Virus record (IMG/VR): IMGVR_UViG_3300009151_000033
Location: 1-64,000 of that record
Strand: one strand, 5' to 3'
Length of the DNA: 64,000 nucleotides
DNA from: a virus
Shown piece by piece: positions 1-64,000 of the stretch. The first letter of the stretch is position 1. Every line of letters starts with the position of its first letter. The translations under genes were made by a program, and so were the position numbers. A model generated the notes under the pieces. The model was not told the origin of the DNA. It saw only the letters and a list, made by a program, of their open reading frames with translations, and did not search any database.

Positions 1-948
1 CATCTTCATCCTTGAAGATGCACAAATATTTAGGTAGTCGATGTAAATAATATCAGGAACAAAATTCTTTTTAATCTTTAATTCCTGAATAAGATGCCGA
101 AAATGTGCAGTAGAGCCTGCTCCGGTAGGATATTCCTTGATGATCAATTTGCCTTTTACTTTATTTTTTACTTTTGCGATCTTTTTTTCATAAGAATCGC
201 GAGGCAATTCGGCAAGTTCATCGACAGCAATGTTCATCAAATTGGCATCGATCCGCTCGGCGATTCTTTCTTCTGCCATTTCCATAGTAATATAAAGTAC
301 ATTATATCCTTCCAATAAATTAGCTGATGCCATATGTGTCATACACATGGTCTTACCTACGCCAGTGGAAGCAAGGATAATGTTCAACGTCTTGCGAGGC
401 ACTCCACCTCGCGTTACACGATTGAACCAATCCAAATCAAACGGAATCTTTGTTTCTTTTTTATGATAAAAATCATATCTGTCTTCAAAATTTTCAATGA
501 AGTCATGTCCGACATTACTATCAAAAGAAACAGCAAGAGCTTCGGTTAAAATCGTAGGAATAGATCCTTTATCCCGTGTCTTATCTTTGCCGCCATGGAT
601 TGCAATACTTTCCATGAGTGCATTTTTAATTGCTTGTTGCTGACAGAATTGTTCTGTATTTTCTAACAACCAGTCTTTATTTGTCAGAGGATCATGATTT
701 AATTCGTCGATTAATATGTTCGCATCTTTGAACGTCGATTCATTGAGACCTGATTTATTTTCGAGGTCAATGGAAAGTGCCTCCTTCGAAGGAGGCACAC
801 CATATTTTTCAGTATAGGCATCGATCAGTCCAAAAATAACTTTGTGTTCGGATTCGTCGAAATAATCTTCTTTAACGAAAGGAAGTACTTTTCGTGCGTA
901 TTCTTTATCAAAAAGAAGGGCTGATAGGATTGTATTTTCTATTGACAT
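1..948 (-). CDS. 41: Replicative DNA helicase gp41 (DnaB family), 3'-truncated by window edge
   Basis: Hexameric 5'-3' helicase that unwinds DNA at the phage fork with the gp43 polymerase. The first 316 residues are in the window and the frame runs off at position 1. The N-terminal DnaB-like domain is followed by a RecA-fold core with Walker A ASTGVGKT at residues 193-200 and a Walker B-type strand (IIYIDYL) near residue 301. ATG at 948 follows GGAG with a 7-base spacer. It is the last gene seen of a 43-uvsX-41 run, as in T4, but without a gp40 gene between uvsX and 41. It has its own sigma70-like promoter upstream. Assignment rests on motifs and order; the C-terminal part is not visible. Confidence 0.93.
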   Translation of the reverse strand, partial: MSIENTILSALLFDKEYARKVLPFVKEDYFDESEHKVIFGLIDAYTEKYGVPPSKEALSIDLENKSGLNESTFKDANILIDELNHDPLTNKDWLLENTEQFCQQQAIKNALMESIAIHGGKDKTRDKGSIPTILTEALAVSFDSNVGHDFIENFEDRYDFYHKKETKIPFDLDWFNRVTRGGVPRKTLNIILASTGVGKTMCMTHMASANLLEGYNVLYITMEMAEERIAERIDANLMNIAVDELAELPRDSYEKKIAKVKNKVKGKLIIKEYPTGAGSTAHFRHLIQELKIKKNFVPDIIYIDYLNICASSRMKM

Positions 949-970
949 AATTTTCTCCTATTATCTTGTC

Positions 971-999
971 AGTGTACGACTAAATTAGGCGAATGTCAA
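971..999 (-). promoter_or_regulatory. sigma70-like promoter for gene 41
   Basis: Read on the minus strand: -35 TTGACA (999-994, perfect), 17-base spacer, -10 TACACT (976-971), ending 22 bases before the gene 41 ATG. It lies in the 54-base gap after uvsX. Host RNA polymerase would be expected to use it early or in middle infection. Confidence 0.7.
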
Positions 1000-1002
1000 T
1001 AG

Positions 1003-2040
1003 TTATTCTTCGTCATCCTGAATCAAAGTTCCACCAGAAACACTAAACTTGTCAGTAACAAATTTTTGGAAATCAGGATTGGCAAGAATAGGTTCCCAAA
1101 ATTCTTTATTTGTCATCAGATCAGCTTCGCGATAGTTTTTCGAAACTTCGCCCGTTTCAGGATCGACCGAGCAATACCAACCTTGCTTTGGCTTTGTTAC
1201 GAATCCAGCTTCTAGACCTAAATCCAATAGACCAGAATACCGAGCGATGCCTTTATCGTAAGTAATTTGAAAAGTAAATTTTGACTTTTCTTTTACAAAC
1301 CTAGACTTTTCGATATTGATCGTAAAGTTCCAACCTAAAAGTTCTTTGCCATCTTTTTCTTGTGCTTTACCAATAATGAAAACTTGGTTTGCGGAATACA
1401 TGCCGCCGGTTCCACCAGACATAATCGACTTTGAATACATTTCCATAGTCTGATAGGTGTGATTAATTGCAATACAAGGAATATCTTTGATAGTCAAATG
1501 TGGAGTGACAATTCTCCAAAGTGATTTCATGACTTTGGCGCGGGACATATCAGCAACTGATTTTTCATCCATTGCGTCTTCGACTTCTTTCTTCGAAGCC
1601 AAATTACCAACCGAGTCAATAAAAATAATTACTTTATCGCCTTTTTTAATTTCGTCTAGACGCTTCGAAATATCGAATTTAAGTTGTTCGAGATGTTCGA
1701 TAGGAATATGAATAACTCTTGAAGTATCGATACCATTTGCTTCGATATAATCAGGAGTAATACCAAATTCAGAGTCATAAAACAAACATACGGCATCTGG
1801 ATGCTTTTTCATATAAGCAGCAACCATGATTAGGCCTAGTAGTGACTTGAAGTGCTTTGATGGTCCGGCAAGGAAAGTAAGTCCGGCCGCGAGGCCTCCG
1901 TCGAGGTGGCCAGAAAGTGCAGTATCGATAATGGGAATGCCGGTAGAGGCTTGTTCTTTTTCTCCGAAAAATGGAGAAGATGCTAGTACATGGGCCTGCT
2001 TGATTGAGCCTGCGCCAGATAGACGGTCGAGTAATGACAT
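1003..2040 (-). CDS. uvsX: UvsX RecA-like recombinase
   Basis: Strand-exchange protein that forms filaments on ssDNA for recombination-dependent replication, working with UvsY (19766-20200), gp46/47 and UvsW, all present here. 345 residues (T4 UvsX is about 390). Walker A is GPSKHFKS at residues 59-66, close to the T4 form with Phe before Lys; a Walker B strand (VIIFIDSVGNL) lies near residues 137-147. The acidic C-terminus ends in DDEE, as in RecA-family proteins. ATG at 2040 is preceded by AAAGGAA. It sits directly downstream of the polymerase gene. Confidence 0.95.
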   Translation of the reverse strand: MSLLDRLSGAGSIKQAHVLASSPFFGEKEQASTGIPIIDTALSGHLDGGLAAGLTFLAGPSKHFKSLLGLIMVAAYMKKHPDAVCLFYDSEFGITPDYIEANGIDTSRVIHIPIEHLEQLKFDISKRLDEIKKGDKVIIFIDSVGNLASKKEVEDAMDEKSVADMSRAKVMKSLWRIVTPHLTIKDIPCIAINHTYQTMEMYSKSIMSGGTGGMYSANQVFIIGKAQEKDGKELLGWNFTINIEKSRFVKEKSKFTFQITYDKGIARYSGLLDLGLEAGFVTKPKQGWYCSVDPETGEVSKNYREADLMTNKEFWEPILANPDFQKFVTDKFSVSGGTLIQDDEE

Positions 2041-2069
2041 GGTTAGTTCCTTTTGTTGATTGATTTATC

Positions 2070-2086
2070 CTGGGGAACTACCCCAG
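2070..2086. terminator. Short GC hairpin between gene 43 and uvsX
   Basis: Inverted repeat CTGGGG / CCCCAG with a 5-base loop, in the 55-base gap just after the polymerase stop codon. On the minus strand it is followed by GATAAATC, not a U-run, so it is at best a weak terminator or an RNA-stabilising 3' end. Confidence 0.4.
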
Positions 2087-2095
2087 CATACGTAT

Positions 2096-4588
2096 TTAGT
2101 CTTCGAAAAATGACTCAAGGGTGGAAATGTTCTCTGTTTTCCATCCAATCGCATCTGTAATATTCTTAATTGGAGCAAGAAATGCTTTATCGAATTGGGT
2201 ATCAAAATCAATAAATCTATGAATATTCAATTCATGAGGAAGATCACCAGGAGATGAAATTACATCTTCCTGGAATGTATTTGGTAATTTCATATAACAA
2301 AACTTAATTTTTTCGCCCTCTTTGATTGTTGGATATTTTGCGTCAAGTTTATTTTTTTTCAATAGATGGTTGTATACAATCGTTCCTCGTACGTGAATAG
2401 GAGTTCCGTCAGTATAAAGTTTCTGTGAAGTTCCAGACGAATATTTTGAGATACCATTTACTCCTCGTGGAAACGCAATATCTTCATATGGCATTTTCTT
2501 GAATTTTTCCCGGAAACCATCAATATAATCGATCAATTTTTGGTTTGACCCCAACATAATGATCTTCATACTCTCTTTGAGTTTTTCGCGACATGATGCT
2601 GGAGTTGAAGACCTAACGGCTTCTACGCCCTTGATGTAAAGTTTTGGTGTTTCGTATCTAAAGCCTTCACTGTCCCAAACATTCATGATATACTTCTTCT
2701 TCGCAAGGAAGATCGAAGTATCAGCGATATTTTCTCGCTTCATTTTCATTTGATTTACGTAAGAATTTGTATAATTCTTCAAGTTTTCAAATGATTTTTC
2801 TATGATTTTTTCTAACTTGTCTTCGCAAAAATGAGCAACAAAATCCACAATCTCGGGAGTATTTGTAAGCCCCGTCATATTTACAACTACGTCTAATGTA
2901 ACAAATACAGAATCGGTATCACAATAAACAACATATTGCTTGCCTTCTGTTTTTAGAATCTTATTCAAATACGCATCGATATCTTGCGCAACCCACTGAA
3001 TAGCAAGCTTGCCATGGATCGTGATGCCTTCAGCATAGTCATTTTGATAATAACGAAATGCTGGGTGACCGGTTGCGCCGAACAAACTGTTAAGAACAAT
3101 CTTTTTGACCAATTGTAGATTATGATATCTAGAGATATCCTTACTATTCTTTTGTTTTGCTTCTTTCAACTTTGCTTGATATGCTTTGCGTTCATCGTAC
3201 ATTTTCAGAACTAGTTTAGGAAAGATACCTTGTTCTGACTTATCCCAAAGTGCCCCATTTGCCGATAGAGCATAGTCGGCATCATGTAGTTTGTTCCATA
3301 AGCGTTCGTCAATATTGCCTTTCAATAGTTCATCAACATCCGGCATTTTTACTTTGCCCCGGAAAGTTTCAGGAGACATGTTATTCTGTACGATCAAACT
3401 CGGATATAGACTATTCACGTCGAAAGTGGCAACCCACTTGTGCATACCAACTCTAGGTTCGCGTACATATGCACCTTCAAATTTATCATCCTTTTTATAC
3501 CCACTTGGCATAGGAATGACAATCTTTTGATCAAGAAGATAATTATGAATGATGATATCCCATAGACGAATGCTGGTGAACATATCATCATATGTGATCT
3601 TGGCATCATAAGAAAGAGTCAAGCCGAGATCAAGTAGACCTAGCTTCTCTTCAAGCATATCGATCAGACGTACGTCGTGAATGTTATAATCGATATACTT
3701 TTGGTGATCTTTTCGATAAAACTCAGTAAGATTATCATATTCAGAATAATCAAGCTTATGTTCACCCAATTCAACAAATGCAATGTTTTCGAGCTTATAG
3801 CTTTCTTGTTGTACATATGTGAATTGCTTATAGACACGGAGATAATCAAGTACAGAAACACCCATGGGCCGGAAAGTCTGTTGTTCCTTGCCTTGGATTT
3901 CAATCAATTTTTCTTCTAGCATCCTCCAAGGGCTTAGGCGTTTGGCATAATCTTCACCAAGAATTCGTTTAATACGATTAATAAGATATGGAATATCGAA
4001 AAATTCAATATTCCATCCTGTGACGATATCTGGATCTACATTTTCCCAATATCCAATAAACTCCAACAATAGTTGCCGTTCATCAGCACATTTTTTATAA
4101 GTAACATTAGAATCAGTTACCTTATATGGCTTAAGCCCAAAGGTCATCATCTTACCTTTGAGTGAACATGTGATTGCTGTGATCGGTTGGTTAGCTAACT
4201 GGATATCAGGAAAACCATGATCTTCGCCTTCTTCGGGCGCACATTCGATATCAAGACCCAACTTACGGATCATATCCAGGTCATACTGGACTTCGCCTGG
4301 ATACTCATCATTAAGATATGCATAAAGGAATGAAGTAAGACCATAAATGGTCATTCCCTCAACACCAGAATAACTTTTTATGAAATTTTTGGCTTCTTTG
4401 ATATTATCAAAATCGATCTTATCGGCTTTGTGTCCGTCGAGTGACCGATATTCAGCCGAAGAATTTTTTGTGGAGACAAACAAATATGGTTTGTAATCTA
4501 CTCTCCGTTGGACTCTTTTACCATTATCATAGCCGCGAACAAAAATTGTATTTCCACGAATATTTACTTCTGTATAAAACTTCGCCAT
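2096..4588 (-). CDS. 43: Family B DNA polymerase gp43
   Basis: Replicative polymerase with 3'-5' proofreading. 830 residues (T4 gp43 is 898). Exonuclease: Exo I DIE at residues 113-115, Exo II GWNIEFFDIPYL, Exo III YNIHDVRLID. Polymerase: motif A DVNSLYPSLI, motif B KKIVLNSLFGATG, motif C YCDTDSV. The C-terminus ends ESFFED; T4-like polymerases bind the sliding clamp through a short C-terminal peptide with aromatic residues, so this is a candidate clamp-binding tail. One uninterrupted frame, with no intron or split. A near-consensus promoter lies upstream. Confidence 0.97.
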   Translation of the reverse strand: MAKFYTEVNIRGNTIFVRGYDNGKRVQRRVDYKPYLFVSTKNSSAEYRSLDGHKADKIDFDNIKEAKNFIKSYSGVEGMTIYGLTSFLYAYLNDEYPGEVQYDLDMIRKLGLDIECAPEEGEDHGFPDIQLANQPITAITCSLKGKMMTFGLKPYKVTDSNVTYKKCADERQLLLEFIGYWENVDPDIVTGWNIEFFDIPYLINRIKRILGEDYAKRLSPWRMLEEKLIEIQGKEQQTFRPMGVSVLDYLRVYKQFTYVQQESYKLENIAFVELGEHKLDYSEYDNLTEFYRKDHQKYIDYNIHDVRLIDMLEEKLGLLDLGLTLSYDAKITYDDMFTSIRLWDIIIHNYLLDQKIVIPMPSGYKKDDKFEGAYVREPRVGMHKWVATFDVNSLYPSLIVQNNMSPETFRGKVKMPDVDELLKGNIDERLWNKLHDADYALSANGALWDKSEQGIFPKLVLKMYDERKAYQAKLKEAKQKNSKDISRYHNLQLVKKIVLNSLFGATGHPAFRYYQNDYAEGITIHGKLAIQWVAQDIDAYLNKILKTEGKQYVVYCDTDSVFVTLDVVVNMTGLTNTPEIVDFVAHFCEDKLEKIIEKSFENLKNYTNSYVNQMKMKRENIADTSIFLAKKKYIMNVWDSEGFRYETPKLYIKGVEAVRSSTPASCREKLKESMKIIMLGSNQKLIDYIDGFREKFKKMPYEDIAFPRGVNGISKYSSGTSQKLYTDGTPIHVRGTIVYNHLLKKNKLDAKYPTIKEGEKIKFCYMKLPNTFQEDVISSPGDLPHELNIHRFIDFDTQFDKAFLAPIKNITDAIGWKTENISTLESFFED

Positions 4589-4613
4589 TTATCCTCCGCT
4601 AAAAACATAATAT

Positions 4614-4642
4614 ACTATAGCACAACCCTTAAAAGTTGTCAA
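4614..4642 (-). promoter_or_regulatory. Strong sigma70-like promoter for gene 43
   Basis: Minus strand: -35 TTGACA (4642-4637), 17-base spacer, -10 TATAGT (4619-4614), five of six consensus bases. It fills the 62-base gap upstream of the polymerase gene and is the best sigma70 match in the window. Confidence 0.78.
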
Positions 4643-4650
4643 GCGAAGTT

Positions 4651-5031
4651 TTATTTTACTGGATATACGATTGGCTTAAGATCTGGAGGAGAATAATTTT
4701 CACCTTTTTGGATTTTACCATCTTCTCTGCGTTTTACTGTGCCATCTGGCTGAAGTTTGCTCATGTTTGATCTATGTACTTCAGAAAAACATTCATCAAT
4801 ATTAATTCCAAATGTGGCCGCGGCACCATAAGTCACATATAAGATATCAGTAAGTGCATCGGCGACTTCAATCATATCTTTATCTTTAATTGCATCCTTT
4901 AGTTCATTTAACTCTTCGACAATAAGAGCAATACGCAACTTAATTACTTCTTTCGAAGGCCAAGTTGCTTCTGTAGGATCTTTTTGTCCAAAAATAGCAT
5001 GAAAGGTTTTTACTTTTTCAAAATTTGACAT
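4651..5031 (-). CDS. MazG-like nucleotide pyrophosphohydrolase
   Basis: 126-residue all-alpha NTP-PPase of the MazG/PRA-PH superfamily, which cleaves (d)NTPs to NMP and PPi in nucleotide-pool control. The metal-binding pattern is visible as EELNEL (about residues 48-53) followed by EVADALTDILY (about 70-80), i.e. EExxE then ExxxD spacing. The C-terminal SNMSKL segment is typical of phage single-domain members. It sits 6 bases downstream of regA and 9 bases after the gene 43 promoter region, so it is the end of the clamp-loader operon. The substrate is unknown. Confidence 0.8.
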   Translation of the reverse strand: MSNFEKVKTFHAIFGQKDPTEATWPSKEVIKLRIALIVEELNELKDAIKDKDMIEVADALTDILYVTYGAAATFGINIDECFSEVHRSNMSKLQPDGTVKRREDGKIQKGENYSPPDLKPIVYPVK

Positions 5032-5037
5032 AATATA

Positions 5038-5454
5038 TTACCTTTTTGATTTGTCACCACCTGAAATTTGATATTTTGCGATCAATTCCCAATCTGGTTT
5101 TTCTTTGTACGGAAGAATTTTAATTTGAGAAATAGGGGCAATTGGCTCATCATCTTCTATAGGATCAATGATATTCACTAGACCCCATTCAGATAAAAGT
5201 TTTACAATTGTATTTCTACGGGCGACGTCATTTTCTGAAAAATCAGAATCTTTGCCGTCGAGAATGAAAAGTTCTTTAAAATGCAAAATTACATATCTGC
5301 CTTGCTTATGTAAAATATGGCAAGATTGATATAACGTTTTGCTTTTTTTGGATGCAACGCCAATTCGCGTCAATGTTTCTTTTACCTTGAGAAACGCATC
5401 ACGGTCATTAAGGGTGACTTCTACACCAACTCCACTGAATAAATCATCGTCCAT
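5038..5454 (-). CDS. regA: RegA translational repressor
   Basis: Small RNA-binding protein which in T4 represses early mRNAs, including its own and those of 44, 62 and 45, by covering their start regions. 138 residues (T4 122). The block from LKVKETLTR to LYQSCHIL is nearly identical to T4 RegA as I know it, as is HFKEL; the extra length is a short N-terminal extension and a loop near residue 100. ATG at 5454 overlaps the end of gp62 by 11 bases. The order 45-44-62-regA-43 matches T4 apart from the accessory block between 45 and 44. Confidence 0.94.
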   Translation of the reverse strand: MDDDLFSGVGVEVTLNDRDAFLKVKETLTRIGVASKKSKTLYQSCHILHKQGRYVILHFKELFILDGKDSDFSENDVARRNTIVKLLSEWGLVNIIDPIEDDEPIAPISQIKILPYKEKPDWELIAKYQISGGDKSKR

Positions 5455-5911
5455 TTCTTACTCCACCCTTTGCGAGCTTTTTTTCTATAGTTACAATTTG
5501 ATCATCGGTCAAAAGAGACAGTGCCTCTTGTGCGCGCTTGTCGTTGTATTTATAGAATTCTTTTACCGAGTCAATAGACTCTGGTTGTTCGCGTTTGGGT
5601 AGTTTAATGAAGTTAGGTCTTTGTTTACGTATAGAATTGAAATAATAATCGAATTGCATTTTCTTCGATATATTATAATTTCTATTCATTTCATTAGCAT
5701 AAAATACTGTACCAACGAAAAAAGAAAAATGTTGATTTGTAAAATATGCATTATATTCTTTTTCGGCTGCCTCAGTATCTACAGATTCATTGATTAAATG
5801 CTTATGTTGATAGATCGCATTCGTATAATCCCATGGCTTAGCCTTTTCAACTTTTGCTGTTTCTTGTATTTCGACCTTTTGTTTTTCTTCCCCAAATAAT
5901 GTATTGATCAT
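5444..5911 (-). CDS. 62: Clamp loader small subunit gp62
   Basis: Partner of gp44 in the complex that loads the gp45 clamp. 155 residues, shorter than T4 gp62 (187). No enzymatic motif, as expected for this subunit; the identity rests on position directly after gp44, the ATGA start/stop overlap (the same coupling as in T4) and an alpha-helical, Lys/Tyr-rich composition. The N-terminal third (about residues 8-30) is charged and low complexity. Confidence 0.85.
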   Translation of the reverse strand: MINTLFGEEKQKVEIQETAKVEKAKPWDYTNAIYQHKHLINESVDTEAAEKEYNAYFTNQHFSFFVGTVFYANEMNRNYNISKKMQFDYYFNSIRKQRPNFIKLPKREQPESIDSVKEFYKYNDKRAQEALSLLTDDQIVTIEKKLAKGGVRNGR

Positions 5912-6861
5912 AGATATTCTGCATCATGCATAATTTGAAGAAGTGCCGCGGCAGTATTGATATCTTGATTTACCACAAAAGCAGACTGATATTCATACTG
6001 TGCAATATGCAGAACAATTTGAGGAATCGATCTGGGTGTCAAAAACAAACCAAGCCGGTCGTAAATATTCTTAAATAGAGCAGAAGGATTATCTTGTGGA
6101 TTTTCAGCAATCCATCGGCGCACACTGATAAAATCTTTGTTCTTCATAAACTTTATCAGAGTTTCAATCGATTCGTCGCTCAGTGACGCCAAAACACCAC
6201 TGTCAATTCTGCCATTCGCAGAATATCTTTGTAGTTCATTGATGACTCTGCGCCAATCAGGATAATATGATGTAATCAATGACGCAACCGAGGCTTTGTC
6301 ATATTCGATTTTTTCTAATACTAAAATCTCACATACACGATTCAAAAACTTGGCTGCGATAACAGCCAATTCTTTTTTATTGAAGTTAAAATCAATAACC
6401 GAACACCGTGAATGTAGAGGCGAAATAATTCTGTTCTTGAAATTACAGGTCAGAATAAATCCGCAATTCTTGGAAAATTCTTCCATGAAATTACGCAAGG
6501 CCGGTTGAACTGCATGGCTCAAATGGTCGGCTTCGTCTAGAATAATATACTTACGCCCGCCCTTGAACGATACGGTCGATGCATAATTCTTAATATGCGT
6601 TCTAAGAACATCGATGCCGTTATCCATGGATGCGTTAATGATAATATAATCACACCCGATTTCTTCCAATAGGGCCCTCGCGACAGTGGTCTTACCGATG
6701 CCGGCACCACCAGCCAAAATCAAATTTGGCACATTCTTCTGGAGAACAAATTCCCGGAAAGTAGCTTTTAGACTTTCCGGGAGAATAGTTTCTTCAATGG
6801 TTTTAGGACGATACTTTTCTACCCACAGAAATTCATCTGCGTTCGAAATTGTTACAGTCAT
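5908..6861 (-). CDS. 44: Clamp loader large subunit gp44 (AAA+ ATPase)
   Basis: ATP-driven motor of the clamp loader, opening and closing gp45 around primed DNA. 317 residues (T4 319). Starts with the family's WVEKYRPKTIEE segment (about residues 13-24); Walker A GGAGIGKT at 51-58; Walker B ILDEADHL near 106-113; arginine-finger motif HSRC near 150. The gp62 start overlaps its stop, so the two are translationally coupled. Confidence 0.96.
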   Translation of the reverse strand: MTVTISNADEFLWVEKYRPKTIEETILPESLKATFREFVLQKNVPNLILAGGAGIGKTTVARALLEEIGCDYIIINASMDNGIDVLRTHIKNYASTVSFKGGRKYIILDEADHLSHAVQPALRNFMEEFSKNCGFILTCNFKNRIISPLHSRCSVIDFNFNKKELAVIAAKFLNRVCEILVLEKIEYDKASVASLITSYYPDWRRVINELQRYSANGRIDSGVLASLSDESIETLIKFMKNKDFISVRRWIAENPQDNPSALFKNIYDRLGLFLTPRSIPQIVLHIAQYEYQSAFVVNQDINTAAALLQIMHDAEYL

Positions 6862-6870
6862 TTTATCTCC

Positions 6871-7332
6871 TTAATATCTCACATGATAAACATAATCAAA
6901 ACCTTCTTCAACAGAAGGTATTTCAAGGTCGTGCAACATATTGTAATAAATGTGCGACGGGATAATTTTATCTGTCCGCAATTCATTCACTTGTTCCAAT
7001 GAAAACTTGGATTCAAAGTAATATGCATCACATTTATATCCAGCATCCAAGAAAGGCTTAAGCTTTTTGGCCCGAGTCTTTCTGGTTACGTTAGTTTGGT
7101 CAAAGATGACATTCATCTTTGCTGACAATGCATCCTTAATACTATTTTCCATGGCGGTTGTTGCACGACCGATGGCATCTTTGAATGCCTCAGTATATGA
7201 GATGGAATTGCTCATGGCAACCCTATCAATGTAATCATCTGTGCTCAAAACAATAAAATTGTCGTGATGCAACTTTCTCCAGGTCGACTTACCCGAACCA
7301 GGAATACCAACTAACATGATCAACTTAGGCAT
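6871..7332 (-). CDS. 5'-polynucleotide kinase-like P-loop kinase (kinase domain only)
   Basis: P-loop phosphotransferase related to the 5'-OH kinase half of T4 Pnkp. 153 residues. Walker A GIPGSGKST at 9-17; STDDY near 30-34 matches the substrate-binding DDY of the Pnkp kinase domain; DQTNVTRKTR near 78-87 matches the T4 DTNLNPERR element. T4 Pnkp (301 residues) has a C-terminal 3'-phosphatase that is absent here. The gene is 2 bases downstream of an Rnl1-type ligase, which supports an RNA-repair role. A general nucleotide kinase is the alternative. Confidence 0.82.
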   Translation of the reverse strand: MPKLIMLVGIPGSGKSTWRKLHHDNFIVLSTDDYIDRVAMSNSISYTEAFKDAIGRATTAMENSIKDALSAKMNVIFDQTNVTRKTRAKKLKPFLDAGYKCDAYYFESKFSLEQVNELRTDKIIPSHIYYNMLHDLEIPSVEEGFDYVYHVRY

Positions 7333-7334
7333 AA

Positions 7335-8474
7335 TTAAAATCCAATCGTCTTTCTAATTTCGTCAAATTTGGCACCAGATGTCATATTCTTTTTTACCAG
7401 GTCGATAAAAAATTGAGACACTTCAGATTTAAGAAGAGTTTGTTCATCCCAAAACTTGAAAATGGCCGCACGAATGGCAGGATTAAACTTATTATCCAGG
7501 GCGAACATTTTACGGGTAACATTATCGACCCTCATACTTTTCAGTTCGAACATGACAATTTCTGTAGATTTCGCAACTGCACCAAGAAAATTTCTTTCGA
7601 GGGCCCGGATTCTGTCTACATCTTCGTCAGGAAGAATAGGCAACAGGTCATCGATTTCGTTTTCTAAAATGCATTCGAGGGTCCGTCGGTCATCAGAAAT
7701 TTTGTCCTTGGCACGATGAATCCGGACATACCAATCAGATTTCATTTTGACCATGTCGCCATTATGGAATTGAATAACAACACCTTCGGCGTCTTCAAGA
7801 TTGCGAATATATTCCAAAAGTTCTGAAGAACTATAATCAAGGGAAGACCAAGTTTTGACAGTAGGAATACTACGGAAAGAAGCCAATCTTTCTACATTTT
7901 GTCTTGGCCAATACTTACCTGTCACATTTTCTCGAATGTGAAGTAGTATCAGGTTGTCTTCTGGATGATTAATTACAATTCTCTGCTGGTTCGAACACCA
8001 CTCAAAAATTGGTGTGCAATTGATCGAAATCAGAAACTTTGCCAAATCTTGATATTCCGGTCTAGTGGCCACGAATTCTTCGGCCTGCATTGAAACACCA
8101 GTTACGCCCATCTTCGTACCCCATCGGATATGGTCGCCGATCTTGATAGGAGTGATCATGGAACCGTCAAGCTTATCCATAACATAAAACTCTTCATGCC
8201 ATGGCAAAGCAGACAGCTTGGTTTCATCCCGTTCATTTACGTTAAAAAACTTATGAAGGCGACGAGCCAAAATCTTGCCGGTTTCCGAACAAAAAATAAT
8301 ACCTCGCAGCTCGCGAAGGATCCCTGCATCCTTATGGATGCGATCAGGAAAAGTATCTTGCAAGGCGACCATATAATTGACCACCTTATAGCCTTCTCTC
8401 TCGGCTACGATAAATTCATCCCGGGCTTTGATAGCCGACAAAACGTCGTCGATATGATTAATTTCAGGAAACAT
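7335..8474 (-). CDS. rnlA: RNA ligase 1 (T4 Rnl1 family)
   Basis: ATP-dependent ligase sealing 3'-OH/5'-PO4 RNA ends; T4 Rnl1 repairs anticodon-cleaved tRNA with Pnkp. 379 residues (T4 374). Nucleotidyltransferase motif I KLDGS with lysine 101; upstream RELRGIIF and KFFNVNE match the Rnl1 N-terminal sequence; motif IIIa-like FEWCSNQQRIV; motif IV EGVVIQF; motif V MVKMKSDWYV. The C-terminal helical domain, thought to give tRNA specificity in T4, is full length. Own promoter at 8496-8523; the kinase follows directly. Confidence 0.94.
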   Translation of the reverse strand: MFPEINHIDDVLSAIKARDEFIVAEREGYKVVNYMVALQDTFPDRIHKDAGILRELRGIIFCSETGKILARRLHKFFNVNERDETKLSALPWHEEFYVMDKLDGSMITPIKIGDHIRWGTKMGVTGVSMQAEEFVATRPEYQDLAKFLISINCTPIFEWCSNQQRIVINHPEDNLILLHIRENVTGKYWPRQNVERLASFRSIPTVKTWSSLDYSSSELLEYIRNLEDAEGVVIQFHNGDMVKMKSDWYVRIHRAKDKISDDRRTLECILENEIDDLLPILPDEDVDRIRALERNFLGAVAKSTEIVMFELKSMRVDNVTRKMFALDNKFNPAIRAAIFKFWDEQTLLKSEVSQFFIDLVKKNMTSGAKFDEIRKTIGF

Positions 8475-8495
8475 TTTGACCTCTCATTTGATCCC

Positions 8496-8523
8496 ACCAT
8501 ACGTGGTCTGGAAGGAATGGCAA
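8496..8523 (-). promoter_or_regulatory. sigma70-like promoter (GGTTGCC class) for the RNA ligase
   Basis: Minus strand: A-run, GGTTGCCA with -35 TTGCCA (8523-8518), 16-base spacer, -10 TATGGT (8501-8496), 22 bases before the ligase ATG. It shares its -35 box and spacer length with the promoters before gene 45 and gene 55. Confidence 0.6.
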
Positions 8524-8524
8524 C

Positions 8525-8698
8525 CTATTTTTTTCGACCGAGATCGAATCCGTCTAAGACGCCTTGACCATATGCAGTTTTTAGCCATAAGATAATATAT
8601 TTCGATTCACTTTCGGTTAATGTAGGAAGGCCGTCAAAAAATCTTTCTGACCTGAATCCAAAACCTTCTTCGCCATCAAACCAGTCTTCAAAAGTCAT
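8525..8698 (-). CDS. Small phage protein, 57 residues, unknown function
   Basis: Starts MTFEDWFDGEEGFG; ATG at 8698 overlaps the stop of the phosphoesterase gene (ATGA), and SD-like GGGAAAAGAA lies just upstream. Acidic N-terminal half, then a helix-like WLKTAYGQGVLDG segment and a basic RKK end. No family recognised. Tight coupling and coding-like composition support it as real; it is the last gene before the ligase promoter. Confidence 0.65.
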   Translation of the reverse strand: MTFEDWFDGEEGFGFRSERFFDGLPTLTESESKYIILWLKTAYGQGVLDGFDLGRKK

Positions 8699-9261
8699 TT
8701 CTTTTCCCTAAATGAAGTACACCCGCCTTCGGTTTCGATTTTCTTTTTAATATCTTCTAATGAAATAGGAGCGTAATCCGTATGTTCTACACAAACACAA
8801 TGATAGTCAGGATCGATTTCATATCCTCGAAATGTATCAAATTTCATGATCCTGTTGGCATGAAGGTGTCCATGGATATTAGTTCCAAATCTTTGTAATG
8901 ACTGAGTATGAATGGGAATATGAGTCATAATCATACCAGACAATACGTGACATCCGCGGATATCTCTGAAACCTACAGACAAATAATCTTTAAGATCAAA
9001 AATATCATGATTGCCTTTGATCAGTACTTTGTCACCGTTCAATCTCAATACCGTCTGTAATCCTGGTTTACGCATGGCAACATCACCCAAAAAATAAACT
9101 TTGTCTTTTGGACCGACGACTTTATTGAAACGATCAACGAGAGCTTCATCCATTTCTTCGACCTCATTCCAAGGACGCAATGGAGATCCATCTTCCCTAG
9201 TGAAATTACAGACACCTTGGTGTCCAAAATGAGGATCAGAATATAAAAAAATGTTAGACAT
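8695..9261 (-). CDS. Calcineurin-like metallophosphoesterase
   Basis: Two-metal phosphoesterase, 188 residues from ATG 9261. Motifs in order: SDPHFGH (D9, H11), LGDVAM (D60), KGNHD (residues 82-86), THIPIH and HGHLHA near the C-terminal third. A longer frame begins at TTG 9279, but the ATG at 9261 overlaps the upstream stop and fits the style of the operon. It lies in the same block as the ligase and kinase, so it could remove 3' or cyclic phosphates from RNA ends; that substrate is inference. Other phosphodiester or nucleotide substrates are possible. Confidence 0.88.
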   Translation of the reverse strand: MSNIFLYSDPHFGHQGVCNFTREDGSPLRPWNEVEEMDEALVDRFNKVVGPKDKVYFLGDVAMRKPGLQTVLRLNGDKVLIKGNHDIFDLKDYLSVGFRDIRGCHVLSGMIMTHIPIHTQSLQRFGTNIHGHLHANRIMKFDTFRGYEIDPDYHCVCVEHTDYAPISLEDIKKKIETEGGCTSFREKK

Positions 9262-9424
9262 TATTTTCTTGTTCTTCAATCATGTGAGTGAGAATGAGTT
9301 CAATTTGTTTATTGAATGTAATATCATTCTCGTGTGCCATTTTGGCGATACGCAGAAATTGCTCTTCCGTTAATTCAAGTTCAACTTCCGCCATTTCTTC
9401 TGTTTGATTATTTTCTTCAGTCAT
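9254..9424 (-). CDS. Small ribbon-helix-helix-like protein, 56 residues
   Basis: Acidic N-terminus, then a strand-like VELEL and two helices (EEQFLRIAKMAHEND, FNKQIELILTHMIEE). This strand-helix-helix outline and the 'DITFN' turn are typical of small ribbon-helix-helix proteins common in T4-like phages. It may bind DNA; no target is visible. Overlaps the phosphoesterase start by 8 bases. Follows the tRNA cluster. Confidence 0.65.
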   Translation of the reverse strand: MTEENNQTEEMAEVELELTEEQFLRIAKMAHENDITFNKQIELILTHMIEEQENNV

Positions 9425-9453
9425 ATTAAATCCTCATAATAATGGTGTAATAA

Positions 9454-9528
9454 TGGTGCCCTCACCCCGTACTGCCCGGAGTTTTCCGGATTACAAAGCC
9501 GGCGCATCACTTTTTATGCTTTGGGGGC
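9454..9528 (-). tRNA. tRNA-Thr (UGU), atypical
   Basis: 75 bases with encoded CCA. Acceptor GCCCCCA/TGAGGGC (one C-A mismatch), D-stem GCAT/ATGC, anticodon stem CCGGC/TCCGG (last pair mismatched) with loop TTTGTAA (anticodon TGT), T-stem CTCCG/CGGGG. Both tertiary-contact loops are non-canonical: the T-loop reads GGCAGTA instead of TTCRANY, and the D-loop has no GG. It may be a divergent functional tRNA or a decaying one. It would read ACA codons. Confidence 0.6.
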
Positions 9529-9565
9529 GAATTTCTTCTATTCAATACATCAATATTTTTTGACT

Positions 9566-9673
9566 TTAGTATCGAAGAAAAATAAGAACTTCCAGCTCTG
9601 GATCCTTCCACACCAAATTTTTCCTAGATATTGCTCGTTCTATCAAAGAATTATAATGTTTTAAATAATCCAT
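9566..9673 (-). pseudogene. Remnant of an HNH homing endonuclease N-terminus (35 codons)
   Basis: ATG at 9673 opens a 35-codon frame starting MDYLKHYNSLIERAISRK, which matches from memory the N-terminus of phage HNH homing endonucleases (MDYLKHYN.LIERA...R), where it precedes the HNH His residues. After residue 18 the similarity stops and the frame ends at 9566 with no His-Asn-His motif. It lies between two tRNA genes, a usual site for such elements. Most likely a deletion remnant; a genuine micro-protein is the alternative. Confidence 0.5.
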
Positions 9674-9692
9674 AATCCTGTTAATTAAAAAA

Positions 9693-9769
9693 TGGGGGCG
9701 GGAGTCCGAGTCCCACGGACGACCTTCAAGTTATGAGCCTGATGAGATTACTACCTTCTCCACCCCGCC
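9693..9769 (-). tRNA. tRNA with CAU anticodon (Met, or Ile2 if modified)
   Basis: 77 bases with encoded CCA. Acceptor GGCGGGG/TCCCGCC, D-stem GAGA/TCTC, anticodon stem TCAGG/CTTGA with loop CTCATAA, T-stem GTCCG/CGGAC. G1-C72 pairing argues against an initiator. T-loop TGGGACT lacks the usual TTC at positions 54-56. Followed on the minus strand by a T-run. CAU could also be a tRNA-Ile2 that needs lysidine; identity elements do not settle this by eye. Confidence 0.75.
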
Positions 9770-9784
9770 CTGATATTGTATGTA

Positions 9785-9858
9785 TGGAGCGGAGAGTCGG
9801 AATCGAACCGACTTCTACGGGTTGGAAACCCGGGGCACGACCAATATACCATCCCCGC
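9785..9858 (-). tRNA. tRNA-Gly (UCC)
   Basis: 74 bases with encoded CCA and a canonical T-arm GTCGG-TTCGATT-CCGAC. Acceptor GCGGGGA/TCTCCGC, D-stem GTAT/GTGC, anticodon stem CCGGG/CCCGT with loop TTTCCAA (anticodon TCC). It would read GGA, a plausible need given the glycine-rich virion proteins encoded downstream in the window. First of the tRNA cluster after gene 45. Confidence 0.85.
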
Positions 9859-9879
9859 ATTGTTATGTTCTATTTAGTG

Positions 9880-10539
9880 TCAGAAAGTTGAATTACTTTC
9901 AACGGCAATCCAATAAGTCACAATATTCTTTGCTTCGAACCTTGCGATCTTGGATGACGAGATAATCACATTATAATCAGCATCGAACAGCTTGGCAAGA
10001 TATTCTGGCTTAAAAATTACGTTAAATTCGCCGGCTTCAGTTTCACCAAGTTCATGACTGAAACTATTTGATGAAGAATTCTTCGTATCGATAGACCGAA
10101 TATACAGCTTACCATTTTCTCCGACAAAGGCAACCTCTGGAACTGAAAGAATATTAGTTGCCTTAAGAATGCTAGAAATAGCTTGATAAGGAAGGAAAAA
10201 TGAAATGTCATCCTTTACCTTAAGTTCCTTGGTAGGAGGATGAAGCAACAGAGATTCATCGGCATAAAAATACCGAGACTTTCTTTGTGCATCATGAATA
10301 AGAACACTTTCTGTCTCTAGTTCAAGTTCAGGTTGCTTGAACAATGACAGTACTTGTAGAAATTGTGATAGGTCATAAATGCACATGGTCCTATCGAATG
10401 TATCGTCAACCACTGCCTTGGCCATAATTGTCTTTTGTGGAGACATTGTAACGATGGCATTACCAGGCTCAATGATAATTGACTGGTTGATTGAACTAAA
10501 ATTCTTTAGTACCATTAGTGCGCGATCAGAAATCTTCAT
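9880..10539 (-). CDS. 45: Sliding clamp gp45
   Basis: Trimeric ring tethering the polymerase, and in T4 also the mobile activator of late transcription with gp55. 219 residues (T4 228). The N-terminal MKISDRALMVLKNFSSIN and the duplicated clamp fold pattern fit the T4 family; no catalytic motif is expected. SD GAGGA lies 6 bases before ATG 10539. In T4 it is followed directly by gene 44; here about 3 kb of tRNA and RNA-repair genes intervene. Confidence 0.93.
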   Translation of the reverse strand: MKISDRALMVLKNFSSINQSIIIEPGNAIVTMSPQKTIMAKAVVDDTFDRTMCIYDLSQFLQVLSLFKQPELELETESVLIHDAQRKSRYFYADESLLLHPPTKELKVKDDISFFLPYQAISSILKATNILSVPEVAFVGENGKLYIRSIDTKNSSSNSFSHELGETEAGEFNVIFKPEYLAKLFDADYNVIISSSKIARFEAKNIVTYWIAVESNSTF

Positions 10540-10570
10540 TTAATCCTCATGATATGAATTTGTGGGGTAT

Positions 10571-10605
10571 ATCCTGGAGTCTATCAAACTCCAGGATAAT
10601 GGCAA
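10571..10605 (-). promoter_or_regulatory. Gene 45 promoter overlapped by a 10-bp palindrome
   Basis: Minus strand: A-run, GGTTGCCA with -35 TTGCCA (10605-10600), 16-base spacer, -10 TAGACT (10583-10578). A perfect inverted repeat ATCCTGGAGT / ACTCCAGGAT (10571-10580 and 10588-10597, 7-base loop) covers the spacer and -10 box. Transcripts starting near 10571 would not contain it, so it looks more like an operator than a terminator (inference). Confidence 0.6.
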
Positions 10606-10613
10606 CCCATTTT

Positions 10614-11024
10614 TTAACGCTGGCTGGAATAAAATGAATTTGTGGTTTTGGCAGTCATTGCCCAATCCCAAGCGTCATTAATCAAGCAATTCGCATCTTC
10701 CATAGACAATTCAACGTCCGTAGAAGTGGATTGCTTGAAAATTGAAATGTATTGTTCGTACATTTCTGTTTGATTTACAGGAACTTTAAGAGAAACAATT
10801 GCAGACCAAGGTTCGCTTAGTTTGGTATAGCTATATTTTGTCTCTGACATGTCATATGCTACGGCCGAAAGTACTTGCAATTTTTCTGCCACGGTTTTTT
10901 CATAAACTTCAACCGCTTCAGCATATTCTTTCTTATGTTGTTCTAGATGCTTTTCTAGAAATCCAATGACGTCTTTTACCGCAAATGTTGTTTTAATATT
11001 AAGTGTTTTACCAAGTGCTTGCAT
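10614..11024 (-). CDS. Hypothetical phage protein, 136 residues
   Basis: Start at ATG 11024 (MQALGKTLNIKTTF), preceded by AAAGGAA with an 8-base gap; a TTG start at 11057 would overlap the upstream gene and has no better site. Residues about 15-55 form a charged helix (EKHLEQHKKEYAEAVEVYEK) suggesting a coiled coil. No family recognised. It lies between a glycosyltransferase gene and gene 45. Confidence 0.8.
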   Translation of the reverse strand: MQALGKTLNIKTTFAVKDVIGFLEKHLEQHKKEYAEAVEVYEKTVAEKLQVLSAVAYDMSETKYSYTKLSEPWSAIVSLKVPVNQTEMYEQYISIFKQSTSTDVELSMEDANCLINDAWDWAMTAKTTNSFYSSQR

Positions 11025-11040
11025 AATATAATTTCCTTTT

Positions 11041-11892
11041 TTACTTCTTTGATCCAAGTTTAGCTTGGTCTACAGTCGCCGAAGCCCCAATTGACGCAAT
11101 GTCAGCGAGAGATCCACCAAAAATATAAGAACCGACGTGACTGAGTTGGATCCATGGACATAGCCATACTTTAAGTCCGGCGGCCCGTGATAATTGACAG
11201 AACCAATAGTCTTCTGAAAGATACCTCTTTGAATCCGTAATAGGATCGATATCTGCTTGGAAATACATCATGATCTCCCTAGACCCATCAAAGGCGGCGG
11301 TTCGGACGTGATCCGGACGATACCAATATTGAGGATATGCTTCTGCATACTTCTCAAATGTCTGTCGTCGAATCATCATGAATCCCGTACCAGATTCCAT
11401 AACTTCGACCGGCTCATCAATTTTAATTTGTGTTTGACCCCCGGCTGGATTGAAAACGTAATCGCCGACAAATCGTTCTAGTACATTTGAATCATCGTCG
11501 GCAACACCCAAGTCAACAGCTTGTTTAATTTTTTCCCAAGAAATGCACTTCTTAGGATAAGGACCACAAAGTACATCATATGGACTTTCGTCATCCATTA
11601 ATGCAAGTAAAGTCATTACGTCTTTGGCATCGAATCCAATGTCAGAGTCAATGAATAGCATATGAGTACAATCTGATCTCATAAATTCATCGACACAATA
11701 ATTACGCGCACGAGTAATCAATGATTCATTGAATAGATAATAAAATCTCAAATCGATTCCGTAATGAACTGCCATTGCGGACAAGTCATTTGTGGATCGA
11801 CAAAACATGCCTGCGCATTGGCCGCCATACATGGGGGCCGCAACAAACAATTTACGCTTACGTAGTTCGTCTAATTCAATATTAATTTCCAT
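11041..11892 (-). CDS. GT-A glycosyltransferase-like protein
   Basis: 283 residues. The segment HMLFIDSDIGF (DxD at residues 82-84) is the nucleotide-sugar/metal-binding motif of GT-A enzymes, and the N-terminal FVAAPMYGGQCAG strand fits the first Rossmann strand. A later ESGTGFMMIRR and a SEDYWFCQLSRAAG segment (acidic/aromatic acceptor region) are typical of phage GT2-like proteins. It may glucosylate DNA, virion protein or a host surface sugar; the acceptor is not evident. Own sigma70-like promoter, early-class location. Confidence 0.78.
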   Translation of the reverse strand: MEINIELDELRKRKLFVAAPMYGGQCAGMFCRSTNDLSAMAVHYGIDLRFYYLFNESLITRARNYCVDEFMRSDCTHMLFIDSDIGFDAKDVMTLLALMDDESPYDVLCGPYPKKCISWEKIKQAVDLGVADDDSNVLERFVGDYVFNPAGGQTQIKIDEPVEVMESGTGFMMIRRQTFEKYAEAYPQYWYRPDHVRTAAFDGSREIMMYFQADIDPITDSKRYLSEDYWFCQLSRAAGLKVWLCPWIQLSHVGSYIFGGSLADIASIGASATVDQAKLGSKK

Positions 11893-11908
11893 TATTTTTC
11901 CTTTATAT

Positions 11909-11936
11909 ATTATAGTAAAAGTTTAATTCAAGTCAG
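11909..11936 (-). promoter_or_regulatory. sigma70-like promoter for the glycosyltransferase
   Basis: Minus strand: -35 CTGACT (11936-11931, four of six), 16-base spacer, -10 TATAAT (11914-11909, perfect), 17 bases before the ATG. An A/T-rich TTATAAATC upstream could also act as a weak late box. Confidence 0.6.
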
Positions 11937-11945
11937 ATTTATAAA

Positions 11946-12635
11946 TTACCAGGTGTAATGTGTTCCGTTTACTCTTTCATATTCATCTTGGTGTGCTTTT
12001 GCGTGTACTGCATGTTGTTTGGCATGTTCGAAATGTTCTTTTGCCAAATCATGATTACCTTGTTTGAGGGCTTCTTGACCAGCGGCGCTATGTGCGGCGC
12101 CAGCAATTTCATGATGTTCTTGTGCAACTTGATGATTACTTCTTACATCTTCTGCATCTGAATTTTTTGCCTCAGGATGATAAAGACCAGCTGTTATATT
12201 TTTTACGTGTTCTCGGTTTGCTCGGGGATTAATTTGGCTTTCTATTGGCTTTCTATGCCATGCATCGTCACTAGACCAACCGGCTTCGCCGCTTATTTTA
12301 TGTGCATCGGTCGAAAGATTTTGCAAATGTTGTTCCCCTGAAACTGTTTGTTTCTTTTTACCAAACATTTCATTGACTACAGATTCGGCATAAACTTTTG
12401 GTCCCAATTTTCCATTTACTTTCTTTTGAGTAAAAGAACCTTTTTCATCGACGCCATGCATAGTAGATGAAATACGATCCATTTCATCTTTCATTTTTTG
12501 GGTGGGCTTTACGCTACCTTGAGAAAAAGGACCTTCCGACAGAGTGTCATCTTCTTTTCTTGACCTACCAAACATTTCACTAATATTTTGTGTATTTAAT
12601 CTGTTTGCAGTGAATCTTAGAAATCTGTCGGTCAT
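11946..12635 (-). CDS. Phage-specific protein with MFG motifs and Ala/His-rich helices
   Basis: 229 residues, unrecognised. A short motif occurs twice: SEMFGRSRKEDD (about residues 19-30) and NEMFGKKKQTVSG (about 89-101), each after a polar linker. The C-terminal 70 residues are helical with dense Ala and His, resembling a TPR-like hairpin (ALKQGNHDLAKEHFEHAKQH). It has a late-type promoter, so it may be a virion or assembly protein (inference). Confidence 0.75.
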   Translation of the reverse strand: MTDRFLRFTANRLNTQNISEMFGRSRKEDDTLSEGPFSQGSVKPTQKMKDEMDRISSTMHGVDEKGSFTQKKVNGKLGPKVYAESVVNEMFGKKKQTVSGEQHLQNLSTDAHKISGEAGWSSDDAWHRKPIESQINPRANREHVKNITAGLYHPEAKNSDAEDVRSNHQVAQEHHEIAGAAHSAAGQEALKQGNHDLAKEHFEHAKQHAVHAKAHQDEYERVNGTHYTW

Positions 12636-12668
12636 GAGTTTTTCCTTAAAATATTTTATAGCCTATTG

Positions 12669-12676
12669 TATTTATG
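12669..12676 (-). promoter_or_regulatory. Late promoter box CATAAATA
   Basis: One base from the T4 late consensus TATAAATA; 34 bases upstream of the start at 12635, overlapping the end of the preceding gene. Confidence 0.55.
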
Positions 12677-12887
12677 TCCTGTGTTTTTTATCCATTGCAA
12701 TCACAGCGTTAATTGCAGTTTCTTTTTCTGGTATTTTAGGATAACAATCACCGGATTGATGTATGGCGCAATGTGCCCGGACGTCTCCTGTTTTTGGATG
12801 TCTTTCCGGAACAACTACGCCGACCTTTTCGCCTTCATGATGTACAGTAACAACTCCATGGTTTTCTTCTTTAGTTGTGTATGACAT
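12672..12887 (-). CDS. Small protein, 71 residues, paralogue of the upstream gene
   Basis: Unrecognised. Residues about 19-70 align by eye with the C-terminal half of the 120-residue protein just upstream: E..G.V.P.R....G.....I.......IP.K....AV....K.H. Contains two Cys and several His. ATG at 12887 shares one base with the upstream stop (TAATG), so translation is coupled. Probably late-expressed from the 13269 box. Confidence 0.72.
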   Translation of the reverse strand: MSYTTKEENHGVVTVHHEGEKVGVVVPERHPKTGDVRAHCAIHQSGDCYPKIPEKETAINAVIAMDKKHRT

Positions 12888-13249
12888 TACCCACCTTTAT
12901 GCGTTTTAATTACATGATCGACTGCATCCATGACGGCATTTTTTCCTGGTATCATTTCACCGACTTCTTTGCCATGTGTAACAGGAATTGCGCCTTCTAG
13001 ACCTCCAGATTCATTTCGCACAGGAATTACATTACCTATAAGTTCATTATTGTGGGCTACGTGTCCTATTTCATGTTGTCCATCATCTCGTCCATGATGT
13101 AGTACACCTGATCTAGGATCAGCGGTGCTACTGGTATATCCGTCGCCGTGTTGTCGGACTGTATGGAAAGATTTATCGTGTGACTTAAGTCTTTTGAATA
13201 CTGGACTGTTTGTTTGTGAACGTTCGCAGAATAAAGAATAAGACAACAT
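12887..13249 (-). CDS. His-rich small protein, 120 residues, unknown
   Basis: N-terminal 70 residues are rich in His, Gly and Asp (VLHHGRDDGQHEIGHVAHN), including a pattern HEIGHVAHN that superficially resembles a zinc-protease HExxH but lacks the required second-shell context. The C-terminal half is the same small domain as in the next gene. Late promoter 20 bases upstream. Confidence 0.72.
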   Translation of the reverse strand: MLSYSLFCERSQTNSPVFKRLKSHDKSFHTVRQHGDGYTSSTADPRSGVLHHGRDDGQHEIGHVAHNNELIGNVIPVRNESGGLEGAIPVTHGKEVGEMIPGKNAVMDAVDHVIKTHKGG

Positions 13250-13268
13250 GAGTTTCTCCGGAAATAAT

Positions 13269-13276
13269 TATTTATA
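13269..13276 (-). promoter_or_regulatory. Late promoter box TATAAATA
   Basis: Exact T4 late consensus on the minus strand, 20 bases upstream of the start at 13249, at the end of the DUF3310-like gene. Implies the three downstream small genes are late. Confidence 0.7.
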
Positions 13277-13601
13277 TAGAACAAACTCCATCTTCACATT
13301 CATATGACGCATCTCTATAATGGTCGACATGCAAACATAGAATAATATAATGAAGTGCTTTCATTAGATCGGCTTTATTGTTGCCGTTCTTTTTGCCATA
13401 TCTCCAAAGATATTTCATTGCAGTGTTGCGGAAAGTAGGTGTGGAATCACCCATGGCAATCCATGCATCGAAACATTGGATGTTGTCGTCAGCAATGTAA
13501 TGTTGACTGTATGTGGAGTCAAGATGTTGTTGTAAATCTTCCATAATTAAATTTTCACTATATTTATAGTCGATTTCCCAAGGCTCATGTGTTTTCTTCA
13601 T
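13272..13601 (-). CDS. DUF3310-like protein
   Basis: 109 residues. The core FDAWIAMG...FRNTAMKYLWRYGKKN...DLMKALHYI matches the pattern of DUF3310 phage proteins (hydrophobic helix, N.KY..R.GKK, then a Leu-rich helix). These are often annotated 'nucleotide kinase', but there is no P-loop. The Cys-containing tail (YECEDGVCSI) is unusual. ATG shares a base with the deformylase stop. Confidence 0.75.
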   Translation of the reverse strand: MKKTHEPWEIDYKYSENLIMEDLQQHLDSTYSQHYIADDNIQCFDAWIAMGDSTPTFRNTAMKYLWRYGKKNGNNKADLMKALHYIILCLHVDHYRDASYECEDGVCSI

Positions 13602-14191
13602 TATGCGATCACCTTTTCAATTTGTTTCAATGCTTTTTCTCTGGCAGACAATACTTTCATTGCCTTGTCTTTGTAAAATTTATTTGTAAAATCCAACATG
13701 TTCAATCCTTCAAGATGGGCGAATTCATGTTGAAATACTCGGGCAGTCATGCCTTCAAATCTGAAGGTTTTTGCCTGACCATTAGGATATGAAAATCTAG
13801 CTTTAATCCACAATGGCCGCTTTACTTTAACATACAGGCCTGGGTACGAAAGGCAACCTTCTTCTAACAAAACAACCTCATCCGACACTTCAATGATTTT
13901 AGGATTAATAACAACTAGAGCAGGATCGGCGTGCATAGCAAAAATACGTAACGGCACACCAACTTGATTTGCAGCAAGACCAATTCCATTTTTCTTATAC
14001 ATTGTTTCTACGAGGTCAGTAGAAAATTTAACAATATCAACTTGTGGCTCTTTAAAATTAAAATTTTCACATTTTTGTTTAAGGATAGGATCGTTATAAT
14101 CTCTAATGGTTAAAGGAGGCGAAAAATTTAATTGTGTTTTGTCTAAGATTTCGCCAAGAAATCCTGACACCGAATTTATTTTATTTTCCAT
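13601..14191 (-). CDS. def: Peptide deformylase
   Basis: Removes the N-formyl group from nascent proteins. 196 residues. All three motifs are present: GIGLAANQVG at 69-78, EGCLS at 111-115, and QHEFAHL at 154-160 (metal ligands His155 and His159, catalytic Glu156). Bacterial enzymes usually have HExDH; this copy has Ala at the Asp position. Some phage versions are shortened; this one is slightly longer. Phage copies are known to be favoured in T4-like marine phages. Sits after gene 46. Confidence 0.95.
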   Translation of the reverse strand: MENKINSVSGFLGEILDKTQLNFSPPLTIRDYNDPILKQKCENFNFKEPQVDIVKFSTDLVETMYKKNGIGLAANQVGVPLRIFAMHADPALVVINPKIIEVSDEVVLLEEGCLSYPGLYVKVKRPLWIKARFSYPNGQAKTFRFEGMTARVFQHEFAHLEGLNMLDFTNKFYKDKAMKVLSAREKALKQIEKVIA

Positions 14192-14203
14192 TATTATTTC
14201 CTA

Positions 14204-15916
14204 TTATACTAATCGTGTGAAATTTTTGTCTTTTACAAACTCAATTGTTCGGTCAAATTTATCCTGTATATCTCCTGCTCGGTGACTAATCATGAAAATA
14301 TTTGTGTCACCTGCCAAGTCTTGCAAGATTTTGATAAACTCTTCTGCACCAGAAGAATCCAATGAACTGTCGCCAATTTCGTCCAATACAAGAATGTTTG
14401 TATTATTACTATTTCTCAATTTGGAGATTGCTCTCCAAGTGAATAGCAGAGCAACGTCAATTCTGGCCTTTTCGCCTTCAGAAAAACTTGCATAACTAAA
14501 TTCGTCTCTGTATCTAGATTTAATAGTTTCGTTGAAATTTTCATCCAAATTAAAATCTACAACAAATTCCATTTGTGCCAGATATTTGTTAATCAATTTA
14601 TTGATTACTGGAATATATTGTTTGATGATTTTTGATTTGATTCCGCCATCCTTTAAGATCATGGATGCGACATCTAATGTGGCTTTATGGGCCAAGATTT
14701 CTTCTTTCTGGCTCTCATATTTAGTCAATGTCTCGGTCAATTCTTCCAATTTTTGCAATTCATTATCGTCAAATTCTTCTTTGTTTTGCAATTCTAAAAT
14801 TTCTTTTTGTAGTTCAGACGTATATTTGTTTACTCCTGAAATGCTTTGGTTATAACCTGCAATTTTTAGGTTCCATCCTTGGATTTCGTTATTGACCCCA
14901 TGTATTACATCTATTTTTTTGTCAATTTCCAAGATTTTTTTAGAAATCAATGTTGCCGCCGACCGAAATTCATTTTCTTTTTTTCTATTTTCATCTTGTA
15001 TGTCAGAATGAAAATCATGATCTATTCCTTGTTTGCACATAGGGCAAGTTTTATTTTCATCGTAAAATGAAATTTCTTTAATGATTTTCGCTATTTTTGA
15101 TTGTATTTGTCTTTGCATATCGACCATGGTCGATTTTTTCTTCAAGGTCTCATCGCTATCAGCAATTGCACGATTACATTTTTCAATTTCGATCAAAATT
15201 TCCGAAATTTTATCTGTATATGCATTCACCAATAAATTATTTTCTTTAATTTTTGCTTTTTTTTCTTTGATGACAGTTTTTGCATTCTGTCGAATTTTTC
15301 TGATATATTCTTTTTGTAATTCAATTTTTTCTTTGGTTATGTCAATGTTATATCTGACGGTTGTCAAATCTTCTTTTGCCGCCGAAATTTTATCTTTCAA
15401 TAAAATATTCATTGTCGAGAATACTTGGATATCCAACAAATCTTCAATCAAATCTCTCCGCGCGGAGGCTGACAATTGCATGAATGGAGTATAATTAGCA
15501 GAACCCAAAACAACAATTTGTGAAAATGATTTGTGGTTCATTTTCAAAATAGATTTTTCGAGAATTTCCTGATAGTCTTTTGTTGCAGATTCTTGATTCA
15601 GTAATTTTCCATTTTCAAAAATTTCAAAAATGTTTGGCTTCATGCCGCGTCGAATCATATATTCACGGTTATTTGCAACAAATTCTATTTCGACCAACAT
15701 GTCTTTTTTATTGATAGAATTTACCAATTGTGGTTTATTTGTTTTTCTGAATGACTTACCGTACAATGCAAATGAAATTGCTTCGATGAATGTGCTTTTC
15801 CCGGCACCATTTACCCCATGGCAAAGCGTAGACCTGGCTTCGTCCATATTAATTTCAATAAATGCGTTTCCGGTACTAAGTATGTTCCGGTATCGAACAG
15901 TTCGAAAATTAAGCAA
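14204..15916 (-). CDS. 46: Recombination endonuclease subunit gp46 (Rad50/SbcC family)
   Basis: ATPase arm of the gp46/47 nuclease that resects DNA ends. 570 residues. Walker A GVNGAGKST at 34-42; long coiled coil interrupted by zinc-hook CPMC near the middle; signature FSEGEKARIDVALL; Walker B ILVLDEIGD; a D-loop follows (SSLDSSG). The start is TTG at 15916 (LLNFRTVRYRN), preceded by TTGGAG with an 8-base gap; no in-frame ATG, GTG or TTG lies upstream before a stop codon, and this matches the T4 gp46 N-terminus. Confidence 0.95.
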   Translation of the reverse strand: MLNFRTVRYRNILSTGNAFIEINMDEARSTLCHGVNGAGKSTFIEAISFALYGKSFRKTNKPQLVNSINKKDMLVEIEFVANNREYMIRRGMKPNIFEIFENGKLLNQESATKDYQEILEKSILKMNHKSFSQIVVLGSANYTPFMQLSASARRDLIEDLLDIQVFSTMNILLKDKISAAKEDLTTVRYNIDITKEKIELQKEYIRKIRQNAKTVIKEKKAKIKENNLLVNAYTDKISEILIEIEKCNRAIADSDETLKKKSTMVDMQRQIQSKIAKIIKEISFYDENKTCPMCKQGIDHDFHSDIQDENRKKENEFRSAATLISKKILEIDKKIDVIHGVNNEIQGWNLKIAGYNQSISGVNKYTSELQKEILELQNKEEFDDNELQKLEELTETLTKYESQKEEILAHKATLDVASMILKDGGIKSKIIKQYIPVINKLINKYLAQMEFVVDFNLDENFNETIKSRYRDEFSYASFSEGEKARIDVALLFTWRAISKLRNSNNTNILVLDEIGDSSLDSSGAEEFIKILQDLAGDTNIFMISHRAGDIQDKFDRTIEFVKDKNFTRLV

Positions 15917-15955
15917 AAAGTATACTCCAACTTGACAAAAACAAATAAATTTAAA

Positions 15956-16015
15956 CTATAGATATAAAGGCGGGAGGCCTTTGCTGGCTCTATCAACGAT
16001 ATTTTCATTTTTCAT
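15956..16015 (-). CDS. Tiny overlapping ORF (19 codons) between 47 and 46
   Basis: ATG at 16015 overlaps the gene 47 stop (ATGA), giving MKNENIVDRASKGLPPLYL. Coupling position and a sensible peptide suggest translation, but length gives no statistical support. The remaining gap to gene 46 (15917-15955) holds a TATACT box without a convincing -35. Confidence 0.3.
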   Translation of the reverse strand: MKNENIVDRASKGLPPLYL

Positions 16016-17073
16016 AAATTAATTGCCTCATTATAAAGTGTTCTAATCAAATTTGTTAATTGTGGTTTGTTAACATCTGCTTCCAAATTATCAATATATT
16101 TTGATAAAATAGTAACTGTATCTTCTGCTTCGTCAATTATATGATCATCATTTTCCGTATCCAATTTAAGATTGTCATCTACTATTTGGATATGCGCCGG
16201 AGAAGATTTTTCAATGGCATCGACGAATAAATCAAACCAATAGGGATTGGTTTTTCCTGACACAATAACTTTAACATAAGTTCCGTCTAACGAATCAAAA
16301 TCTTTATTCAAAATTTCTTTTAAGTCTTTTGTTGTGTCGTCATAATGTACCTTATTGAACATTCTATATGGATTTTTTACGAATGTCAAGTCCAAAGTTT
16401 CTGTGTCAAGAATATGAAATCCTTTTTGGTCTCCATAATCACTCCATGTCATTTCATAAGGTGTACCGACGTAAGTAATATTTTCTTTTTCTGAACGAGT
16501 ATGATAATGCCCAGAAAGCGTTAAATCAAATTTTGAAAATGCATTTCTTGGAAACCCCGTTTCACATACATGACCTTTGTGCATTTCGAACCCTTGTATT
16601 TCGAAATGTCCCATGCAAATTTTGGCTGTGGTATTATGTAAGAAACTGAGAGCATCATCTTCATTATCATCACAGATCCAAGGCACCAAAGCAATTTCTG
16701 TGTTTCCATAAAGTAAATTACTTGGCGTTGATATTACTTTTGTGTTTTTATATTCACCTAGCAATAAATCAAGTGCATTTACTTCTAATGTATTTTTGTG
16801 TAAAATGTCGTGGTTTCCAGGAAAAGCATATAATTGAAAATCTTCATTTTCTATCACATCAAAGAAATATTGACGCGACAAATATAAAGTATTGAAATTA
16901 ATATACTTACGTCGGTCAAACAAATCACCGAGTTGAATAATATCTCCAATGTCATTTTCTCTCAAATAAGGAAAGAAAACATTGGTATAAAATTTGCGGT
17001 AGAAATCATGAAACTTTAGGTTGTCATTTCTTACACCGAAATGAGTATCACCGAGGATTGCTACCTTAACCAT
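16012..17073 (-). CDS. 47: Recombination endonuclease subunit gp47 (Mre11/SbcD family)
   Basis: Nuclease partner of gp46. 353 residues (T4 339). Metallophosphoesterase motifs: GDTHFG (D9, H11), GDLFDRR (D50), GNHD (86-89), and later CMGHFEIQG and SGHYHTR. The C-terminal part lacks motifs and would bind the gp46 coiled coil. Order 55-47-46 with a small gene between 55 and 47. Confidence 0.95.
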   Translation of the reverse strand: MVKVAILGDTHFGVRNDNLKFHDFYRKFYTNVFFPYLRENDIGDIIQLGDLFDRRKYINFNTLYLSRQYFFDVIENEDFQLYAFPGNHDILHKNTLEVNALDLLLGEYKNTKVISTPSNLLYGNTEIALVPWICDDNEDDALSFLHNTTAKICMGHFEIQGFEMHKGHVCETGFPRNAFSKFDLTLSGHYHTRSEKENITYVGTPYEMTWSDYGDQKGFHILDTETLDLTFVKNPYRMFNKVHYDDTTKDLKEILNKDFDSLDGTYVKVIVSGKTNPYWFDLFVDAIEKSSPAHIQIVDDNLKLDTENDDHIIDEAEDTVTILSKYIDNLEADVNKPQLTNLIRTLYNEAINL

Positions 17074-17076
17074 TAA

Positions 17077-17235
17077 TTATACCTTGACACTTTCATTATA
17101 ATTCTTCGTGACTTTTTCAATTTCTTGTTGACAGTTCAACAGTTGCCTATAGAAATTGTATTTGATCTTTGGATTTTTTTCATTTTCAAACTGGGTGATC
17201 CAATCTCTAAGGATTGGAGGTAGTGTCTCTCTCAT
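17077..17235 (-). CDS. Small protein of 52 residues between genes 55 and 47
   Basis: MRETLPPILRDWITQFEN..., ending in a helix (QEIEKVTKNYNESVKV). Overlaps the end of gene 55 by 29 bases in another frame and stops 4 bases before gene 47. SD-like AGAAG lies close to the ATG. Composition is protein-like; not recognised. Translational coupling is likely. Confidence 0.6.
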   Translation of the reverse strand: MRETLPPILRDWITQFENEKNPKIKYNFYRQLLNCQQEIEKVTKNYNESVKV

Positions 17236-17779
17236 CTTCTGTCTCCAAAATAAATTTTTCGAGGCCTTGTTTGGCCTTACTTTCTGCTTTTTTCTTTTCT
17301 AAATTTGCCTCGAACGAGGTAATAATATTATCCCCGGCCTCGAAATTATGCCCACTATCCCTTAAATGTTGATAGTCTTCAGAATTCATATCAAAAGTAA
17401 AATGTTTTTCCATCATTTTATATTTTGTATATTGTTCTTTTTTTTCTTTGCCAATGCGATGTATATAGGCATTAAAACAAATTTGCGTGAAATATGAGAA
17501 AGGATTATTTGTTTTTTCTGGATTATAACTTCTCAAATATTTAATGCAACTTTCAATTCCATCTCCTACCAATTCTTCTCGAAAAGAATAATTTATAAAA
17601 TTCTTTTTGTATGATAGTCCTTCGGCAATTTTGTAAATACAGTCGCCAATATAATCTGGAATTTTTGGTAATTCTTGTTCGGCTTCAGTTGCAAGTTTAC
17701 ATTTGTCGAGGTATGCCACCATTGCCTGGAAGAATTTTTTGTTGTCAACGTAATGGATTGGTTTGGTTTTTTCGGCCAT
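17207..17779 (-). CDS. 55: Late sigma factor gp55
   Basis: Divergent sigma70-family factor directing host RNA polymerase to TATAAATA promoters with gp33 and gp45. 190 residues (T4 185). SFREELVGDGIESCIKYLRSY (about residues 77-97) is the region 2 core-binding segment, followed by NPFSYFTQICFNAYIHRIGKEKKEQ, the part of region 2 that reads the -10 box. The many TATAAATA-like boxes in this window agree with its presence. Confidence 0.94.
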   Translation of the reverse strand: MAEKTKPIHYVDNKKFFQAMVAYLDKCKLATEAEQELPKIPDYIGDCIYKIAEGLSYKKNFINYSFREELVGDGIESCIKYLRSYNPEKTNNPFSYFTQICFNAYIHRIGKEKKEQYTKYKMMEKHFTFDMNSEDYQHLRDSGHNFEAGDNIITSFEANLEKKKAESKAKQGLEKFILETEDERDTTSNP

Positions 17780-17808
17780 GGTAATACCTTATTGTTATTG
17801 TTGATCCT

Positions 17809-17836
17809 AATGTATCAAATCCTAGGAGGTTGGCAA
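17809..17836 (-). promoter_or_regulatory. sigma70-like promoter (GGTTGCC class) for gene 55
   Basis: Minus strand: GGTTGCCA with -35 TTGCCA (17836-17831), 16-base spacer, -10 TACATT (17814-17809). Ends 30 bases before the gp55 ATG. The -35 lies in the left arm of the 17828-17880 inverted repeat. Confidence 0.6.
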
Positions 17837-17880
17837 CCACAAAAATAATTTAATTTCATGGCGGATTTTGGTTGCCAACC
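17828..17880. repeat. 12-bp inverted repeat carrying two back-to-back -35 boxes
   Basis: GGTTGGCAACCA (17828-17839) and TGGTTGCCAACC (17869-17880) are perfect inverted copies separated by 29 A/T-rich bases. Each outward-reading arm supplies a TTGCCA -35 box. It is in the 158-base gap between gene 55 and the next gene. Confidence 0.75.
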
Positions 17881-17900
17881 CCGGAGGATATTGTTATAAT
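17872..17900 (+). promoter_or_regulatory. Plus-strand sigma70-like promoter, antisense to the uvsW region
   Basis: -35 TTGCCA (17872-17877), 17-base spacer, -10 TATAAT (17895-17900, perfect). It points right, into genes that are all on the minus strand until 34.9 kb; no plus-strand gene follows within 300 bases, so any product would be an antisense or non-coding RNA. Confidence 0.5.
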
Positions 17901-17937
17901 CAGGTGTTGTTTTGAAATTATTGGATATTAATTGGAC

Positions 17938-18297
17938 CTAGTTAAGCCGACCTTTGTCGAATTTTAATCCTTCTGAGATTTCATCTCTAGTGGTTTCACG
18001 GTTATTTTCCTTGAAATTTAACATGTATTTGTCAAATGACTTTTGATAGATTTTGATCAAATTTTCAGTTGGCTTACTTTGTTCTAAAATATATCTTGAA
18101 TTAAAAGTAACGGACTCATTCTCGTAGAGAATAAAATGTGGTACCATTGAATAGAAGATAGCTCCGCCGTCTTCTTCTTGGATAATATCCATAACATTTT
18201 TCAATACAATTTCAGAATCATTGTATTCGCTAAGTACTCTCGTTCCAATAATATTTCCGCCAATGGTTCTAATGATTAGATAAGTTTCTTCAGTCAT
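17938..18297 (-). CDS. Small Sm-like barrel candidate, 119 residues, unknown
   Basis: Start taken at ATG 18297 (MTEETYLIIRTIGG), which overlaps the uvsW stop. The pattern of short strands (TYLIIRTIGGNIIGTRVL, EIVLKNVMDII, FYSMVPHFIL, SVTFNSRYIL) followed by a C-terminal helix resembles Lsm/Sm-type small barrels found in T4-like phages; this fold call is inference. The last 40 residues are charged and may be disordered. Confidence 0.75.
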   Translation of the reverse strand: MTEETYLIIRTIGGNIIGTRVLSEYNDSEIVLKNVMDIIQEEDGGAIFYSMVPHFILYENESVTFNSRYILEQSKPTENLIKIYQKSFDKYMLNFKENNRETTRDEISEGLKFDKGRLN

Positions 18298-19765
18298 ATA
18301 ATTTAATCCTATAGAGTTTATAATCAAAATTTTCTTTACTGTATATCATCAATCTTTTTTCTAGATGATCCAACGTATGATTTTTTTTGGATCTACATGA
18401 CAAATCGTCTGAGATATCGTATAGAGTTGCTTGTTTGTTTTCTCCATGTAATCTTAGTCCACGGCCAATTGATTGTAAGGCTCTTATCTTTGATTTGCTC
18501 GGAGATGCAAATATGATATTGTGTAGATTATTTATACTAGTTCCTGTAGAGAATGTCCCATAACTAGCTACAATAATACAATTTTTGTCGGTTTCGACTT
18601 TTGTTCGTATTTCTTCGCGTATGTCGGCACTAACTGATCCATCAACAAAATATACAGGTCTTCCATTTGATTTACTTACAATATCATCATACAATACTTT
18701 TCCCTGTTTGTCCACAAACTGGTACAAGATAAGAGTATTTTTGTCGAGAGATAGCGCCAGGTTTCGGATGAATTTGTTGCGTTCTTTGTTAGTAACAATG
18801 AATTCAATTTCATCTTTATACCCTAAAACTGGAGAATTTTCTTTTTTTGCTTCTTTGAATGCTTTTTTTTCTTTTCTCAATAATTCAGGATATTGTAATA
18901 TCAAAGCTTTGATATTTAGTTTTGATACTATTCCTTTTTCCATCAACTGGGAAGTTGTTACGAATTGTTTGATGGGTCCAATCAAACCTTTGATCACCAA
19001 TTCATGTACATCAATATCATCTAAAGTTCCTGTGAATCCAAACCGATTGGCACAAGAATCACAATTTTCCAAAATTTTAACAAACGCCTTTGATTTGGCC
19101 ATATGCACTTCGTCAATGATGACAGTTTCGAATTGTTTAAACCATGATTTTTTCATGTTTTGAATGGATTGCCATGTAGAAATGGTTATTAAACTATCAG
19201 TATCTTTTTCTGATCCTTCCATAATCATATGTACGTCTTTTTTGTAGCCGTAATCAGCAATATCTTTCGTCATCTGTTTGACTAAGCCAATTCTAGGAAC
19301 AATGACAAGAGTTTTTTTGTTTAGATACCGCGAAAGTGTATAAATGATAAAGCTTTTTCCACTTGAGGTAGGAGATAAAATTACTGCACGCCCATTTCGA
19401 ACACAATGAACAAAAGCTTTCATTTGGTGTTCATGAGGAATCATACCCGTTTTTAACCATCGAATAAATTCGCTGGCTTCTTTTATGGATAAATTTTTTG
19501 CTCCTACGTCATAATTAATGTCTACTGTATATCCATTTTTATTGGCCCAGTCTACAATATCTGGAACCAAACCAATGTATATATTTTTAGTCATTAGATT
19601 GTACAGTCGAATTTTTCCATCCCAAACTTTATTTTTTACCTTAGGACTAAATTGGGCACCTGGAACCATAAATGTAAAACATTCTTGCAATTCGTGTCCT
19701 ATGCCTAAATCACATCGTACTTTTACAAATACTTCATTAATTTTTTCAATTACAATATCGGCCAT
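18290..19765 (-). CDS. uvsW: UvsW RNA-DNA and branched-DNA helicase
   Basis: SF2 helicase that unwinds R-loops and branched intermediates and switches replication from origin- to recombination-dependent mode in T4. 491 residues (T4 503). N-terminal UvsW-type domain (about 1-100), then HEHQ Q-motif-like segment, motif I SPTSSGKS at 131-138, motif II DEVH at 218-221, motif III TGTL, motif VI QSIGRGLR. Follows UvsY without a gap. Confidence 0.95.
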   Translation of the reverse strand: MADIVIEKINEVFVKVRCDLGIGHELQECFTFMVPGAQFSPKVKNKVWDGKIRLYNLMTKNIYIGLVPDIVDWANKNGYTVDINYDVGAKNLSIKEASEFIRWLKTGMIPHEHQMKAFVHCVRNGRAVILSPTSSGKSFIIYTLSRYLNKKTLVIVPRIGLVKQMTKDIADYGYKKDVHMIMEGSEKDTDSLITISTWQSIQNMKKSWFKQFETVIIDEVHMAKSKAFVKILENCDSCANRFGFTGTLDDIDVHELVIKGLIGPIKQFVTTSQLMEKGIVSKLNIKALILQYPELLRKEKKAFKEAKKENSPVLGYKDEIEFIVTNKERNKFIRNLALSLDKNTLILYQFVDKQGKVLYDDIVSKSNGRPVYFVDGSVSADIREEIRTKVETDKNCIIVASYGTFSTGTSINNLHNIIFASPSKSKIRALQSIGRGLRLHGENKQATLYDISDDLSCRSKKNHTLDHLEKRLMIYSKENFDYKLYRIKLYD

Positions 19766-20200
19766 TTAGGCTCCGTTTATAAATTTCTGATAATCAATAT
19801 ATGATTTGATTTGAAACCCTCGATTTCCTATGTTTCGTAATATTGAATCTAAAAGTTGCAATTTTTCTTTTTGTACGCCAATCCTCAAGGATATGTCAAT
19901 GATTTTATCATCTGATTCCATATACATGGGAATGTCAGATTTTAATACAATTCTGGGATTAGGAACCAATTCAAGTTCCTTTCGAGTAACATCATCTAAA
20001 GTGCCCGAGTAATATTCATATAAATTTTTGTGTAATTTTGAATATTCTTTTTCTAACTTGAGAAGAAGAAGTTTTTCTTTTGTGTATATTTGAATATATT
20101 TATTGTGCAATTTTGGTATATTCAGAGCTTCTTGCCCTACATCCAAAACATTTATTTCCGAATCTTCATTCCATAATGCAAAAATTTGATCAATATTCAT
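19766..20200 (-). CDS. uvsY: UvsY recombination mediator
   Basis: Loads UvsX onto gp32-coated ssDNA. 144 residues (T4 137). YYSG near residue 63 and the C-terminal NRGFQIKSYIDYQKFINGA match the T4 layout (YYSG ... RGFAIKHIQDMRAFEAG). Helical elsewhere. Shares its first base with the end of the upstream tail-tube-like gene and abuts uvsW. Confidence 0.88.
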   Translation of the reverse strand: MNIDQIFALWNEDSEINVLDVGQEALNIPKLHNKYIQIYTKEKLLLLKLEKEYSKLHKNLYEYYSGTLDDVTRKELELVPNPRIVLKSDIPMYMESDDKIIDISLRIGVQKEKLQLLDSILRNIGNRGFQIKSYIDYQKFINGA

Positions 20201-20724
20201 TAAACCGTCCTGCTATAAACAAATTCTCTATAATTAAAGGTTGCTGTTGCTGTAACATAATTCACGTCTGTGTTTCTAGAATCCAAATTGAATCCAGAAA
20301 GGGCTTTTGGATACACATCATAAAATGTAAAAATGACATTTGGATTCATAGTTCCATTGAGAAAAATCAAAGTTGCATCCGAATATAGTTCTTTACCTGA
20401 TCCAGGCAACCCACTTTCTAATGATTTATATTGATCGAAAGATTCAGGTTTTCCTAACCCTGTCATCCAATCATAAATTTCAGTATACGAATACATATCT
20501 TCTCCAACTTTAAACGTCACAGTTAAATCTTGGAATTTGGCATGGTCTCCGGCAATAGATAATTTGCTAAATGGAGTTGAATATCCAGAATCACCAATAT
20601 TCATACTTGGAAAATCGACAGATTGAATAAAATAATTAAAATGCGTTAACCTTTGGATTTCAAATTTGAAACCTAATGGTGATAGAAAATTTTTATCTGT
20701 TGGTGTTTCTGTTAATGCTGACAT
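20200..20724 (-). CDS. T4 gp19-like tail tube/baseplate protein
   Basis: 174 residues. FNYFIQSVDFPSMNIG, FQDLTVTFKVGEDMYSYTEIYDWM and the C-terminal TATATFNYREFVYS are typical of the gp19 tube fold, which also includes baseplate hub-cap proteins such as gp54. The main tube gene is at 28400-28960, so this second copy is more likely a tube initiator or baseplate component. A CCTAAATA late-like box lies 24 bases upstream. Confidence 0.8.
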   Translation of the reverse strand: MSALTETPTDKNFLSPLGFKFEIQRLTHFNYFIQSVDFPSMNIGDSGYSTPFSKLSIAGDHAKFQDLTVTFKVGEDMYSYTEIYDWMTGLGKPESFDQYKSLESGLPGSGKELYSDATLIFLNGTMNPNVIFTFYDVYPKALSGFNLDSRNTDVNYVTATATFNYREFVYSRTV

Positions 20725-20747
20725 GTATAACCTCTGTCACTTTTAGG

Positions 20748-20755
20748 TATTTAGG
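20748..20755 (-). promoter_or_regulatory. Late promoter-like box CCTAAATA
   Basis: Matches the TAAATA core of the late consensus; 24 bases before the ATG at 20724, the same spacing as the box before gene 23. Overlaps the end of the endonuclease gene. Confidence 0.45.
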
Positions 20756-21326
20756 CTCTCCAACCAGAAGCATATTTATTCTTCAATGTTTCAGATAATT
20801 TGGCTTTTGCTTCTGGTGATCTAGTTGTGCCTCGTTTCTTGGCTGCCAATTTTTCACGATGTTCTTCACTAAAACATTCACCCGTTTCTTTTTTACGTTT
20901 TTCGAATGCTTTACGTTTACCTTCAGCTATCTTCTGTCCGCGCCCCACAGGATCTGAAAATTCAATCTTCATTCCTTTATTGGTTTTTGATATTTTTTGG
21001 CCTATTTCAGCACGACGTTTTTCATCTGTTGACCAATGGCCAAATTCAGTATTATGGTGATTATAATATCTGATTTTAAGTTCTTCTTTTTTTATCATAG
21101 ATAGCCATCTATTTTCTTCATTCAACAAATCTTGTCGATTGGTTATTACAATTTTTAATATACGACGTTTGAAATCATCCGGCCTTCGTTTATAGGCCTT
21201 TTTCATCCAATCCGATGAGCAAATATAACCGTCATTTTGGTCACCCCAATGAGAACCAATATAATAACGCTTGTGTTTACGGTCAAACCAAATATACACA
21301 AACCCTGATGTTTTTTCTTTAGACAT
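20751..21326 (-). CDS. GIY-YIG homing endonuclease with NUMOD3 repeats (copy 1)
   Basis: 191 residues. N-terminal GIY-YIG domain appears as FVYIWFDRKHKRYYIGSHWG (residues 9-28), with the catalytic-type Arg region FKRRIL and Glu in NEENRWL. The C-terminal half contains NUMOD3-like DNA-binding segments (SEEHREKLAAKKRG, SPEAKAKLSETLKNKY). Freestanding, downstream of the major capsid gene, a favoured site for phage homing genes. It is a paralogue of 48200-48781. Its start region is embedded in a hairpin (21330-21359). Confidence 0.88.
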   Translation of the reverse strand: MSKEKTSGFVYIWFDRKHKRYYIGSHWGDQNDGYICSSDWMKKAYKRRPDDFKRRILKIVITNRQDLLNEENRWLSMIKKEELKIRYYNHHNTEFGHWSTDEKRRAEIGQKISKTNKGMKIEFSDPVGRGQKIAEGKRKAFEKRKKETGECFSEEHREKLAAKKRGTTRSPEAKAKLSETLKNKYASGWRA

Positions 21327-21329
21327 AAA

Positions 21330-21359
21330 AAATACTCCCGCATTGCTACGGGAGTATTT
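21330..21359 (-). terminator. 11-bp hairpin after gene 23 that also contains the endonuclease SD
   Basis: Arms AAATACTCCCG / CGGGAGTATTT (21330-21340 and 21349-21359, 8-base loop). On the minus strand it is followed by a T-run, so it is a good intrinsic terminator for gene 23. The second arm contains GGGAG, 8 bases before the endonuclease ATG at 21326, so the hairpin would hide that ribosome-binding site. Confidence 0.8.
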
Positions 21360-21362
21360 AGT
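21355..21362 (-). promoter_or_regulatory. Late promoter-like box ACTAAATA at the hairpin edge
   Basis: TAAATA core with two non-consensus leading bases. RNA would start about 6 bases downstream, inside or just past the first hairpin arm, leaving the SD unpaired. 29 bases before the endonuclease ATG. Confidence 0.45.
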
Positions 21363-21386
21363 GTATCTAATAATAAAGTGTCTATT

Positions 21387-22736
21387 TCAGAGAATATTAT
21401 TCACCAATACTGAACGATAGTACTGATTGGTTGCAGCAACTAGCTGGCCGTTTGACAACTGGGCACCAGGTGAGAATGGGTTGGCGACGACGCCGTAACG
21501 TGTCTTGAATCCAATCTTTGGCTGGAAAGTGTCTTGACCGACTGCACGGACCATTTGTAGTGGAACGTATGGGCAATAGAAGAGACCAGCATCGAATGCA
21601 GATGAACCCTTGTAACCAACAACCATATAATGACCGTTTGCATATGGGTCAATATAAACGCGGATACGGCCGTTAAGGACGCCAGCGAAAGTATTGCCTG
21701 TATCGTCAACTTCTAGATTATTGCTGTTTAGAGCAGGAGCGTAATCAAGAACACCGGCCATCTGTAGAGCAGACGCAACGTCTGAAGAACAGATAACAAT
21801 GTTACCCTTACCGCGTCTGGTTAGCTTGGCGATAGCGTTTGCTTCACGCTCAACTTGGAACATAAGGCCCTTGAACTTCTCAACTGACCAACGGCCGTTT
21901 GAATCGATGTCGAGGTCGAATGTGCCTGCGGTTGTTGTGTTAACAGCACCTTGAACGGCAGTAATTTGGATTGTACGAATGATTTCGCGATTGATTTCGG
22001 CCAAGATTTCAGAAGAAAGAATTGTTGACAATTCTGTTTCTGCGTCTAGACCATGGATGGCCTTGAGGTCTTGAGCGAGTTCGATTGAGTATTCTGCCTT
22101 AAGAGCACGGCTCTGGGCAGTTACTTGGACCTTCGAAATGCTGAAGGCCATTTGACGGAAATCAACGTTACCAGTTGCACCCAAAGTTTCAGCCTGAGCG
22201 GTAGTAGTACCACCAGAGAAGTTATACTGCTGGGTGTTTGAAGAAATAACGATTGAAGAGTTAACAGAGAAGTTGTTACCAGCTTGACCAAGAGGAGCAC
22301 CAGCACCGTTGGCGGTTAGACCATAGGTAGAAGATCCTGTGTTGGATTCGTAGTAGAATGCGTTGTTACCAGAACCGGTAGTTGGATCGCTCTGGATGTT
22401 ATACTGTGGTTGTAGGGCAAAGATAAGACCAGTTGGTCCTGTCATTGGCTGAACGCCGCAGATATCATAAGCAATGAGGTTAGGCATAGCTCTACGAACG
22501 AGTGAAATCAATACTGGGTCATAGTTAGCTGAACCACCTGTTAGAGAGGTAGGAGCAGATCCAGAGACTTCCATTAGAGACTGTGGAGCCCAACCACCGG
22601 ATTCGCGCATAGCTCTTTCGGTGTTTTCTAGCAATTGTGCTGTAACCGATCGGCGATGTACGTCACCAATTGATGGTAGTTCTGAGTGGTTAAGGACCTT
22701 ATCCCACTTATTTTGAATTTCTTCGTTTAGAAACAT
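21387..22736 (-). CDS. 23: Major capsid protein gp23
   Basis: HK97-fold capsid protein. 449 residues (T4 521). RRAMPNLIAYDICGVQPMTGPTG (about residues 83-105) is the hallmark segment of T4-like gp23; the C-terminal YRSVLVNNIL is also typical. By analogy with T4, the N-terminal propeptide would be cut by gp21; LME (residue 56) followed by VSGS is a plausible cleavage point (inference). Late promoter upstream, terminator hairpin downstream. Confidence 0.97.
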   Translation of the reverse strand: MFLNEEIQNKWDKVLNHSELPSIGDVHRRSVTAQLLENTERAMRESGGWAPQSLMEVSGSAPTSLTGGSANYDPVLISLVRRAMPNLIAYDICGVQPMTGPTGLIFALQPQYNIQSDPTTGSGNNAFYYESNTGSSTYGLTANGAGAPLGQAGNNFSVNSSIVISSNTQQYNFSGGTTTAQAETLGATGNVDFRQMAFSISKVQVTAQSRALKAEYSIELAQDLKAIHGLDAETELSTILSSEILAEINREIIRTIQITAVQGAVNTTTAGTFDLDIDSNGRWSVEKFKGLMFQVEREANAIAKLTRRGKGNIVICSSDVASALQMAGVLDYAPALNSNNLEVDDTGNTFAGVLNGRIRVYIDPYANGHYMVVGYKGSSAFDAGLFYCPYVPLQMVRAVGQDTFQPKIGFKTRYGVVANPFSPGAQLSNGQLVAATNQYYRSVLVNNIL

Positions 22737-22759
22737 TTTTGTTCTCCTTGTTGGTATCT

Positions 22760-22767
22760 TATTTATA
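22760..22767 (-). promoter_or_regulatory. Late promoter TATAAATA for gene 23
   Basis: Exact T4 late consensus, 24 bases upstream of the gp23 ATG, in the 36-base gap after gene 22. Confidence 0.85.
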
Positions 22768-22772
22768 AATTA

Positions 22773-23894
22773 TTACTTTTTGACTGTTCTAGAAATTGCA
22801 GCAACGTAGTCTGCCATTACGCCAGTAGCTGTTGGAGTTTCTTGTTCAAACTCTTCATTTAAAGGCTCAACGATTAGATTTGCGGTTTTGTTACCAAAGT
22901 AAGATTCACGTAGAATTCCTACTTTTGACCGAAATTCATCGGCAGAATCATAGCTAATGTTTTCAGCCAAAACTTTAAGTTTTTCGGCTTGGTTATAAGT
23001 TAAGCCATGAGTCATTTCAGAAAGTACTTCTGAAGCGTCATAAGCAGAAAGTTGTTCGTTAAGTTCGATGATATCTTCAATTTTATTTGACAACTCTTCT
23101 TTTAGAGCATCAATTTCTGATTCCAATTCAGCAACTACATCAACTTCGGTTTCTGGAAGATCGATATAATTATTTTCAAACAAAGATTTTAATCCTAGGA
23201 TGAAATCTTCTGCAATTTCTGACTTTAGAGTATGACGAATGGCAAGTTTATTTTCTTTTACCCATTCTTCTACTGCATAGCTAAGATACTTGTCAACATT
23301 TGTAACTAATTCTTCACGAATATTTTCTACTTCTTCTTCCAAAATAGCTTCTGCTTCTTCTTCTAATCTAGCAATTTCAACAGCCAATTGGGCATTGATT
23401 GCAGCTTCGAAAATTACAGTAGCTTTTGTTTTAAATTCTTCTGAGAGATCGTCGCCAGCGAATAGTTCGTCCATATCTTCTGCCATTACGGCAGTAGGTG
23501 ATAAACGTACTTGACCAATCTCACCCTTACCACCTGGAACGCTGTGGACAGCGCCGGCTGGTTTATATACGTTACCGTTCGTAGGAGCAGCCGAAGGTGA
23601 AATTGCAAGAATTCCAATTTCTCCAGTGGCTTTGTCGGCCGAACGCGCAGATGATCCACCAAGAGCCGCGGCTACTTGAGTGAAAATATCATTCAACTCT
23701 TCTTTGCCGAGTTGTCCTGCCATGGCCATCAACTTGGCCATAGATTCTGCCTTGGTTGTATCCGAGTATGTTTCTCCGCCATTGGCGCGATCAAATTTGT
23801 CGGCTGGTCGATTATGCCCGGCGGTTGTAATTGGGTCAGGAACATGCGACTGTTGGTCAACTGATGCAAATTCGTGAATGTCTTTCTTGCTCAT
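22773..23894 (-). CDS. 22: Prohead core scaffold gp22
   Basis: Main scaffolding protein of the prohead, degraded by gp21 during maturation in T4. 373 residues (T4 269). Long acidic coiled-coil region (EIARLEEEAEAILEEEVENI; VAELESEIDALKEELSNKIED), as expected of gp22. The first 140 residues are Gly/Ala-rich and longer than in T4. Position between 21 and 23 confirms the call. Confidence 0.88.
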   Translation of the reverse strand: MSKKDIHEFASVDQQSHVPDPITTAGHNRPADKFDRANGGETYSDTTKAESMAKLMAMAGQLGKEELNDIFTQVAAALGGSSARSADKATGEIGILAISPSAAPTNGNVYKPAGAVHSVPGGKGEIGQVRLSPTAVMAEDMDELFAGDDLSEEFKTKATVIFEAAINAQLAVEIARLEEEAEAILEEEVENIREELVTNVDKYLSYAVEEWVKENKLAIRHTLKSEIAEDFILGLKSLFENNYIDLPETEVDVVAELESEIDALKEELSNKIEDIIELNEQLSAYDASEVLSEMTHGLTYNQAEKLKVLAENISYDSADEFRSKVGILRESYFGNKTANLIVEPLNEEFEQETPTATGVMADYVAAISRTVKK

Positions 23895-23929
23895 ATTCTT
23901 TAAACTCCTGTCGGATAAAAATTTCTTAT

Positions 23930-23937
23930 TATTTATG
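23930..23937 (-). promoter_or_regulatory. Late promoter box CATAAATA for gene 22
   Basis: One mismatch to TATAAATA; 36 bases upstream of the gp22 ATG in the gap after gene 21. Confidence 0.6.
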
Positions 23938-23942
23938 TTTTT

Positions 23943-24611
23943 TTACTTTTGAACCAAAGAGTTTACAAATCGAGTAAACATAGCAACCTTTTGCTCTGAT
24001 AATACTTTGCTTGAAACTTTATTGATTGTTTTTACGTCTTCTTCAATTTGTCTGGATGCTTTCCAGGATTGAGAAGCCAAATCATACCACCAATCGGTAT
24101 CTTCCATAATTCCACGTACATATGCTCCAGGAGCAGAAGGATCAGCAACAATGTCTGCGGCGGTTGCTAATCTAAAATCACTTTTTACTTCCATCAAACC
24201 ATCTCTGCCTTTTTGTAGTGTTCCTAGCCCACGGGAAGAAACACCCAAATTGGCGCCAGCATCGATAAGATTTTGTACAATTTTACCCATAGGAGTTTCA
24301 GTAACCAAAGCACGACCAATATAATTGGTTCCGTCTTTGCGTAATTCTTTAATCATATGAGATACACGATCAAGATTAATTGCTGGACCCGAAGGATGTC
24401 CTAATTCACCATAAGCACGGTTAGCTTGGATTGCTTCTTTTGTATATCTTGCAACTTCTTGGTCCATTACACTTTCTGGGTAATAACGTCCATTTCTATT
24501 GCCTTTTTCGGATACAAGAAATACGCCTTCAATGAAATAATTCTTCTTGCCATCTTCGCGAGCTTCTGTTATAACTTGGATCTCTTCGACGGTTTCGACG
24601 ATAAGTTTCAT
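23943..24611 (-). CDS. 21: Prohead maturation protease gp21
   Basis: Serine protease of the herpesvirus-assemblin-like U9/S78 type that processes the T4 prohead. 222 residues from ATG 24611 (T4 212). The start is chosen because AAAGGATTAATAAG precedes it; the frame stays open for 64 codons upstream within the previous gene, but that extension has no family match. Candidate catalytic His in GELGHPSG (His72) and Ser in GVSSRGLG (Ser125/126). Confidence 0.92.
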   Translation of the reverse strand: MKLIVETVEEIQVITEAREDGKKNYFIEGVFLVSEKGNRNGRYYPESVMDQEVARYTKEAIQANRAYGELGHPSGPAINLDRVSHMIKELRKDGTNYIGRALVTETPMGKIVQNLIDAGANLGVSSRGLGTLQKGRDGLMEVKSDFRLATAADIVADPSAPGAYVRGIMEDTDWWYDLASQSWKASRQIEEDVKTINKVSSKVLSEQKVAMFTRFVNSLVQK

Positions 24612-24615
24612 CTTA

Positions 24616-26415
24616 TTAATCCTTTGGTGGCGCTGGTGGATTGTTGAAATGTTGATTTTGCAATGCTTCTCTGGCGCCATGAGCAACTGTCTTTGACAGA
24701 ATATCAGCAACTCGTCGCTTTGCTTCCACTCTAGAAACATGATGCATTTTTCCGTCGCCGTGTTTGACCATGCCGCCAGTGTTTGGAACTTTACGTAAAT
24801 CATCTACATAACGTCCGGACCCGCCTTTCGCGTTACCTTCTTCGTCATGCTCAAGATTTTCATCTTCTGGCTCATGTTCAACTTCTTTGGCGGCAGGACC
24901 CATAGCTTTCATGGCATCACGTCTAGCGGATTCAGTTAAACCTTTTCTTCTTGATTCATGCAATGCAATATAATTAGCATAGCGTGACATTTGATCGTCT
25001 GACATTGTTAGTACCTCGTTAATATGAATTGATTCCGACAAAGAAAAATCTTCTGGCTTTTGTCCGGTGGTTTTTGTTCTGATGATCCTATGAAGACCCG
25101 GGTCGGAACCGGCATCACCAGGAGAATGCTGTACAACAATTTGATCTGTGCCGCCTGGGAAAATTTTATGATATTCTGATCTTCCTGTGGAATATTCAGT
25201 TTCTTCAGGATTCGAATGTTTTGTGTGCAAATGTTTATAACCAGCTTTGATTAATGCATCATGCAATTTTGACAATTTTTTATATGAAGAAGATTCAAAT
25301 ATTACTTCTTGTTCATAAACAGGTGAAGCCAAAATTTTGATTGACTTTGGTGTAACATTTGGCAAATATCTAGTTTCTCTTCTTGTATCGGATCTTGCTC
25401 CTGGTTTAATAGGAAATGCTTTACCTTGAATTTTTACTCTGCCATTTGGCGAAGATGACAAGTTAGATAATTCTTCATGAGTTGAAGAACCTTCGTTTCC
25501 TGAAATAGACATGTCTTCATTCGTAGGAGAAAGATTAGGTGAAACTAAAGGAAAATCTGTAATCCTTTTAGGCTTAGCAGTAACTTTCTTGATGGGATAA
25601 ACATACGTTGGATTGCCTTTGTGATCTCCAACCAATTTAGGATTTGGAGGATCAAATGCTTCTTTTGCCATTGTATATTCTACAGGTTTAGTAGGAGAAA
25701 TCTTATCTGATCCGAAAGGACGTTTTGGTTTGATTGGTGTTTTCGCAACTTCAGGATTTACTGATGGTTTAACATGTTGAGGATTATTATCCTTTTTTTG
25801 TTCATATGTCTCAGAAACTTGATTTTCGGCGCCGGATTTTTTTCTGAATTGTTCAATGATTTTACTAAATTCACCTTCGGCTTTCGAAATAGTCTGTGTC
25901 ATCCATGGTTCCATGGTAGTATCTTCGGAAACACCATCGTAAATATCAGCCGCGGCTAATGCAATATTTTTCAATTGTATACGAATTGGGCCCATTGGAT
26001 CGGCAGATGAAGGTTTTGGATCTGGTTCGGCTTGCATATTTCCCGTCTGAGGATTATCAGATGCCACAGGTTGAGGAGGAGCAGCGTCATCTGTTCCTTC
26101 ATAAATTTTCTTGGCTTTATTTCTGATTCTATCAAGCTTACATTTGCAATCAGATTCAGGAAGTTCCATTGCACGAACTTCTTTGCCTAAATTTCCGCCG
26201 CGATTTACTTTATCGAAGCCTTCAGGATCGGCCGGCCGTGTTTTATCTTTTTTTATTGCTTTGATATGACGGAATACATCTTTGCCATCTTCGTTAGGAA
26301 CGTCCCGGCGCGTTGGTTTATGAGAAGCGACGAATTCTTTTTCGTCCTTCGGTTTAGGCTCATAATATTTGTATTCTGTATCTTCGATTTCGTGTAAATT
26401 AATATTCTTCGTCAT
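24616..26415 (-). CDS. Large disordered prohead-region protein, 599 residues
   Basis: Lies where T4 has genes 67/68 between portal and protease, so probably a core or internal head protein (inference). Start ATG 26415 follows GAGGAACAAT; a longer frame starts at TTG/ATG further up, inside the preceding gene. Pro/Lys/Glu-rich and mostly low complexity. One small globular-looking segment (about residues 385-460) begins VIFESSSYKKLSKLHDALIK. Two Cys in ESDCKCKLDR. Many xxE sites could be gp21 targets. Not recognised as a named family. Confidence 0.8.
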   Translation of the reverse strand: MTKNINLHEIEDTEYKYYEPKPKDEKEFVASHKPTRRDVPNEDGKDVFRHIKAIKKDKTRPADPEGFDKVNRGGNLGKEVRAMELPESDCKCKLDRIRNKAKKIYEGTDDAAPPQPVASDNPQTGNMQAEPDPKPSSADPMGPIRIQLKNIALAAADIYDGVSEDTTMEPWMTQTISKAEGEFSKIIEQFRKKSGAENQVSETYEQKKDNNPQHVKPSVNPEVAKTPIKPKRPFGSDKISPTKPVEYTMAKEAFDPPNPKLVGDHKGNPTYVYPIKKVTAKPKRITDFPLVSPNLSPTNEDMSISGNEGSSTHEELSNLSSSPNGRVKIQGKAFPIKPGARSDTRRETRYLPNVTPKSIKILASPVYEQEVIFESSSYKKLSKLHDALIKAGYKHLHTKHSNPEETEYSTGRSEYHKIFPGGTDQIVVQHSPGDAGSDPGLHRIIRTKTTGQKPEDFSLSESIHINEVLTMSDDQMSRYANYIALHESRRKGLTESARRDAMKAMGPAAKEVEHEPEDENLEHDEEGNAKGGSGRYVDDLRKVPNTGGMVKHGDGKMHHVSRVEAKRRVADILSKTVAHGAREALQNQHFNNPPAPPKD

Positions 26416-26581
26416 ATTGTTCCTCGGTATCGTTTGAGCCAAATGATTGACCAACCAATTGCTTTTCGTAATCTAAAGCATCGGCCGCTTTTTGTGATAG
26501 AACATCATCAATTGCAGATTTTAGACCCATATGATCTTTAGTTACCGCGAATCCTACAATATCATCTACAGAATATGTCAT
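26399..26581 (-). CDS. Small prohead core protein (gp67-like)
   Basis: 60 residues. A helical stretch (LKSAIDDVLSQKAADALDYEKQLVGQSFG) and a very acidic tail (NDTEEQYDEEY) have the same build as T4 gp67 and short core proteins of related phages, which contain 'AL..K...AL...K..IG...FG'. Located directly after the portal gene, as gp67 is in T4. Overlaps the next gene by 17 bases. Confidence 0.72.
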   Translation of the reverse strand: MTYSVDDIVGFAVTKDHMGLKSAIDDVLSQKAADALDYEKQLVGQSFGSNDTEEQYDEEY

Positions 26582-26605
26582 ATTTAAATCCTTATTTTCT
26601 TACTA

Positions 26606-28354
26606 TTATCTCTTTGAAATTTTTCTATAGTAAGGTTTTGTTTTTCCTTGAACTGTAATATATTTATAAGAACCAATAGCCTTCGTTGATTTTGGTTCTT
26701 CTTTCTTTACTTTGGGTTTACTTTTTTTTTGTGGTGGTTTAGAACTTGGAGAAGGGGATGAATCTCCACCACCAGTGTCAGATCCGCCGCCTAGAGGACC
26801 ACCGGCACCATCGCCTCCCATTGGATCCATCAAAGGATTGCCCGCTGGATCTAATCCTTTTTCTGCATTTTCAGCCGCGGCCTCTTCATTATCGAAATCA
26901 ATTTCTTCTATATCTTCATCAGTTTGTTTCAACACATTCTTTCTAACCCAACGCATAGAATAATAACGACCGACATATGGATCGATCAATTGCAAAGTAT
27001 TGAGCCGTTGTGTGAGAATTTCGGCATCTTTGAGTTCAGCAAAATAATTATCTTTAGAAAATTCAAAGAAAATTTTACTTGAAATGCTATCCCATTCTTC
27101 GCTGTTGAAAATTCCTTTCAACACAAGTTGCTTCATTAATGCTTGTAATAGAAAATCAGAAAATTTTGTTCTTAGTCTATTGATAAATTTTTGGAATTTC
27201 AATTCATCTCTTGAAATTTCCGAAGACCTACCCATATTAAACCCGCCACTATCTTCTCCGCCATTTATTCTTCCAGGAGGAACATTTAGTGCTTTATATA
27301 ATTTCTTTTCAAAATAATATACATCTTCCATTTGGCCTAAATTTTGGCCGGCAGGCAAAGTAGAAACTTCGGTTCCTTTCCCGCCATCACGGCGAGGAAG
27401 CCAATAATCTTCTAACATGGTCATGAATTTACGGTCGTCTCGGACTTCTCCTGAGGCCGCGTCATATACCAATCTATTTTTATGTCGTGTCATCATATCT
27501 TTGACGTATTCTTCCGCTTTCATTTTTGGAAGATTTCCTACGTCGATATAAAACACTCGTCTTTCTGGGGCCCTAGAAATACGGTAAATTACAGTTGCGT
27601 CTTCTAGCATACGAACTTGGTTCAAAGGTTTAACTGCCTTGTGCAAATAAGAAAGTACTAATTTTCCTTCTTTGTCTAACAGTCCAGATGTCACATGAAT
27701 AATAGAGTCGGTTGAAATTTTTAGACCTTGGTTATCGCCTGTACTTACGCCACTAGTATTTTTAAATCCTTTTTCGTTGTAAATAAAGAATTCTTCATCT
27801 GTAATTAATACAGTGGCTGTGCCCCGTTTTTCTTTGTGGGTCGATCTAACTTTACGTATTTTTCTGGGATCAATATATCTAAATTCTTGAATGCCATCAT
27901 GCGGATTATTCGTATCAATCATCATATGATAATATAAACGGCCATCGACATACCAACGGCGGAACATTTCATATCCAAAATTGTTGAAATTCAACATTTC
28001 TTGGACTTTATTCCATTCATCATGCATTGTTTTTTTGACACTATCAGGGACAATACCATCTAATTCATCTGTGTTAAGAGATACAATGGATTGATTGTCT
28101 TCTTTTGCGATAGCTTCATTTATAACTTCATCGATGGCACTTTCACATTCTGGTTGTAAAGCCATCTCTCTATATTTTGTAACTAATTCGGCTTCGGTTT
28201 TGGCGGCGCCTTCTAGGTCCAAATATGTTCCCCAGGCGCCGCCGGCTGATACTGTTACTGCTCCGTCATCTTTATCGACAGGAGCAAATGTCGTAATATC
28301 CTGCGTATAATCTTTTTCTTCTTTTCGCTTTATTTCAAACCCAAAAAACTCCAT
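26606..28354 (-). CDS. 20: Portal protein gp20
   Basis: Dodecameric portal vertex for DNA packaging. 582 residues (T4 524). Core segments FRYIDPRKIRKVR, RRVFYIDVGNLPK and GEDSGGFNMGRSSEISRDELKF are characteristic of T4-like portals. The C-terminal 90 residues are a Gly/Pro/Ser-rich linker followed by a basic Lys-rich tail, longer than in T4. A TATAAATA box lies inside its 3' end. Confidence 0.95.
   Translation of the reverse strand: MEFFGFEIKRKEEKDYTQDITTFAPVDKDDGAVTVSAGGAWGTYLDLEGAAKTEAELVTKYREMALQPECESAIDEVINEAIAKEDNQSIVSLNTDELDGIVPDSVKKTMHDEWNKVQEMLNFNNFGYEMFRRWYVDGRLYYHMMIDTNNPHDGIQEFRYIDPRKIRKVRSTHKEKRGTATVLITDEEFFIYNEKGFKNTSGVSTGDNQGLKISTDSIIHVTSGLLDKEGKLVLSYLHKAVKPLNQVRMLEDATVIYRISRAPERRVFYIDVGNLPKMKAEEYVKDMMTRHKNRLVYDAASGEVRDDRKFMTMLEDYWLPRRDGGKGTEVSTLPAGQNLGQMEDVYYFEKKLYKALNVPPGRINGGEDSGGFNMGRSSEISRDELKFQKFINRLRTKFSDFLLQALMKQLVLKGIFNSEEWDSISSKIFFEFSKDNYFAELKDAEILTQRLNTLQLIDPYVGRYYSMRWVRKNVLKQTDEDIEEIDFDNEEAAAENAEKGLDPAGNPLMDPMGGDGAGGPLGGGSDTGGGDSSPSPSSKPPQKKSKPKVKKEEPKSTKAIGSYKYITVQGKTKPYYRKISKR
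26661..26668 (-). promoter_or_regulatory. TATAAATA box inside the end of gene 20
   Basis: Exact late consensus on the minus strand, 80 bases before the gp67-like start. It could drive the 67-like/21 genes, but being within coding sequence it may be chance. Confidence 0.35.
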
Positions 28355-28399
28355 AGTATTTCCTTACTTTTATTATATAAGGTATGTAGATAGTCTCTA

Positions 28400-28960
28400 T
28401 TATGTTAGAGTACCACCGGTACCTGTTTGGCCGGGGACAACAGTCCAGAAATCGTAATTCCATTGAACTTGGAATTCTTCAATTGTGTCTGTTTGATCCC
28501 AATTAAGTTGCACGGCAGAAATGGAAGCGGGGAAAATACCATTGAATTGATAAGTTCTGATAGCAGTACCATTTTTTGCATATTGAGTTACAATAGCAGT
28601 TGATTTATAGTTTACGTTGGTGGCATTTTGCGACATAAGGTTGCCCTGATGTCCGTTGATAGAAGACATCCAAGCTTCTAGGTTATTACGTACCAAGAAA
28701 TCTTCATCATTGATTACTGTTGTTGTCCATGGTTGAAACACACGGTCTCCAGCTAATTTGATCTTACGACCAAAATATCCTACTTGAATTGTACCAATTG
28801 TGTCATCTGGAATTTCAGATGCGCGAGCAGTAAAAGTTAATTTTTGATCTGCTTGTGAACCACCCAAAAAAGCAGGCGACGTCAATTGTACACTGAATAA
28901 TGTATTACGGGTGCCACCAAATTTAAGAGCACTTCGAATATCGTTTACGGAAAAAGCCAT
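28400..28960 (-). CDS. 19: Tail tube protein gp19
   Basis: Forms the inner tail tube. 186 residues (T4 163). FSVQLTSP, LTFTARASEIPDDTIGTIQVGYFGRKIKLAGDR and the C-terminal FQVQWNYDFW are typical of gp19. Directly downstream of the sheath gene (19-base gap), as in T4. Confidence 0.93.
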   Translation of the reverse strand: MAFSVNDIRSALKFGGTRNTLFSVQLTSPAFLGGSQADQKLTFTARASEIPDDTIGTIQVGYFGRKIKLAGDRVFQPWTTTVINDEDFLVRNNLEAWMSSINGHQGNLMSQNATNVNYKSTAIVTQYAKNGTAIRTYQFNGIFPASISAVQLNWDQTDTIEEFQVQWNYDFWTVVPGQTGTGGTLT

Positions 28961-28979
28961 TGTTGTATGCTCCTATGGA

Positions 28980-31106
28980 TTAAAATTGGCCGACAATTGT
29001 TGTAAAGTCTACCCCTGTACGGACAGCAACGAAATTCAACTGAATGAAATTGATGCTACGCGCTGGTTTGACATAAATGTCTCCGACGAATTGGTTGGAG
29101 TCAACAATTTGTGGTGGGTTATTTGAAGAGTCACAAACAACACGGTAATCTGTAATACCACGTCTACCTTGAATAGTTCGTAGATATGGATCAATTAGAT
29201 TTTTAAATTGTGTTTGTGTGAACGAATCATTAAATTCGAATAGGCTTGACTGTGCTGCCAAAGAAATTGCCTTTTCAAGTACAATGAACAAACGTCTAAC
29301 GTTGATACGATCAAATGCAGAAGGTCGACCAATAAGTGTCTTATCCCCGTAAAGTACAGTTCCTTGTCCTGGGAATGAAACTACTGGGTTAATATCTTTT
29401 AGATACAATGTATCTCTTTGTGCTTGGTTTGGATTGTATGCAAGCTTAACGACGTTTTTGATGTTACCTCTTGTGAATCCAGCAGGAGAGAACCATGGAT
29501 CACGAAGAAGGTCAGTGACAACACATGTGCCCGCGACATCTCCGTTCAATGGAACCCAACGATATAGGTCATTATATTTGTCATACTGATATTTGTAACC
29601 TGAATCCAATACAGCATACGAACTATTCAAAGAAATGTTGTTTCTGAATGCAACGATATTTGTTGTTGGATCAGTGACAGAAGTATATCCGGTCGCAACG
29701 ACATCAGAATATGAAGGGGAAACGAACAAGATGCAATCTTTTCTAACTTCTGCGATATTGCTGACAATGTAATTAGCCAATTGAGTATATAAAACGGAAT
29801 TAGACGAAGGCGTAACTCCGTTATCTACGGTTGTTCCTCTAGCCTTGCCTTGTAGGATCAAAGATACGTCAACATCTGATTTATTAAGGAATAAATTGTA
29901 TCCGTTTGTTAATGTTGCCAAAGAACAGTTACCTTCGGCCGCACCATCGAACCCGTTACCAAAAACTACGCTATAAGCAGTGGCATTTGCCGTATATGTT
30001 CCTACGTTGGTATAAAGAACGGCGCCAGTGTTTGAATATCCACCTGTAGATGCATTTCTGTTTGTTTCATAATTGGCAACCCAAACATATGCTGACCCGT
30101 TATTTAAAACGTTTTTATAATAATTTGTTCCACCTTGGTCAGTTTTGGCATCAATTGCTCGCGACATACCTGAAAATACTTCCAAAATTTGTCCTGGGCT
30201 TCCAGTAAACAATCCATTATAATCTACAACAACCGCGTGTAGTTCGTCTTGAACAGTACCATAACCATTAATGGTCATGAAATTTGTTGTTCCAGGAGAT
30301 TTCGTTACGGCGTTATAGAATTCCCAATAACGACTGATTGTGTTTGCTTGATATGTCGTTGATCCATTGTATACAGTAGCCAAAGAAACGTTGGCTAATG
30401 CAGTAAAGTTACCTCCGTTTGCAGTAGATGTCGTTAAGTTTGCGGGAATAGCAGACACTTTAGCATATTGAGTTCCAATGGTTGTGTTGCCGATTACAAC
30501 CCAATCACCTACTTTTAATCCAGCAAGTACAGTATTTACGTTACCAACTGCGGCCGCATTAGAAGACATTGTGATTTGAATTTGAGCGACGTTTGATCCT
30601 GCAGAAAATACGAATGCATTTTGAGATCCGCCAGTTACTGTAATGTTTGAGTTATAAACGTTCGCGCTATCACAAATAGATAGTTTGATTGAATTACCCA
30701 AAGAACCTTCGTACTTAGCGACGAAATCAATTGCAGTATTTGAAATTGTAGTTGTGCTAAATGCATCGGCGTTATCAATTTGCACAACATTTGCTGTCGC
30801 TGCTCCAGTTGAGTTCGCGAAAGCGTTATATGCGTTACCTGTTGATTTCTCAACAGTACGTACTACCTGCAAAGCATTTCCATAAGAAAGGAAATTAGCG
30901 GCTGTAAAAAATGTTTCGTAATTATTGGAATTTGGTTTACCAAAAATTCTAACCAATGTTGCCTCAGAATCAACCAATACTCTTTGGTTAGCTGGACCCC
31001 AACGGAAAACACCGGCAATTGCTCCTACTGTAGTTGATACCGAAGGAACAATAGTTGTTAGATCAATTTCACTAGTATTAATTCCTGGGCTTACTTGTCC
31101 GACCAT
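28980..31106 (-). CDS. 18: Tail sheath protein gp18
   Basis: Contractile sheath subunit. 708 residues from ATG 31106 (T4 659). The start follows GAGGAGAAAAAAT; a TTG five codons earlier is less likely because it lies in the SD itself. N-terminal SPGINTSEIDLTTIVP and the C-terminal half (KRI/GRPSAFDRINVRRLFIVLEKAI, RGITDYRVVCDSSNNP, RSINFIQLNF) are the conserved sheath core; the central 250 residues are a variable protruding domain. Confidence 0.96.
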   Translation of the reverse strand: MVGQVSPGINTSEIDLTTIVPSVSTTVGAIAGVFRWGPANQRVLVDSEATLVRIFGKPNSNNYETFFTAANFLSYGNALQVVRTVEKSTGNAYNAFANSTGAATANVVQIDNADAFSTTTISNTAIDFVAKYEGSLGNSIKLSICDSANVYNSNITVTGGSQNAFVFSAGSNVAQIQITMSSNAAAVGNVNTVLAGLKVGDWVVIGNTTIGTQYAKVSAIPANLTTSTANGGNFTALANVSLATVYNGSTTYQANTISRYWEFYNAVTKSPGTTNFMTINGYGTVQDELHAVVVDYNGLFTGSPGQILEVFSGMSRAIDAKTDQGGTNYYKNVLNNGSAYVWVANYETNRNASTGGYSNTGAVLYTNVGTYTANATAYSVVFGNGFDGAAEGNCSLATLTNGYNLFLNKSDVDVSLILQGKARGTTVDNGVTPSSNSVLYTQLANYIVSNIAEVRKDCILFVSPSYSDVVATGYTSVTDPTTNIVAFRNNISLNSSYAVLDSGYKYQYDKYNDLYRWVPLNGDVAGTCVVTDLLRDPWFSPAGFTRGNIKNVVKLAYNPNQAQRDTLYLKDINPVVSFPGQGTVLYGDKTLIGRPSAFDRINVRRLFIVLEKAISLAAQSSLFEFNDSFTQTQFKNLIDPYLRTIQGRRGITDYRVVCDSSNNPPQIVDSNQFVGDIYVKPARSINFIQLNFVAVRTGVDFTTIVGQF

Positions 31107-31151
31107 ATTTTTTCTCCTCAAGAGGCGTTATAGTTACATTAAATTTCTTAT

Positions 31152-31159
31152 TATTTATA
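31152..31159 (-). promoter_or_regulatory. Late promoter TATAAATA for gene 18
   Basis: Exact late consensus, 46 bases upstream of the sheath ATG, in the gap after gene 17. Confidence 0.75.
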
Positions 31160-31178
31160 GAATTTAGAATTACACTAT

Positions 31179-32840
31179 TTACCACCTATGATAAGTATCA
31201 GGATGAAAATCCATATTATAAAATTCTTTTTCTGATAATGATAACTTCGGACCTTCTGATAATTCTTCGGTTCCATGATCAGAAATAAATCCAAAAGTTA
31301 CACCAGAATCTTCAATGATTCTTTGGTTATCTTGCACAAGTTGCTCGCGAACATCTGTTGTGAATAATTCTTTAAAATATGATTGGTTGACAAGCCATGC
31401 AAACAACACGCAACACATAACCAAATCGTCGTGGGCGCCAACTTCTGCTTCGTATGAATCTCGTACTTCGACGAACCTTGTCAATTCATAAAAAATATCA
31501 TAATCTAAATTGATTAATTTGTCAGATTCGATCAAAGTTTTTAAGTTAGCACACCCGATTCTTTTTACTTGTTTTGTGGTTTTTACACCCATTTGAGGCC
31601 TTACGCCACCAAATCCACCGCCGATTTTTTGACCACCGCGACCTTTCGTTTGCGTGACCAAAACATTTTCATATTCTAAATCCATATAAAGAATATCTAC
31701 GACTTGTTGACCAATATCATTGACTTCAACAAGTACTACGGCATCATTATATGCTTTTGCCAATTCATATATTTTGTTTGGAAATAGCAAAGGTGATATT
31801 TCATTTGATTTATATTTACAAGCAATTTTATAAGGATATTCTGTGACGTCAAATACAACAGCCGCCGAATAATCTCCTTCGACTCCTCTCGCAACGTCGG
31901 CCGTAATGACATATTTTCTTTTTGGTTCAGGCAAGAAATAAATGTCAGTTGGTCCCGCATAGTTTTCGAAACTACGCAACGGATTTTGATATACCATTTG
32001 TTGCAATTTGAAGGCATCGATAAGTGTATTAGAAGAACCAAGGAATTCACATTCGAATTCGACCCTGAATTGTTTTTCAGAAGTGTTTTGTATGGTTTCT
32101 TGTTTCCACTTTTCGTCTCGCCCAGGAATGTCAGACCAATGAACATTAGATCGGACATATTGGTTTCGTCCTTCTTCACTATCATGCCAAAACTTATAAA
32201 ATAAATTGAATCCGTTTGGAGTAGAAGTGATGATAACTTTTGTTGTTGTACCAGAAGAAATTGTAGGATATACCGACGCGAAAAACGTTTCTTGGACATT
32301 TGTAGGTACGAATGCAAATTCGTCCAGATATACTAAATTCATGGAACGTCCACGAATAGCAGTCGATGAGGTGGCCGCACATACTATTTTTGATCCGTTT
32401 TCTAAAGTGATACTTCTTTTTCCCCAAGAAAGAACGCCTTGTTGCATCCACATAGGGAGCAATTCATACGCATCTTTAATACGAGAAAGAATTTCAATTG
32501 CTTGAGCTTCTTTGTTTGCGAGTATTGCAACAGAATAATTAGAATTAAATAATATATGCCAAAGAATTGTTGCTGCGGTAACAGTGGTTTTACCTACCTG
32601 ACGTGGCATTTTAGCAATAGAAAATCTATTGTTCACCATGTTCATCATCATTTCTTCTTGGAATGGCCACATATTAAATGGCATCAATCCTTTATCAACG
32701 TTGACAATTTGAACATAATTTTTAGAAAAATAAACAGGCGCCTGCGAACATTTAGAATATTCAGCGAATGTTTCTGGTGTCCATTCGACTGGTACACCGG
32801 CAGCCTTTAGATTAATATTACCTAAGTAATTTTCTGACAT
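31179..32840 (-). CDS. 17: Large terminase gp17
   Basis: Packaging ATPase and headful nuclease. 553 residues (T4 610). Walker A RQVGKTT at 80-86; Walker B NLVYLDEFAF (Asp173-Glu174); coupling motif ITSTPNG near 213; RNase H-like nuclease domain with VITADVARGVEGDYSAAVVFD and HDDLVM near the end. No intein or intron in this copy. Starts one base after gene 16 ends. Confidence 0.97.
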   Translation of the reverse strand: MSENYLGNINLKAAGVPVEWTPETFAEYSKCSQAPVYFSKNYVQIVNVDKGLMPFNMWPFQEEMMMNMVNNRFSIAKMPRQVGKTTVTAATILWHILFNSNYSVAILANKEAQAIEILSRIKDAYELLPMWMQQGVLSWGKRSITLENGSKIVCAATSSTAIRGRSMNLVYLDEFAFVPTNVQETFFASVYPTISSGTTTKVIITSTPNGFNLFYKFWHDSEEGRNQYVRSNVHWSDIPGRDEKWKQETIQNTSEKQFRVEFECEFLGSSNTLIDAFKLQQMVYQNPLRSFENYAGPTDIYFLPEPKRKYVITADVARGVEGDYSAAVVFDVTEYPYKIACKYKSNEISPLLFPNKIYELAKAYNDAVVLVEVNDIGQQVVDILYMDLEYENVLVTQTKGRGGQKIGGGFGGVRPQMGVKTTKQVKRIGCANLKTLIESDKLINLDYDIFYELTRFVEVRDSYEAEVGAHDDLVMCCVLFAWLVNQSYFKELFTTDVREQLVQDNQRIIEDSGVTFGFISDHGTEELSEGPKLSLSEKEFYNMDFHPDTYHRW

Positions 32841-33242
32841 TTATTCTTCTTCTGGTTTTCTTTTCATCAATTCTAACATATCTTTTGTTGTTAAAACGAG
32901 AGTATTATTGGTGACGTTAGTAGATTGTTCACCTGCAAGGTCTTTGGCAGCTTTATGTAAATTTAACAAATCTTTATTAACATTGTTGAGAGTTGATATC
33001 AATGTCGCCACAACTTCAAACGCGCGAGGCGATTGTGATTGTTTAGCAACATTTAAAATTTCGGTAAGTGCATCATCACCAACCTCAATCATGTTTTTAT
33101 AATTTTGTCTTACTTCTTCGAAATCTTGCTCTATTTTTTCAACTGGTGTTTGATGTTGTACAACATCACTATTAGAAGTTGTAACCAAAGAAGTTGACAT
33201 TGGGGTTATGTTTAGCACGTTGGCTAATGGATCGTTAGTCAT
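32841..33242 (-). CDS. 16: Small terminase gp16
   Basis: DNA-recognition ring subunit that stimulates gp17. 133 residues (T4 164). Central helices with a coiled-coil pattern (EKIEQDFEEVRQNYKNMIEV; VVATLISTLNNVNKDLLNLHK) match gp16's oligomerisation core. Position between 15 and 17 is decisive. Confidence 0.9.
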   Translation of the reverse strand: MTNDPLANVLNITPMSTSLVTTSNSDVVQHQTPVEKIEQDFEEVRQNYKNMIEVGDDALTEILNVAKQSQSPRAFEVVATLISTLNNVNKDLLNLHKAAKDLAGEQSTNVTNNTLVLTTKDMLELMKRKPEEE

Positions 33243-33253
33243 TTTAAATCTTT

Positions 33254-34159
33254 CTAGAGTAATAATAAATCAATATATTGGCTGGCTTCTTTGAATCTGA
33301 AGTCAGTATTATTTCCATAAAGAATTGTATTTTCCACTTGATAATTAGTCAAAAATTCAACAATAAATCCATAATTAGAATTTGCTGCAATTTGAGATAA
33401 AGGAATAGAATTTGCCGGCAAAGTTGTTGGATTGCCATTTGCATCCAATCCTGGAGTGACAATTACATATTCTGAAATTTTTGTGTTTCCTACACCTTGT
33501 GCCGCAGTATTTGTCGAAGGTGTATAGAAGTTAATTTCGACTTGATTGATGATTTTTTTCTTATTTACTGGCCCATACAAATAACCTTTGAGTGTAAACC
33601 CCAAAGTCCATATGATAAATTGTTTGGATTCAAAATCTCCTTCATATGAATCCTCAAGAGATACCGTCTTTAGAACAATAGGAATATCCATTTCGACCAA
33701 ATCTGGAATAAGTTTAATTGCTGTTGTCCATTCTGGTGTGAAAAATGGCAATATCTGTTCGACAATTCTTGTAGCATCGTCGGAATTTCTTGCAATTATG
33801 GATAAAGTAATATCAAAATCATATGCCACAGGATTGAATTGTGTATTAACGTTATTTTTATAACTATTAGGTCCAGAATTTCTTCCTACTGTATTGAGTT
33901 TTCTTTCTGGGTCATATCTTATATTATTAATTTCAAATGACATCCTAGGAAATACTTGAGACACAGGCCGAAGTAAATCTGGATTTTGTTGGGCCCGCGC
34001 AATATATCTATCTTTTGGTCCATACGAAATAGGAACCCGCATCGACTGTAATGCATTATTGCTAGAATCGACACGATCAATGTAAATATCATTAAACATT
34101 GATCCAAAAAGAGTAACATATTTTCTTATAGTGCCGTGATAAAAACTAGAACCTAACAT
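33254..34159 (-). CDS. 15: Tail completion/sheath terminator gp15
   Basis: Caps the tail and connects it to the neck. 301 residues (T4 272). FYHGTIRKYVTLFGSMFNDI, RVPISYGPKDRYI and VEQILPFFTPEW align by eye with the T4 sequence (RRYATLMGDLFSNI, RVPITYASKEHFM, VEQILPYFQPHF). Confidence 0.93.
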   Translation of the reverse strand: MLGSSFYHGTIRKYVTLFGSMFNDIYIDRVDSSNNALQSMRVPISYGPKDRYIARAQQNPDLLRPVSQVFPRMSFEINNIRYDPERKLNTVGRNSGPNSYKNNVNTQFNPVAYDFDITLSIIARNSDDATRIVEQILPFFTPEWTTAIKLIPDLVEMDIPIVLKTVSLEDSYEGDFESKQFIIWTLGFTLKGYLYGPVNKKKIINQVEINFYTPSTNTAAQGVGNTKISEYVIVTPGLDANGNPTTLPANSIPLSQIAANSNYGFIVEFLTNYQVENTILYGNNTDFRFKEASQYIDLLLL

Positions 34160-34160
34160 G

Positions 34161-34865
34161 TTATATTACATCTCCAAATGGATTTGTTACACTAAAATCA
34201 ACAAATTGCGTCGCAGCATTAACGAAATAGTCATTTTGTGCGGCAGGATCAGAAATTGAATTTATTTCAATTGGTTCACCATTTAATGTTTGCAATGAAA
34301 TTCCAGATATAGTTGTTAATACTGCGCCAGCTTCACTATATGTATTGGCAATAATATCGACGTCTGGAATTCCTGTATTAAGTTTTTCGCTATTATAATT
34401 AAAGCGTTCACATTTCATTTCATAATATTGCAATGATCCGGTTTGATAGAACGTAGATTCATGTTCGACGAATTTTATTTCAAACAAAGCGGAGGTCATG
34501 CCTAAATAAACAAGATCACCTTCATTTGGTCTAATTAAATTATATGGACTTCCGATATCTTCGCTAAATCTAGTCCGAGAAATACAAAATGTAATTTGAT
34601 CGGCCATTGTGATGCCAAATTTAGATAGCATGTCACCTTCGCCTTGATAGCCAGAAAAATTTTTGATATACATTTCTAAAGGAATGGCATGATCGAATTT
34701 TGATAGAGCATCAGCATTAAATAGTTGATCCAATGCAACATGAGTTCGAGGCAAATAATAAGCTTCCACTCCATACATTTTGATCATTTCTGTACTAAGA
34801 TCAGCCAAAAGCCTCTGTTCAGATGCCGATGAAAAATTGTTAAAAAAGAAATTTGTGGTAGGCAT
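34161..34865 (-). CDS. 14: Neck protein gp14
   Basis: Neck/head completion. 234 residues from ATG 34865 (AGGA seven bases upstream); a TTG precedes it directly. MYGVEAYYLPRTHVALDQLF and NEGDLVYLGMTSALFEI match T4 gp14 ([37 protein letters not shown]). Late promoter 28 bases upstream. Its usual neighbour gp13 is 6 kb away, beyond the plus-strand cassette. Confidence 0.92.
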   Translation of the reverse strand: MPTTNFFFNNFSSASEQRLLADLSTEMIKMYGVEAYYLPRTHVALDQLFNADALSKFDHAIPLEMYIKNFSGYQGEGDMLSKFGITMADQITFCISRTRFSEDIGSPYNLIRPNEGDLVYLGMTSALFEIKFVEHESTFYQTGSLQYYEMKCERFNYNSEKLNTGIPDVDIIANTYSEAGAVLTTISGISLQTLNGEPIEINSISDPAAQNDYFVNAATQFVDFSVTNPFGDVI

Positions 34866-34886
34866 CAAAAAATCCTATTTTTCTGG

Positions 34887-34915
34887 TTGCCTTATTTATA
34901 TGAAGGGTGTATGAT
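34887..34915 (+). promoter_or_regulatory. sigma70-like promoter (GGTTGCC class) for the sugar cassette
   Basis: T-run, GGTTGCC with -35 TTGCCT (34887-34892), 17-base spacer, -10 TATGAT (34910-34915). The first plus-strand gene starts 25 bases on. Its spacer contains the gene 14 late box on the other strand. Confidence 0.6.
34893..34900 (-). promoter_or_regulatory. Late promoter TATAAATA for gene 14
   Basis: Exact late consensus on the minus strand, 28 bases before the gp14 ATG, located inside the spacer of the plus-strand promoter. Confidence 0.75.
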
Positions 34916-34939
34916 TGGATATAAATCATGGAGAAAGCT

Positions 34940-35407
34940 ATGTTCCTTACGGTTCCTACGGATGGCTATTGGTTGAATGCCAAAGGTATTAATATTGTTT
35001 GTGAAAAATATAAAGCAAAGTATCTAGGTTATTTTGCAATGCCACGGAAAAACGGCAATTGGACTGAAGAACCTGTCGAATTATTTTACGTAGAAAATCC
35101 AGACCGGTCTCTTGGTCATTCAAATTATTTTGCAATGTATTATCAACGAAATTATGATGGGTCCAAAGGACCACTTTTGATAGCAAACGGTGAAAAGTGT
35201 TTTGACTCGCCATTATTGGGTGTTGTAGATCCTAAAGGCGAAGTTCATATTTCTAGATATCGGCATGATATGCATGGTATTCCAGGCGGGTTCATTGACG
35301 GTGGTCGAGATTACGTCCGACTCGGAGGAGATGCATGTAAGTATCCTAGAGTAGAAATCAATGTCGTCGATGGCGAATTTACATTTAATTTAAAGGAAAA
35401 TAATTAA
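34940..35407 (+). CDS. Hypothetical protein, 155 residues, first gene of the plus-strand cassette
   Basis: Start taken at ATG 34940 (MFLTVPTDGYWLN), which has GGAG six bases upstream; the ATG at 34928 has no such site. Aromatic- and Gly-rich with likely beta structure (YFAMYYQRNYDGSKGP; HDMHGIPGGFIDGGRDYVR). No family recognised. Its stop shares a base with the glutaredoxin start. Confidence 0.78.
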   Translation: MFLTVPTDGYWLNAKGINIVCEKYKAKYLGYFAMPRKNGNWTEEPVELFYVENPDRSLGHSNYFAMYYQRNYDGSKGPLLIANGEKCFDSPLLGVVDPKGEVHISRYRHDMHGIPGGFIDGGRDYVRLGGDACKYPRVEINVVDGEFTFNLKENN

Positions 35408-35652
35408 TGGCAGAACATTTTTATGTTTACGGTAGAACAGATTGCACATTTTGTAAGATGACAGAAACTTTATTGGCAGAATGTGACAAATCATACACAT
35501 ATTTTAATTTAGGCGAACATTTTACTCGCGATGAACTTTTAGAAAAGTTTCCTGACGCAAAAACATATCCACAAATAGTTGTTCATAATTCTGGTCATGA
35601 AACTTATATCGGCGGATTCACACAATTAGAGGAATATATCGATGGACAATGA
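35407..35652 (+). CDS. Glutaredoxin-like thiol-disulfide oxidoreductase
   Basis: 81 residues, the length of a single glutaredoxin domain. Active site CTFC at residues 13-16 after the FYVYGRTD strand, cis-Pro in KTYPQIVV, and GGFTQLEEYI at the C-terminus as in glutaredoxins (GGxxxL). It could reduce ribonucleotide reductase, as T4 NrdC/NrdH do; the reductase is not in this window. Confidence 0.9.
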   Translation: MAEHFYVYGRTDCTFCKMTETLLAECDKSYTYFNLGEHFTRDELLEKFPDAKTYPQIVVHNSGHETYIGGFTQLEEYIDGQ

Positions 35653-35932
35653 AGTAGATAATACACAAGAAGTACAACTTAAGGCATGGTTAGATGGACT
35701 TTTACATGAAGGTACCGTCGTAATTGAATTCGAAAAGAAAGATGGCACCACCCGTCGGATGTATTGCACGTTGAACAATCAATATATTACTGAAAATTAC
35801 GTGGCTCCGGAAAAGAAAACCGAAAGAACAAAAGTTCCTTCTGTTGGTGTAATCTCTGTATTTGACACAGAAATCAATGAATGGCGTTCGATCCGAGTCG
35901 ATTCAATTCTTTCAATTGAGTTTGGTCTATGA
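35642..35932 (+). CDS. WYL_2/DUF2693-like small SH3-fold protein
   Basis: 96 residues. Pattern L.EG.VVIEFEKKDGTTRRMYCTLN, then ..ISVFDTEINEWRSIRVDSILSIE matches phage proteins of the DUF2693 (WYL_2) type, which are predicted SH3-like barrels. Function unknown. Overlaps the glutaredoxin gene by 11 bases and the next start by 4 (ATGA). Confidence 0.75.
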   Translation: MDNEVDNTQEVQLKAWLDGLLHEGTVVIEFEKKDGTTRRMYCTLNNQYITENYVAPEKKTERTKVPSVGVISVFDTEINEWRSIRVDSILSIEFGL

Positions 35933-36099
35933 GACATGAGTTAACTGGGTGGCAATATTTTACCGCGTGGGTTGCAAAAACTTTAATGGAAATTGCGTTT
36001 AAAATTAATAGTCTTGCTGCTTTGTCGCTGGCACTACAAGTCGCAGAAGGTTATAATACGCTATTAATGGAAGAAATAGAATTTAAGGAAGAAGAATGA
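35929..36099 (+). CDS. Small helical protein, 56 residues
   Basis: ATG at 35929 overlaps the previous stop, and its TGA overlaps the epimerase ATG at 36096. Sequence starts MRHELTGWQYFTAWVAKT and ends EEIEFKEEE; the middle is an Ala/Leu-rich helix. Not recognised. Reality is supported by exact 4-base overlaps on both sides. Confidence 0.7.
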   Translation: MRHELTGWQYFTAWVAKTLMEIAFKINSLAALSLALQVAEGYNTLLMEEIEFKEEE

Positions 36100-37037
36100 A
36101 TATTATAATCACCGGGCATAAAGGATATATTGGTTCTGTACTTAAGAAGTATTTGGAAGGATTTGGATACCAAGTATATGGATTGGATCTTCGTGACGTT
36201 CCCAGTAATGACTATACCGGCATTCGTCGATTACTTACTTCAATGCCGAATGAAATTCATGGTATTGTACATCTAGGCGCACACAGTCTTTTAGGACCGT
36301 CAGTAAAAGATCCATTATCATATTATGATAATAATGTGGTAGGATCTACTTCCATGCTGAAAGCTTTGATTGGCAGTGGATGGAAAGGCAAATTTATTTT
36401 TGCTTCTTCGGCTGCTGTATATGGCAATCGCAGATGTAAAATTAATGAGTATGACAAAAAAGATCCGATTAATCCATATGGAAAAACAAAATTGCATTTT
36501 GAGCATATTTTACAAGATGCATTCGAGGCATACGGATTCCAATCAACTTCATTTAGATTTTTTAATGTTTGCGGGGCCGACAATAAAAACAATACAGGAC
36601 AATCGGCAGACCAACCTCATATTATCACATCTATGTGTCGTGCGGCAGTTGCTGGTAAAAATTTCACGATCAATGGTCAAAAATATGAAACGTTTGACGG
36701 AACCTGTGTTCGAGATTATATCCATGTGTTGGATGTATGTCGGGCCATTTTGTCGGAATTACTGGCAGGAAATTATGGTGCGGAAGCATACAATCTAAGT
36801 ACTGGTGTAGGAACGTCAAACATAGATTTATTTTTGACGTTCAAAGAAGTAACAGGCGCAAAAATCGATTTCAATATTGGTCCATATCGACCTGGTGATC
36901 CTGATATTTTGATAGGATCAAACACAAAATTCAAAAACAGAGATTTGAAATTTTTGGCACATTACAGTGAGTCGTCGTATATCGATAATATCATTGAAAG
37001 TGCATGGAAATATTATAAGGATAATAATAATGACTAA
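36096..37037 (+). CDS. NAD-dependent sugar epimerase/dehydratase (extended SDR)
   Basis: 313 residues. Rossmann GHKGYIG (residues 7-13), FASSAAVYG with the catalytic Ser near 104-105, and YGKTK (Tyr128-Lys132), the SDR triad. Closest in style to UDP-hexose 4-epimerases (GalE), but heptose epimerases and dehydratases share these motifs, so the substrate is open. Neighbours are heptose genes and glycosyltransferases. Confidence 0.9.
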   Translation: MNIIITGHKGYIGSVLKKYLEGFGYQVYGLDLRDVPSNDYTGIRRLLTSMPNEIHGIVHLGAHSLLGPSVKDPLSYYDNNVVGSTSMLKALIGSGWKGKFIFASSAAVYGNRRCKINEYDKKDPINPYGKTKLHFEHILQDAFEAYGFQSTSFRFFNVCGADNKNNTGQSADQPHIITSMCRAAVAGKNFTINGQKYETFDGTCVRDYIHVLDVCRAILSELLAGNYGAEAYNLSTGVGTSNIDLFLTFKEVTGAKIDFNIGPYRPGDPDILIGSNTKFKNRDLKFLAHYSESSYIDNIIESAWKYYKDNNND

Positions 37038-38052
37038 AAAGAAAGAAGAATACGTTGCATGGCAACGTAACGAATTGAATAAAAATTCTATGGGTGGCTC
37101 TGAACAAATGATGGAAGGCATCGTTTCTAGAGTTGATCAAGAATTAATTCAGCATTTTCAATTAATTTCAAGTAGGGTTAGACATTTACGAGAAGATAAA
37201 ATTAGAATATATCATGTACATGATCTTCCTGGTGATCCGGAAACGGAACATCTAAAAGATGTCAATTTGAGAAATCGTTTCCATAAGACCGTGTACTGCG
37301 GACATTGGCAAATGAATGCATACCAAATGACCCATGGTGTTCCTCATGACACAAAGTCAACTGTCATTGAGACGGCTATTGTTCCATTTCCACATGTAAC
37401 AAAGCCAAACGATGGTATCATCCGGTTTGTCTATACCTCCACTCCCCAACGGGGTCTGGAGCTTCTAGTTCCTGTATTCGAAGAACTATGCAAGCACCAC
37501 GATAACCTACAACTGGACGTATTTTCTTCATTTAAAATTTATGGATGGGAACAAAGAGATGCTGATTATGAGCCTTTGTATGAACGTTGCAGACAACATC
37601 CGAAAATCAATTATCATGGGTTTGCTACAAATGAAGTGGTCAGAGAAACCGTCAAGAATGCTCATGTTTTTGCTTATCCGTCTATTTGGATGGAATGCAA
37701 TTCGCGCTCATTAATCGAAGCAATGTCCGCAGGTTGTCTTTGTATTCACCCAAATTATGCAGGTCTGGCAGATACTGCCGGAGGATTGACTGCAATGTAT
37801 CAATGGGATGGAAATAGAAATATCAATGCCAGTATATTTTACGGAATGATGAACGAAGCCATCCACACAGTCAATGAAGAAAATATGCAAAATTATCTTA
37901 AGTTCGTAAAAATGTATGCGGACCAAAGGTATAATTGGACAAAAATTACTGCACAGTGGACAAATCTGTTGCAAGGATTATTGAGAGAGTATGAAGGCAA
38001 GTCCCTTGCTCTTCCTAAACAAGTTGTCACGTTCAATACAGGAACGAGATGA
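37030..38052 (+). CDS. GT-B (GT4-like) glycosyltransferase
   Basis: 340 residues from ATG 37030, overlapping the epimerase end by 8 bases. FVYTSTPQRGLELLVPVFEEL is the start of the C-terminal GT-B domain, and AYPSIWMECNSRSLIEAMSAGCLCI has the E-x7-E donor-binding motif (E...S.IEAM.AGC) of family 4. The N-terminal domain is short, with GGSEQMM as a phosphate-loop-like segment. It would transfer a sugar from a nucleotide donor; acceptor unknown. Confidence 0.88.
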   Translation: MTKKKEEYVAWQRNELNKNSMGGSEQMMEGIVSRVDQELIQHFQLISSRVRHLREDKIRIYHVHDLPGDPETEHLKDVNLRNRFHKTVYCGHWQMNAYQMTHGVPHDTKSTVIETAIVPFPHVTKPNDGIIRFVYTSTPQRGLELLVPVFEELCKHHDNLQLDVFSSFKIYGWEQRDADYEPLYERCRQHPKINYHGFATNEVVRETVKNAHVFAYPSIWMECNSRSLIEAMSAGCLCIHPNYAGLADTAGGLTAMYQWDGNRNINASIFYGMMNEAIHTVNEENMQNYLKFVKMYADQRYNWTKITAQWTNLLQGLLREYEGKSLALPKQVVTFNTGTR

Positions 38053-38264
38053 TGTTCGAAGATACAGCAAATGTTATACAAACATCATACTTATCTCCAT
38101 GGAAAACTGTGGACTTGCGACCAGTTAAACTTCGTTGGTATTATCAAATGGGAAAAATGCCAGTATTACAATATGGGTATATTGTAACCGATTCTCACGG
38201 GAGTCATTTAGAATGGGCAAACGTTGAGATTGAATATGAACCAGGATATATAAAAGTACTATGA
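38049..38264 (+). CDS. Hypothetical protein, 71 residues
   Basis: ATG 38049 (or the next codon, also ATG) overlaps the previous stop; its stop overlaps the HddA-like start. Aromatic-rich with alternating strands (KLRWYYQMGKMPVLQYGYI; LEWANVEIEYEPGYIKVL), suggesting a small beta protein. No family recognised. Confidence 0.7.
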   Translation: MMFEDTANVIQTSYLSPWKTVDLRPVKLRWYYQMGKMPVLQYGYIVTDSHGSHLEWANVEIEYEPGYIKVL

Positions 38265-39262
38265 TTGTAGCAAAAACACCTTTACGGATTAGTTTTTTCG
38301 GTGGCGGATCTGACGTTGCTGAATTTTATAATGTATTTGGTGGTGCAGTTTTATCGACCTCTATCGATAAGTATATGCATACTGTGATTAATCCTACACC
38401 AAATCAACACCTAAAATTAACCTATTCAAAAGTGGAGGTTGTAGAAAATGCTAAAGACCTTGACCATGAATTGGCCAGGGAAATTCTCAAACACTTTAAA
38501 ATCAAATCCAATATGGAAATTGGTTCATTCGCCGATATTCCTACGGTTGGTACAGGACTTGGGTCTTCTTCTACATATGCTGTAGGATTGATCAATGCAT
38601 TATCGACATTTAAAAATCAACCAATGAATCGATATGATATCGCAGAGTTGGCGTGCAAAATGGAAATCGAAAAATGCAAAAGTCCAATTGGTAAACAAGA
38701 TCAATATGCTGCATCTTTTGGTGGGTTGAATGTTATTGAGTTTAATTTTGGTCGAGTTAATGTGAAACCTCTATCGGTTCCAAACACAACAATCAAAAAA
38801 CTTGATGATAATTTGGTGATGTATTATACCGGTCGTACCCGAAAGGCAAATGACATTTTGAAAGTTCAAAATTCTATACAAAATATTTCCAGCGACAAAT
38901 ACACAAAATTGTTAGATTCTATGGTCGAACAAGTTTATTTTGCTAGAGATATGTTGTATAATGAACAAATTGATGGCATTGGTCCATTATTGGATGAAGC
39001 ATGGCATAAAAAAAGAGAATTGGCTTCTGGGATTTCAGATCCTGATCTAGATGACATTTATGATTATGCTAGGACACATGGAGTGACCGGCGGCAAAATT
39101 CTTGGTGCCGGCGGCGGAGGATATTTCTTGTTTTATTGTCAAAAACACAATCAACAAGAATTAAAAAAGAAAATGGAAGAGCGGGGACTCAAAGAGTTCC
39201 GTTTTAACTTTGTAGATAAAGGAACTGAAATTGTATATAACTCCACGAGATTACGCGGCTAG
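38261..39262 (+). CDS. hddA: D-glycero-D-manno-heptose 7-phosphate kinase-like (HddA, GHMP family)
   Basis: 333 residues. GHMP motif 1 TPLRISFFGGGSD (residues 6-18), motif 2 VGTGLGSSSTYAVG (96-109), motif 3 GGKILGAGGGGYFLF (about 275-289). KSPIGKQDQYAASFGG is the signature region of the heptose/fucose kinase subgroup. HddA makes heptose 1,7-bisphosphate in GDP-heptose synthesis. Together with the isomerase downstream, this supports a heptose pathway rather than fucose. Confidence 0.9.
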   Translation: MIVAKTPLRISFFGGGSDVAEFYNVFGGAVLSTSIDKYMHTVINPTPNQHLKLTYSKVEVVENAKDLDHELAREILKHFKIKSNMEIGSFADIPTVGTGLGSSSTYAVGLINALSTFKNQPMNRYDIAELACKMEIEKCKSPIGKQDQYAASFGGLNVIEFNFGRVNVKPLSVPNTTIKKLDDNLVMYYTGRTRKANDILKVQNSIQNISSDKYTKLLDSMVEQVYFARDMLYNEQIDGIGPLLDEAWHKKRELASGISDPDLDDIYDYARTHGVTGGKILGAGGGGYFLFYCQKHNQQELKKKMEERGLKEFRFNFVDKGTEIVYNSTRLRG

Positions 39263-39821
39263 AGTTGCAAAAGTCTTTGATGACATAGACCTATTCATTG
39301 GAATTAATAATGCATCTTGGTTAATTGAAAATACGATAAAATCAAACAGGCACATATATGTGTGTGGTAACGGAGGTTCCGCTGCTATTGCCAATCATTT
39401 GGTTTGTGATTGTCAAAAAGGCATTTCAACAAATACAAATTTGTGTCCTAAGATTGTATCTTTATCATCAAATGTTCCTATTATTACCGCGATTGCTAAT
39501 GATATTGGATATGAAGAAGTATTTTCGCATCAACTTAATAATTATCTAAACGAAATGGATTTAGTGATTACTATTTCTTCCAGTGGAAATTCTCCTAATA
39601 TTAAAAAAGCAATACAAACTGCACATAACCATAATGTGCCTGTAATATCTTTTTGTGGATTTGATGGAGGAGCGTCTCTTGAATCTGAAGTTACCGTGCA
39701 TGTAAAAGAAAATAATTATGGAATCGTGGAAGACTGCCACCAAATGATTATGCATATGATCGCGCAAAATATTCGTCACAAAAATTTATTGCCGGATGTG
39801 AAGAATCCATACCCGTTTTAA
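39231..39821 (+). CDS. gmhA: Sedoheptulose 7-phosphate isomerase-like (GmhA, SIS domain)
   Basis: 196 residues. SIS-domain sugar-phosphate motifs: VCGNGGSAAIANH (residues 44-56) and ITISSSGNSPNIKKAI; C-terminal EDCHQMIMHMI contains the Glu/His typical of GmhA. First step from sedoheptulose 7-phosphate to heptose 7-phosphate. The start is TTG at 39231, preceded by AAAGGA with a 7-base gap and overlapping hddA by 32 bases; no ATG occurs near. Confidence 0.9.
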   Translation: MYITPRDYAARVAKVFDDIDLFIGINNASWLIENTIKSNRHIYVCGNGGSAAIANHLVCDCQKGISTNTNLCPKIVSLSSNVPIITAIANDIGYEEVFSHQLNNYLNEMDLVITISSSGNSPNIKKAIQTAHNHNVPVISFCGFDGGASLESEVTVHVKENNYGIVEDCHQMIMHMIAQNIRHKNLLPDVKNPYPF

Positions 39822-39822
39822 C

Positions 39823-39830
39823 CATAAATA
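39823..39830 (+). promoter_or_regulatory. Late promoter box CATAAATA for the last cassette gene
   Basis: One mismatch to the late consensus, 25 bases before ATG 39856. A 7-bp hairpin GATCCGC/GCGGATC (39831-39837 and 39849-39855) follows, holding the AAGGAG ribosome site in its loop. Confidence 0.55.
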
Positions 39831-39855
39831 GATCCGCCAGCAAGGAGAGCGGATC

Positions 39856-40953
39856 ATGAAACGTGTATTATTTATTTTAAAATACAGAGAAAGCGATTAT
39901 GGAACTTATAATAATCCTACACTCGAAACAAAAGATTGGGCATATACAAAAGGTCTATCTAGCGGATTATTGAATTCAGCTAAATTTGTGTGTAACATGT
40001 TGTATGAAAATCTCGGTTACGAATCAAAATTAGTACAAGTCCATGATAACAATGACATTGATCGCGAAGTAAATTTATATCAACCAACACACGTAATTAT
40101 TGAAGCATATTGGGTTGTTCCTGAAAAATTTGATATTCTAACGAAATTACATCCTAATGTAATCTGGATCATTAGAAATCACAGCAATACTCCTTTCCTT
40201 GCCAATGAAGGTATTGCATTTGGTTGGTCGTTACAATACCTTCAATATCCAAATGTTCACGTTTCTTGTAATCATCCTAAAGCTTTGCGTGAACTTAGAT
40301 TATTGGCGTGGAAAACATATCCATTTTGGGATAGAGAATTCGTAGAACGAAAAATAAATTATCTTCCGAATTATTACCCCTTGAATGTTAGAAAAAAAAC
40401 ACCATATCCTAAAAACAAAGATACACTCGACATTGGTTGTTTTGGTGCAATCCGTCCTTTAAAAAATCATATCACACAAGCTATTGCTGCAATAGAATTT
40501 GCACACAAAAAGAAAAAAAAGTTACGTTTCCACATTAATGGAAATCGACTCGAAGGAAATGGACAACCTATTCTCAAGAATTTAAGAGAAATATTTGATC
40601 ACGTCAAGGACTGTGAATTAATAGAACATCCTTGGATGCAACACGAAGATTTTTTGTTGTTAGTTCGTAGTATGGATATAGGAATGCAAGTTTCTTTTTC
40701 TGAAACTTTTAACATTGTGGCGGCCGATTTTATTAATTGTGATGTTCCAATTGTTACTTGTCCTGAAATAGATTGGTCAAATAAAACATTATGGGCAGAT
40801 CCAACAGACAGCAAATCTATTGTTTCGGCATTAGATCGTGCATTTTGGTATGACAAACACATCAATTTTTATTGTCCGCATGTTAGCGGCATATGCAAGT
40901 ATAACAGACGTAGCATGATCGATTGGGATTATGTTCTAAGATTAGAACATTAA
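39856..40953 (+). CDS. GT-B glycosyltransferase-like protein
   Basis: 365 residues. GCFGAIRPLKNHITQAIAAIEFA is the beginning of a GT-B C-terminal domain and GMQVSFSETFNIVAADFINCDVPIV the donor-site E-containing segment (SETFN...D.. ...P). N-terminal domain begins KRVLFILKYRESDYG. SD AAGGAG. Its stop overlaps the convergent gene 13 stop by 3 bases, ending the cassette exactly at the core genes. Confidence 0.82.
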   Translation: MKRVLFILKYRESDYGTYNNPTLETKDWAYTKGLSSGLLNSAKFVCNMLYENLGYESKLVQVHDNNDIDREVNLYQPTHVIIEAYWVVPEKFDILTKLHPNVIWIIRNHSNTPFLANEGIAFGWSLQYLQYPNVHVSCNHPKALRELRLLAWKTYPFWDREFVERKINYLPNYYPLNVRKKTPYPKNKDTLDIGCFGAIRPLKNHITQAIAAIEFAHKKKKKLRFHINGNRLEGNGQPILKNLREIFDHVKDCELIEHPWMQHEDFLLLVRSMDIGMQVSFSETFNIVAADFINCDVPIVTCPEIDWSNKTLWADPTDSKSIVSALDRAFWYDKHINFYCPHVSGICKYNRRSMIDWDYVLRLEH

Positions 40954-41693
40954 CCCATAAAGAATCCAGGGGGAAGAGAATAGGTTGTCCTAATTTCTTC
41001 CTCTAATTTTTCTTTTTCCGATAAAGCAGTTTGCATAATATTTACGGCGTTAAATTTGGTTCCGCCTGGTAAACTTACTTCAGTATATTTTGACAAATTT
41101 TCTGCCCACTGTTGTTTTACCAGCGCGGCCGCATATCTTTGTAGCCATCTGTCCGACCAAACATCAGCATATACATCAGGATCGACTATTCCGTACGCTT
41201 CAATAATTAAATATTGTCCGGCATTAACTTTTGTCCAATCCATGTCTATATAACATCTACCAGAATGTCTCTCGAACCTAATTGGTTGGTTGCCAACCAA
41301 TAGCTGTTCTAAGAATTGGATATGCTGCATGGCCATGTAATATGGCACCATCGTTGTTGCAGTTAAATCATATAGATCATTCAATGCAATTTGATATCTA
41401 ATATTAAAAAGATTATTTGTTGATAATGATTGTCCTACAGGAAAAATAGAAACCGCCCCAATAATATTTGCAGGCAAAGTAATATACTTATTTGTTTGGT
41501 CGGTTATTGTAATCGGGCCATACTTGTAATATTGTTTTGTTTGTCCGTCGTAATGGAAATCATGCCAATAACTAAGAGCTTCGTCAATCCTGTCATCGAC
41601 TTGATCGTCATCTACGTTAATTTCAATTACAGGTGCACCAATTCTTCTTAATACATTAGCCTTGAACTGTGCTCTTGTTATTGGTGTAGACAT
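40950..41693 (-). CDS. 13: Neck protein gp13
   Basis: Head completion/neck protein. 247 residues (T4 309). RAQFKANVLRRIGAPVIEINVDDDQVDDRIDEALSYW is the conserved N-terminal block of T4-like gp13, and NAVNIMQTALSEKEKLEEEI a conserved C-terminal helix. Contains a perfect 9-bp inverted repeat in coding sequence (ATTGGTTGG / CCAACCAAT near 41280). Confidence 0.9.
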   Translation of the reverse strand: MSTPITRAQFKANVLRRIGAPVIEINVDDDQVDDRIDEALSYWHDFHYDGQTKQYYKYGPITITDQTNKYITLPANIIGAVSIFPVGQSLSTNNLFNIRYQIALNDLYDLTATTMVPYYMAMQHIQFLEQLLVGNQPIRFERHSGRCYIDMDWTKVNAGQYLIIEAYGIVDPDVYADVWSDRWLQRYAAALVKQQWAENLSKYTEVSLPGGTKFNAVNIMQTALSEKEKLEEEIRTTYSLPPGFFMG

Positions 41694-41712
41694 TCTATTC
41701 TCCTTTTTTGGT

Positions 41713-41720
41713 TATTTATG
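41713..41720 (-). promoter_or_regulatory. Late promoter box CATAAATA for gene 13
   Basis: One mismatch to TATAAATA; 20 bases upstream of the gp13 ATG, at the very end of the fibre gene. Confidence 0.6.
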
Positions 41721-44289
41721 AGATATAAAGAGAATTTATAGTTTGATTTAAAAATGGCGCCTGTGATAACGTGAATGGAGAATTAACAGATAATGTAGCA
41801 GAAGAAGATGTTGTAGGAATATATCCATTTGCTACGTTTGATTTTTCAACTTGCCATCCCCAAACCGTAAATGAAGCGGCCGTTTGTGAACTATTAAAAG
41901 TTATTCCTAAAGGTGTATGCTGTGTTCCGGAAGGGCTAACTGTTGTGTACGTCCAAGTAAATCTTTGCCAAGTTGTTGTTACAGTTTGATTGGCCGAAAA
42001 TCTTTGTTGAGTTCCATCCCAATAATCAAATTGGAATTGACAGGTACCTGATGTAGTTTTTGCCCATACTGACACTGTATAAGTAGTTGCGGCCGATAGA
42101 ATTACGTTATAATTATAAAATCCACCATAAAAACAGAATCCAGGAGGATAACCTGAAGCCAAAACTAAATCAGTTCCACCTGACGTACTTCCGTCTGGCA
42201 TTACTTGTGTAGATACGCTTGATGTTAATTGTGGTGATCCTACGTTGTATCCTTGATAAACATTACTAAGCGACGATGCTGGCAATAAATTTGTTACGCT
42301 TGGAAATGGATAATTCATCGTTCCGAGTGGAGTACTAGTTACTGCAATATTATTAGGTACAGATCCGTATGTTTGAGTAATTGTTTCAGAACCGCGTGTA
42401 ACAGTAGCAGTTGACGTGCGAGTATAAGACGTCGGAGAGTTCCCAGTTTCACACTGAAACCCCCAAACATAACAATAGTTTCCAGGCTGACTTGCGGCTG
42501 GAGAAGCACCGATGCTGTCTACCACTCCGACGCCGGTTTGAAAATTTCCGGCCGCGGTAGTCGTCATGGTGACGGAGATCCGCCACCATCCATTCGCTAA
42601 GGCTATGGCTGATTTGAAAGATGTTGCTGAGGCTACAAGTATCCAAGTCTGACTTGAAACGTCAAAAATATTGTCAGCATATGAAGACGTGCCATATTGT
42701 TGGCTTATAGTAATTCTATTTGTATTTCCTGATTTTACAAAAACCGAAAACGTGTAGCTTGTTCCCGAAGACTTTGACGGGGTTTGATAAATTGCACATT
42801 GGGTGTTTGAAGTGGAAGCTGCGTTTGTAAGTGTCTGAGCTGTTGAAGACCCATCAGGAGCAAGCACAGCCGTCGAAGCCATGGTTGCATTAAATTTGAC
42901 CCACGAAGCGTTTGTGAAGTCTTGGCTCCATAATAATACGTTCGTCGTAGAATTTTCTTCATATAATCCTAAATTGGTAACGCGGGGAAATGATGCCGAC
43001 GCGGTTGATCCTGTGGTTGGCTTAAATGTAGTTGCTATTGTTCCTGTTTCTAGTTGAGCAAATGCCATATAAACAGTCGCGGCCGCACCCCCCGAACCAT
43101 TAGTGATTCCAACATAAGTAATTGAGTTATTTATTGGAGGTATAAAATTTACTGTAAATCTTTGCCATGTTGAAGTAACCAATATATCAGGTCCATACAA
43201 AGGATCAAATCCAGAAACTCCGTAGGCTCCATATGCTAATGCTATTGATGCTGTTCCGCTTGACGTTTTTAAATACACAGAATATGTGTAAGTAGTTCCA
43301 CTATATGTTGATGAATCCGAAGGGCTAGTCCATACATTAGTTCCACGGGATGCCGCCGATAAAGCAACAAGCACTGCATTTGTACCACCTATAGGATCTA
43401 TCTGACCAGAAGTAATAGTCGGTGATCCTGAATACACAGACCAACTATTTGATGCATTTGGTGTACTATGTTGTAATATGTTTGTTGCCGTCGCGGGAAA
43501 GGTGGCCAATGGTGGAGCTACAGTACCATTTGTTGGAATATAAGTATTAACTGTAGATCCTTGCTCTGCTTGGAATCCCCAAACATAACACCCGCCGCCG
43601 GATCCTCCACTCCATCCTGTACCTGTTGCATCTGACAATAATGTCAATACAATTGTTGGAGCATATGCAGCAGAAAATGATCCTATGAGCTTTAATCTAA
43701 ACCAACCATTAGGTAAAGTATCGACAAATGCGGAAATAAAAGTTCCATTTCCTGATACTCCCACAGGAGAAGTTATTTGTCCATTTTGTATGTTTATTAT
43801 ACACCCAAATTGATTTGATCCATAAAATGAGTCTTTGATATAGACACCGATATAAGTAACTTCGGAACAATATTTGAAATATCCAGATATAGCCCAATTG
43901 TTGTTCGCGAAAGAAGAATCTACACTTGTTGCCGCCGCATAAAACCCACCGCCACCATAATTATCTCCGAAATGGGATGCAGTGAATGTTCCATCTGGAG
44001 CATAAGCAACGTTTGTATTGGTGATTTGGTTTAATGAATAATTACTTGCCCAACCATTACCACTATTGGGAATAGAATTTGTTAATAAATTTGGAGATTG
44101 TAGAACGTAAGTATTAGTTAATCCGGAATCACCTGAGCGTGAATATGACCATCCTGGTAAAATACCAAGATCATAGCTATTATAGCTACTAGTTGCTTGA
44201 GTATAATTACCAGAATTGAAATTATATACGTAGTTAAATAAAATACTTTTTAAATTAACTCCGTTGAGGGTTACGCCCGACAAATTCAT
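41716..44289 (-). CDS. Tail fibre/adhesin with four carbohydrate-binding-like repeats
   Basis: 857 residues from ATG 44289; a TTG at 44310 would add seven residues. Four tandem beta-sandwich-like units of about 170-190 residues, each ending with a Q.E.G...T.Y.PT signature: FQAEQGSTVNTYIPT, FAQLETGTIATTFKPT, FQCETGNSPTSYTRT, WQVEKSNVANGYIPT. Within units, TYTxSVxxKTSSGT and WQRFTVNF/WQRFTWTY recur. These resemble CBM-type domains of phage receptor-binding proteins. Located next to the neck gene rather than a classic fibre operon. Confidence 0.8.
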   Translation of the reverse strand: MNLSGVTLNGVNLKSILFNYVYNFNSGNYTQATSSYNSYDLGILPGWSYSRSGDSGLTNTYVLQSPNLLTNSIPNSGNGWASNYSLNQITNTNVAYAPDGTFTASHFGDNYGGGGFYAAATSVDSSFANNNWAISGYFKYCSEVTYIGVYIKDSFYGSNQFGCIINIQNGQITSPVGVSGNGTFISAFVDTLPNGWFRLKLIGSFSAAYAPTIVLTLLSDATGTGWSGGSGGGCYVWGFQAEQGSTVNTYIPTNGTVAPPLATFPATATNILQHSTPNASNSWSVYSGSPTITSGQIDPIGGTNAVLVALSAASRGTNVWTSPSDSSTYSGTTYTYSVYLKTSSGTASIALAYGAYGVSGFDPLYGPDILVTSTWQRFTVNFIPPINNSITYVGITNGSGGAAATVYMAFAQLETGTIATTFKPTTGSTASASFPRVTNLGLYEENSTTNVLLWSQDFTNASWVKFNATMASTAVLAPDGSSTAQTLTNAASTSNTQCAIYQTPSKSSGTSYTFSVFVKSGNTNRITISQQYGTSSYADNIFDVSSQTWILVASATSFKSAIALANGWWRISVTMTTTAAGNFQTGVGVVDSIGASPAASQPGNYCYVWGFQCETGNSPTSYTRTSTATVTRGSETITQTYGSVPNNIAVTSTPLGTMNYPFPSVTNLLPASSLSNVYQGYNVGSPQLTSSVSTQVMPDGSTSGGTDLVLASGYPPGFCFYGGFYNYNVILSAATTYTVSVWAKTTSGTCQFQFDYWDGTQQRFSANQTVTTTWQRFTWTYTTVSPSGTQHTPLGITFNSSQTAASFTVWGWQVEKSNVANGYIPTTSSSATLSVNSPFTLSQAPFLNQTINSLYIS

Positions 44290-44312
44290 AGTAATACCAA
44301 TTCTAGACAAAT

Positions 44313-44334
44313 GGCCCCGGATCTCTCCGGGGCC
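44313..44334. terminator. Strong 9-bp GC hairpin upstream of the fibre gene
   Basis: GGCCCCGGA / TCCGGGGCC with a TCTC loop, between the 218-residue gene and the fibre. On the minus strand it is followed by ATTTGTCT, a modest U-rich stretch, consistent with a terminator for the upstream structural genes. Confidence 0.65.
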
Positions 44335-44343
44335 AATCTAATA

Positions 44344-45000
44344 TTATACTGGAACTTCTTCCCAATCAACCGAAACGTTGAGCCCAGAAGCACCCGACGC
44401 AGCAGAAAGATAAACTGCGGCCAAAGATCCAGGAGGAAGAATGAATCCACCTTCAAGATCAATAAGGTTAGATGGCTGTTGTGCGGTAGTTGTAAGAAGA
44501 GTGGCACCGTTATATCCAACAACATTTGTTACGATTGCGGCTGGAGCAAATGTGTATGTACCAACAATGTATAGTGATCCTGTTGGAGCCGCGCCGCCTG
44601 CATAACGGTTAACCCCTGAAGTACCAGGCGCGGCCGGAGCAGTAGTTGTTGCTATCGCAGTGAGTCCATATGCTCTAGCCAAACCAATTACACCAGCAGT
44701 AGGCGCAACTGAATGGAATGCGTTGAACTTATTAACAACCATGTTAAATACGTTGCCTGGAGGATTTACTAATACAACACCGGTAAAGGCAGCACCTGTT
44801 GTAGGAACACCAGTAGATGAATGTGTTGTTGCTAATGCCGACGCGGAGAAATTGGCGCGACGATATGTAGTTTCATAATAACGACCATGTAGTTCGGATA
44901 CGATATCCTCGCCCATGTTTCCAAGTCGTCCGTTGATTGAGGCACCAGCAGCCAATGATGAAGTTGTAGTTACTGGACCTACTTGCTTTTGTACTAACAT
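44344..45000 (-). CDS. Small structural protein, 218 residues (Ala/Gly/Thr-rich)
   Basis: Not recognised by name. Composition (Ala, Gly, Thr, Val) and beta-rich segments (FTGVVLVNPPGNVFNMVVNKF; DLEGGFILPPGSLAAVYLSAASG) look like virion surface proteins. SD AGGAG lies upstream of ATG 45000. It sits between two larger structural genes. Confidence 0.75.
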   Translation of the reverse strand: MLVQKQVGPVTTTSSLAAGASINGRLGNMGEDIVSELHGRYYETTYRRANFSASALATTHSSTGVPTTGAAFTGVVLVNPPGNVFNMVVNKFNAFHSVAPTAGVIGLARAYGLTAIATTTAPAAPGTSGVNRYAGGAAPTGSLYIVGTYTFAPAAIVTNVVGYNGATLLTTTAQQPSNLIDLEGGFILPPGSLAAVYLSAASGASGLNVSVDWEEVPV

Positions 45001-45029
45001 ATAATATCTCCTTTAGATTTGTTAATTGG

Positions 45030-46535
45030 TTATTGTACAAAGAATAGAGTAGAAGGATCTGATCTGAAATTTTCTGGTGGATCCATACCATTTGTTATTC
45101 CATTATTTAATATATTTACCATTTCATATCTTTGTTGATTTGCTATGCGCAATTCTAATAAGATCAAAGCAAGTAATTCGACTTGAGATTGACCTTCAAA
45201 CTGTGAAGTATCCTGTACATTCAAAGCAGCCGTGGCTTGAGTTGTACTGGTAATTGCACCAATGGTTGTTTTTGGATCTGTAGTGGATGTATTTGCCGAT
45301 TGGGCAGATATTGCGTTAAATCCATTGAGTTGTAATCTTCCTGTAGAATCAGTAAGAATTCTTCTCATAAATCCGTTTGCATCAATTCCACCAACACCCA
45401 AATAGTTATAAGTTGGAGTAATATTGGCAGCAGAAGGACCACCGACACCAATAGTACCAGCTAAACCACCTGTAACTGCGGCCGTACCACCAATATTGAC
45501 CAAATTCATTCCTAACTGCGCAGTAGTTGCCGAGATAGCAACACCTGCTATAGTCGAAATATTCAATCCCATGTTATAAGGCTGTTGCCTCAAAAATCCT
45601 GTAGCTGTACCGGAAGCAGATGCAATAAATCTGACATATTTCGTATAACAAGGAAATACATAACTAGTTCCCGCAGCCACAGTTGTTGACGAAACACCGG
45701 CTAGTGTTGTTCCTGTTATTGCCGACCAAGTTAATCCGTCATTTGATCCTTGTACGGCAGATGCCGTATATCCAATTGAAGTTAAATCAATTGATTGATA
45801 TCCTGTCGTATCAATGATATAATTCGAACCAACCGACGGATTCTGAATAACAAATGGAACAGAAGCATCGGCCAATACTAATGCTTGCTTTTGGTCGGTT
45901 TTTAGACCAGACATAATATTTACGTTTAATGGCGTATATTGTTCTTGAGACAGAGCAATTGATAATCCATCCGCCGCAGAAGGTCCTGTGCCTGATCTTC
46001 CATACATTATAATGCCAGCAATTGTACCGTTTTGTATTTGCTGTACGTTGTATCGAATATATCTAGTCGAAGTTTTTAGATGATAGTTACCGGCAACTGA
46101 AATATTATCAGTCAATACAAGATCATTCAACGGAAGAATATATAACTTATCCCAATTCGTATTATCATTTGATCCTTCGATAAAAATTTCTGCCATGAAC
46201 GTACCAGTAGCTTGAATTACAACAGAAGCATAATTAGTAGTATCAATTGATGTTCCTACAATCGGGTAAAATGCAACTGTGGCCGTAGAAGTAGATGGTC
46301 CTGTATAAGTACTTGATACAGTTACAAGAGACGAATTCGTTACAGATGTAACGAATGTACCTTGTGTAAATCCTGTAATTGGAGAAAGATATTGTCCAAT
46401 ATTGGAATTTGACATTGCCGATAAGTTGGCAATGTTGGCACTTCCATTGGTTAAGACTGCGTTAAGATATGTATTACCTACTGTCGTAGTAATAAAAAGA
46501 TTGGCGTCAGTTAAATTAAGGGTTTCTAAATACAT
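45030..46535 (-). CDS. Structural protein, 501 residues, tandem beta domains
   Basis: Thr/Ser/Asn/Ile-rich. Two segments share a build: FIEGSNDNTNWDKLYILPL...HLKTSTRYIRYNVQQ and VQGSNDGLTWSAITGTTL...FPCYTKYVRFIASAS, i.e. a repeated 'GSNDxxxW...YxRYxxxx' domain that resembles discoidin-like (F5/8 type C) binding folds (inference). C-terminal helix (QVELLALILLELRIANQQRYEM). Probably tail- or fibre-associated. Confidence 0.75.
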   Translation of the reverse strand: MYLETLNLTDANLFITTTVGNTYLNAVLTNGSANIANLSAMSNSNIGQYLSPITGFTQGTFVTSVTNSSLVTVSSTYTGPSTSTATVAFYPIVGTSIDTTNYASVVIQATGTFMAEIFIEGSNDNTNWDKLYILPLNDLVLTDNISVAGNYHLKTSTRYIRYNVQQIQNGTIAGIIMYGRSGTGPSAADGLSIALSQEQYTPLNVNIMSGLKTDQKQALVLADASVPFVIQNPSVGSNYIIDTTGYQSIDLTSIGYTASAVQGSNDGLTWSAITGTTLAGVSSTTVAAGTSYVFPCYTKYVRFIASASGTATGFLRQQPYNMGLNISTIAGVAISATTAQLGMNLVNIGGTAAVTGGLAGTIGVGGPSAANITPTYNYLGVGGIDANGFMRRILTDSTGRLQLNGFNAISAQSANTSTTDPKTTIGAITSTTQATAALNVQDTSQFEGQSQVELLALILLELRIANQQRYEMVNILNNGITNGMDPPENFRSDPSTLFFVQ

Positions 46536-46544
46536 TCATTTCTC

Positions 46545-48164
46545 CTAGAATTTTACCCAATCGGTTGTAGCAGGTTGCAAGCCAACTGATGATCTTCTAT
46601 ATACAATCACTAAGTTGGCTTGGTTTCCAATAGTATCAGATCCATTAGGTAATATAGTTACTGGGCCTGTATTTGATGCATTTTGTATATATATTTTTTT
46701 GCCTGTGGCTGCCGAAAGAAGAGTAATAGTTACAGGACCTGTTGCTAAAATGAAATCATCATTTAATGTTTGTGTTGTATTTGATGACACTGATCTGTTA
46801 TTTGATCCTGTTCCGCCTCCGGACGCGGTCGCCCAATATATTCCTGTGCCATTTGATGTGAGTACTTGCCCATTTGATCCAGAAGCGCCGTTGGCAATTA
46901 TGGTTGACCCATTTGCAATATACAAATTATTGGCTGGATAAAAATTACCTAAGATATCAAATGTGGTTACGAAACCATTCGCGGTTATAGTAGAATTTCC
47001 GCCTGTGCCTGAAATAGAAGTAGAATTAGCTATAACATAAACTGTTGTGTTTCCTACTACAAGTTCAGACGTGGAATTTCCAACAATATTAACATTTGCA
47101 TAAAACGAAATAGTATTCGTGAATCCGTATTGATATGCAGTATTAACGCCGGCGCCACCAGATGCGGCCGCCCCCCAATATACATTTCCTGATCCATTTG
47201 AATATAATACTTGACCTACGGCACCTTGTGATCCGGCCGAATCAAGAATGCGGGATCCCACCGGAAGAGATATCGAATTGGTGAATGTAATCGTGTTGGT
47301 GAAACTATAAGTTGAATTAACATTAACTGAACCACCACCTCCACCAGATACGGTTGACCAATATACATTTCCTGATCCGTTGGAAGTTAATACTTGGCCT
47401 GCTGTACCTTGGGATCCAGTAGAGTCTGTGATTTTTGCACCAATAGAAAAAATCACAGAGTTACTAATTGTAACCGTATTTGATAAAGTAGTTGCGACAT
47501 TTACGGAGAAATTTGTATTGTTAACAACAAATGTATTTGAAGTTCCGTTACTTACAGCCAAATACCCCGTGTAATATAATCCTGATGTTCCCCAAATGGC
47601 GCCTCCAGGAACAAATGCATATCCTCCCCAATTTCCTGTAGCAGAAGAATTTGCCATAGAATAAATGTAACCTGCCATACCAGGAGCGCCTGTACCCAAA
47701 GGACCGCCGGCACTATCTTGTATCGTTACGTTAGAAGTTGAATCATTATCAATAATATAATACGTACCGACTGGAATTGTTGTCAAATCTGGTAATTTTA
47801 CCGTTTGAGTTGAAGTTCCCGTTACACGTATTACACTAGGAGAATTTTGATTGAGTGTCGTAGTTGTTCCTGAAGAAACAACATTTCCAACTCCGATGGA
47901 AATCACATTAGTTACAATTAAAGGAGAATATATTCCGGTTGAATTCGATATTAATCCGGCCGAAGATGAATTGCCAATATATTGTGTTGCGACATTTGAG
48001 CCAATTTCGAAGGAGACGGTACCATTAGACGAAAACATTTTAAAGTCGGCCATATTAAGAGCCAACTCACCCTGGTTAATATACTGGGTGTTAGAAGATG
48101 AGGTCGTATTAGGAATTCTTCCTGTAACAGAAGACCTCCTTATTTGTAGTACCGTATTAGCCAT
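46545..48164 (-). CDS. Fibre protein with Mtd-N-like head and repeated QVL-SNG modules
   Basis: 539 residues. The start MANTVLQIRRSS ... INQGELALNMAD matches the N-terminal element of tropism-determinant-like fibre proteins (LQIRR, GELA). At least three modules with S/GSQG..GQVL.SNG.GNVYW recur, alternating with FTNTITF segments. SD AGGAGG. Related to the gene at 48835-50004; the two are separated by the second endonuclease. Confidence 0.82.
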   Translation of the reverse strand: MANTVLQIRRSSVTGRIPNTTSSSNTQYINQGELALNMADFKMFSSNGTVSFEIGSNVATQYIGNSSSAGLISNSTGIYSPLIVTNVISIGVGNVVSSGTTTTLNQNSPSVIRVTGTSTQTVKLPDLTTIPVGTYYIIDNDSTSNVTIQDSAGGPLGTGAPGMAGYIYSMANSSATGNWGGYAFVPGGAIWGTSGLYYTGYLAVSNGTSNTFVVNNTNFSVNVATTLSNTVTISNSVIFSIGAKITDSTGSQGTAGQVLTSNGSGNVYWSTVSGGGGGSVNVNSTYSFTNTITFTNSISLPVGSRILDSAGSQGAVGQVLYSNGSGNVYWGAAASGGAGVNTAYQYGFTNTISFYANVNIVGNSTSELVVGNTTVYVIANSTSISGTGGNSTITANGFVTTFDILGNFYPANNLYIANGSTIIANGASGSNGQVLTSNGTGIYWATASGGGTGSNNRSVSSNTTQTLNDDFILATGPVTITLLSAATGKKIYIQNASNTGPVTILPNGSDTIGNQANLVIVYRRSSVGLQPATTDWVKF

Positions 48165-48178
48165 ATGGCCTCCTGTGA

Positions 48179-48194
48179 GTCCTTATATAAGGAC
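48179..48194. repeat. Perfect 16-bp palindrome between endonuclease and fibre gene
   Basis: GTCCTTATATAAGGAC, 15 bases before the fibre ATG at 48164. Its centre TTATATAA is near a late box but lacks the TAAATA core. Confidence 0.5.
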
Positions 48195-48199
48195 GGAGT

Positions 48200-48781
48200 T
48201 TACTTTCTGTTCCTATTTAGATTTAATTGCCGTAGCTTTTCTTTGGTTGACTCTTTCATGGGACGATTTTTATTTGGTCCTGGTTTACCTTTATGTACGT
48301 CTGATTGTCTCTGCCTGTATTCGGGATCGGACCAAATTTTCTTTTGTTGTTGTGATATCAATTCTCGTTTGTTCGTATTTTCATATTGGTCAAATAGAGA
48401 TTTTCGAATATTTTCTTTAGTTTCTTCTGATCTTTTTTTACCTTTATTTGAACTTGCAATTTTAGCTTTCGTTTCATCAGAATGACTATAACCAAGCATA
48501 GATGGCGTCGTTGCCTTTTGCGTTTTATTATAATATTTCTTATTTAATTCAGTTCGTTTAATCATATCCAACCATTTTTGTTCTTCGATAACAAGAGCTT
48601 CTTTTGTATGAACAATCGACACAATTCTGCGTTTGAAATCCATTGGACGCCGGCGATGTGCATCTCTCATACTATTTGATGAACAAATATATCCGTCATT
48701 TACATGGCCCCAGTGGCGGCCGACATAAAATCGATTATATCCTTTATCAAACCATACGTAAATAAATCCATACTTTTCCAT
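48200..48781 (-). CDS. GIY-YIG homing endonuclease with NUMOD3 repeats (copy 2)
   Basis: 193 residues. FIYVWFDKGYNRFYVGRHWG (residues 6-25) is the GIY-YIG core; FKRRIVSIVH and EEQKWLDMIKRTEL carry the Arg and Glu regions. C-terminal NUMOD3-like segments (HSDETKAKIASSNKGKKRS; KPGPNKNRPMKESTKEKL). N-terminal 90 residues are clearly paralogous to 20751-21326, the C-terminal halves much less so. Start region overlaps a hairpin. Confidence 0.88.
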   Translation of the reverse strand: MEKYGFIYVWFDKGYNRFYVGRHWGHVNDGYICSSNSMRDAHRRRPMDFKRRIVSIVHTKEALVIEEQKWLDMIKRTELNKKYYNKTQKATTPSMLGYSHSDETKAKIASSNKGKKRSEETKENIRKSLFDQYENTNKRELISQQQKKIWSDPEYRQRQSDVHKGKPGPNKNRPMKESTKEKLRQLNLNRNRK

Positions 48782-48790
48782 AGTAATTCT

Positions 48791-48819
48791 CCATAATACT
48801 TTGTACTATGGTATATAGG
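48791..48819 (-). promoter_or_regulatory. SD-overlapping hairpin with late-like box, endonuclease copy 2
   Basis: Stem CCATAGTAC / GTATTATGG (48803-48811 and 48791-48799, one G-T pair, 3-base loop). The GG of the SD GGAG (7 bases before the ATG) is in the second arm. CCTATATA (48819-48812) at the outer edge is one base from the CCTAAATA box seen at 20748. Confidence 0.45.
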
Positions 48820-48834
48820 CAAAGTTGCGAGTGT

Positions 48835-50004
48835 CTAGAATGTTCCGCAATCAATACCACCCCAAGCAGGAAGGTTATTGATTACTTGAAGTACGTTACC
48901 ATTGGCGCCGACCGTTAACTTCGACAATGTATTTACGGCAGAAGCATATAACGTATCACCGGCGGCATATGTATTTTGTGCTGTTCCTCCTGAAGTGGCA
49001 GAAAGCGCAGTAGTTGTAAGCGTAAGAGATCCAGCAGAAACAGCCATACCGGTAACTGTACCGATGATATTGTTGTTTGTTGATGGATCGTTTGTTGTAG
49101 AAAAGAATGTAAATGTGTTTGTTGACGCAACGCGACCAATACCAAAATAAGTATTTGTTCCGGCTGAGTTCGCGCCAGCATAGATACCGAAATCAACAAT
49201 ATCTGAAGATACACCCAAATTGCCGTCGGCCAAACGAATGAAATTATCTTTGATTTGCAGATTTATCGCGTCAATAGAAGTAATTGTACCTGTTACATTC
49301 AAGTTGCCTGTAATAGAGGCGGATGCGTTAATAGTTACGTTTGATGAAAATGTAATAGTGTTTGCGAATGTATATTGCGCCGAAGTATTAACACCTGCTA
49401 CGGAAGACCAATATACGTTGCCGGTACCGTTAGATGTTAGTACTTGACCAATAGTACCTTGTGATCCGGTAGAGTCAAGAATACGAGAGTTAACCGGGAA
49501 AGAAACAGCATTAGAAAAGGTAATAGTATTTGAAAATGAGTATTGGGCTTGTGTGTTTACAGAACCACCACCAACTTTTGCGTTAACATATGTTGTAATA
49601 GCATATGTTGTCGCCAATTCGGTATTTGTACCTGTGATTGTAGATCCAATCTGGGTCGTGTTGCCGACTGGGGTAATAGATGTAATTAAAGCCGCAGTTG
49701 AGTTTGCGGCAGGAGAAGCAATAGATGGCGAAACAAACAATCCAGACGTATACGTATTCGACATATATGCATTGGCGTCCGTGATAGGAACAGCATTTGC
49801 CGTAAGTATACCACCAGCGGTACCTTGGTGTAAATATGGATATTTACCGCCGGCAATTCTAATAACTCCGGTTACACCGTCTGGCGAACCAATGAACAAT
49901 GAATTAGATGTGCCGTTAGAAGAATACGCAAGTTCGCCGTTGGCCAAAGAGGCAGGCACGGCGGTCGTAGTACCTCTTCTAATTTGTAATATAGTATTGG
50001 CCAT
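48835..50004 (-). CDS. Fibre protein, Mtd-N-like, paralogue of 46545-48164
   Basis: 389 residues. MANTILQIRRGTTTAVPASLANGELAYSS start is nearly the same as in the downstream fibre; one S/GSQG..GQVLTSNGTGNVYW module and FANTITFSSN segments are shared. C-terminus ends in WGGIDCGTF. A TCTAAATA late-like box lies 24 bases before the ATG. Gene duplication of a fibre with the endonuclease in between is the simplest reading. Confidence 0.82.
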   Translation of the reverse strand: MANTILQIRRGTTTAVPASLANGELAYSSNGTSNSLFIGSPDGVTGVIRIAGGKYPYLHQGTAGGILTANAVPITDANAYMSNTYTSGLFVSPSIASPAANSTAALITSITPVGNTTQIGSTITGTNTELATTYAITTYVNAKVGGGSVNTQAQYSFSNTITFSNAVSFPVNSRILDSTGSQGTIGQVLTSNGTGNVYWSSVAGVNTSAQYTFANTITFSSNVTINASASITGNLNVTGTITSIDAINLQIKDNFIRLADGNLGVSSDIVDFGIYAGANSAGTNTYFGIGRVASTNTFTFFSTTNDPSTNNNIIGTVTGMAVSAGSLTLTTTALSATSGGTAQNTYAAGDTLYASAVNTLSKLTVGANGNVLQVINNLPAWGGIDCGTF

Positions 50005-50027
50005 GTTTTACGGATCCTTTTTTCTTT

Positions 50028-50035
50028 TATTTAGA
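50028..50035 (-). promoter_or_regulatory. Late promoter-like box TCTAAATA
   Basis: TAAATA core, 24 bases before ATG 50004, overlapping the end of the next gene upstream. Same spacing as the gene 23 promoter. Confidence 0.45.
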
Positions 50036-50261
50036 ATTTTCCACCATCCAGAGACAATTGGTCTAGATGAAATTCTTGGTCGGAACTGTTGTAAATTAAT
50101 ACACTGTTATTTGTTGGATTATCCAAAATAACATCGTTCAGTCCTTTAAGAGTTGTTGCTCCATTTATTACAGATGATGGATTTTGATTCTTAAGGATGA
50201 TAGGATTTACATTTGATGCGAATTTGACATTTATTATACTGTTATTAATAGCCACTTGCAT
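50031..50261 (-). CDS. Small structural protein, 76 residues
   Basis: Start ATG 50261 (MQVAINNSIINVKF), overlapping the upstream gene by 17 bases. Short strand-rich segment then HLDQLSLDGGKF, an ending similar to other fibre-associated proteins in this region (GG.F). Function unknown; likely a virion part encoded with its neighbour. Confidence 0.65.
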   Translation of the reverse strand: MQVAINNSIINVKFASNVNPIILKNQNPSSVINGATTLKGLNDVILDNPTNNSVLIYNSSDQEFHLDQLSLDGGKF

Positions 50262-50607
50262 ACCCCACACCAGGTAGTTGAGTGACGGCAGGTGTTATAG
50301 TTAAAATACCTTCAACGACCCGCGTGACGTTTCCAGAAGCATCGACCGTATCTATGTCATAAACATATCTTCCTGGAGACATGTTTGCTGTTGCATTCGA
50401 AGATAATGCAATATTAATATTTCCTGTATTAGGAGTAGGAATAGTAATGTTAAAATTCACGTACGTTGAAGAAGTATACCAACTACGAACCTGACCGATG
50501 GCAGTGACACCGGTCAGGTTTATAGTATTTCCTGTGCTATCTGTTAAGTTGAGATAGGTCGAAAAGGTTGAACCTTGATCTACAACAATATTAGCCTTTG
50601 CTGAAAT
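50245..50607 (-). CDS. BppU-N-like structural protein, 120 residues, ATT start proposed
   Basis: The family-like fold extends past the only ATG (50460): reading back, the frame gives ISAKANIVVDQGSTFSTYLN, LTDSTGNTINLTG, QVRSWYTSS, then NMSPGRYVYDIDTVD and a strand VVEGILTITP. This is the layout of short N-terminal domains of baseplate upper/tail proteins. In-frame codons after AGGAGG are ATC and ATT; ATT at 50607 has ideal 5-base spacing, and a CATAAATA late box lies 28 bases before it. No ATG, GTG or TTG occurs in the correct place. Confidence 0.65.
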   Translation of the reverse strand: MSAKANIVVDQGSTFSTYLNLTDSTGNTINLTGVTAIGQVRSWYTSSTYVNFNITIPTPNTGNINIALSSNATANMSPGRYVYDIDTVDASGNVTRVVEGILTITPAVTQLPGVGYASGY

Positions 50608-50634
50608 GATAGCCTCCTATTCATTAATCAGGAG

Positions 50635-50642
50635 TATTTATG
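50635..50642 (-). promoter_or_regulatory. Late promoter box CATAAATA
   Basis: One mismatch to TATAAATA, 28 bases before the proposed ATT start at 50607, in a 36-base gap. Supports initiation near 50607 rather than at ATG 50460. Confidence 0.6.
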
Positions 50643-50643
50643 A

Positions 50644-52548
50644 TTAAGACATGGCCTCTTGGGCAATTAAGTGTACACCAATTGCTGTAGTGGCAGTAGT
50701 TGTTGCCGCAAGTGTTAAAATGTCGGGAGAACCACCAGCAATAGTGTTATACAGAGGGAAGAAATACGACAAATCAATTTGTTGCAATCCAGAACCACCA
50801 GCAGGCGAAACGAGAGCGAACACAACTTCTCCGCCAGTGATCGCTGTGGCATTAACATCTCTTTCAGCAAACGAATAGTTAGATCCGAGTCCAGAATTGT
50901 TTGATCCAGGCATAAGTGCTTGCTGTACGTTGGCCGCGGCGCCGTTTGCTGTATTCAAGGTATAGGCCGTATTTGCTAAAGTAAACCAAGTTTGTCCGGT
51001 TAATACCACAGGCGAATTTGGTGTACTAGAAATCAATTCAATAATTGTTGCATTGTTCGCACTAATAAAAAGTGTTTTCGGCAATAGTTGTCCTCGATTA
51101 ATCAATCCAATCTGATACGCTTGTCCGGCAGGAGGGGTATTTGCGATTGCGTTGTTTGTTATTACATCAACAAATCCAATTGCCGAAGTATTATTGAAAG
51201 TTATTCTTCCTGTGATGCCGATGGCCGCGGAATTTGAGGTTAGTCCAGGGAAAAAAATATGACGTCCCACAAATTGATTTGCAGACCAAGAAGCATTGGC
51301 TGTGCTTAATACCAACGTAGTTGTATTCGAAGATGAATTTACTGCATTGAAACTGGAATTACCAGAAGCTTCAATTGTTCCCATAGTACGTGGTCGGACA
51401 GAAAGCACAGGGAATCTGGTATTTGCACTAGTAACTGTTCTTTGTGGTTGAGTTGGTCCATATGAGTAAGTGAACCCGCGCTGTTCGTCGGTACCGCCTT
51501 CAACAACAACAGATACACCGTAGTGCAGCATATCATTGTTTGCTGTAGTTGTTGTTAGATTTCTTTGTTCATATCTAACAGGCAAATTGCCGGTACGGGA
51601 CCATGGGCCTTGTTGCGACAAAGTACCATATGTTCTATTTCCGGCAGCGGTATAATGGAGTACAACAGGTTCACCATTAATAAATCCACCCCAACGAAGC
51701 ATTCCGCCGCCGTACCATGCGTATTCCATCCAAATCATTTGGAGTCGAGTCCAATCGATAGATGAAATTGTTCCGGCATCTCCATTCCAATATGCAATAG
51801 GAACACGAATATCATTTGGAACACCGCCGTTTACACCAATACCAGTACCCAATGAATTTTGTACATCTGATCGCATTACCGCAAACATACCAGAAGGATT
51901 AGCAGGAAGCTGGAAAACATACGAATTGGATGTCGAAGAACCGGTTGCCGGTTGAGACAACATTAAGGCTGTACTATTTACTGAATGAATGACATAGGTA
52001 TTTCCTGCCGGAATATTATTTCCAGAAACTTGCATACCCCAATGGAATCCATAAGTATTTGATAATCCGGTCATCAAATTATTACCAGAAACCAATGTTC
52101 CAGTTTGAGTATTTGTTGTGGCAGTGGCGATTGGATCGCCTTGTTCGAGTAACATACCGTTGCCGTCATCAAAAAATCCGACGCGCTGACGTTGGCCTGT
52201 TTGGGCTGCACCGAAATTAATTGCGGTAGCCATATACAAAGTTTTGCCTGGCTGATATCTATGATATGGACGTGTCTGTCTGATCGTCATATCACCGTTT
52301 GCCGTACCAAGGCGCATCCTGACGCCACCTTGACCTGGTTGGTGTGTAATAGATGATCCGCCGGCACTCGAAATGATATAATTTTCCCAACGCATTGGCT
52401 GTGTACCATATTCGAAGTCGGCTTCATAGATGTTTTGGTGGCGAGAAGTACGAATTCTTCCTAGGCCATCCATTGAACCAAATTTAGCGGCCGTAGCCAA
52501 TGCCACAGGCTGAATTACGGTAGTATTTGATGGTGTCTTAAAAGTCAT
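50644..52548 (-). CDS. Large tail-associated structural protein, 634 residues
   Basis: N-terminal half contains conserved-looking blocks FGSMDGLGRIRTSRHQNIYEADFEYG (about 28-53), RVGFFDDGNGMLLEQ, and YAWYGGGMLRWGGFINGE; these recur in structural proteins of T4-like environmental phages, but I cannot name the family. The C-terminal third is beta-rich and Asn/Thr-rich. Late promoter 28 bases upstream. Confidence 0.8.
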   Translation of the reverse strand: MTFKTPSNTTVIQPVALATAAKFGSMDGLGRIRTSRHQNIYEADFEYGTQPMRWENYIISSAGGSSITHQPGQGGVRMRLGTANGDMTIRQTRPYHRYQPGKTLYMATAINFGAAQTGQRQRVGFFDDGNGMLLEQGDPIATATTNTQTGTLVSGNNLMTGLSNTYGFHWGMQVSGNNIPAGNTYVIHSVNSTALMLSQPATGSSTSNSYVFQLPANPSGMFAVMRSDVQNSLGTGIGVNGGVPNDIRVPIAYWNGDAGTISSIDWTRLQMIWMEYAWYGGGMLRWGGFINGEPVVLHYTAAGNRTYGTLSQQGPWSRTGNLPVRYEQRNLTTTTANNDMLHYGVSVVVEGGTDEQRGFTYSYGPTQPQRTVTSANTRFPVLSVRPRTMGTIEASGNSSFNAVNSSSNTTTLVLSTANASWSANQFVGRHIFFPGLTSNSAAIGITGRITFNNTSAIGFVDVITNNAIANTPPAGQAYQIGLINRGQLLPKTLFISANNATIIELISSTPNSPVVLTGQTWFTLANTAYTLNTANGAAANVQQALMPGSNNSGLGSNYSFAERDVNATAITGGEVVFALVSPAGGSGLQQIDLSYFFPLYNTIAGGSPDILTLAATTTATTAIGVHLIAQEAMS

Positions 52549-52575
52549 TAATGTTATCCTTATTTGATTTCAATT

Positions 52576-52583
52576 TATTTATG
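52576..52583 (-). promoter_or_regulatory. Late promoter box CATAAATA
   Basis: One mismatch to TATAAATA, 28 bases before ATG 52548. Confidence 0.6.
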
Positions 52584-52586
52584 TTA

Positions 52587-53192
52587 TTAAGTCTTCAAAA
52601 TATTCACTGTCACCGAAACATCGGAAGTTGACGTAAATTGCATTGGACCACCAGAAGTAACAAGTACTCCGTATAAATTGGTGTTGGAAAGAACTACGGC
52701 TCTTGGAGAAACTCCAATACCCAAAGTTGATGCTGCCTGATATATTGTTCCCAATCCTAATCCACTATCATCTGTTCCGTCTAAACTATAGACGCCAATT
52801 AGATTTGGAATATCGGCTGAGTTAATTACAGGAGAAGTTTTATCTGTCCACGTTGTATTTGTTGGATTTTGTTTAAATAGGTATAATTTAAATCCAACTG
52901 TTTGTGTAGATTTTGTGGTAACAACAATTGAATCTAGTCTACCTGATAATGTAGATGCATTGACCATATTTGCAAATGTCAATAATCCACCAACAACTTG
53001 ACCTGAAGTATACCAAGATTGTGATGTTGTATTTGAAGATGCAGTTACTGTTGGAGTTACTGTAACTGAATTTGGTCCTAAATCTGATGCAGGAACATAT
53101 GATACAGAATTAGCGGCAGTTTGCTGCCCGATTGGCAACACAGGTACAGTTAATAAATTACCATTGCCGTCTTTAATTTGGATCGTCGTCAT
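52587..53192 (-). CDS. Structural protein, 201 residues
   Basis: Starts TIQIKDGNGNLLTVPVLP, then a linker and a beta-rich domain (GRLDSIVVTTKSTQTVGFKLYLF; LYGVLVTSGGPMQFTSTSD) that resembles adhesin or virion-decoration domains. Thr/Ser/Val-rich. Not recognised. Late promoter 30 bases upstream. Confidence 0.78.
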   Translation of the reverse strand: MTTIQIKDGNGNLLTVPVLPIGQQTAANSVSYVPASDLGPNSVTVTPTVTASSNTTSQSWYTSGQVVGGLLTFANMVNASTLSGRLDSIVVTTKSTQTVGFKLYLFKQNPTNTTWTDKTSPVINSADIPNLIGVYSLDGTDDSGLGLGTIYQAASTLGIGVSPRAVVLSNTNLYGVLVTSGGPMQFTSTSDVSVTVNILKT

Positions 53193-53221
53193 TAACTATT
53201 GCTCCTGAAAATTTGTCGGTC

Positions 53222-53229
53222 TATTTATA
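53222..53229 (-). promoter_or_regulatory. Late promoter TATAAATA
   Basis: Exact consensus, 30 bases before ATG 53192. Confidence 0.7.
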
Positions 53230-53241
53230 TTATCGTATTTA

Positions 53242-54000
53242 TTAGGTCCAATGGAATATAATAGCTCCTGCTGCCCCGTTGTTGCCGCTTGCATCTGACT
53301 CGCCGCCGGCGCCGCCGCCATAAAGATTTCCGTCAGCTCCAAAACTCACTTGGGCTCCGCCGCCGTATGCCGTTCCGCCGGCTGCGCCGCCGGTTTGAAC
53401 CGTGCCGCTACCTCCGGCTTGTCCATTGGCGGAATTAGCATCGCCGCCAGATTGCGTACCACCTGTACCACCTGCGGCCGCACCACCCCGGGCGCCTCCG
53501 CCTCCGCCACCTGCGGTTATTGTGGCTCCTCCAGTTATAGTCGTCGTACCTCCGGCCGTTCCGGCGCCTGTGCCACCAATATATGTACCGCCGCCGCCCC
53601 CGCCACCTACGGTGTAACTAAAGCTTGTAGATCCACCTGTAACGGCCACGGTTTTATAAACGAATGCACCGCCGCCTCCACCCGAAGAGTTTCCTCCTGA
53701 TATCGTACCACCACCGCCTCCGCCGCCGCCCCACATATAAATGACACATTGTACGGCACCAGCAGGAGCAGTAACAGTTCCTGATCCAGAAGTAATAGTT
53801 TGATTGAATGGAGTAAAATTAGATTTACCATAAAATGTAGATAATGATACTTGGGTACCCGAGGATGTTCCAGAAAGAGTCCGTACGTTTGTATCGTTCA
53901 ATGAAATTTGAGTTGTTCCATTTCCACCAAGTTCAATTTCAATCGATTGGCCTGCGGTAGTTCCGGCTAAACTGATTGTACCAGATGCATTAAGCGTCAT
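53242..54000 (-). CDS. Glycine-rich tail-fibre adhesin
   Basis: 252 residues. N-terminal domain (about 1-70; LNASGTISLAGTTAGQSIEIELG, STFYGKSNF) is a common attachment module in such phages. Residues about 88-245 consist of repeated poly-Gly runs separated by short Ala/Thr/Tyr segments, ending AAGAIIFHWT. This resembles polyglycine II sandwich adhesins such as the gp38 fibre tip of T2-like phages. Follows the long fibre gene, as gp38 follows gp37 there. Local DNA is much more GC-rich than its surroundings. Confidence 0.8.
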   Translation of the reverse strand: MTLNASGTISLAGTTAGQSIEIELGGNGTTQISLNDTNVRTLSGTSSGTQVSLSTFYGKSNFTPFNQTITSGSGTVTAPAGAVQCVIYMWGGGGGGGGTISGGNSSGGGGGAFVYKTVAVTGGSTSFSYTVGGGGGGGTYIGGTGAGTAGGTTTITGGATITAGGGGGGARGGAAAGGTGGTQSGGDANSANGQAGGSGTVQTGGAAGGTAYGGGAQVSFGADGNLYGGGAGGESDASGNNGAAGAIIFHWT

Positions 54001-56917
54001 TCAACTTTGCCTTCAATACATCAACTTCTAACTTAAGTTCTTTGATGGCTTCAATCAACAATGGAACCAATTTTTCGTATTGTACAGTTTTGAAATTTTC
54101 TCCTGACCGAGAATATTCGCGTCCATCTTCATCTTGTGTAATATCAAATGGAGCAGGCACAACAATTTCAGGTAATACCTTTTCAATTTCTTGAGCAATA
54201 ACTCCGACTTGTGTTCGTTTATCTGTATAACCATAAGTTCCGGCCAATTCATTTGCCTGGAAGGTAACACCGGATATAGACATGACTTTATCAAGGGCAT
54301 TAGGAATTACAGTAATATTTGTCTTTAATCTATAATCTGAATAGTATGCCGTAATGTTATTGGTTGCTCGAATTTCACCTGTGGTTCCGGAAGCGCCGGT
54401 TCCAATACCAAGTGAATTGAATTGTGGAGAATTTCCTGTTCCCAAACCGCCTTGCAAGGTAACGCCCGATACAGATCCAGATGAACCAGTTACGTTAATC
54501 CCCCAAGTACCCGAAGCACCTGATCCTGTAAGTGAAGGTGAATATGAAGTATAATTTCCCGAATATAATACTTGGCTGCCAGCAATTGTTAAGTTACCGG
54601 CATTAAATGATCCAGCATCAGTCAAAGTAGCAATTACCGAGTTGTATGCACTATTAATAAATTCTAATCCACCGGCACTATTTGTTCTTAGAAACTTTGA
54701 GATACCGCCGGTTCCGATTTGGAAATTATAACTGTATCCAGAACCATTGTTTGCATTCATGACATATGCTTGGTTATTTGTAATTCCGGCACTGAATGTA
54801 ACGGCACCACTGAATGTTCCGCCGCCTGTAGTAATGAATCCTGAAGGATTACTAGAATTGTATGGAGTATAACCAAGCCCATTTGTTACTTGGGTAGATG
54901 TAATTGTTCCGCTATATGTTCCTGTAATATTCGAAGCATTACCATTGATTGATGCTCCGTTGGTAGAATTCGCGAATCCTAATCCAGTAACATATGACTG
55001 TAGAGCATATGATGCCGCCGCGGTTCCACCAAGATAAGATGCATTGTTCGCGGCGCCACCATAAGATGTTGCATTAATAGTAACAGTTGCGGTGGCATTA
55101 GCAAATGAAATTGTTGATCCAGATATTGTGGTATTAACAGTAGCACTTCCAGTAAACACGGCATTTGCTGCCGAAACATTTCGACCTGAAATCAAATCTC
55201 TGGTTGTTATGTCACCTGAAGTTATAACAATAGACACGGCATTCATTGTGATGCCAGTATTGTTCATGGCCAATCCGCCATTCAATGTCAATAGAGAAGC
55301 AACATTGGCCGTGTTTGAAATAATAACAGGAACAGTAAATGTAGGAGAAGTATTAGTCTGGACGACGTTACCTAATGCACCCGTAACATCTGATGCCTGT
55401 AAAGTAACAGCACCTGATCTAGTATTGAAGGTTGATACTCCACCTCCACCACCGGATTGATTCGAAACAGCAGTAAGTCTTCCTTTTGAATCAACAGTAA
55501 TAACAGGATATGAAGTAGAATTACCATAAGTTCCAGGAGTAACAGCCGTATTTGAAAGGATAGTATTGATAGTAATATTAGACGAACCATCAAGAGTTGT
55601 GGCAGAAGAATTAACCACATCACCTGCAACAGTTACGTTTACGGGAGCAAACCATTTAGTTGCTGTATTTGAATTGCCGGTGACATTTCCTGTTAATCCA
55701 CCAACGAATGTTCCGTATACGCTTCCGGTAACATTGGCGCTTCCGAGGATTTGGACATTTGCAGTTGATTGGAGAGTAATATTGGCAGAGTTGGCAATAA
55801 TAGAACCAACAGTCGTATTTCCATTTACCTGAAAAATATAATTAGCAGTAGCATTACCACCAATCTGGGCAGTATTTGCAATTAAAATAGTATTCGAATT
55901 AATAGCAGTGGAAATGCCAGATGGATTTGTTGCTGTCCATGAAGTACCATTCCATGCAAGCACGTATCCTGAAGTCGGCGATCCAACTCCTGTGACATTG
56001 CTGAGATCGCCCAATGCTATTGTTGCATATGTAACAGTATTTGATCCGCTGATCTTTACGAATGTATTTGCAATTGATCCTGTGAGTGTAGAAATTCCTA
56101 CTGATCCAGAAGTCGTCAGAGTTCCTAATACGGTTACGTTATTCTGGAAATAACCTGTAGACGCCACATTCAATGTACCAGAAATGAATGTATTACCAAT
56201 GATATTTGCAGTACCTTGGACTTTCAATAAGGCATCAGGAGCAGTATTACCAATACCAATGTTTCCATTAGCAGCAATTCTCATTCTTTCGTTGGCAGCA
56301 AGAGTACCATTAGTAAAGAAGTTTACATAGTTGTTATTTGCAGCACCAATAGAGAAATTCGAGTTACCAGTATAGATATAACCATCAGAAGGACCATTGA
56401 TTGTCCAAGTACCAGCTCCAGTAAATCCAGATGAATTAATACCCATATCAACATAGATATTCTGGGTTGCTGATCCGATATCATTATAAACAACAAAGTC
56501 ACCAGAAGCATAAGTTCCTGTATTGGCATTTACAAGAGCAACCTGGGTATAATTATTGACCGATAATTGATTCCATACAGTAGATAACTGGGAAGGAATA
56601 TATCCTGATTGGACATAGAAAGTCGAATTACCAACAGTCAAGATCGAATTGTTGACCACAGTATTTGAGACAATATTCAGGACACCATTGGATGCAATAT
56701 TACCACCACGAAGGGCGTCCTGGGCAATTAATGTATTTGCAGAAAAGAAACCATTGACATAGGCATTTCCTGTTGTCGTTCCGCCAGAAGTTGTCGTATC
56801 TGTGGTAACAACATATGTTCCCATATCATATAAGATAGTATTTGTCTTTGTTAACCAAGAAGCAAATGTATCGTATGTTGGAGAAATATTAGCTGAAAGG
56901 TAATAAGACTTGGACAT
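53990..56917 (-). CDS. Long tail fibre with C-terminal S74 intramolecular chaperone
   Basis: 975 residues. Long Asn/Thr/Gly-rich repetitive shaft (NTANV, GNSTF, TGNVTG). The last ~118 residues form a peptidase S74/ICA domain: SDYRLKTN with Ser860-Asp861 as the probable self-cleavage site, GVIAQEIEKVLPEIV, VQYEKLVPLLIEAIKEL and a C-terminal coiled coil. The domain trimerises the fibre then is cut off. Overlaps the adhesin start by 11 bases. Confidence 0.92.
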   Translation of the reverse strand: MSKSYYLSANISPTYDTFASWLTKTNTILYDMGTYVVTTDTTTSGGTTTGNAYVNGFFSANTLIAQDALRGGNIASNGVLNIVSNTVVNNSILTVGNSTFYVQSGYIPSQLSTVWNQLSVNNYTQVALVNANTGTYASGDFVVYNDIGSATQNIYVDMGINSSGFTGAGTWTINGPSDGYIYTGNSNFSIGAANNNYVNFFTNGTLAANERMRIAANGNIGIGNTAPDALLKVQGTANIIGNTFISGTLNVASTGYFQNNVTVLGTLTTSGSVGISTLTGSIANTFVKISGSNTVTYATIALGDLSNVTGVGSPTSGYVLAWNGTSWTATNPSGISTAINSNTILIANTAQIGGNATANYIFQVNGNTTVGSIIANSANITLQSTANVQILGSANVTGSVYGTFVGGLTGNVTGNSNTATKWFAPVNVTVAGDVVNSSATTLDGSSNITINTILSNTAVTPGTYGNSTSYPVITVDSKGRLTAVSNQSGGGGGVSTFNTRSGAVTLQASDVTGALGNVVQTNTSPTFTVPVIISNTANVASLLTLNGGLAMNNTGITMNAVSIVITSGDITTRDLISGRNVSAANAVFTGSATVNTTISGSTISFANATATVTINATSYGGAANNASYLGGTAAASYALQSYVTGLGFANSTNGASINGNASNITGTYSGTITSTQVTNGLGYTPYNSSNPSGFITTGGGTFSGAVTFSAGITNNQAYVMNANNGSGYSYNFQIGTGGISKFLRTNSAGGLEFINSAYNSVIATLTDAGSFNAGNLTIAGSQVLYSGNYTSYSPSLTGSGASGTWGINVTGSSGSVSGVTLQGGLGTGNSPQFNSLGIGTGASGTTGEIRATNNITAYYSDYRLKTNITVIPNALDKVMSISGVTFQANELAGTYGYTDKRTQVGVIAQEIEKVLPEIVVPAPFDITQDEDGREYSRSGENFKTVQYEKLVPLLIEAIKELKLEVDVLKAKLNDA

Positions 56918-57132
56918 TAATTTGCGGTCCTATTCAATAGAGTTAATAGCATTGACTTAATTTCCGATACATCCGATTTCAGTGTTTCTACTTCAGTAAC
57001 CAAAGTGTCCGTCCGAAGTAATCGATCTCTTTGTTTCTTGTATGCATTACAAGCATCGACATTTGTATTTAGAATGGCTTTGCTATGTAAGTCTTTCATG
57101 AAATCTTCTTGGTCGGTTTTTACGAGTTTCAT
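56917..57132 (-). CDS. Small coiled-coil protein, 71 residues
   Basis: Its start shares one base with the upstream stop and its stop shares one base with the fibre start, so it is tightly coupled. VTEVETLKSDVSEIKSMLLTL is a clear heptad coiled coil; the N-terminal half is charged (EDFMKDLHSKAIL; YKKQRDRLLR). It may be a fibre-assembly helper or connector (inference). Confidence 0.75.
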   Translation of the reverse strand: MKLVKTDQEDFMKDLHSKAILNTNVDACNAYKKQRDRLLRTDTLVTEVETLKSDVSEIKSMLLTLLNRTAN

Positions 57133-59897
57133 TATACTGTAGCCGCTACTGCACGAAGATTAAGTACCCGAGGAACAGAATAGTTGGTATTGGCAATCAA
57201 TGCAATCTTGATCGCGAAAGTAATGAAATTATCATAAGCAATACCATTTGATCCATAGTAACGAATTAGACCCAAGTTATTTTGATTCAGAAACGCCGTC
57301 TTTGGAACAGGACTGAATTGATAAGTTCCACCGGTTGCATTGTAAGTCATATTCTGATCGACATTGATTGATGTATTAGAATTAACCGCAGTAACTCGAA
57401 CAGTCTGGGAAGTCAAATATGTTGCATCAGGGAATACAGTAATTACAGATCCAACAGGAGCATCCGTATAGAATGATGTATTTGTCCCAGTAATCGTATT
57501 TGCTCCAGCAGTGAATGAAATATATCCTGGCTTTGGTACAGAAGGAAGGAATGGAGCAACCGAATATTGATATTCTTTGATATCGGACAAATCAGTTGGA
57601 GATGAATAAAGACCAAATGATGCCGCATTCTGTTGCAATAGAGTCCAATCTTTATTGTCGAATGGCTCGGGATCAGATGCAGCCAAGAATTTGCCATAGA
57701 CATTAATGTATGTACCAGGAGGTTGATATGCAGATAGATAAACAACCAAGTCTTCTGAATCCAATCCATTGGCCAATGTAATCGTCTTGGAGACATACTT
57801 GTTTTGGATAAGTCCTGTTTTGGTGTTTTCGCTTTGGACTGAATTCAATCCAGAAATGATATTACGGAAACCAAGCAACGAGGTTGCCGATAGATCAAGT
57901 ACAGGAGAAGATGTATTCGAGGTCGACGAAAGAACAATATTCGCCACCAATGATTTCGCAGAACCCATATTGACGATCTCATTTGACCTAGATGCAACAA
58001 TAATTTCCGCATTGGTGAAATAGTTCATTCCAGATAGATTGAATGGAGTCTGAATAGTATTTGAATAGTTATATCGAACAGTATTGACCATATTGAACTG
58101 CAATGCAGATCCGGTTGGAACAATAGTATTGAAGTTCGTCATGAACCTGTTCATTGTTCTATTACGCAAAGTCTTGATCTTGGAGTTTGCACCTGAACGA
58201 GTGCCAATCATATAGTAAGTATTGGTCGAATTCGATGATACGAAATAATTTGTATTGGATGCATTTGATTCATCCAATGACAAAATCAATCTGGTTGGAT
58301 CGAACTCAAATACTTTACCAACCGGTGGAGTAGAAAGTGAAACAGAACCCGAGAATTTCGGATAGTTCTTCAATGTAAGTGTTGTTGTTGATGATGGTGT
58401 TCCAGAAACGAACAGTATATCATAAACCGATCCATTGGAAACAATCAATGCAGTATTATCCGTGAATGCAGTAAAGCCGGCAGATGAAATCGTTCCACCT
58501 GTATTATTGGCATATACAGTATTACCGGAAGTCAATGTCATGGTTAATGATGAAGTCGAAACAGTTGCAACCGAATTTGATCCAGAAGTAATGAAAACAT
58601 TCGGTGACAAGCCAGAGATGAATGCATATTCACCGATTGTATATTGTGAAGTTGCATTGGTAACAGCAAAGAATTCGAAATCCCGGTTTGTCAATGAAAC
58701 AGATCCAGAAGTCGAAGTAAAGTTGGCAGTATACAAAGTGAACTTCATGAATTCATTTTGAACAGGAACCCAAGTTTCTCCATTGGTCGAAGTAAAGAGA
58801 TCGCCTGATCCCCAATTCTTGGTAATAGCCTGGGAAGTTGTTACATCAGTCCCACCAACAGCCGCAGTCCAAACATTATAATTAGGATTACTTCCATCAG
58901 GAGTAATACACAGAGCATAAGAGAAACCGGCAGCAAGGAATACTGGAGATGGGAATGTAACCGTTGTTTTGGCGGATGCTGTAGTTGCATCGACATTTAC
59001 TTGGTTTGCATTTAAGTGAACTTGTGATAATGGGACAACTGTTGTTGTCGGTGTTCCATTTTGCATTGTTCGAATTTCAACAGTAACACCTAATGTAGAA
59101 TCAGCCGAGGCGAAGTATAGATCAACAGAAGTCAAATAAATCCCGGTTAATGCTCCAAGTCCATCTGATCCAACATAGAAGGCTTGTGCCAATGGATCCA
59201 AATGGAATTGGCCAAAGTCAAAGTTACGTAAGCCGGCGAATGTTGATGGTGGAATTAATCCTGTTCCGCCCGATGAATTCGGTAATGACGATACATTGGA
59301 TGAAGTCGATGGAGTAACATTTGAAGTAGAACCACCGGCGACGATTGCTGTTGTTTGATCTGTAGTCGATGGAGTGGTTGTTGTAATCGGCCGAGTAGAA
59401 ATGACAGTCTGATCAGGAACATAATTAAGATAATTAAAAGCATTGAAATTGGTAACTGCGGTTGTTGTCGCCGCACTTAATGATACCAATGATGATACAT
59501 CAGTAATAACGATTGGTCTCGTACCGGCATAAAATACTCCAGGTGGAATATGAAGTAATGCAGCAACTCTTCCTTGTGAATCGGAATAGAGTGCTGTTCC
59601 TGGAGCTCCGGCTGGTTGATAATCGGATACTGATGGCGAAGTCTTAGTGAAGTCCAATAGAGCAGGAGTGATATATGATGCTCCACCAGAATTTGTTCCA
59701 CTCATCAATACTCCATCAAAGAAGACATAAAGACGAGTCGAAGGCCTCATACCAACAGCAGAGATACCAATTGTTTGCTCTCTAATAAAAGCAAGTACAG
59801 TTGGATCGGTTTTAAATGTACCAACCGAATCGGTATAAGGAGTGGTCGAGGCAATAATGCCAGATCCAGATCCAATTGCAACAATGTTCGCCGCCAA
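57132..59897 (-). CDS. Large baseplate/tail structural protein, 921 residues, TTG start
   Basis: Start TTG 59897 (AAANIVAIG after the start), preceded by AAAGGA with a 7-base gap; no ATG in range. FIREQTIGISAVGMRPSTRLYVFFDG (about 34-59) is a block I associate with gp10-like/wedge-associated structural proteins of T4-like phages. DPLAQAFYV ... VYLTSVDLYFASAD (about 240-270) is another familiar element: 'DPLAQTF' precedes a fibre-attachment domain. Rest is Thr/Ser/Asn-rich beta repeats. Confidence 0.82.
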   Translation of the reverse strand: MAANIVAIGSGSGIIASTTPYTDSVGTFKTDPTVLAFIREQTIGISAVGMRPSTRLYVFFDGVLMSGTNSGGASYITPALLDFTKTSPSVSDYQPAGAPGTALYSDSQGRVAALLHIPPGVFYAGTRPIVITDVSSLVSLSAATTTAVTNFNAFNYLNYVPDQTVISTRPITTTTPSTTDQTTAIVAGGSTSNVTPSTSSNVSSLPNSSGGTGLIPPSTFAGLRNFDFGQFHLDPLAQAFYVGSDGLGALTGIYLTSVDLYFASADSTLGVTVEIRTMQNGTPTTTVVPLSQVHLNANQVNVDATTASAKTTVTFPSPVFLAAGFSYALCITPDGSNPNYNVWTAAVGGTDVTTSQAITKNWGSGDLFTSTNGETWVPVQNEFMKFTLYTANFTSTSGSVSLTNRDFEFFAVTNATSQYTIGEYAFISGLSPNVFITSGSNSVATVSTSSLTMTLTSGNTVYANNTGGTISSAGFTAFTDNTALIVSNGSVYDILFVSGTPSSTTTLTLKNYPKFSGSVSLSTPPVGKVFEFDPTRLILSLDESNASNTNYFVSSNSTNTYYMIGTRSGANSKIKTLRNRTMNRFMTNFNTIVPTGSALQFNMVNTVRYNYSNTIQTPFNLSGMNYFTNAEIIVASRSNEIVNMGSAKSLVANIVLSSTSNTSSPVLDLSATSLLGFRNIISGLNSVQSENTKTGLIQNKYVSKTITLANGLDSEDLVVYLSAYQPPGTYINVYGKFLAASDPEPFDNKDWTLLQQNAASFGLYSSPTDLSDIKEYQYSVAPFLPSVPKPGYISFTAGANTITGTNTSFYTDAPVGSVITVFPDATYLTSQTVRVTAVNSNTSINVDQNMTYNATGGTYQFSPVPKTAFLNQNNLGLIRYYGSNGIAYDNFITFAIKIALIANTNYSVPRVLNLRAVAATV

Positions 59898-59942
59898 GTT
59901 ATATTCCTTTTCTTTATTTCTATGTTAAGTATCTAGATGGAT

Positions 59943-62900
59943 TTAGGCTTCATCGAGTAAACTACATCGGCAAGTAGGACCTCCGCCGCCCCAACCGGTT
60001 GAACCACCGCAACCTCCACCAAAACAACCTCCACCCCAGCCGCCATAACAGCCTCCACCAAAGCAAGTATAAGGCACAGAGCAACCATAATTCGAATAGG
60101 AGCATCCTGAGACGACTGGAGTATTACACCAACTTACATTAGGTAATCCAACGAGATCAATATTACACACATTGATTCCACATGAACCTGGAATAATACA
60201 TTGGGCATATGTCGAACCACAAACAGTTACTATACAGTAAGTAGGTCCCCAAGTTCCATCAGGATTCTGTACTTGGATGCCGAAACATGCCGATACATTT
60301 CTAATAGAAGGAATACATGGAGTAATACTCCATGGCCCATTGAGATTAAAGTTAGGCAACCAATTGTTTCCAATTCCACCACCGGCAACTATAGTTGGAT
60401 AATTAAGATTGCCTGTACCTGCATTTGAACCTCCACTTGCTCCTCCATAAGAAACAACAGGAACAAGATATGGTTGAGGTACAGTTGTAGTAGGAACATT
60501 ACAAGGTACCGAAGTTGTTATACATTGAATAGGTGGAATAACCACAGGAACAGGTTGTTTAGTAATTACAGAACCGCTGCATGATTTGGCAATAGGACCG
60601 GCAGCTGCCGGAGTACAGATATATGGAAGACAAATAGTTGTTACACCAGGAATTCTGTTATCAATGTAATTATCATAAGCAGGACTTACTGTTGCCTTAC
60701 CAATCCAATCATAGAACCCAGGTGCCGCATTACGGATTCGAGTTGCATTCGATTGAACCAAGTATTGAGTCGTAGTATAAGGCAATGAAACAAGATCACC
60801 AATCTTTGAATGTGATGTTGTATTAGCCGATCCATTACGAGTATAATCATACTTCAATGGAAGGTTATATTGGTGGAATACAGGAATCAATGAACTCTCG
60901 GCCATATCGTTACCAATATTGTATTCAGGATCATTCATATTGGCACTTGAAGTATCCTTGAATGCATCCACGAATATTCCATTTTTGAATCGGTCGAGTC
61001 CTGTTGCCGTATTCTTGATTGTAAGGTTCTTTGTTTGTAATTCAAGTAATGACAATGATGTATAATATTCGAGGCTTTGGATCTTTGTGGCTAATGTACC
61101 GATATCCTTCATAGTATACCGGCGTGGTTGGGATGCCGAATAAACAACCGATGGCATCGGATAACGTGTATTAGCTGTTTGGTTTGGCAATAATGATGGA
61201 TATGGTGGAATAGAGATCGTACCAATGGTCATTGTTGAATCCTGGTCACCAGGAGGCATTGGATTCTCTGATGGATTGCCTTCCAATATATTGAATTGGC
61301 CATATGGATTAACCGTGACCTTATCAACACGTCCCAAATAATAGGATATATCATAATTAAACTTGTTCACGGGGCTCACCCACGTTGCTCCAGTTGGTAC
61401 CACATTATTACCACTAGGATTTATTTTACTATTGGCGCTCGCGGTGGCGACGTTGGAACTAATGGAAATGGTATTTCCCACATAAACTCTAAAATCGACT
61501 GCATTCTTCAATGGCAAATAACTACCAACGGAAGTCTTATACCAAGGCAGGTTAACTGTTTGGATGGCGCTTGTATTGGATGTATTGGCATCATCTATCT
61601 TATAGCTATCCACTGTATAATAATTGGTTGTATTGGGATTAGCGATAGTAAAGGTATCAAAGATACAAATGAGTTTATCACCATTAAGGACTGTAAGGTA
61701 TGAACCTGGTTGTTTTGCTAATGTTGATATATTATATGTTGTATCTGTTTGGTTTGTATTGAGCATGAACTCGGATGTTACATCATATATTGAGCTATTG
61801 GTTGTTGCCCATGAGGTGTTCTGGCTGGCTTTGAATACTGTTCTTAGGTTATAGGCATCAGGGAACCCTAATGACCATGGGCCTGTATTACCTACTGGGT
61901 TTACTGCCGAGTATAGGATACTATTGGCGGTAATGGATGAGGTGGCATTGGCTACTAGGTTGGCTGAGGTGTTGGAGTTGATAGTCGAGATGGTTCCTAG
62001 TAATACTGGATTGGATGTATTACCTGTATACAAGGTATAACCTGGTTGTAATGTATTGGTGAAGTACGTACCTGTGCCTGAGATTTGGTTGGATGTGGAT
62101 GTGGCGGTTACTGTACCTACAAGGTTGGCATTCTTTGCGGTATCAATGGCCACATATACATTCTGATTCACGGTCTTTACTGTTGCCGAATTGGCTGGTG
62201 CTAGTACATCATATAGTATTGAGGCTGTGAAGGATGTATTCTCTGTGGTTCCATTGGCGCTAATGAGTGTAATGGTCATCGTATTGGACGAGGTGATTAC
62301 AACATTGGAATACCTATTAGGGAAGTTGATAGGTATACCTGCTGGATAGGTCTTGTTGTGTGTATTGGCTGTAAAGGAATAAGGAATAGTCTGGGCGGCT
62401 ACTGCAAAGGTATCATTGGCAATAGATATGATTCTATTCACTGTATTACCAATGAAAATATAGTCAAGTACCTGGTACTGGGTTGTGAACTTGGTTGAGG
62501 TACCTGTAATATTGGCCTGGCCTGAGGTCGTGGCTACTGTACCAGCAAAGGTGGTACTATTACCCACATTGGCTGTGGTCTGTGGGATGACAATAACTGA
62601 TCCTTGTTGTATTTGATTGAGTGCTCCATTACCATAAGCAAATACTGATGTGCCTGGTAGGTTCTTGGCACCTACACCTGATGTAAAGGTAATGGTATTG
62701 GCTGATCTGAATACAAAGGATGTATTGACTGTGGTTGGTACGAGGGTTCTTGTACCACCTGGTGATATTGTAAACAATAGGGGTGAATAGTTTGGATTAC
62801 GAATACTTGCCACATTGGCGGCAAGGGTGGCATTATACTCTGGAATAAGGTCTGCGATACCTGTATTGGCTGTACCATTAGATGCGGCCATTGATTTGAC

Positions 62901-64000
62901 CTGGGCAAATGAGTATCCACTATTCATATTAATATTGGTCAGATATACATCATACACGGCTGTATTGGTATCGATGTTACCGCCTTCATACTGTAGGCCT
63001 GTGACCAGTGCTGTACCAATGGCAGTGCCTGTTGGTGTGGTGGTATAACCACCAGATGTATTGGCGCCTTTGGTAATACCCTGGCTATTAGATGAATAGA
63101 GTACTACTGTATTGCCTGGTGGTATAATGCCTGCCATATCCTGGACACGGACATAATTACCAAAATTAGTTCCAATGCTCTGTGAATAGAGGTTCTTTAC
63201 ATCATTACCTTTTCTAGCCAAGAAGCGGGCTGGTGCCAATTGTTGGATTCTAAACCCACCAACATAACCCAGGCCTGCACCAACAATAACATTGAAGTAA
63301 TCTTTTGTTTGTGGGTTGGGTTCGGCACCTAGTGTGAATTGCTTTACAACATAATTGCCTGCTGATTCGTATTCACGTCGGGCCATTTCATTGCCAATGG
63401 CATTGTACTGTGTATCTTGATTCGTTCTGACTGGTTGACCACCAGAAAAGGATACAATAGAAAGGAAGTTATTAGAAGGCAAACCAGACACGGCTGTATT
63501 GACATATGTGCCGCTGTTGTTAGTAAAGACACCATATGTGTTAGATACAGTCAGAGCAGGGGTCAATTGTAGTCTATGGGCACCAGGTGCAGTATAGTTC
63601 GAATAACCAGAGGCATTATCTAATAGTGATGTATCAGATAGTTCGGTTACAATTGATTCTGATGTGGTGAAACCAACAGAAATATTGTTTGGTGTATTAA
63701 TATATTTTGATACAATGGCAGTAAGGTTATTAGCCACATAGATGAAGTGACCTTTTTGATAGATGGTGCCTTCGCCGACTGACATAGCATAACCCTTGCC
63801 TACTGGGTTCTGGGCGACGCCTAGGCTTGATAATGTATTGGCAACCTTTACATCTAATGAGGTCTGGTAGTTCGAGCTATTGACTGTATTTGAATAGAAG
63901 GTCAGTGTGGTCAATGGGGTGAATGCAGCCAATGAAGATGTACCACTATTGAGGTACTTCAAGTATAGTGTCTTCATGTCTGGGTTCTGTGACTCGAACC
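59943..64000 (-). CDS. DUF4815-like structural protein with Cys/Gly-rich C-terminus, 5'-truncated
   Basis: At least 1351 codons; the frame is open to the window edge (ATG at 63977 is preceded in frame by sense codons reading FESQNPD), so the true start lies outside. LYLKYLNSGTSS and DTSLLDNASGYSNYTAPGAHRLQL match the DUF4815 N-terminal region of phage tail proteins. The middle is repetitive beta sequence. The last ~210 residues hold about 20 Cys and end in Gly/Trp/Cys repeats (GGGCYGGWGGGCFGGGCGG) and CRCSLLDEA, whereas the rest has almost none. Confidence 0.85.
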   Translation of the reverse strand, partial: FESQNPDMKTLYLKYLNSGTSSLAAFTPLTTLTFYSNTVNSSNYQTSLDVKVANTLSSLGVAQNPVGKGYAMSVGEGTIYQKGHFIYVANNLTAIVSKYINTPNNISVGFTTSESIVTELSDTSLLDNASGYSNYTAPGAHRLQLTPALTVSNTYGVFTNNSGTYVNTAVSGLPSNNFLSIVSFSGGQPVRTNQDTQYNAIGNEMARREYESAGNYVVKQFTLGAEPNPQTKDYFNVIVGAGLGYVGGFRIQQLAPARFLARKGNDVKNLYSQSIGTNFGNYVRVQDMAGIIPPGNTVVLYSSNSQGITKGANTSGGYTTTPTGTAIGTALVTGLQYEGGNIDTNTAVYDVYLTNINMNSGYSFAQVKSMAASNGTANTGIADLIPEYNATLAANVASIRNPNYSPLLFTISPGGTRTLVPTTVNTSFVFRSANTITFTSGVGAKNLPGTSVFAYGNGALNQIQQGSVIVIPQTTANVGNSTTFAGTVATTSGQANITGTSTKFTTQYQVLDYIFIGNTVNRIISIANDTFAVAAQTIPYSFTANTHNKTYPAGIPINFPNRYSNVVITSSNTMTITLISANGTTENTSFTASILYDVLAPANSATVKTVNQNVYVAIDTAKNANLVGTVTATSTSNQISGTGTYFTNTLQPGYTLYTGNTSNPVLLGTISTINSNTSANLVANATSSITANSILYSAVNPVGNTGPWSLGFPDAYNLRTVFKASQNTSWATTNSSIYDVTSEFMLNTNQTDTTYNISTLAKQPGSYLTVLNGDKLICIFDTFTIANPNTTNYYTVDSYKIDDANTSNTSAIQTVNLPWYKTSVGSYLPLKNAVDFRVYVGNTISISSNVATASANSKINPSGNNVVPTGATWVSPVNKFNYDISYYLGRVDKVTVNPYGQFNILEGNPSENPMPPGDQDSTMTIGTISIPPYPSLLPNQTANTRYPMPSVVYSASQPRRYTMKDIGTLATKIQSLEYYTSLSLLELQTKNLTIKNTATGLDRFKNGIFVDAFKDTSSANMNDPEYNIGNDMAESSLIPVFHQYNLPLKYDYTRNGSANTTSHSKIGDLVSLPYTTTQYLVQSNATRIRNAAPGFYDWIGKATVSPAYDNYIDNRIPGVTTICLPYICTPAAAGPIAKSCSGSVITKQPVPVVIPPIQCITTSVPCNVPTTTVPQPYLVPVVSYGGASGGSNAGTGNLNYPTIVAGGGIGNNWLPNFNLNGPWSITPCIPSIRNVSACFGIQVQNPDGTWGPTYCIVTVCGSTYAQCIIPGSCGINVCNIDLVGLPNVSWCNTPVVSGCSYSNYGCSVPYTCFGGGCYGGWGGGCFGGGCGGSTGWGGGGPTCRCSLLDEA

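Follow-up and report, generated by a model that had tools for sequence, protein, structure and literature searches.

What does the single hairpin between the major capsid gene and the next ORF of a T4-like phage do for the GIY-YIG homing endonuclease gene that follows it? The window, i.e., the whole stretch of 64,000 nucleotides analyzed here, is contained in a 151,248-base virus record with a T4-like phage gene set. On its minus strand, the genes for the major head protein (phrog_138), scaffold, tail tube, UvsY, and helicase lie together. The gap from the end of gene 23 (21387) to the start of the GIY-YIG gene (21326) comprises 60 bases, with CTAAATACTCCCGTAGCAATGCGGGAGTATTTTTT abutting the ATG, and the minus-strand sequence from 21361 to 21324 reads CTAAATACTCCCGTAGCAATGCGGGAGTATTTTTTATG. 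A preliminary description had proposed that a hairpin in this gap switches the endonuclease between read-through and late transcripts, a switch which is well supported by sequence and comparison. We propose a one-way gate before a freestanding GIY-YIG gene, made of a terminator and a ribosome binding site lock and bypassed by an internal late start, and put the probability of this reading at about 0.75. In a megablast search with the region, cultured phages yielded a short capsid match only. Gene starts other than at the finding itself are simple script calls.

21387..22736, minus strand: gene 23, major head protein (phrog_138, E 5e-160), which supplies the read-through RNA
22766-22760, minus strand: late box ATAAATA of gene 23, 23 nt before its start
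20751..21326, minus strand: freestanding GIY-YIG homing endonuclease, 191 aa (phrog_314, E 2e-13; family-invariant residues intact)
20773..20779, minus strand: second late box of the tail-tube gene, ATAAATA, within the endonuclease ORF
20748..20754, minus strand: late box of the tail-tube gene, CTAAATA, overlapping the endonuclease stop codon
17207..17779, minus strand: gp55-like sigma factor for late genes; its match to T4 gp55 shows 40% identity

The endonuclease gene

The GIY-YIG motif of the encoded protein is GFVYIW...YYIG, and R48 and E71 are invariant in an alignment of 11 proteins. The gene is not intron-borne, as gene 23 upstream is complete. Judged by its sequence, it is a freestanding homing endonuclease with predicted cleavage and homing. 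Pfam and PDB sequence searches with the protein gave no match. The 3' end of the endonuclease ORF holds both late boxes of the tail-tube gene, so that loss of the endonuclease would probably deprive this structural gene of its promoters. A similar embedding was reported for segG and gene 32 (PMC2988022).

A second GIY-YIG paralogue (48200-48781, minus strand) is 35% identical overall. In its leader (48782-48820), CTATATA, a late box with one mismatch, lies 30 nt before the ATG, where it borders a 9-bp hairpin that hides part of the Shine-Dalgarno sequence (SD). This leader is possibly a decayed or variant form of the device at the gene-23 site.

The hairpin and its fold

21347..21359, minus strand: hairpin 5' arm, AAATACTCCCGTA (folding; covariation)
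21330..21342, minus strand: hairpin 3' arm, TGCGGGAGTATTT, containing the SD GGGAG at 21335-21339
21327..21332, minus strand: T6 run abutting the ATG, tail of the predicted intrinsic terminator of gene 23

No other hairpin lies between gene 23 and the endonuclease ORF. The stem after gene 23 has 11 Watson-Crick pairs, as had been described, or 13 with the inner U-G and A-U pairs, and carries a GCAA tetraloop. Its minimum free energy over 51 nt is -19.3 kcal/mol (z -5.9), a value that none of 200 shuffles equaled. The endonuclease SD, GGGAG, lies in the 3' arm, where it had been placed before, and 8 nt ahead of the ATG. The view that the T-run makes the stem terminator-like agrees with our prediction, in which a GC-containing stem (13 pairs, five of them GC) followed by T6 ranks first among the terminator-like sites of the 19 kb scanned.

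The preliminary description further stated that read-through RNA would hide the SD and that RNA started at the box would lack part or all of the first arm and leave the SD open. Computation predicts the same: the probability that the SD is unpaired is 0.0001 in read-through RNA vs 0.33 in RNA from the predicted start at 21349, and opening begins for RNA starts from about 21353 on. The predicted late RNA retains a weak fold (-5.4 kcal/mol), and hence the opening is only partial. The likeness to T4 I-TevI, which had also been pointed out, extends to this behavior, as the same computation gave a rise from 0.005 to 0.68 for I-TevI and from 0.001 to 0.25 for segB. For T4 gene 49, the values were 0.0007 and 0.68.

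Across the stem-bearing endonuclease leaders of relatives, SD accessibility has a median of 0.00 in long RNA and 0.54 in late RNA; other late genes have medians of 0.40 and 0.50. In L005, an endonuclease locus after gene 23, the SD is predicted to be hidden in long and late transcripts alike. This locus has tandem hairpins (L005:3935-4000), with the late box at the edge of the first and the SD inside the second.

The late promoter box

21355..21361, minus strand: putative late promoter box, CTAAATA; lies 28 nt before the ATG and overlaps the 5' arm of the hairpin at its outer end
21349, minus strand: predicted 5' end of the late RNA (+1 = G), from T4/Aeh1 spacing with the box at -12 to -6 (PMC1524935)

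Within 70 bases before gene starts of the 151-kb record, ATAAATA precedes 23 genes (1.5 expected) and CTAAATA 15 genes (1.25 expected), i.e., 38 (A/C)TAAATA sites vs about three expected. These boxes are mostly located 19-35 nt ahead of the start codon, including those of gene 23, the scaffold gene, and the tube gene, and the probability of a random occurrence in that span is about 0.6%. By this enrichment and the presence of a gp55-like sigma gene, (A/C)TAAATA is the late promoter of the window phage, and the box at 21361-21355 is not fortuitous. The box had already been noticed on the outer edge of the hairpin as ACTAAATA; its location stands and the motif is enriched, but it is better written as CTAAATA at 21361-21355.

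The published late box of Aeh1 is CTAAATA starting at -12, and that of T4 spans -13 to -6 (PMC1524935). With the same spacing, late RNA is predicted to start at 21349, inside the first arm. Another motif, GGTTGCC, is strongly enriched before genes of the whole record (15 vs 2.0 expected) and is possibly an early or middle promoter element.

Conservation among relatives

Relatives of the enzyme and of gene 23, plus cultured phages, were gathered by protein searches. The sample comprised 64 distinct leaders of endonuclease genes, all with a late box and none selected for a hairpin. They form 57 protein clusters at 80% identity, and the distinct contigs are not all independent. As a control, 308 other late genes were taken from the same contigs. 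Pairing of the box or spacer with the SD, of 6 bp or more, is present in 40 of the 64 endonuclease leaders vs 10 of the 308 other late genes (p 1e-27), and the stem is present in 38 of the 57 protein clusters. About a third of the late-box endonuclease leaders lack such an SD stem, and a T-run is found in only seven of the 40 SD-hiding hairpins.

In an arm-swap permutation test, which is free of stem-based leader selection, the leaders' own arms paired over a mean of 8.66 bp vs 6.38 bp (standard deviation 0.20) for swapped arms, and 0 of 20,000 permutations were as high. In an alignment of 38 leaders, which is biased towards structure as the leaders were picked for having the stem, double changes were found at eight of the 12 pairs (40 cells vs 14.5 in shuffles), and sliding the pairing partners abolished the signal. 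The double changes were counted on the named structure instead of using RNAalifold, which recovered only the inner five pairs from a MAFFT alignment because loop and tail lengths vary among leaders. By these comparisons, the stem is kept by compensatory change across relatives.

Of the control genes, the three with the longest stems are an HNH enzyme gene (L105), a gene that weakly matches a phage endonuclease (L026), and an unassigned gene (L290). HNH and other endonuclease-like genes with a late box paired to the SD are found at L105:5567, L026:77, and L108:6061; judged from these leaders, the device is common to several endonuclease families. A pattern scan for TAAATACTCC...GGAGTATT..ATG also matched structural genes of some freshwater phages, and the device is therefore not strictly confined to endonucleases. 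These loci were excluded from the statistics, since the scan itself selects for the hairpin. In the freshwater T4-like phages (L164-L238), apparently structural genes, with proteins beginning MAGNAIETAKQEN, MADGQSGAGAE, or MTPADLKK, have leaders of the form ATAAATACTCC-short loop-GGAGTATT-ATG. Such phages may use SD-hiding late promoters on ordinary genes too. Cultured phages with the same layout as the window are Rhizobium phage RHph_I1_18, where ATAAATACCTCGG...CCGAGGTATTTTTATG follows the tail-tube gene, and Sinorhizobium phage phiM12.

Insertion sites and the gene-23 terminator

The leaders are located after gene 23 and after the genes for head-tail adaptor gp13, gp14, sheath, tube, baseplate wedge, exonuclease, endolysin, and others. 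Judged from these many sites, the leader goes with the endonuclease gene and not with its neighbor, and it probably moves physically with that gene.

A terminator was detected after the stop codon in 68 of 69 gene-23 loci. The late box is located downstream of it in 46 loci, which is the arrangement of box-bearing gene-23 loci without an endonuclease gene. Only six loci (the window, L084, L106, L128, L074, and L076) have the box at the 5' edge of the terminator. In the first four of these, the terminator precedes a member of the window's GIY-YIG family; the other two, L074 and L076, lie next to genes of a different homing-endonuclease family, phrog_3339, with the gene on the opposite strand in L076. 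In L085 and L115, GIY-YIG-like genes lie behind an ordinary gene-23 terminator and the box is not nested, as read by eye.

All eight family members after gene 23 have the late box at the 5' edge of a hairpin. Their leaders are terminator-like in six of eight cases, compared to none of 14 after gp13 and four of 35 elsewhere (6/8 vs 4/49 outside gene 23, p 1e-4, with a gene-23 sample of eight). Half of the gp13-site leaders still hide the SD. In L003, the closest relative after gene 23, the T-run is poor, and hence terminator activity is not strictly conserved. Three leader types can be distinguished, all with the late box at the 5' edge of a hairpin: the SD in a stem without T-run as in I-TevI, the SD in a stem with T-run as in the window, and the SD behind the terminator (L084, L128, L050).

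We see about an even chance that the terminator is adapted in strength to the insertion site and that, at gene 23, the 5' arm of the capsid terminator houses the late promoter. One 38-base element would then end capsid transcription, hide the SD in leak-through RNA, and launch a terminator-proof late RNA. The fusion of the lock to the gene-23 terminator is what is new here; no description of it was found in the literature searched, which includes only a minority of subscription journals.

Proposed mechanism and alternatives

According to the one-way gate model, polymerase arriving from gene 23 would transcribe both arms, and the hairpin with U6 would act as the gene-23 terminator. RNA that passes the terminator would keep the endonuclease SD paired and stay untranslated. 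Polymerase with a gp55-type late sigma factor would initiate at CTAAATA, with +1 near 21349 in the 5' arm, and the resulting RNA, having lost the blocking arm, would neither terminate nor hide the SD. The promoter motif, hairpin, SD pairing, covariation, and site-dependent terminator quality described above come from sequence and comparison, and from them we infer the exact 5' end, the termination, and the difference in translation. The gate acts probably as dosage insulation rather than in early/late timing, because gene 23 itself is late and so are the transcripts from upstream. In this respect, the proposed switch between read-through and late RNA is supported but is not mainly one between early and late.

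The terminators found at the same place in 68 of 69 gene-23 loci would also fit a plain gene-23 terminator, in which SD and CTAAATA are coincidental and arise from GGGAG-CTCCC and T-run-A pairing; AAATA is indeed partly forced by pairing with TATTT. We consider this improbable, since such pairing is found in only 10 of 308 other late genes, the T-run in only seven of the 40 SD-hiding hairpins of the family, and the 46 other box-bearing gene-23 loci place the box after the terminator. In addition, gp13 leaders are never terminator-like, yet half of them hide the SD. The conservation of the lock, the scarcity of T-runs, and the poor one in L003 speak for a ribosome binding site lock with late promoter as in I-TevI and segB, in which gene-23 RNA passes freely and translation alone is controlled. 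For the window this is rather unlikely, as no terminator-like site of the region is better than the 13-bp GC-containing stem with T6, terminator quality follows the gene-23 site (p 1e-4), and gene 23 would otherwise miss the terminator that its relatives possess.

The hairpin could also chiefly block early or middle transcripts. Such classic early/late timing has been published for I-TevI and gene e and is offered in general for hairpins of this kind (PMC2988022, PMC3014915), and it could add to the insulation from gene 23. As the chief role it is doubtful here, because the upstream neighbors are head genes, gene 23 and the scaffold gene have their own late boxes, and an early transcript across the region is not known.

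Comparison with known systems

The comparison indicates that a control device known from few endonucleases of the T4 group is common in this GIY-YIG family, with covariation, across environmental T4-like phages and many insertion sites, so that it likely travels with the gene. At the capsid locus, it also suggests a way for a selfish gene to follow a gene with very strong transcription and yet leave that gene its terminator. In our interpretation, the endonuclease gene is shielded by the gate from expression through capsid transcription and has a late promoter of its own. The cultured carriers RHph_I1_18 and phiM12 make the device directly testable.

I-TevI: The leader in the td intron of T4 is like that of the window, with ATAAATACTTCT...AGAGGTATTTATG, a late box on the 5' arm, the SD in the 3' arm, the ATG close behind it, and the same computed switch. 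Unlike the window, I-TevI is intron-encoded, its blocked RNA is early/middle, and there is no T-run. The operator of I-TevI overlaps its promoter.

Other endonucleases: A hairpin with a late promoter was reported for I-TevI, I-TevII, I-TevIII, T4 segB, and Aeh1 mobE (PMC2988022). T4 segB is a freestanding GIY-YIG gene with ATAAATACTCTTAGAAATAGGAGATATTTATG and an SD that is hidden in the long RNA (PMC2988022), but it is located in the tRNA cluster and has no T-run. Aeh1 mobE, which is likened here by description, is a freestanding endonuclease with an SD-sequestering hairpin and a late promoter (PMC2988022) in a phage with the box CTAAATA (PMC1524935); unlike the window's enzyme, it is of the HNH type and lies inside a ribonucleotide reductase gene. 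In seg43 of Aeromonas phage 25, a very stable hairpin directly precedes the GIY-YIG gene, with the SD outside the stem (PMC2988022). In this it differs from the window and resembles the leaders of L084 and L128, in which the SD also lies outside the hairpin.

Ordinary phage genes: Genes e, soc, and 49 were added to the hairpin/late-promoter group (PMC3014915). The leaders of T4 e and 49 have an SD-hiding hairpin with ATAAATA in the 5' arm, and soc has an SD-hiding hairpin at a late-gene start (PMC3014915). Unlike the GIY-YIG gene, these are not endonuclease genes.

On every sequence feature tested, the window fits the I-TevI/segB/mobE kind. The preliminary description had regarded use of the lock by a freestanding enzyme as its own inference; the enzyme here is indeed freestanding, but the principle is not new, as T4 segB and Aeh1 mobE are precedents (PMC2988022, PMC3014915). 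What sets the window apart from the T4 leaders read is its T6 tail and its probable role as the gene-23 terminator.
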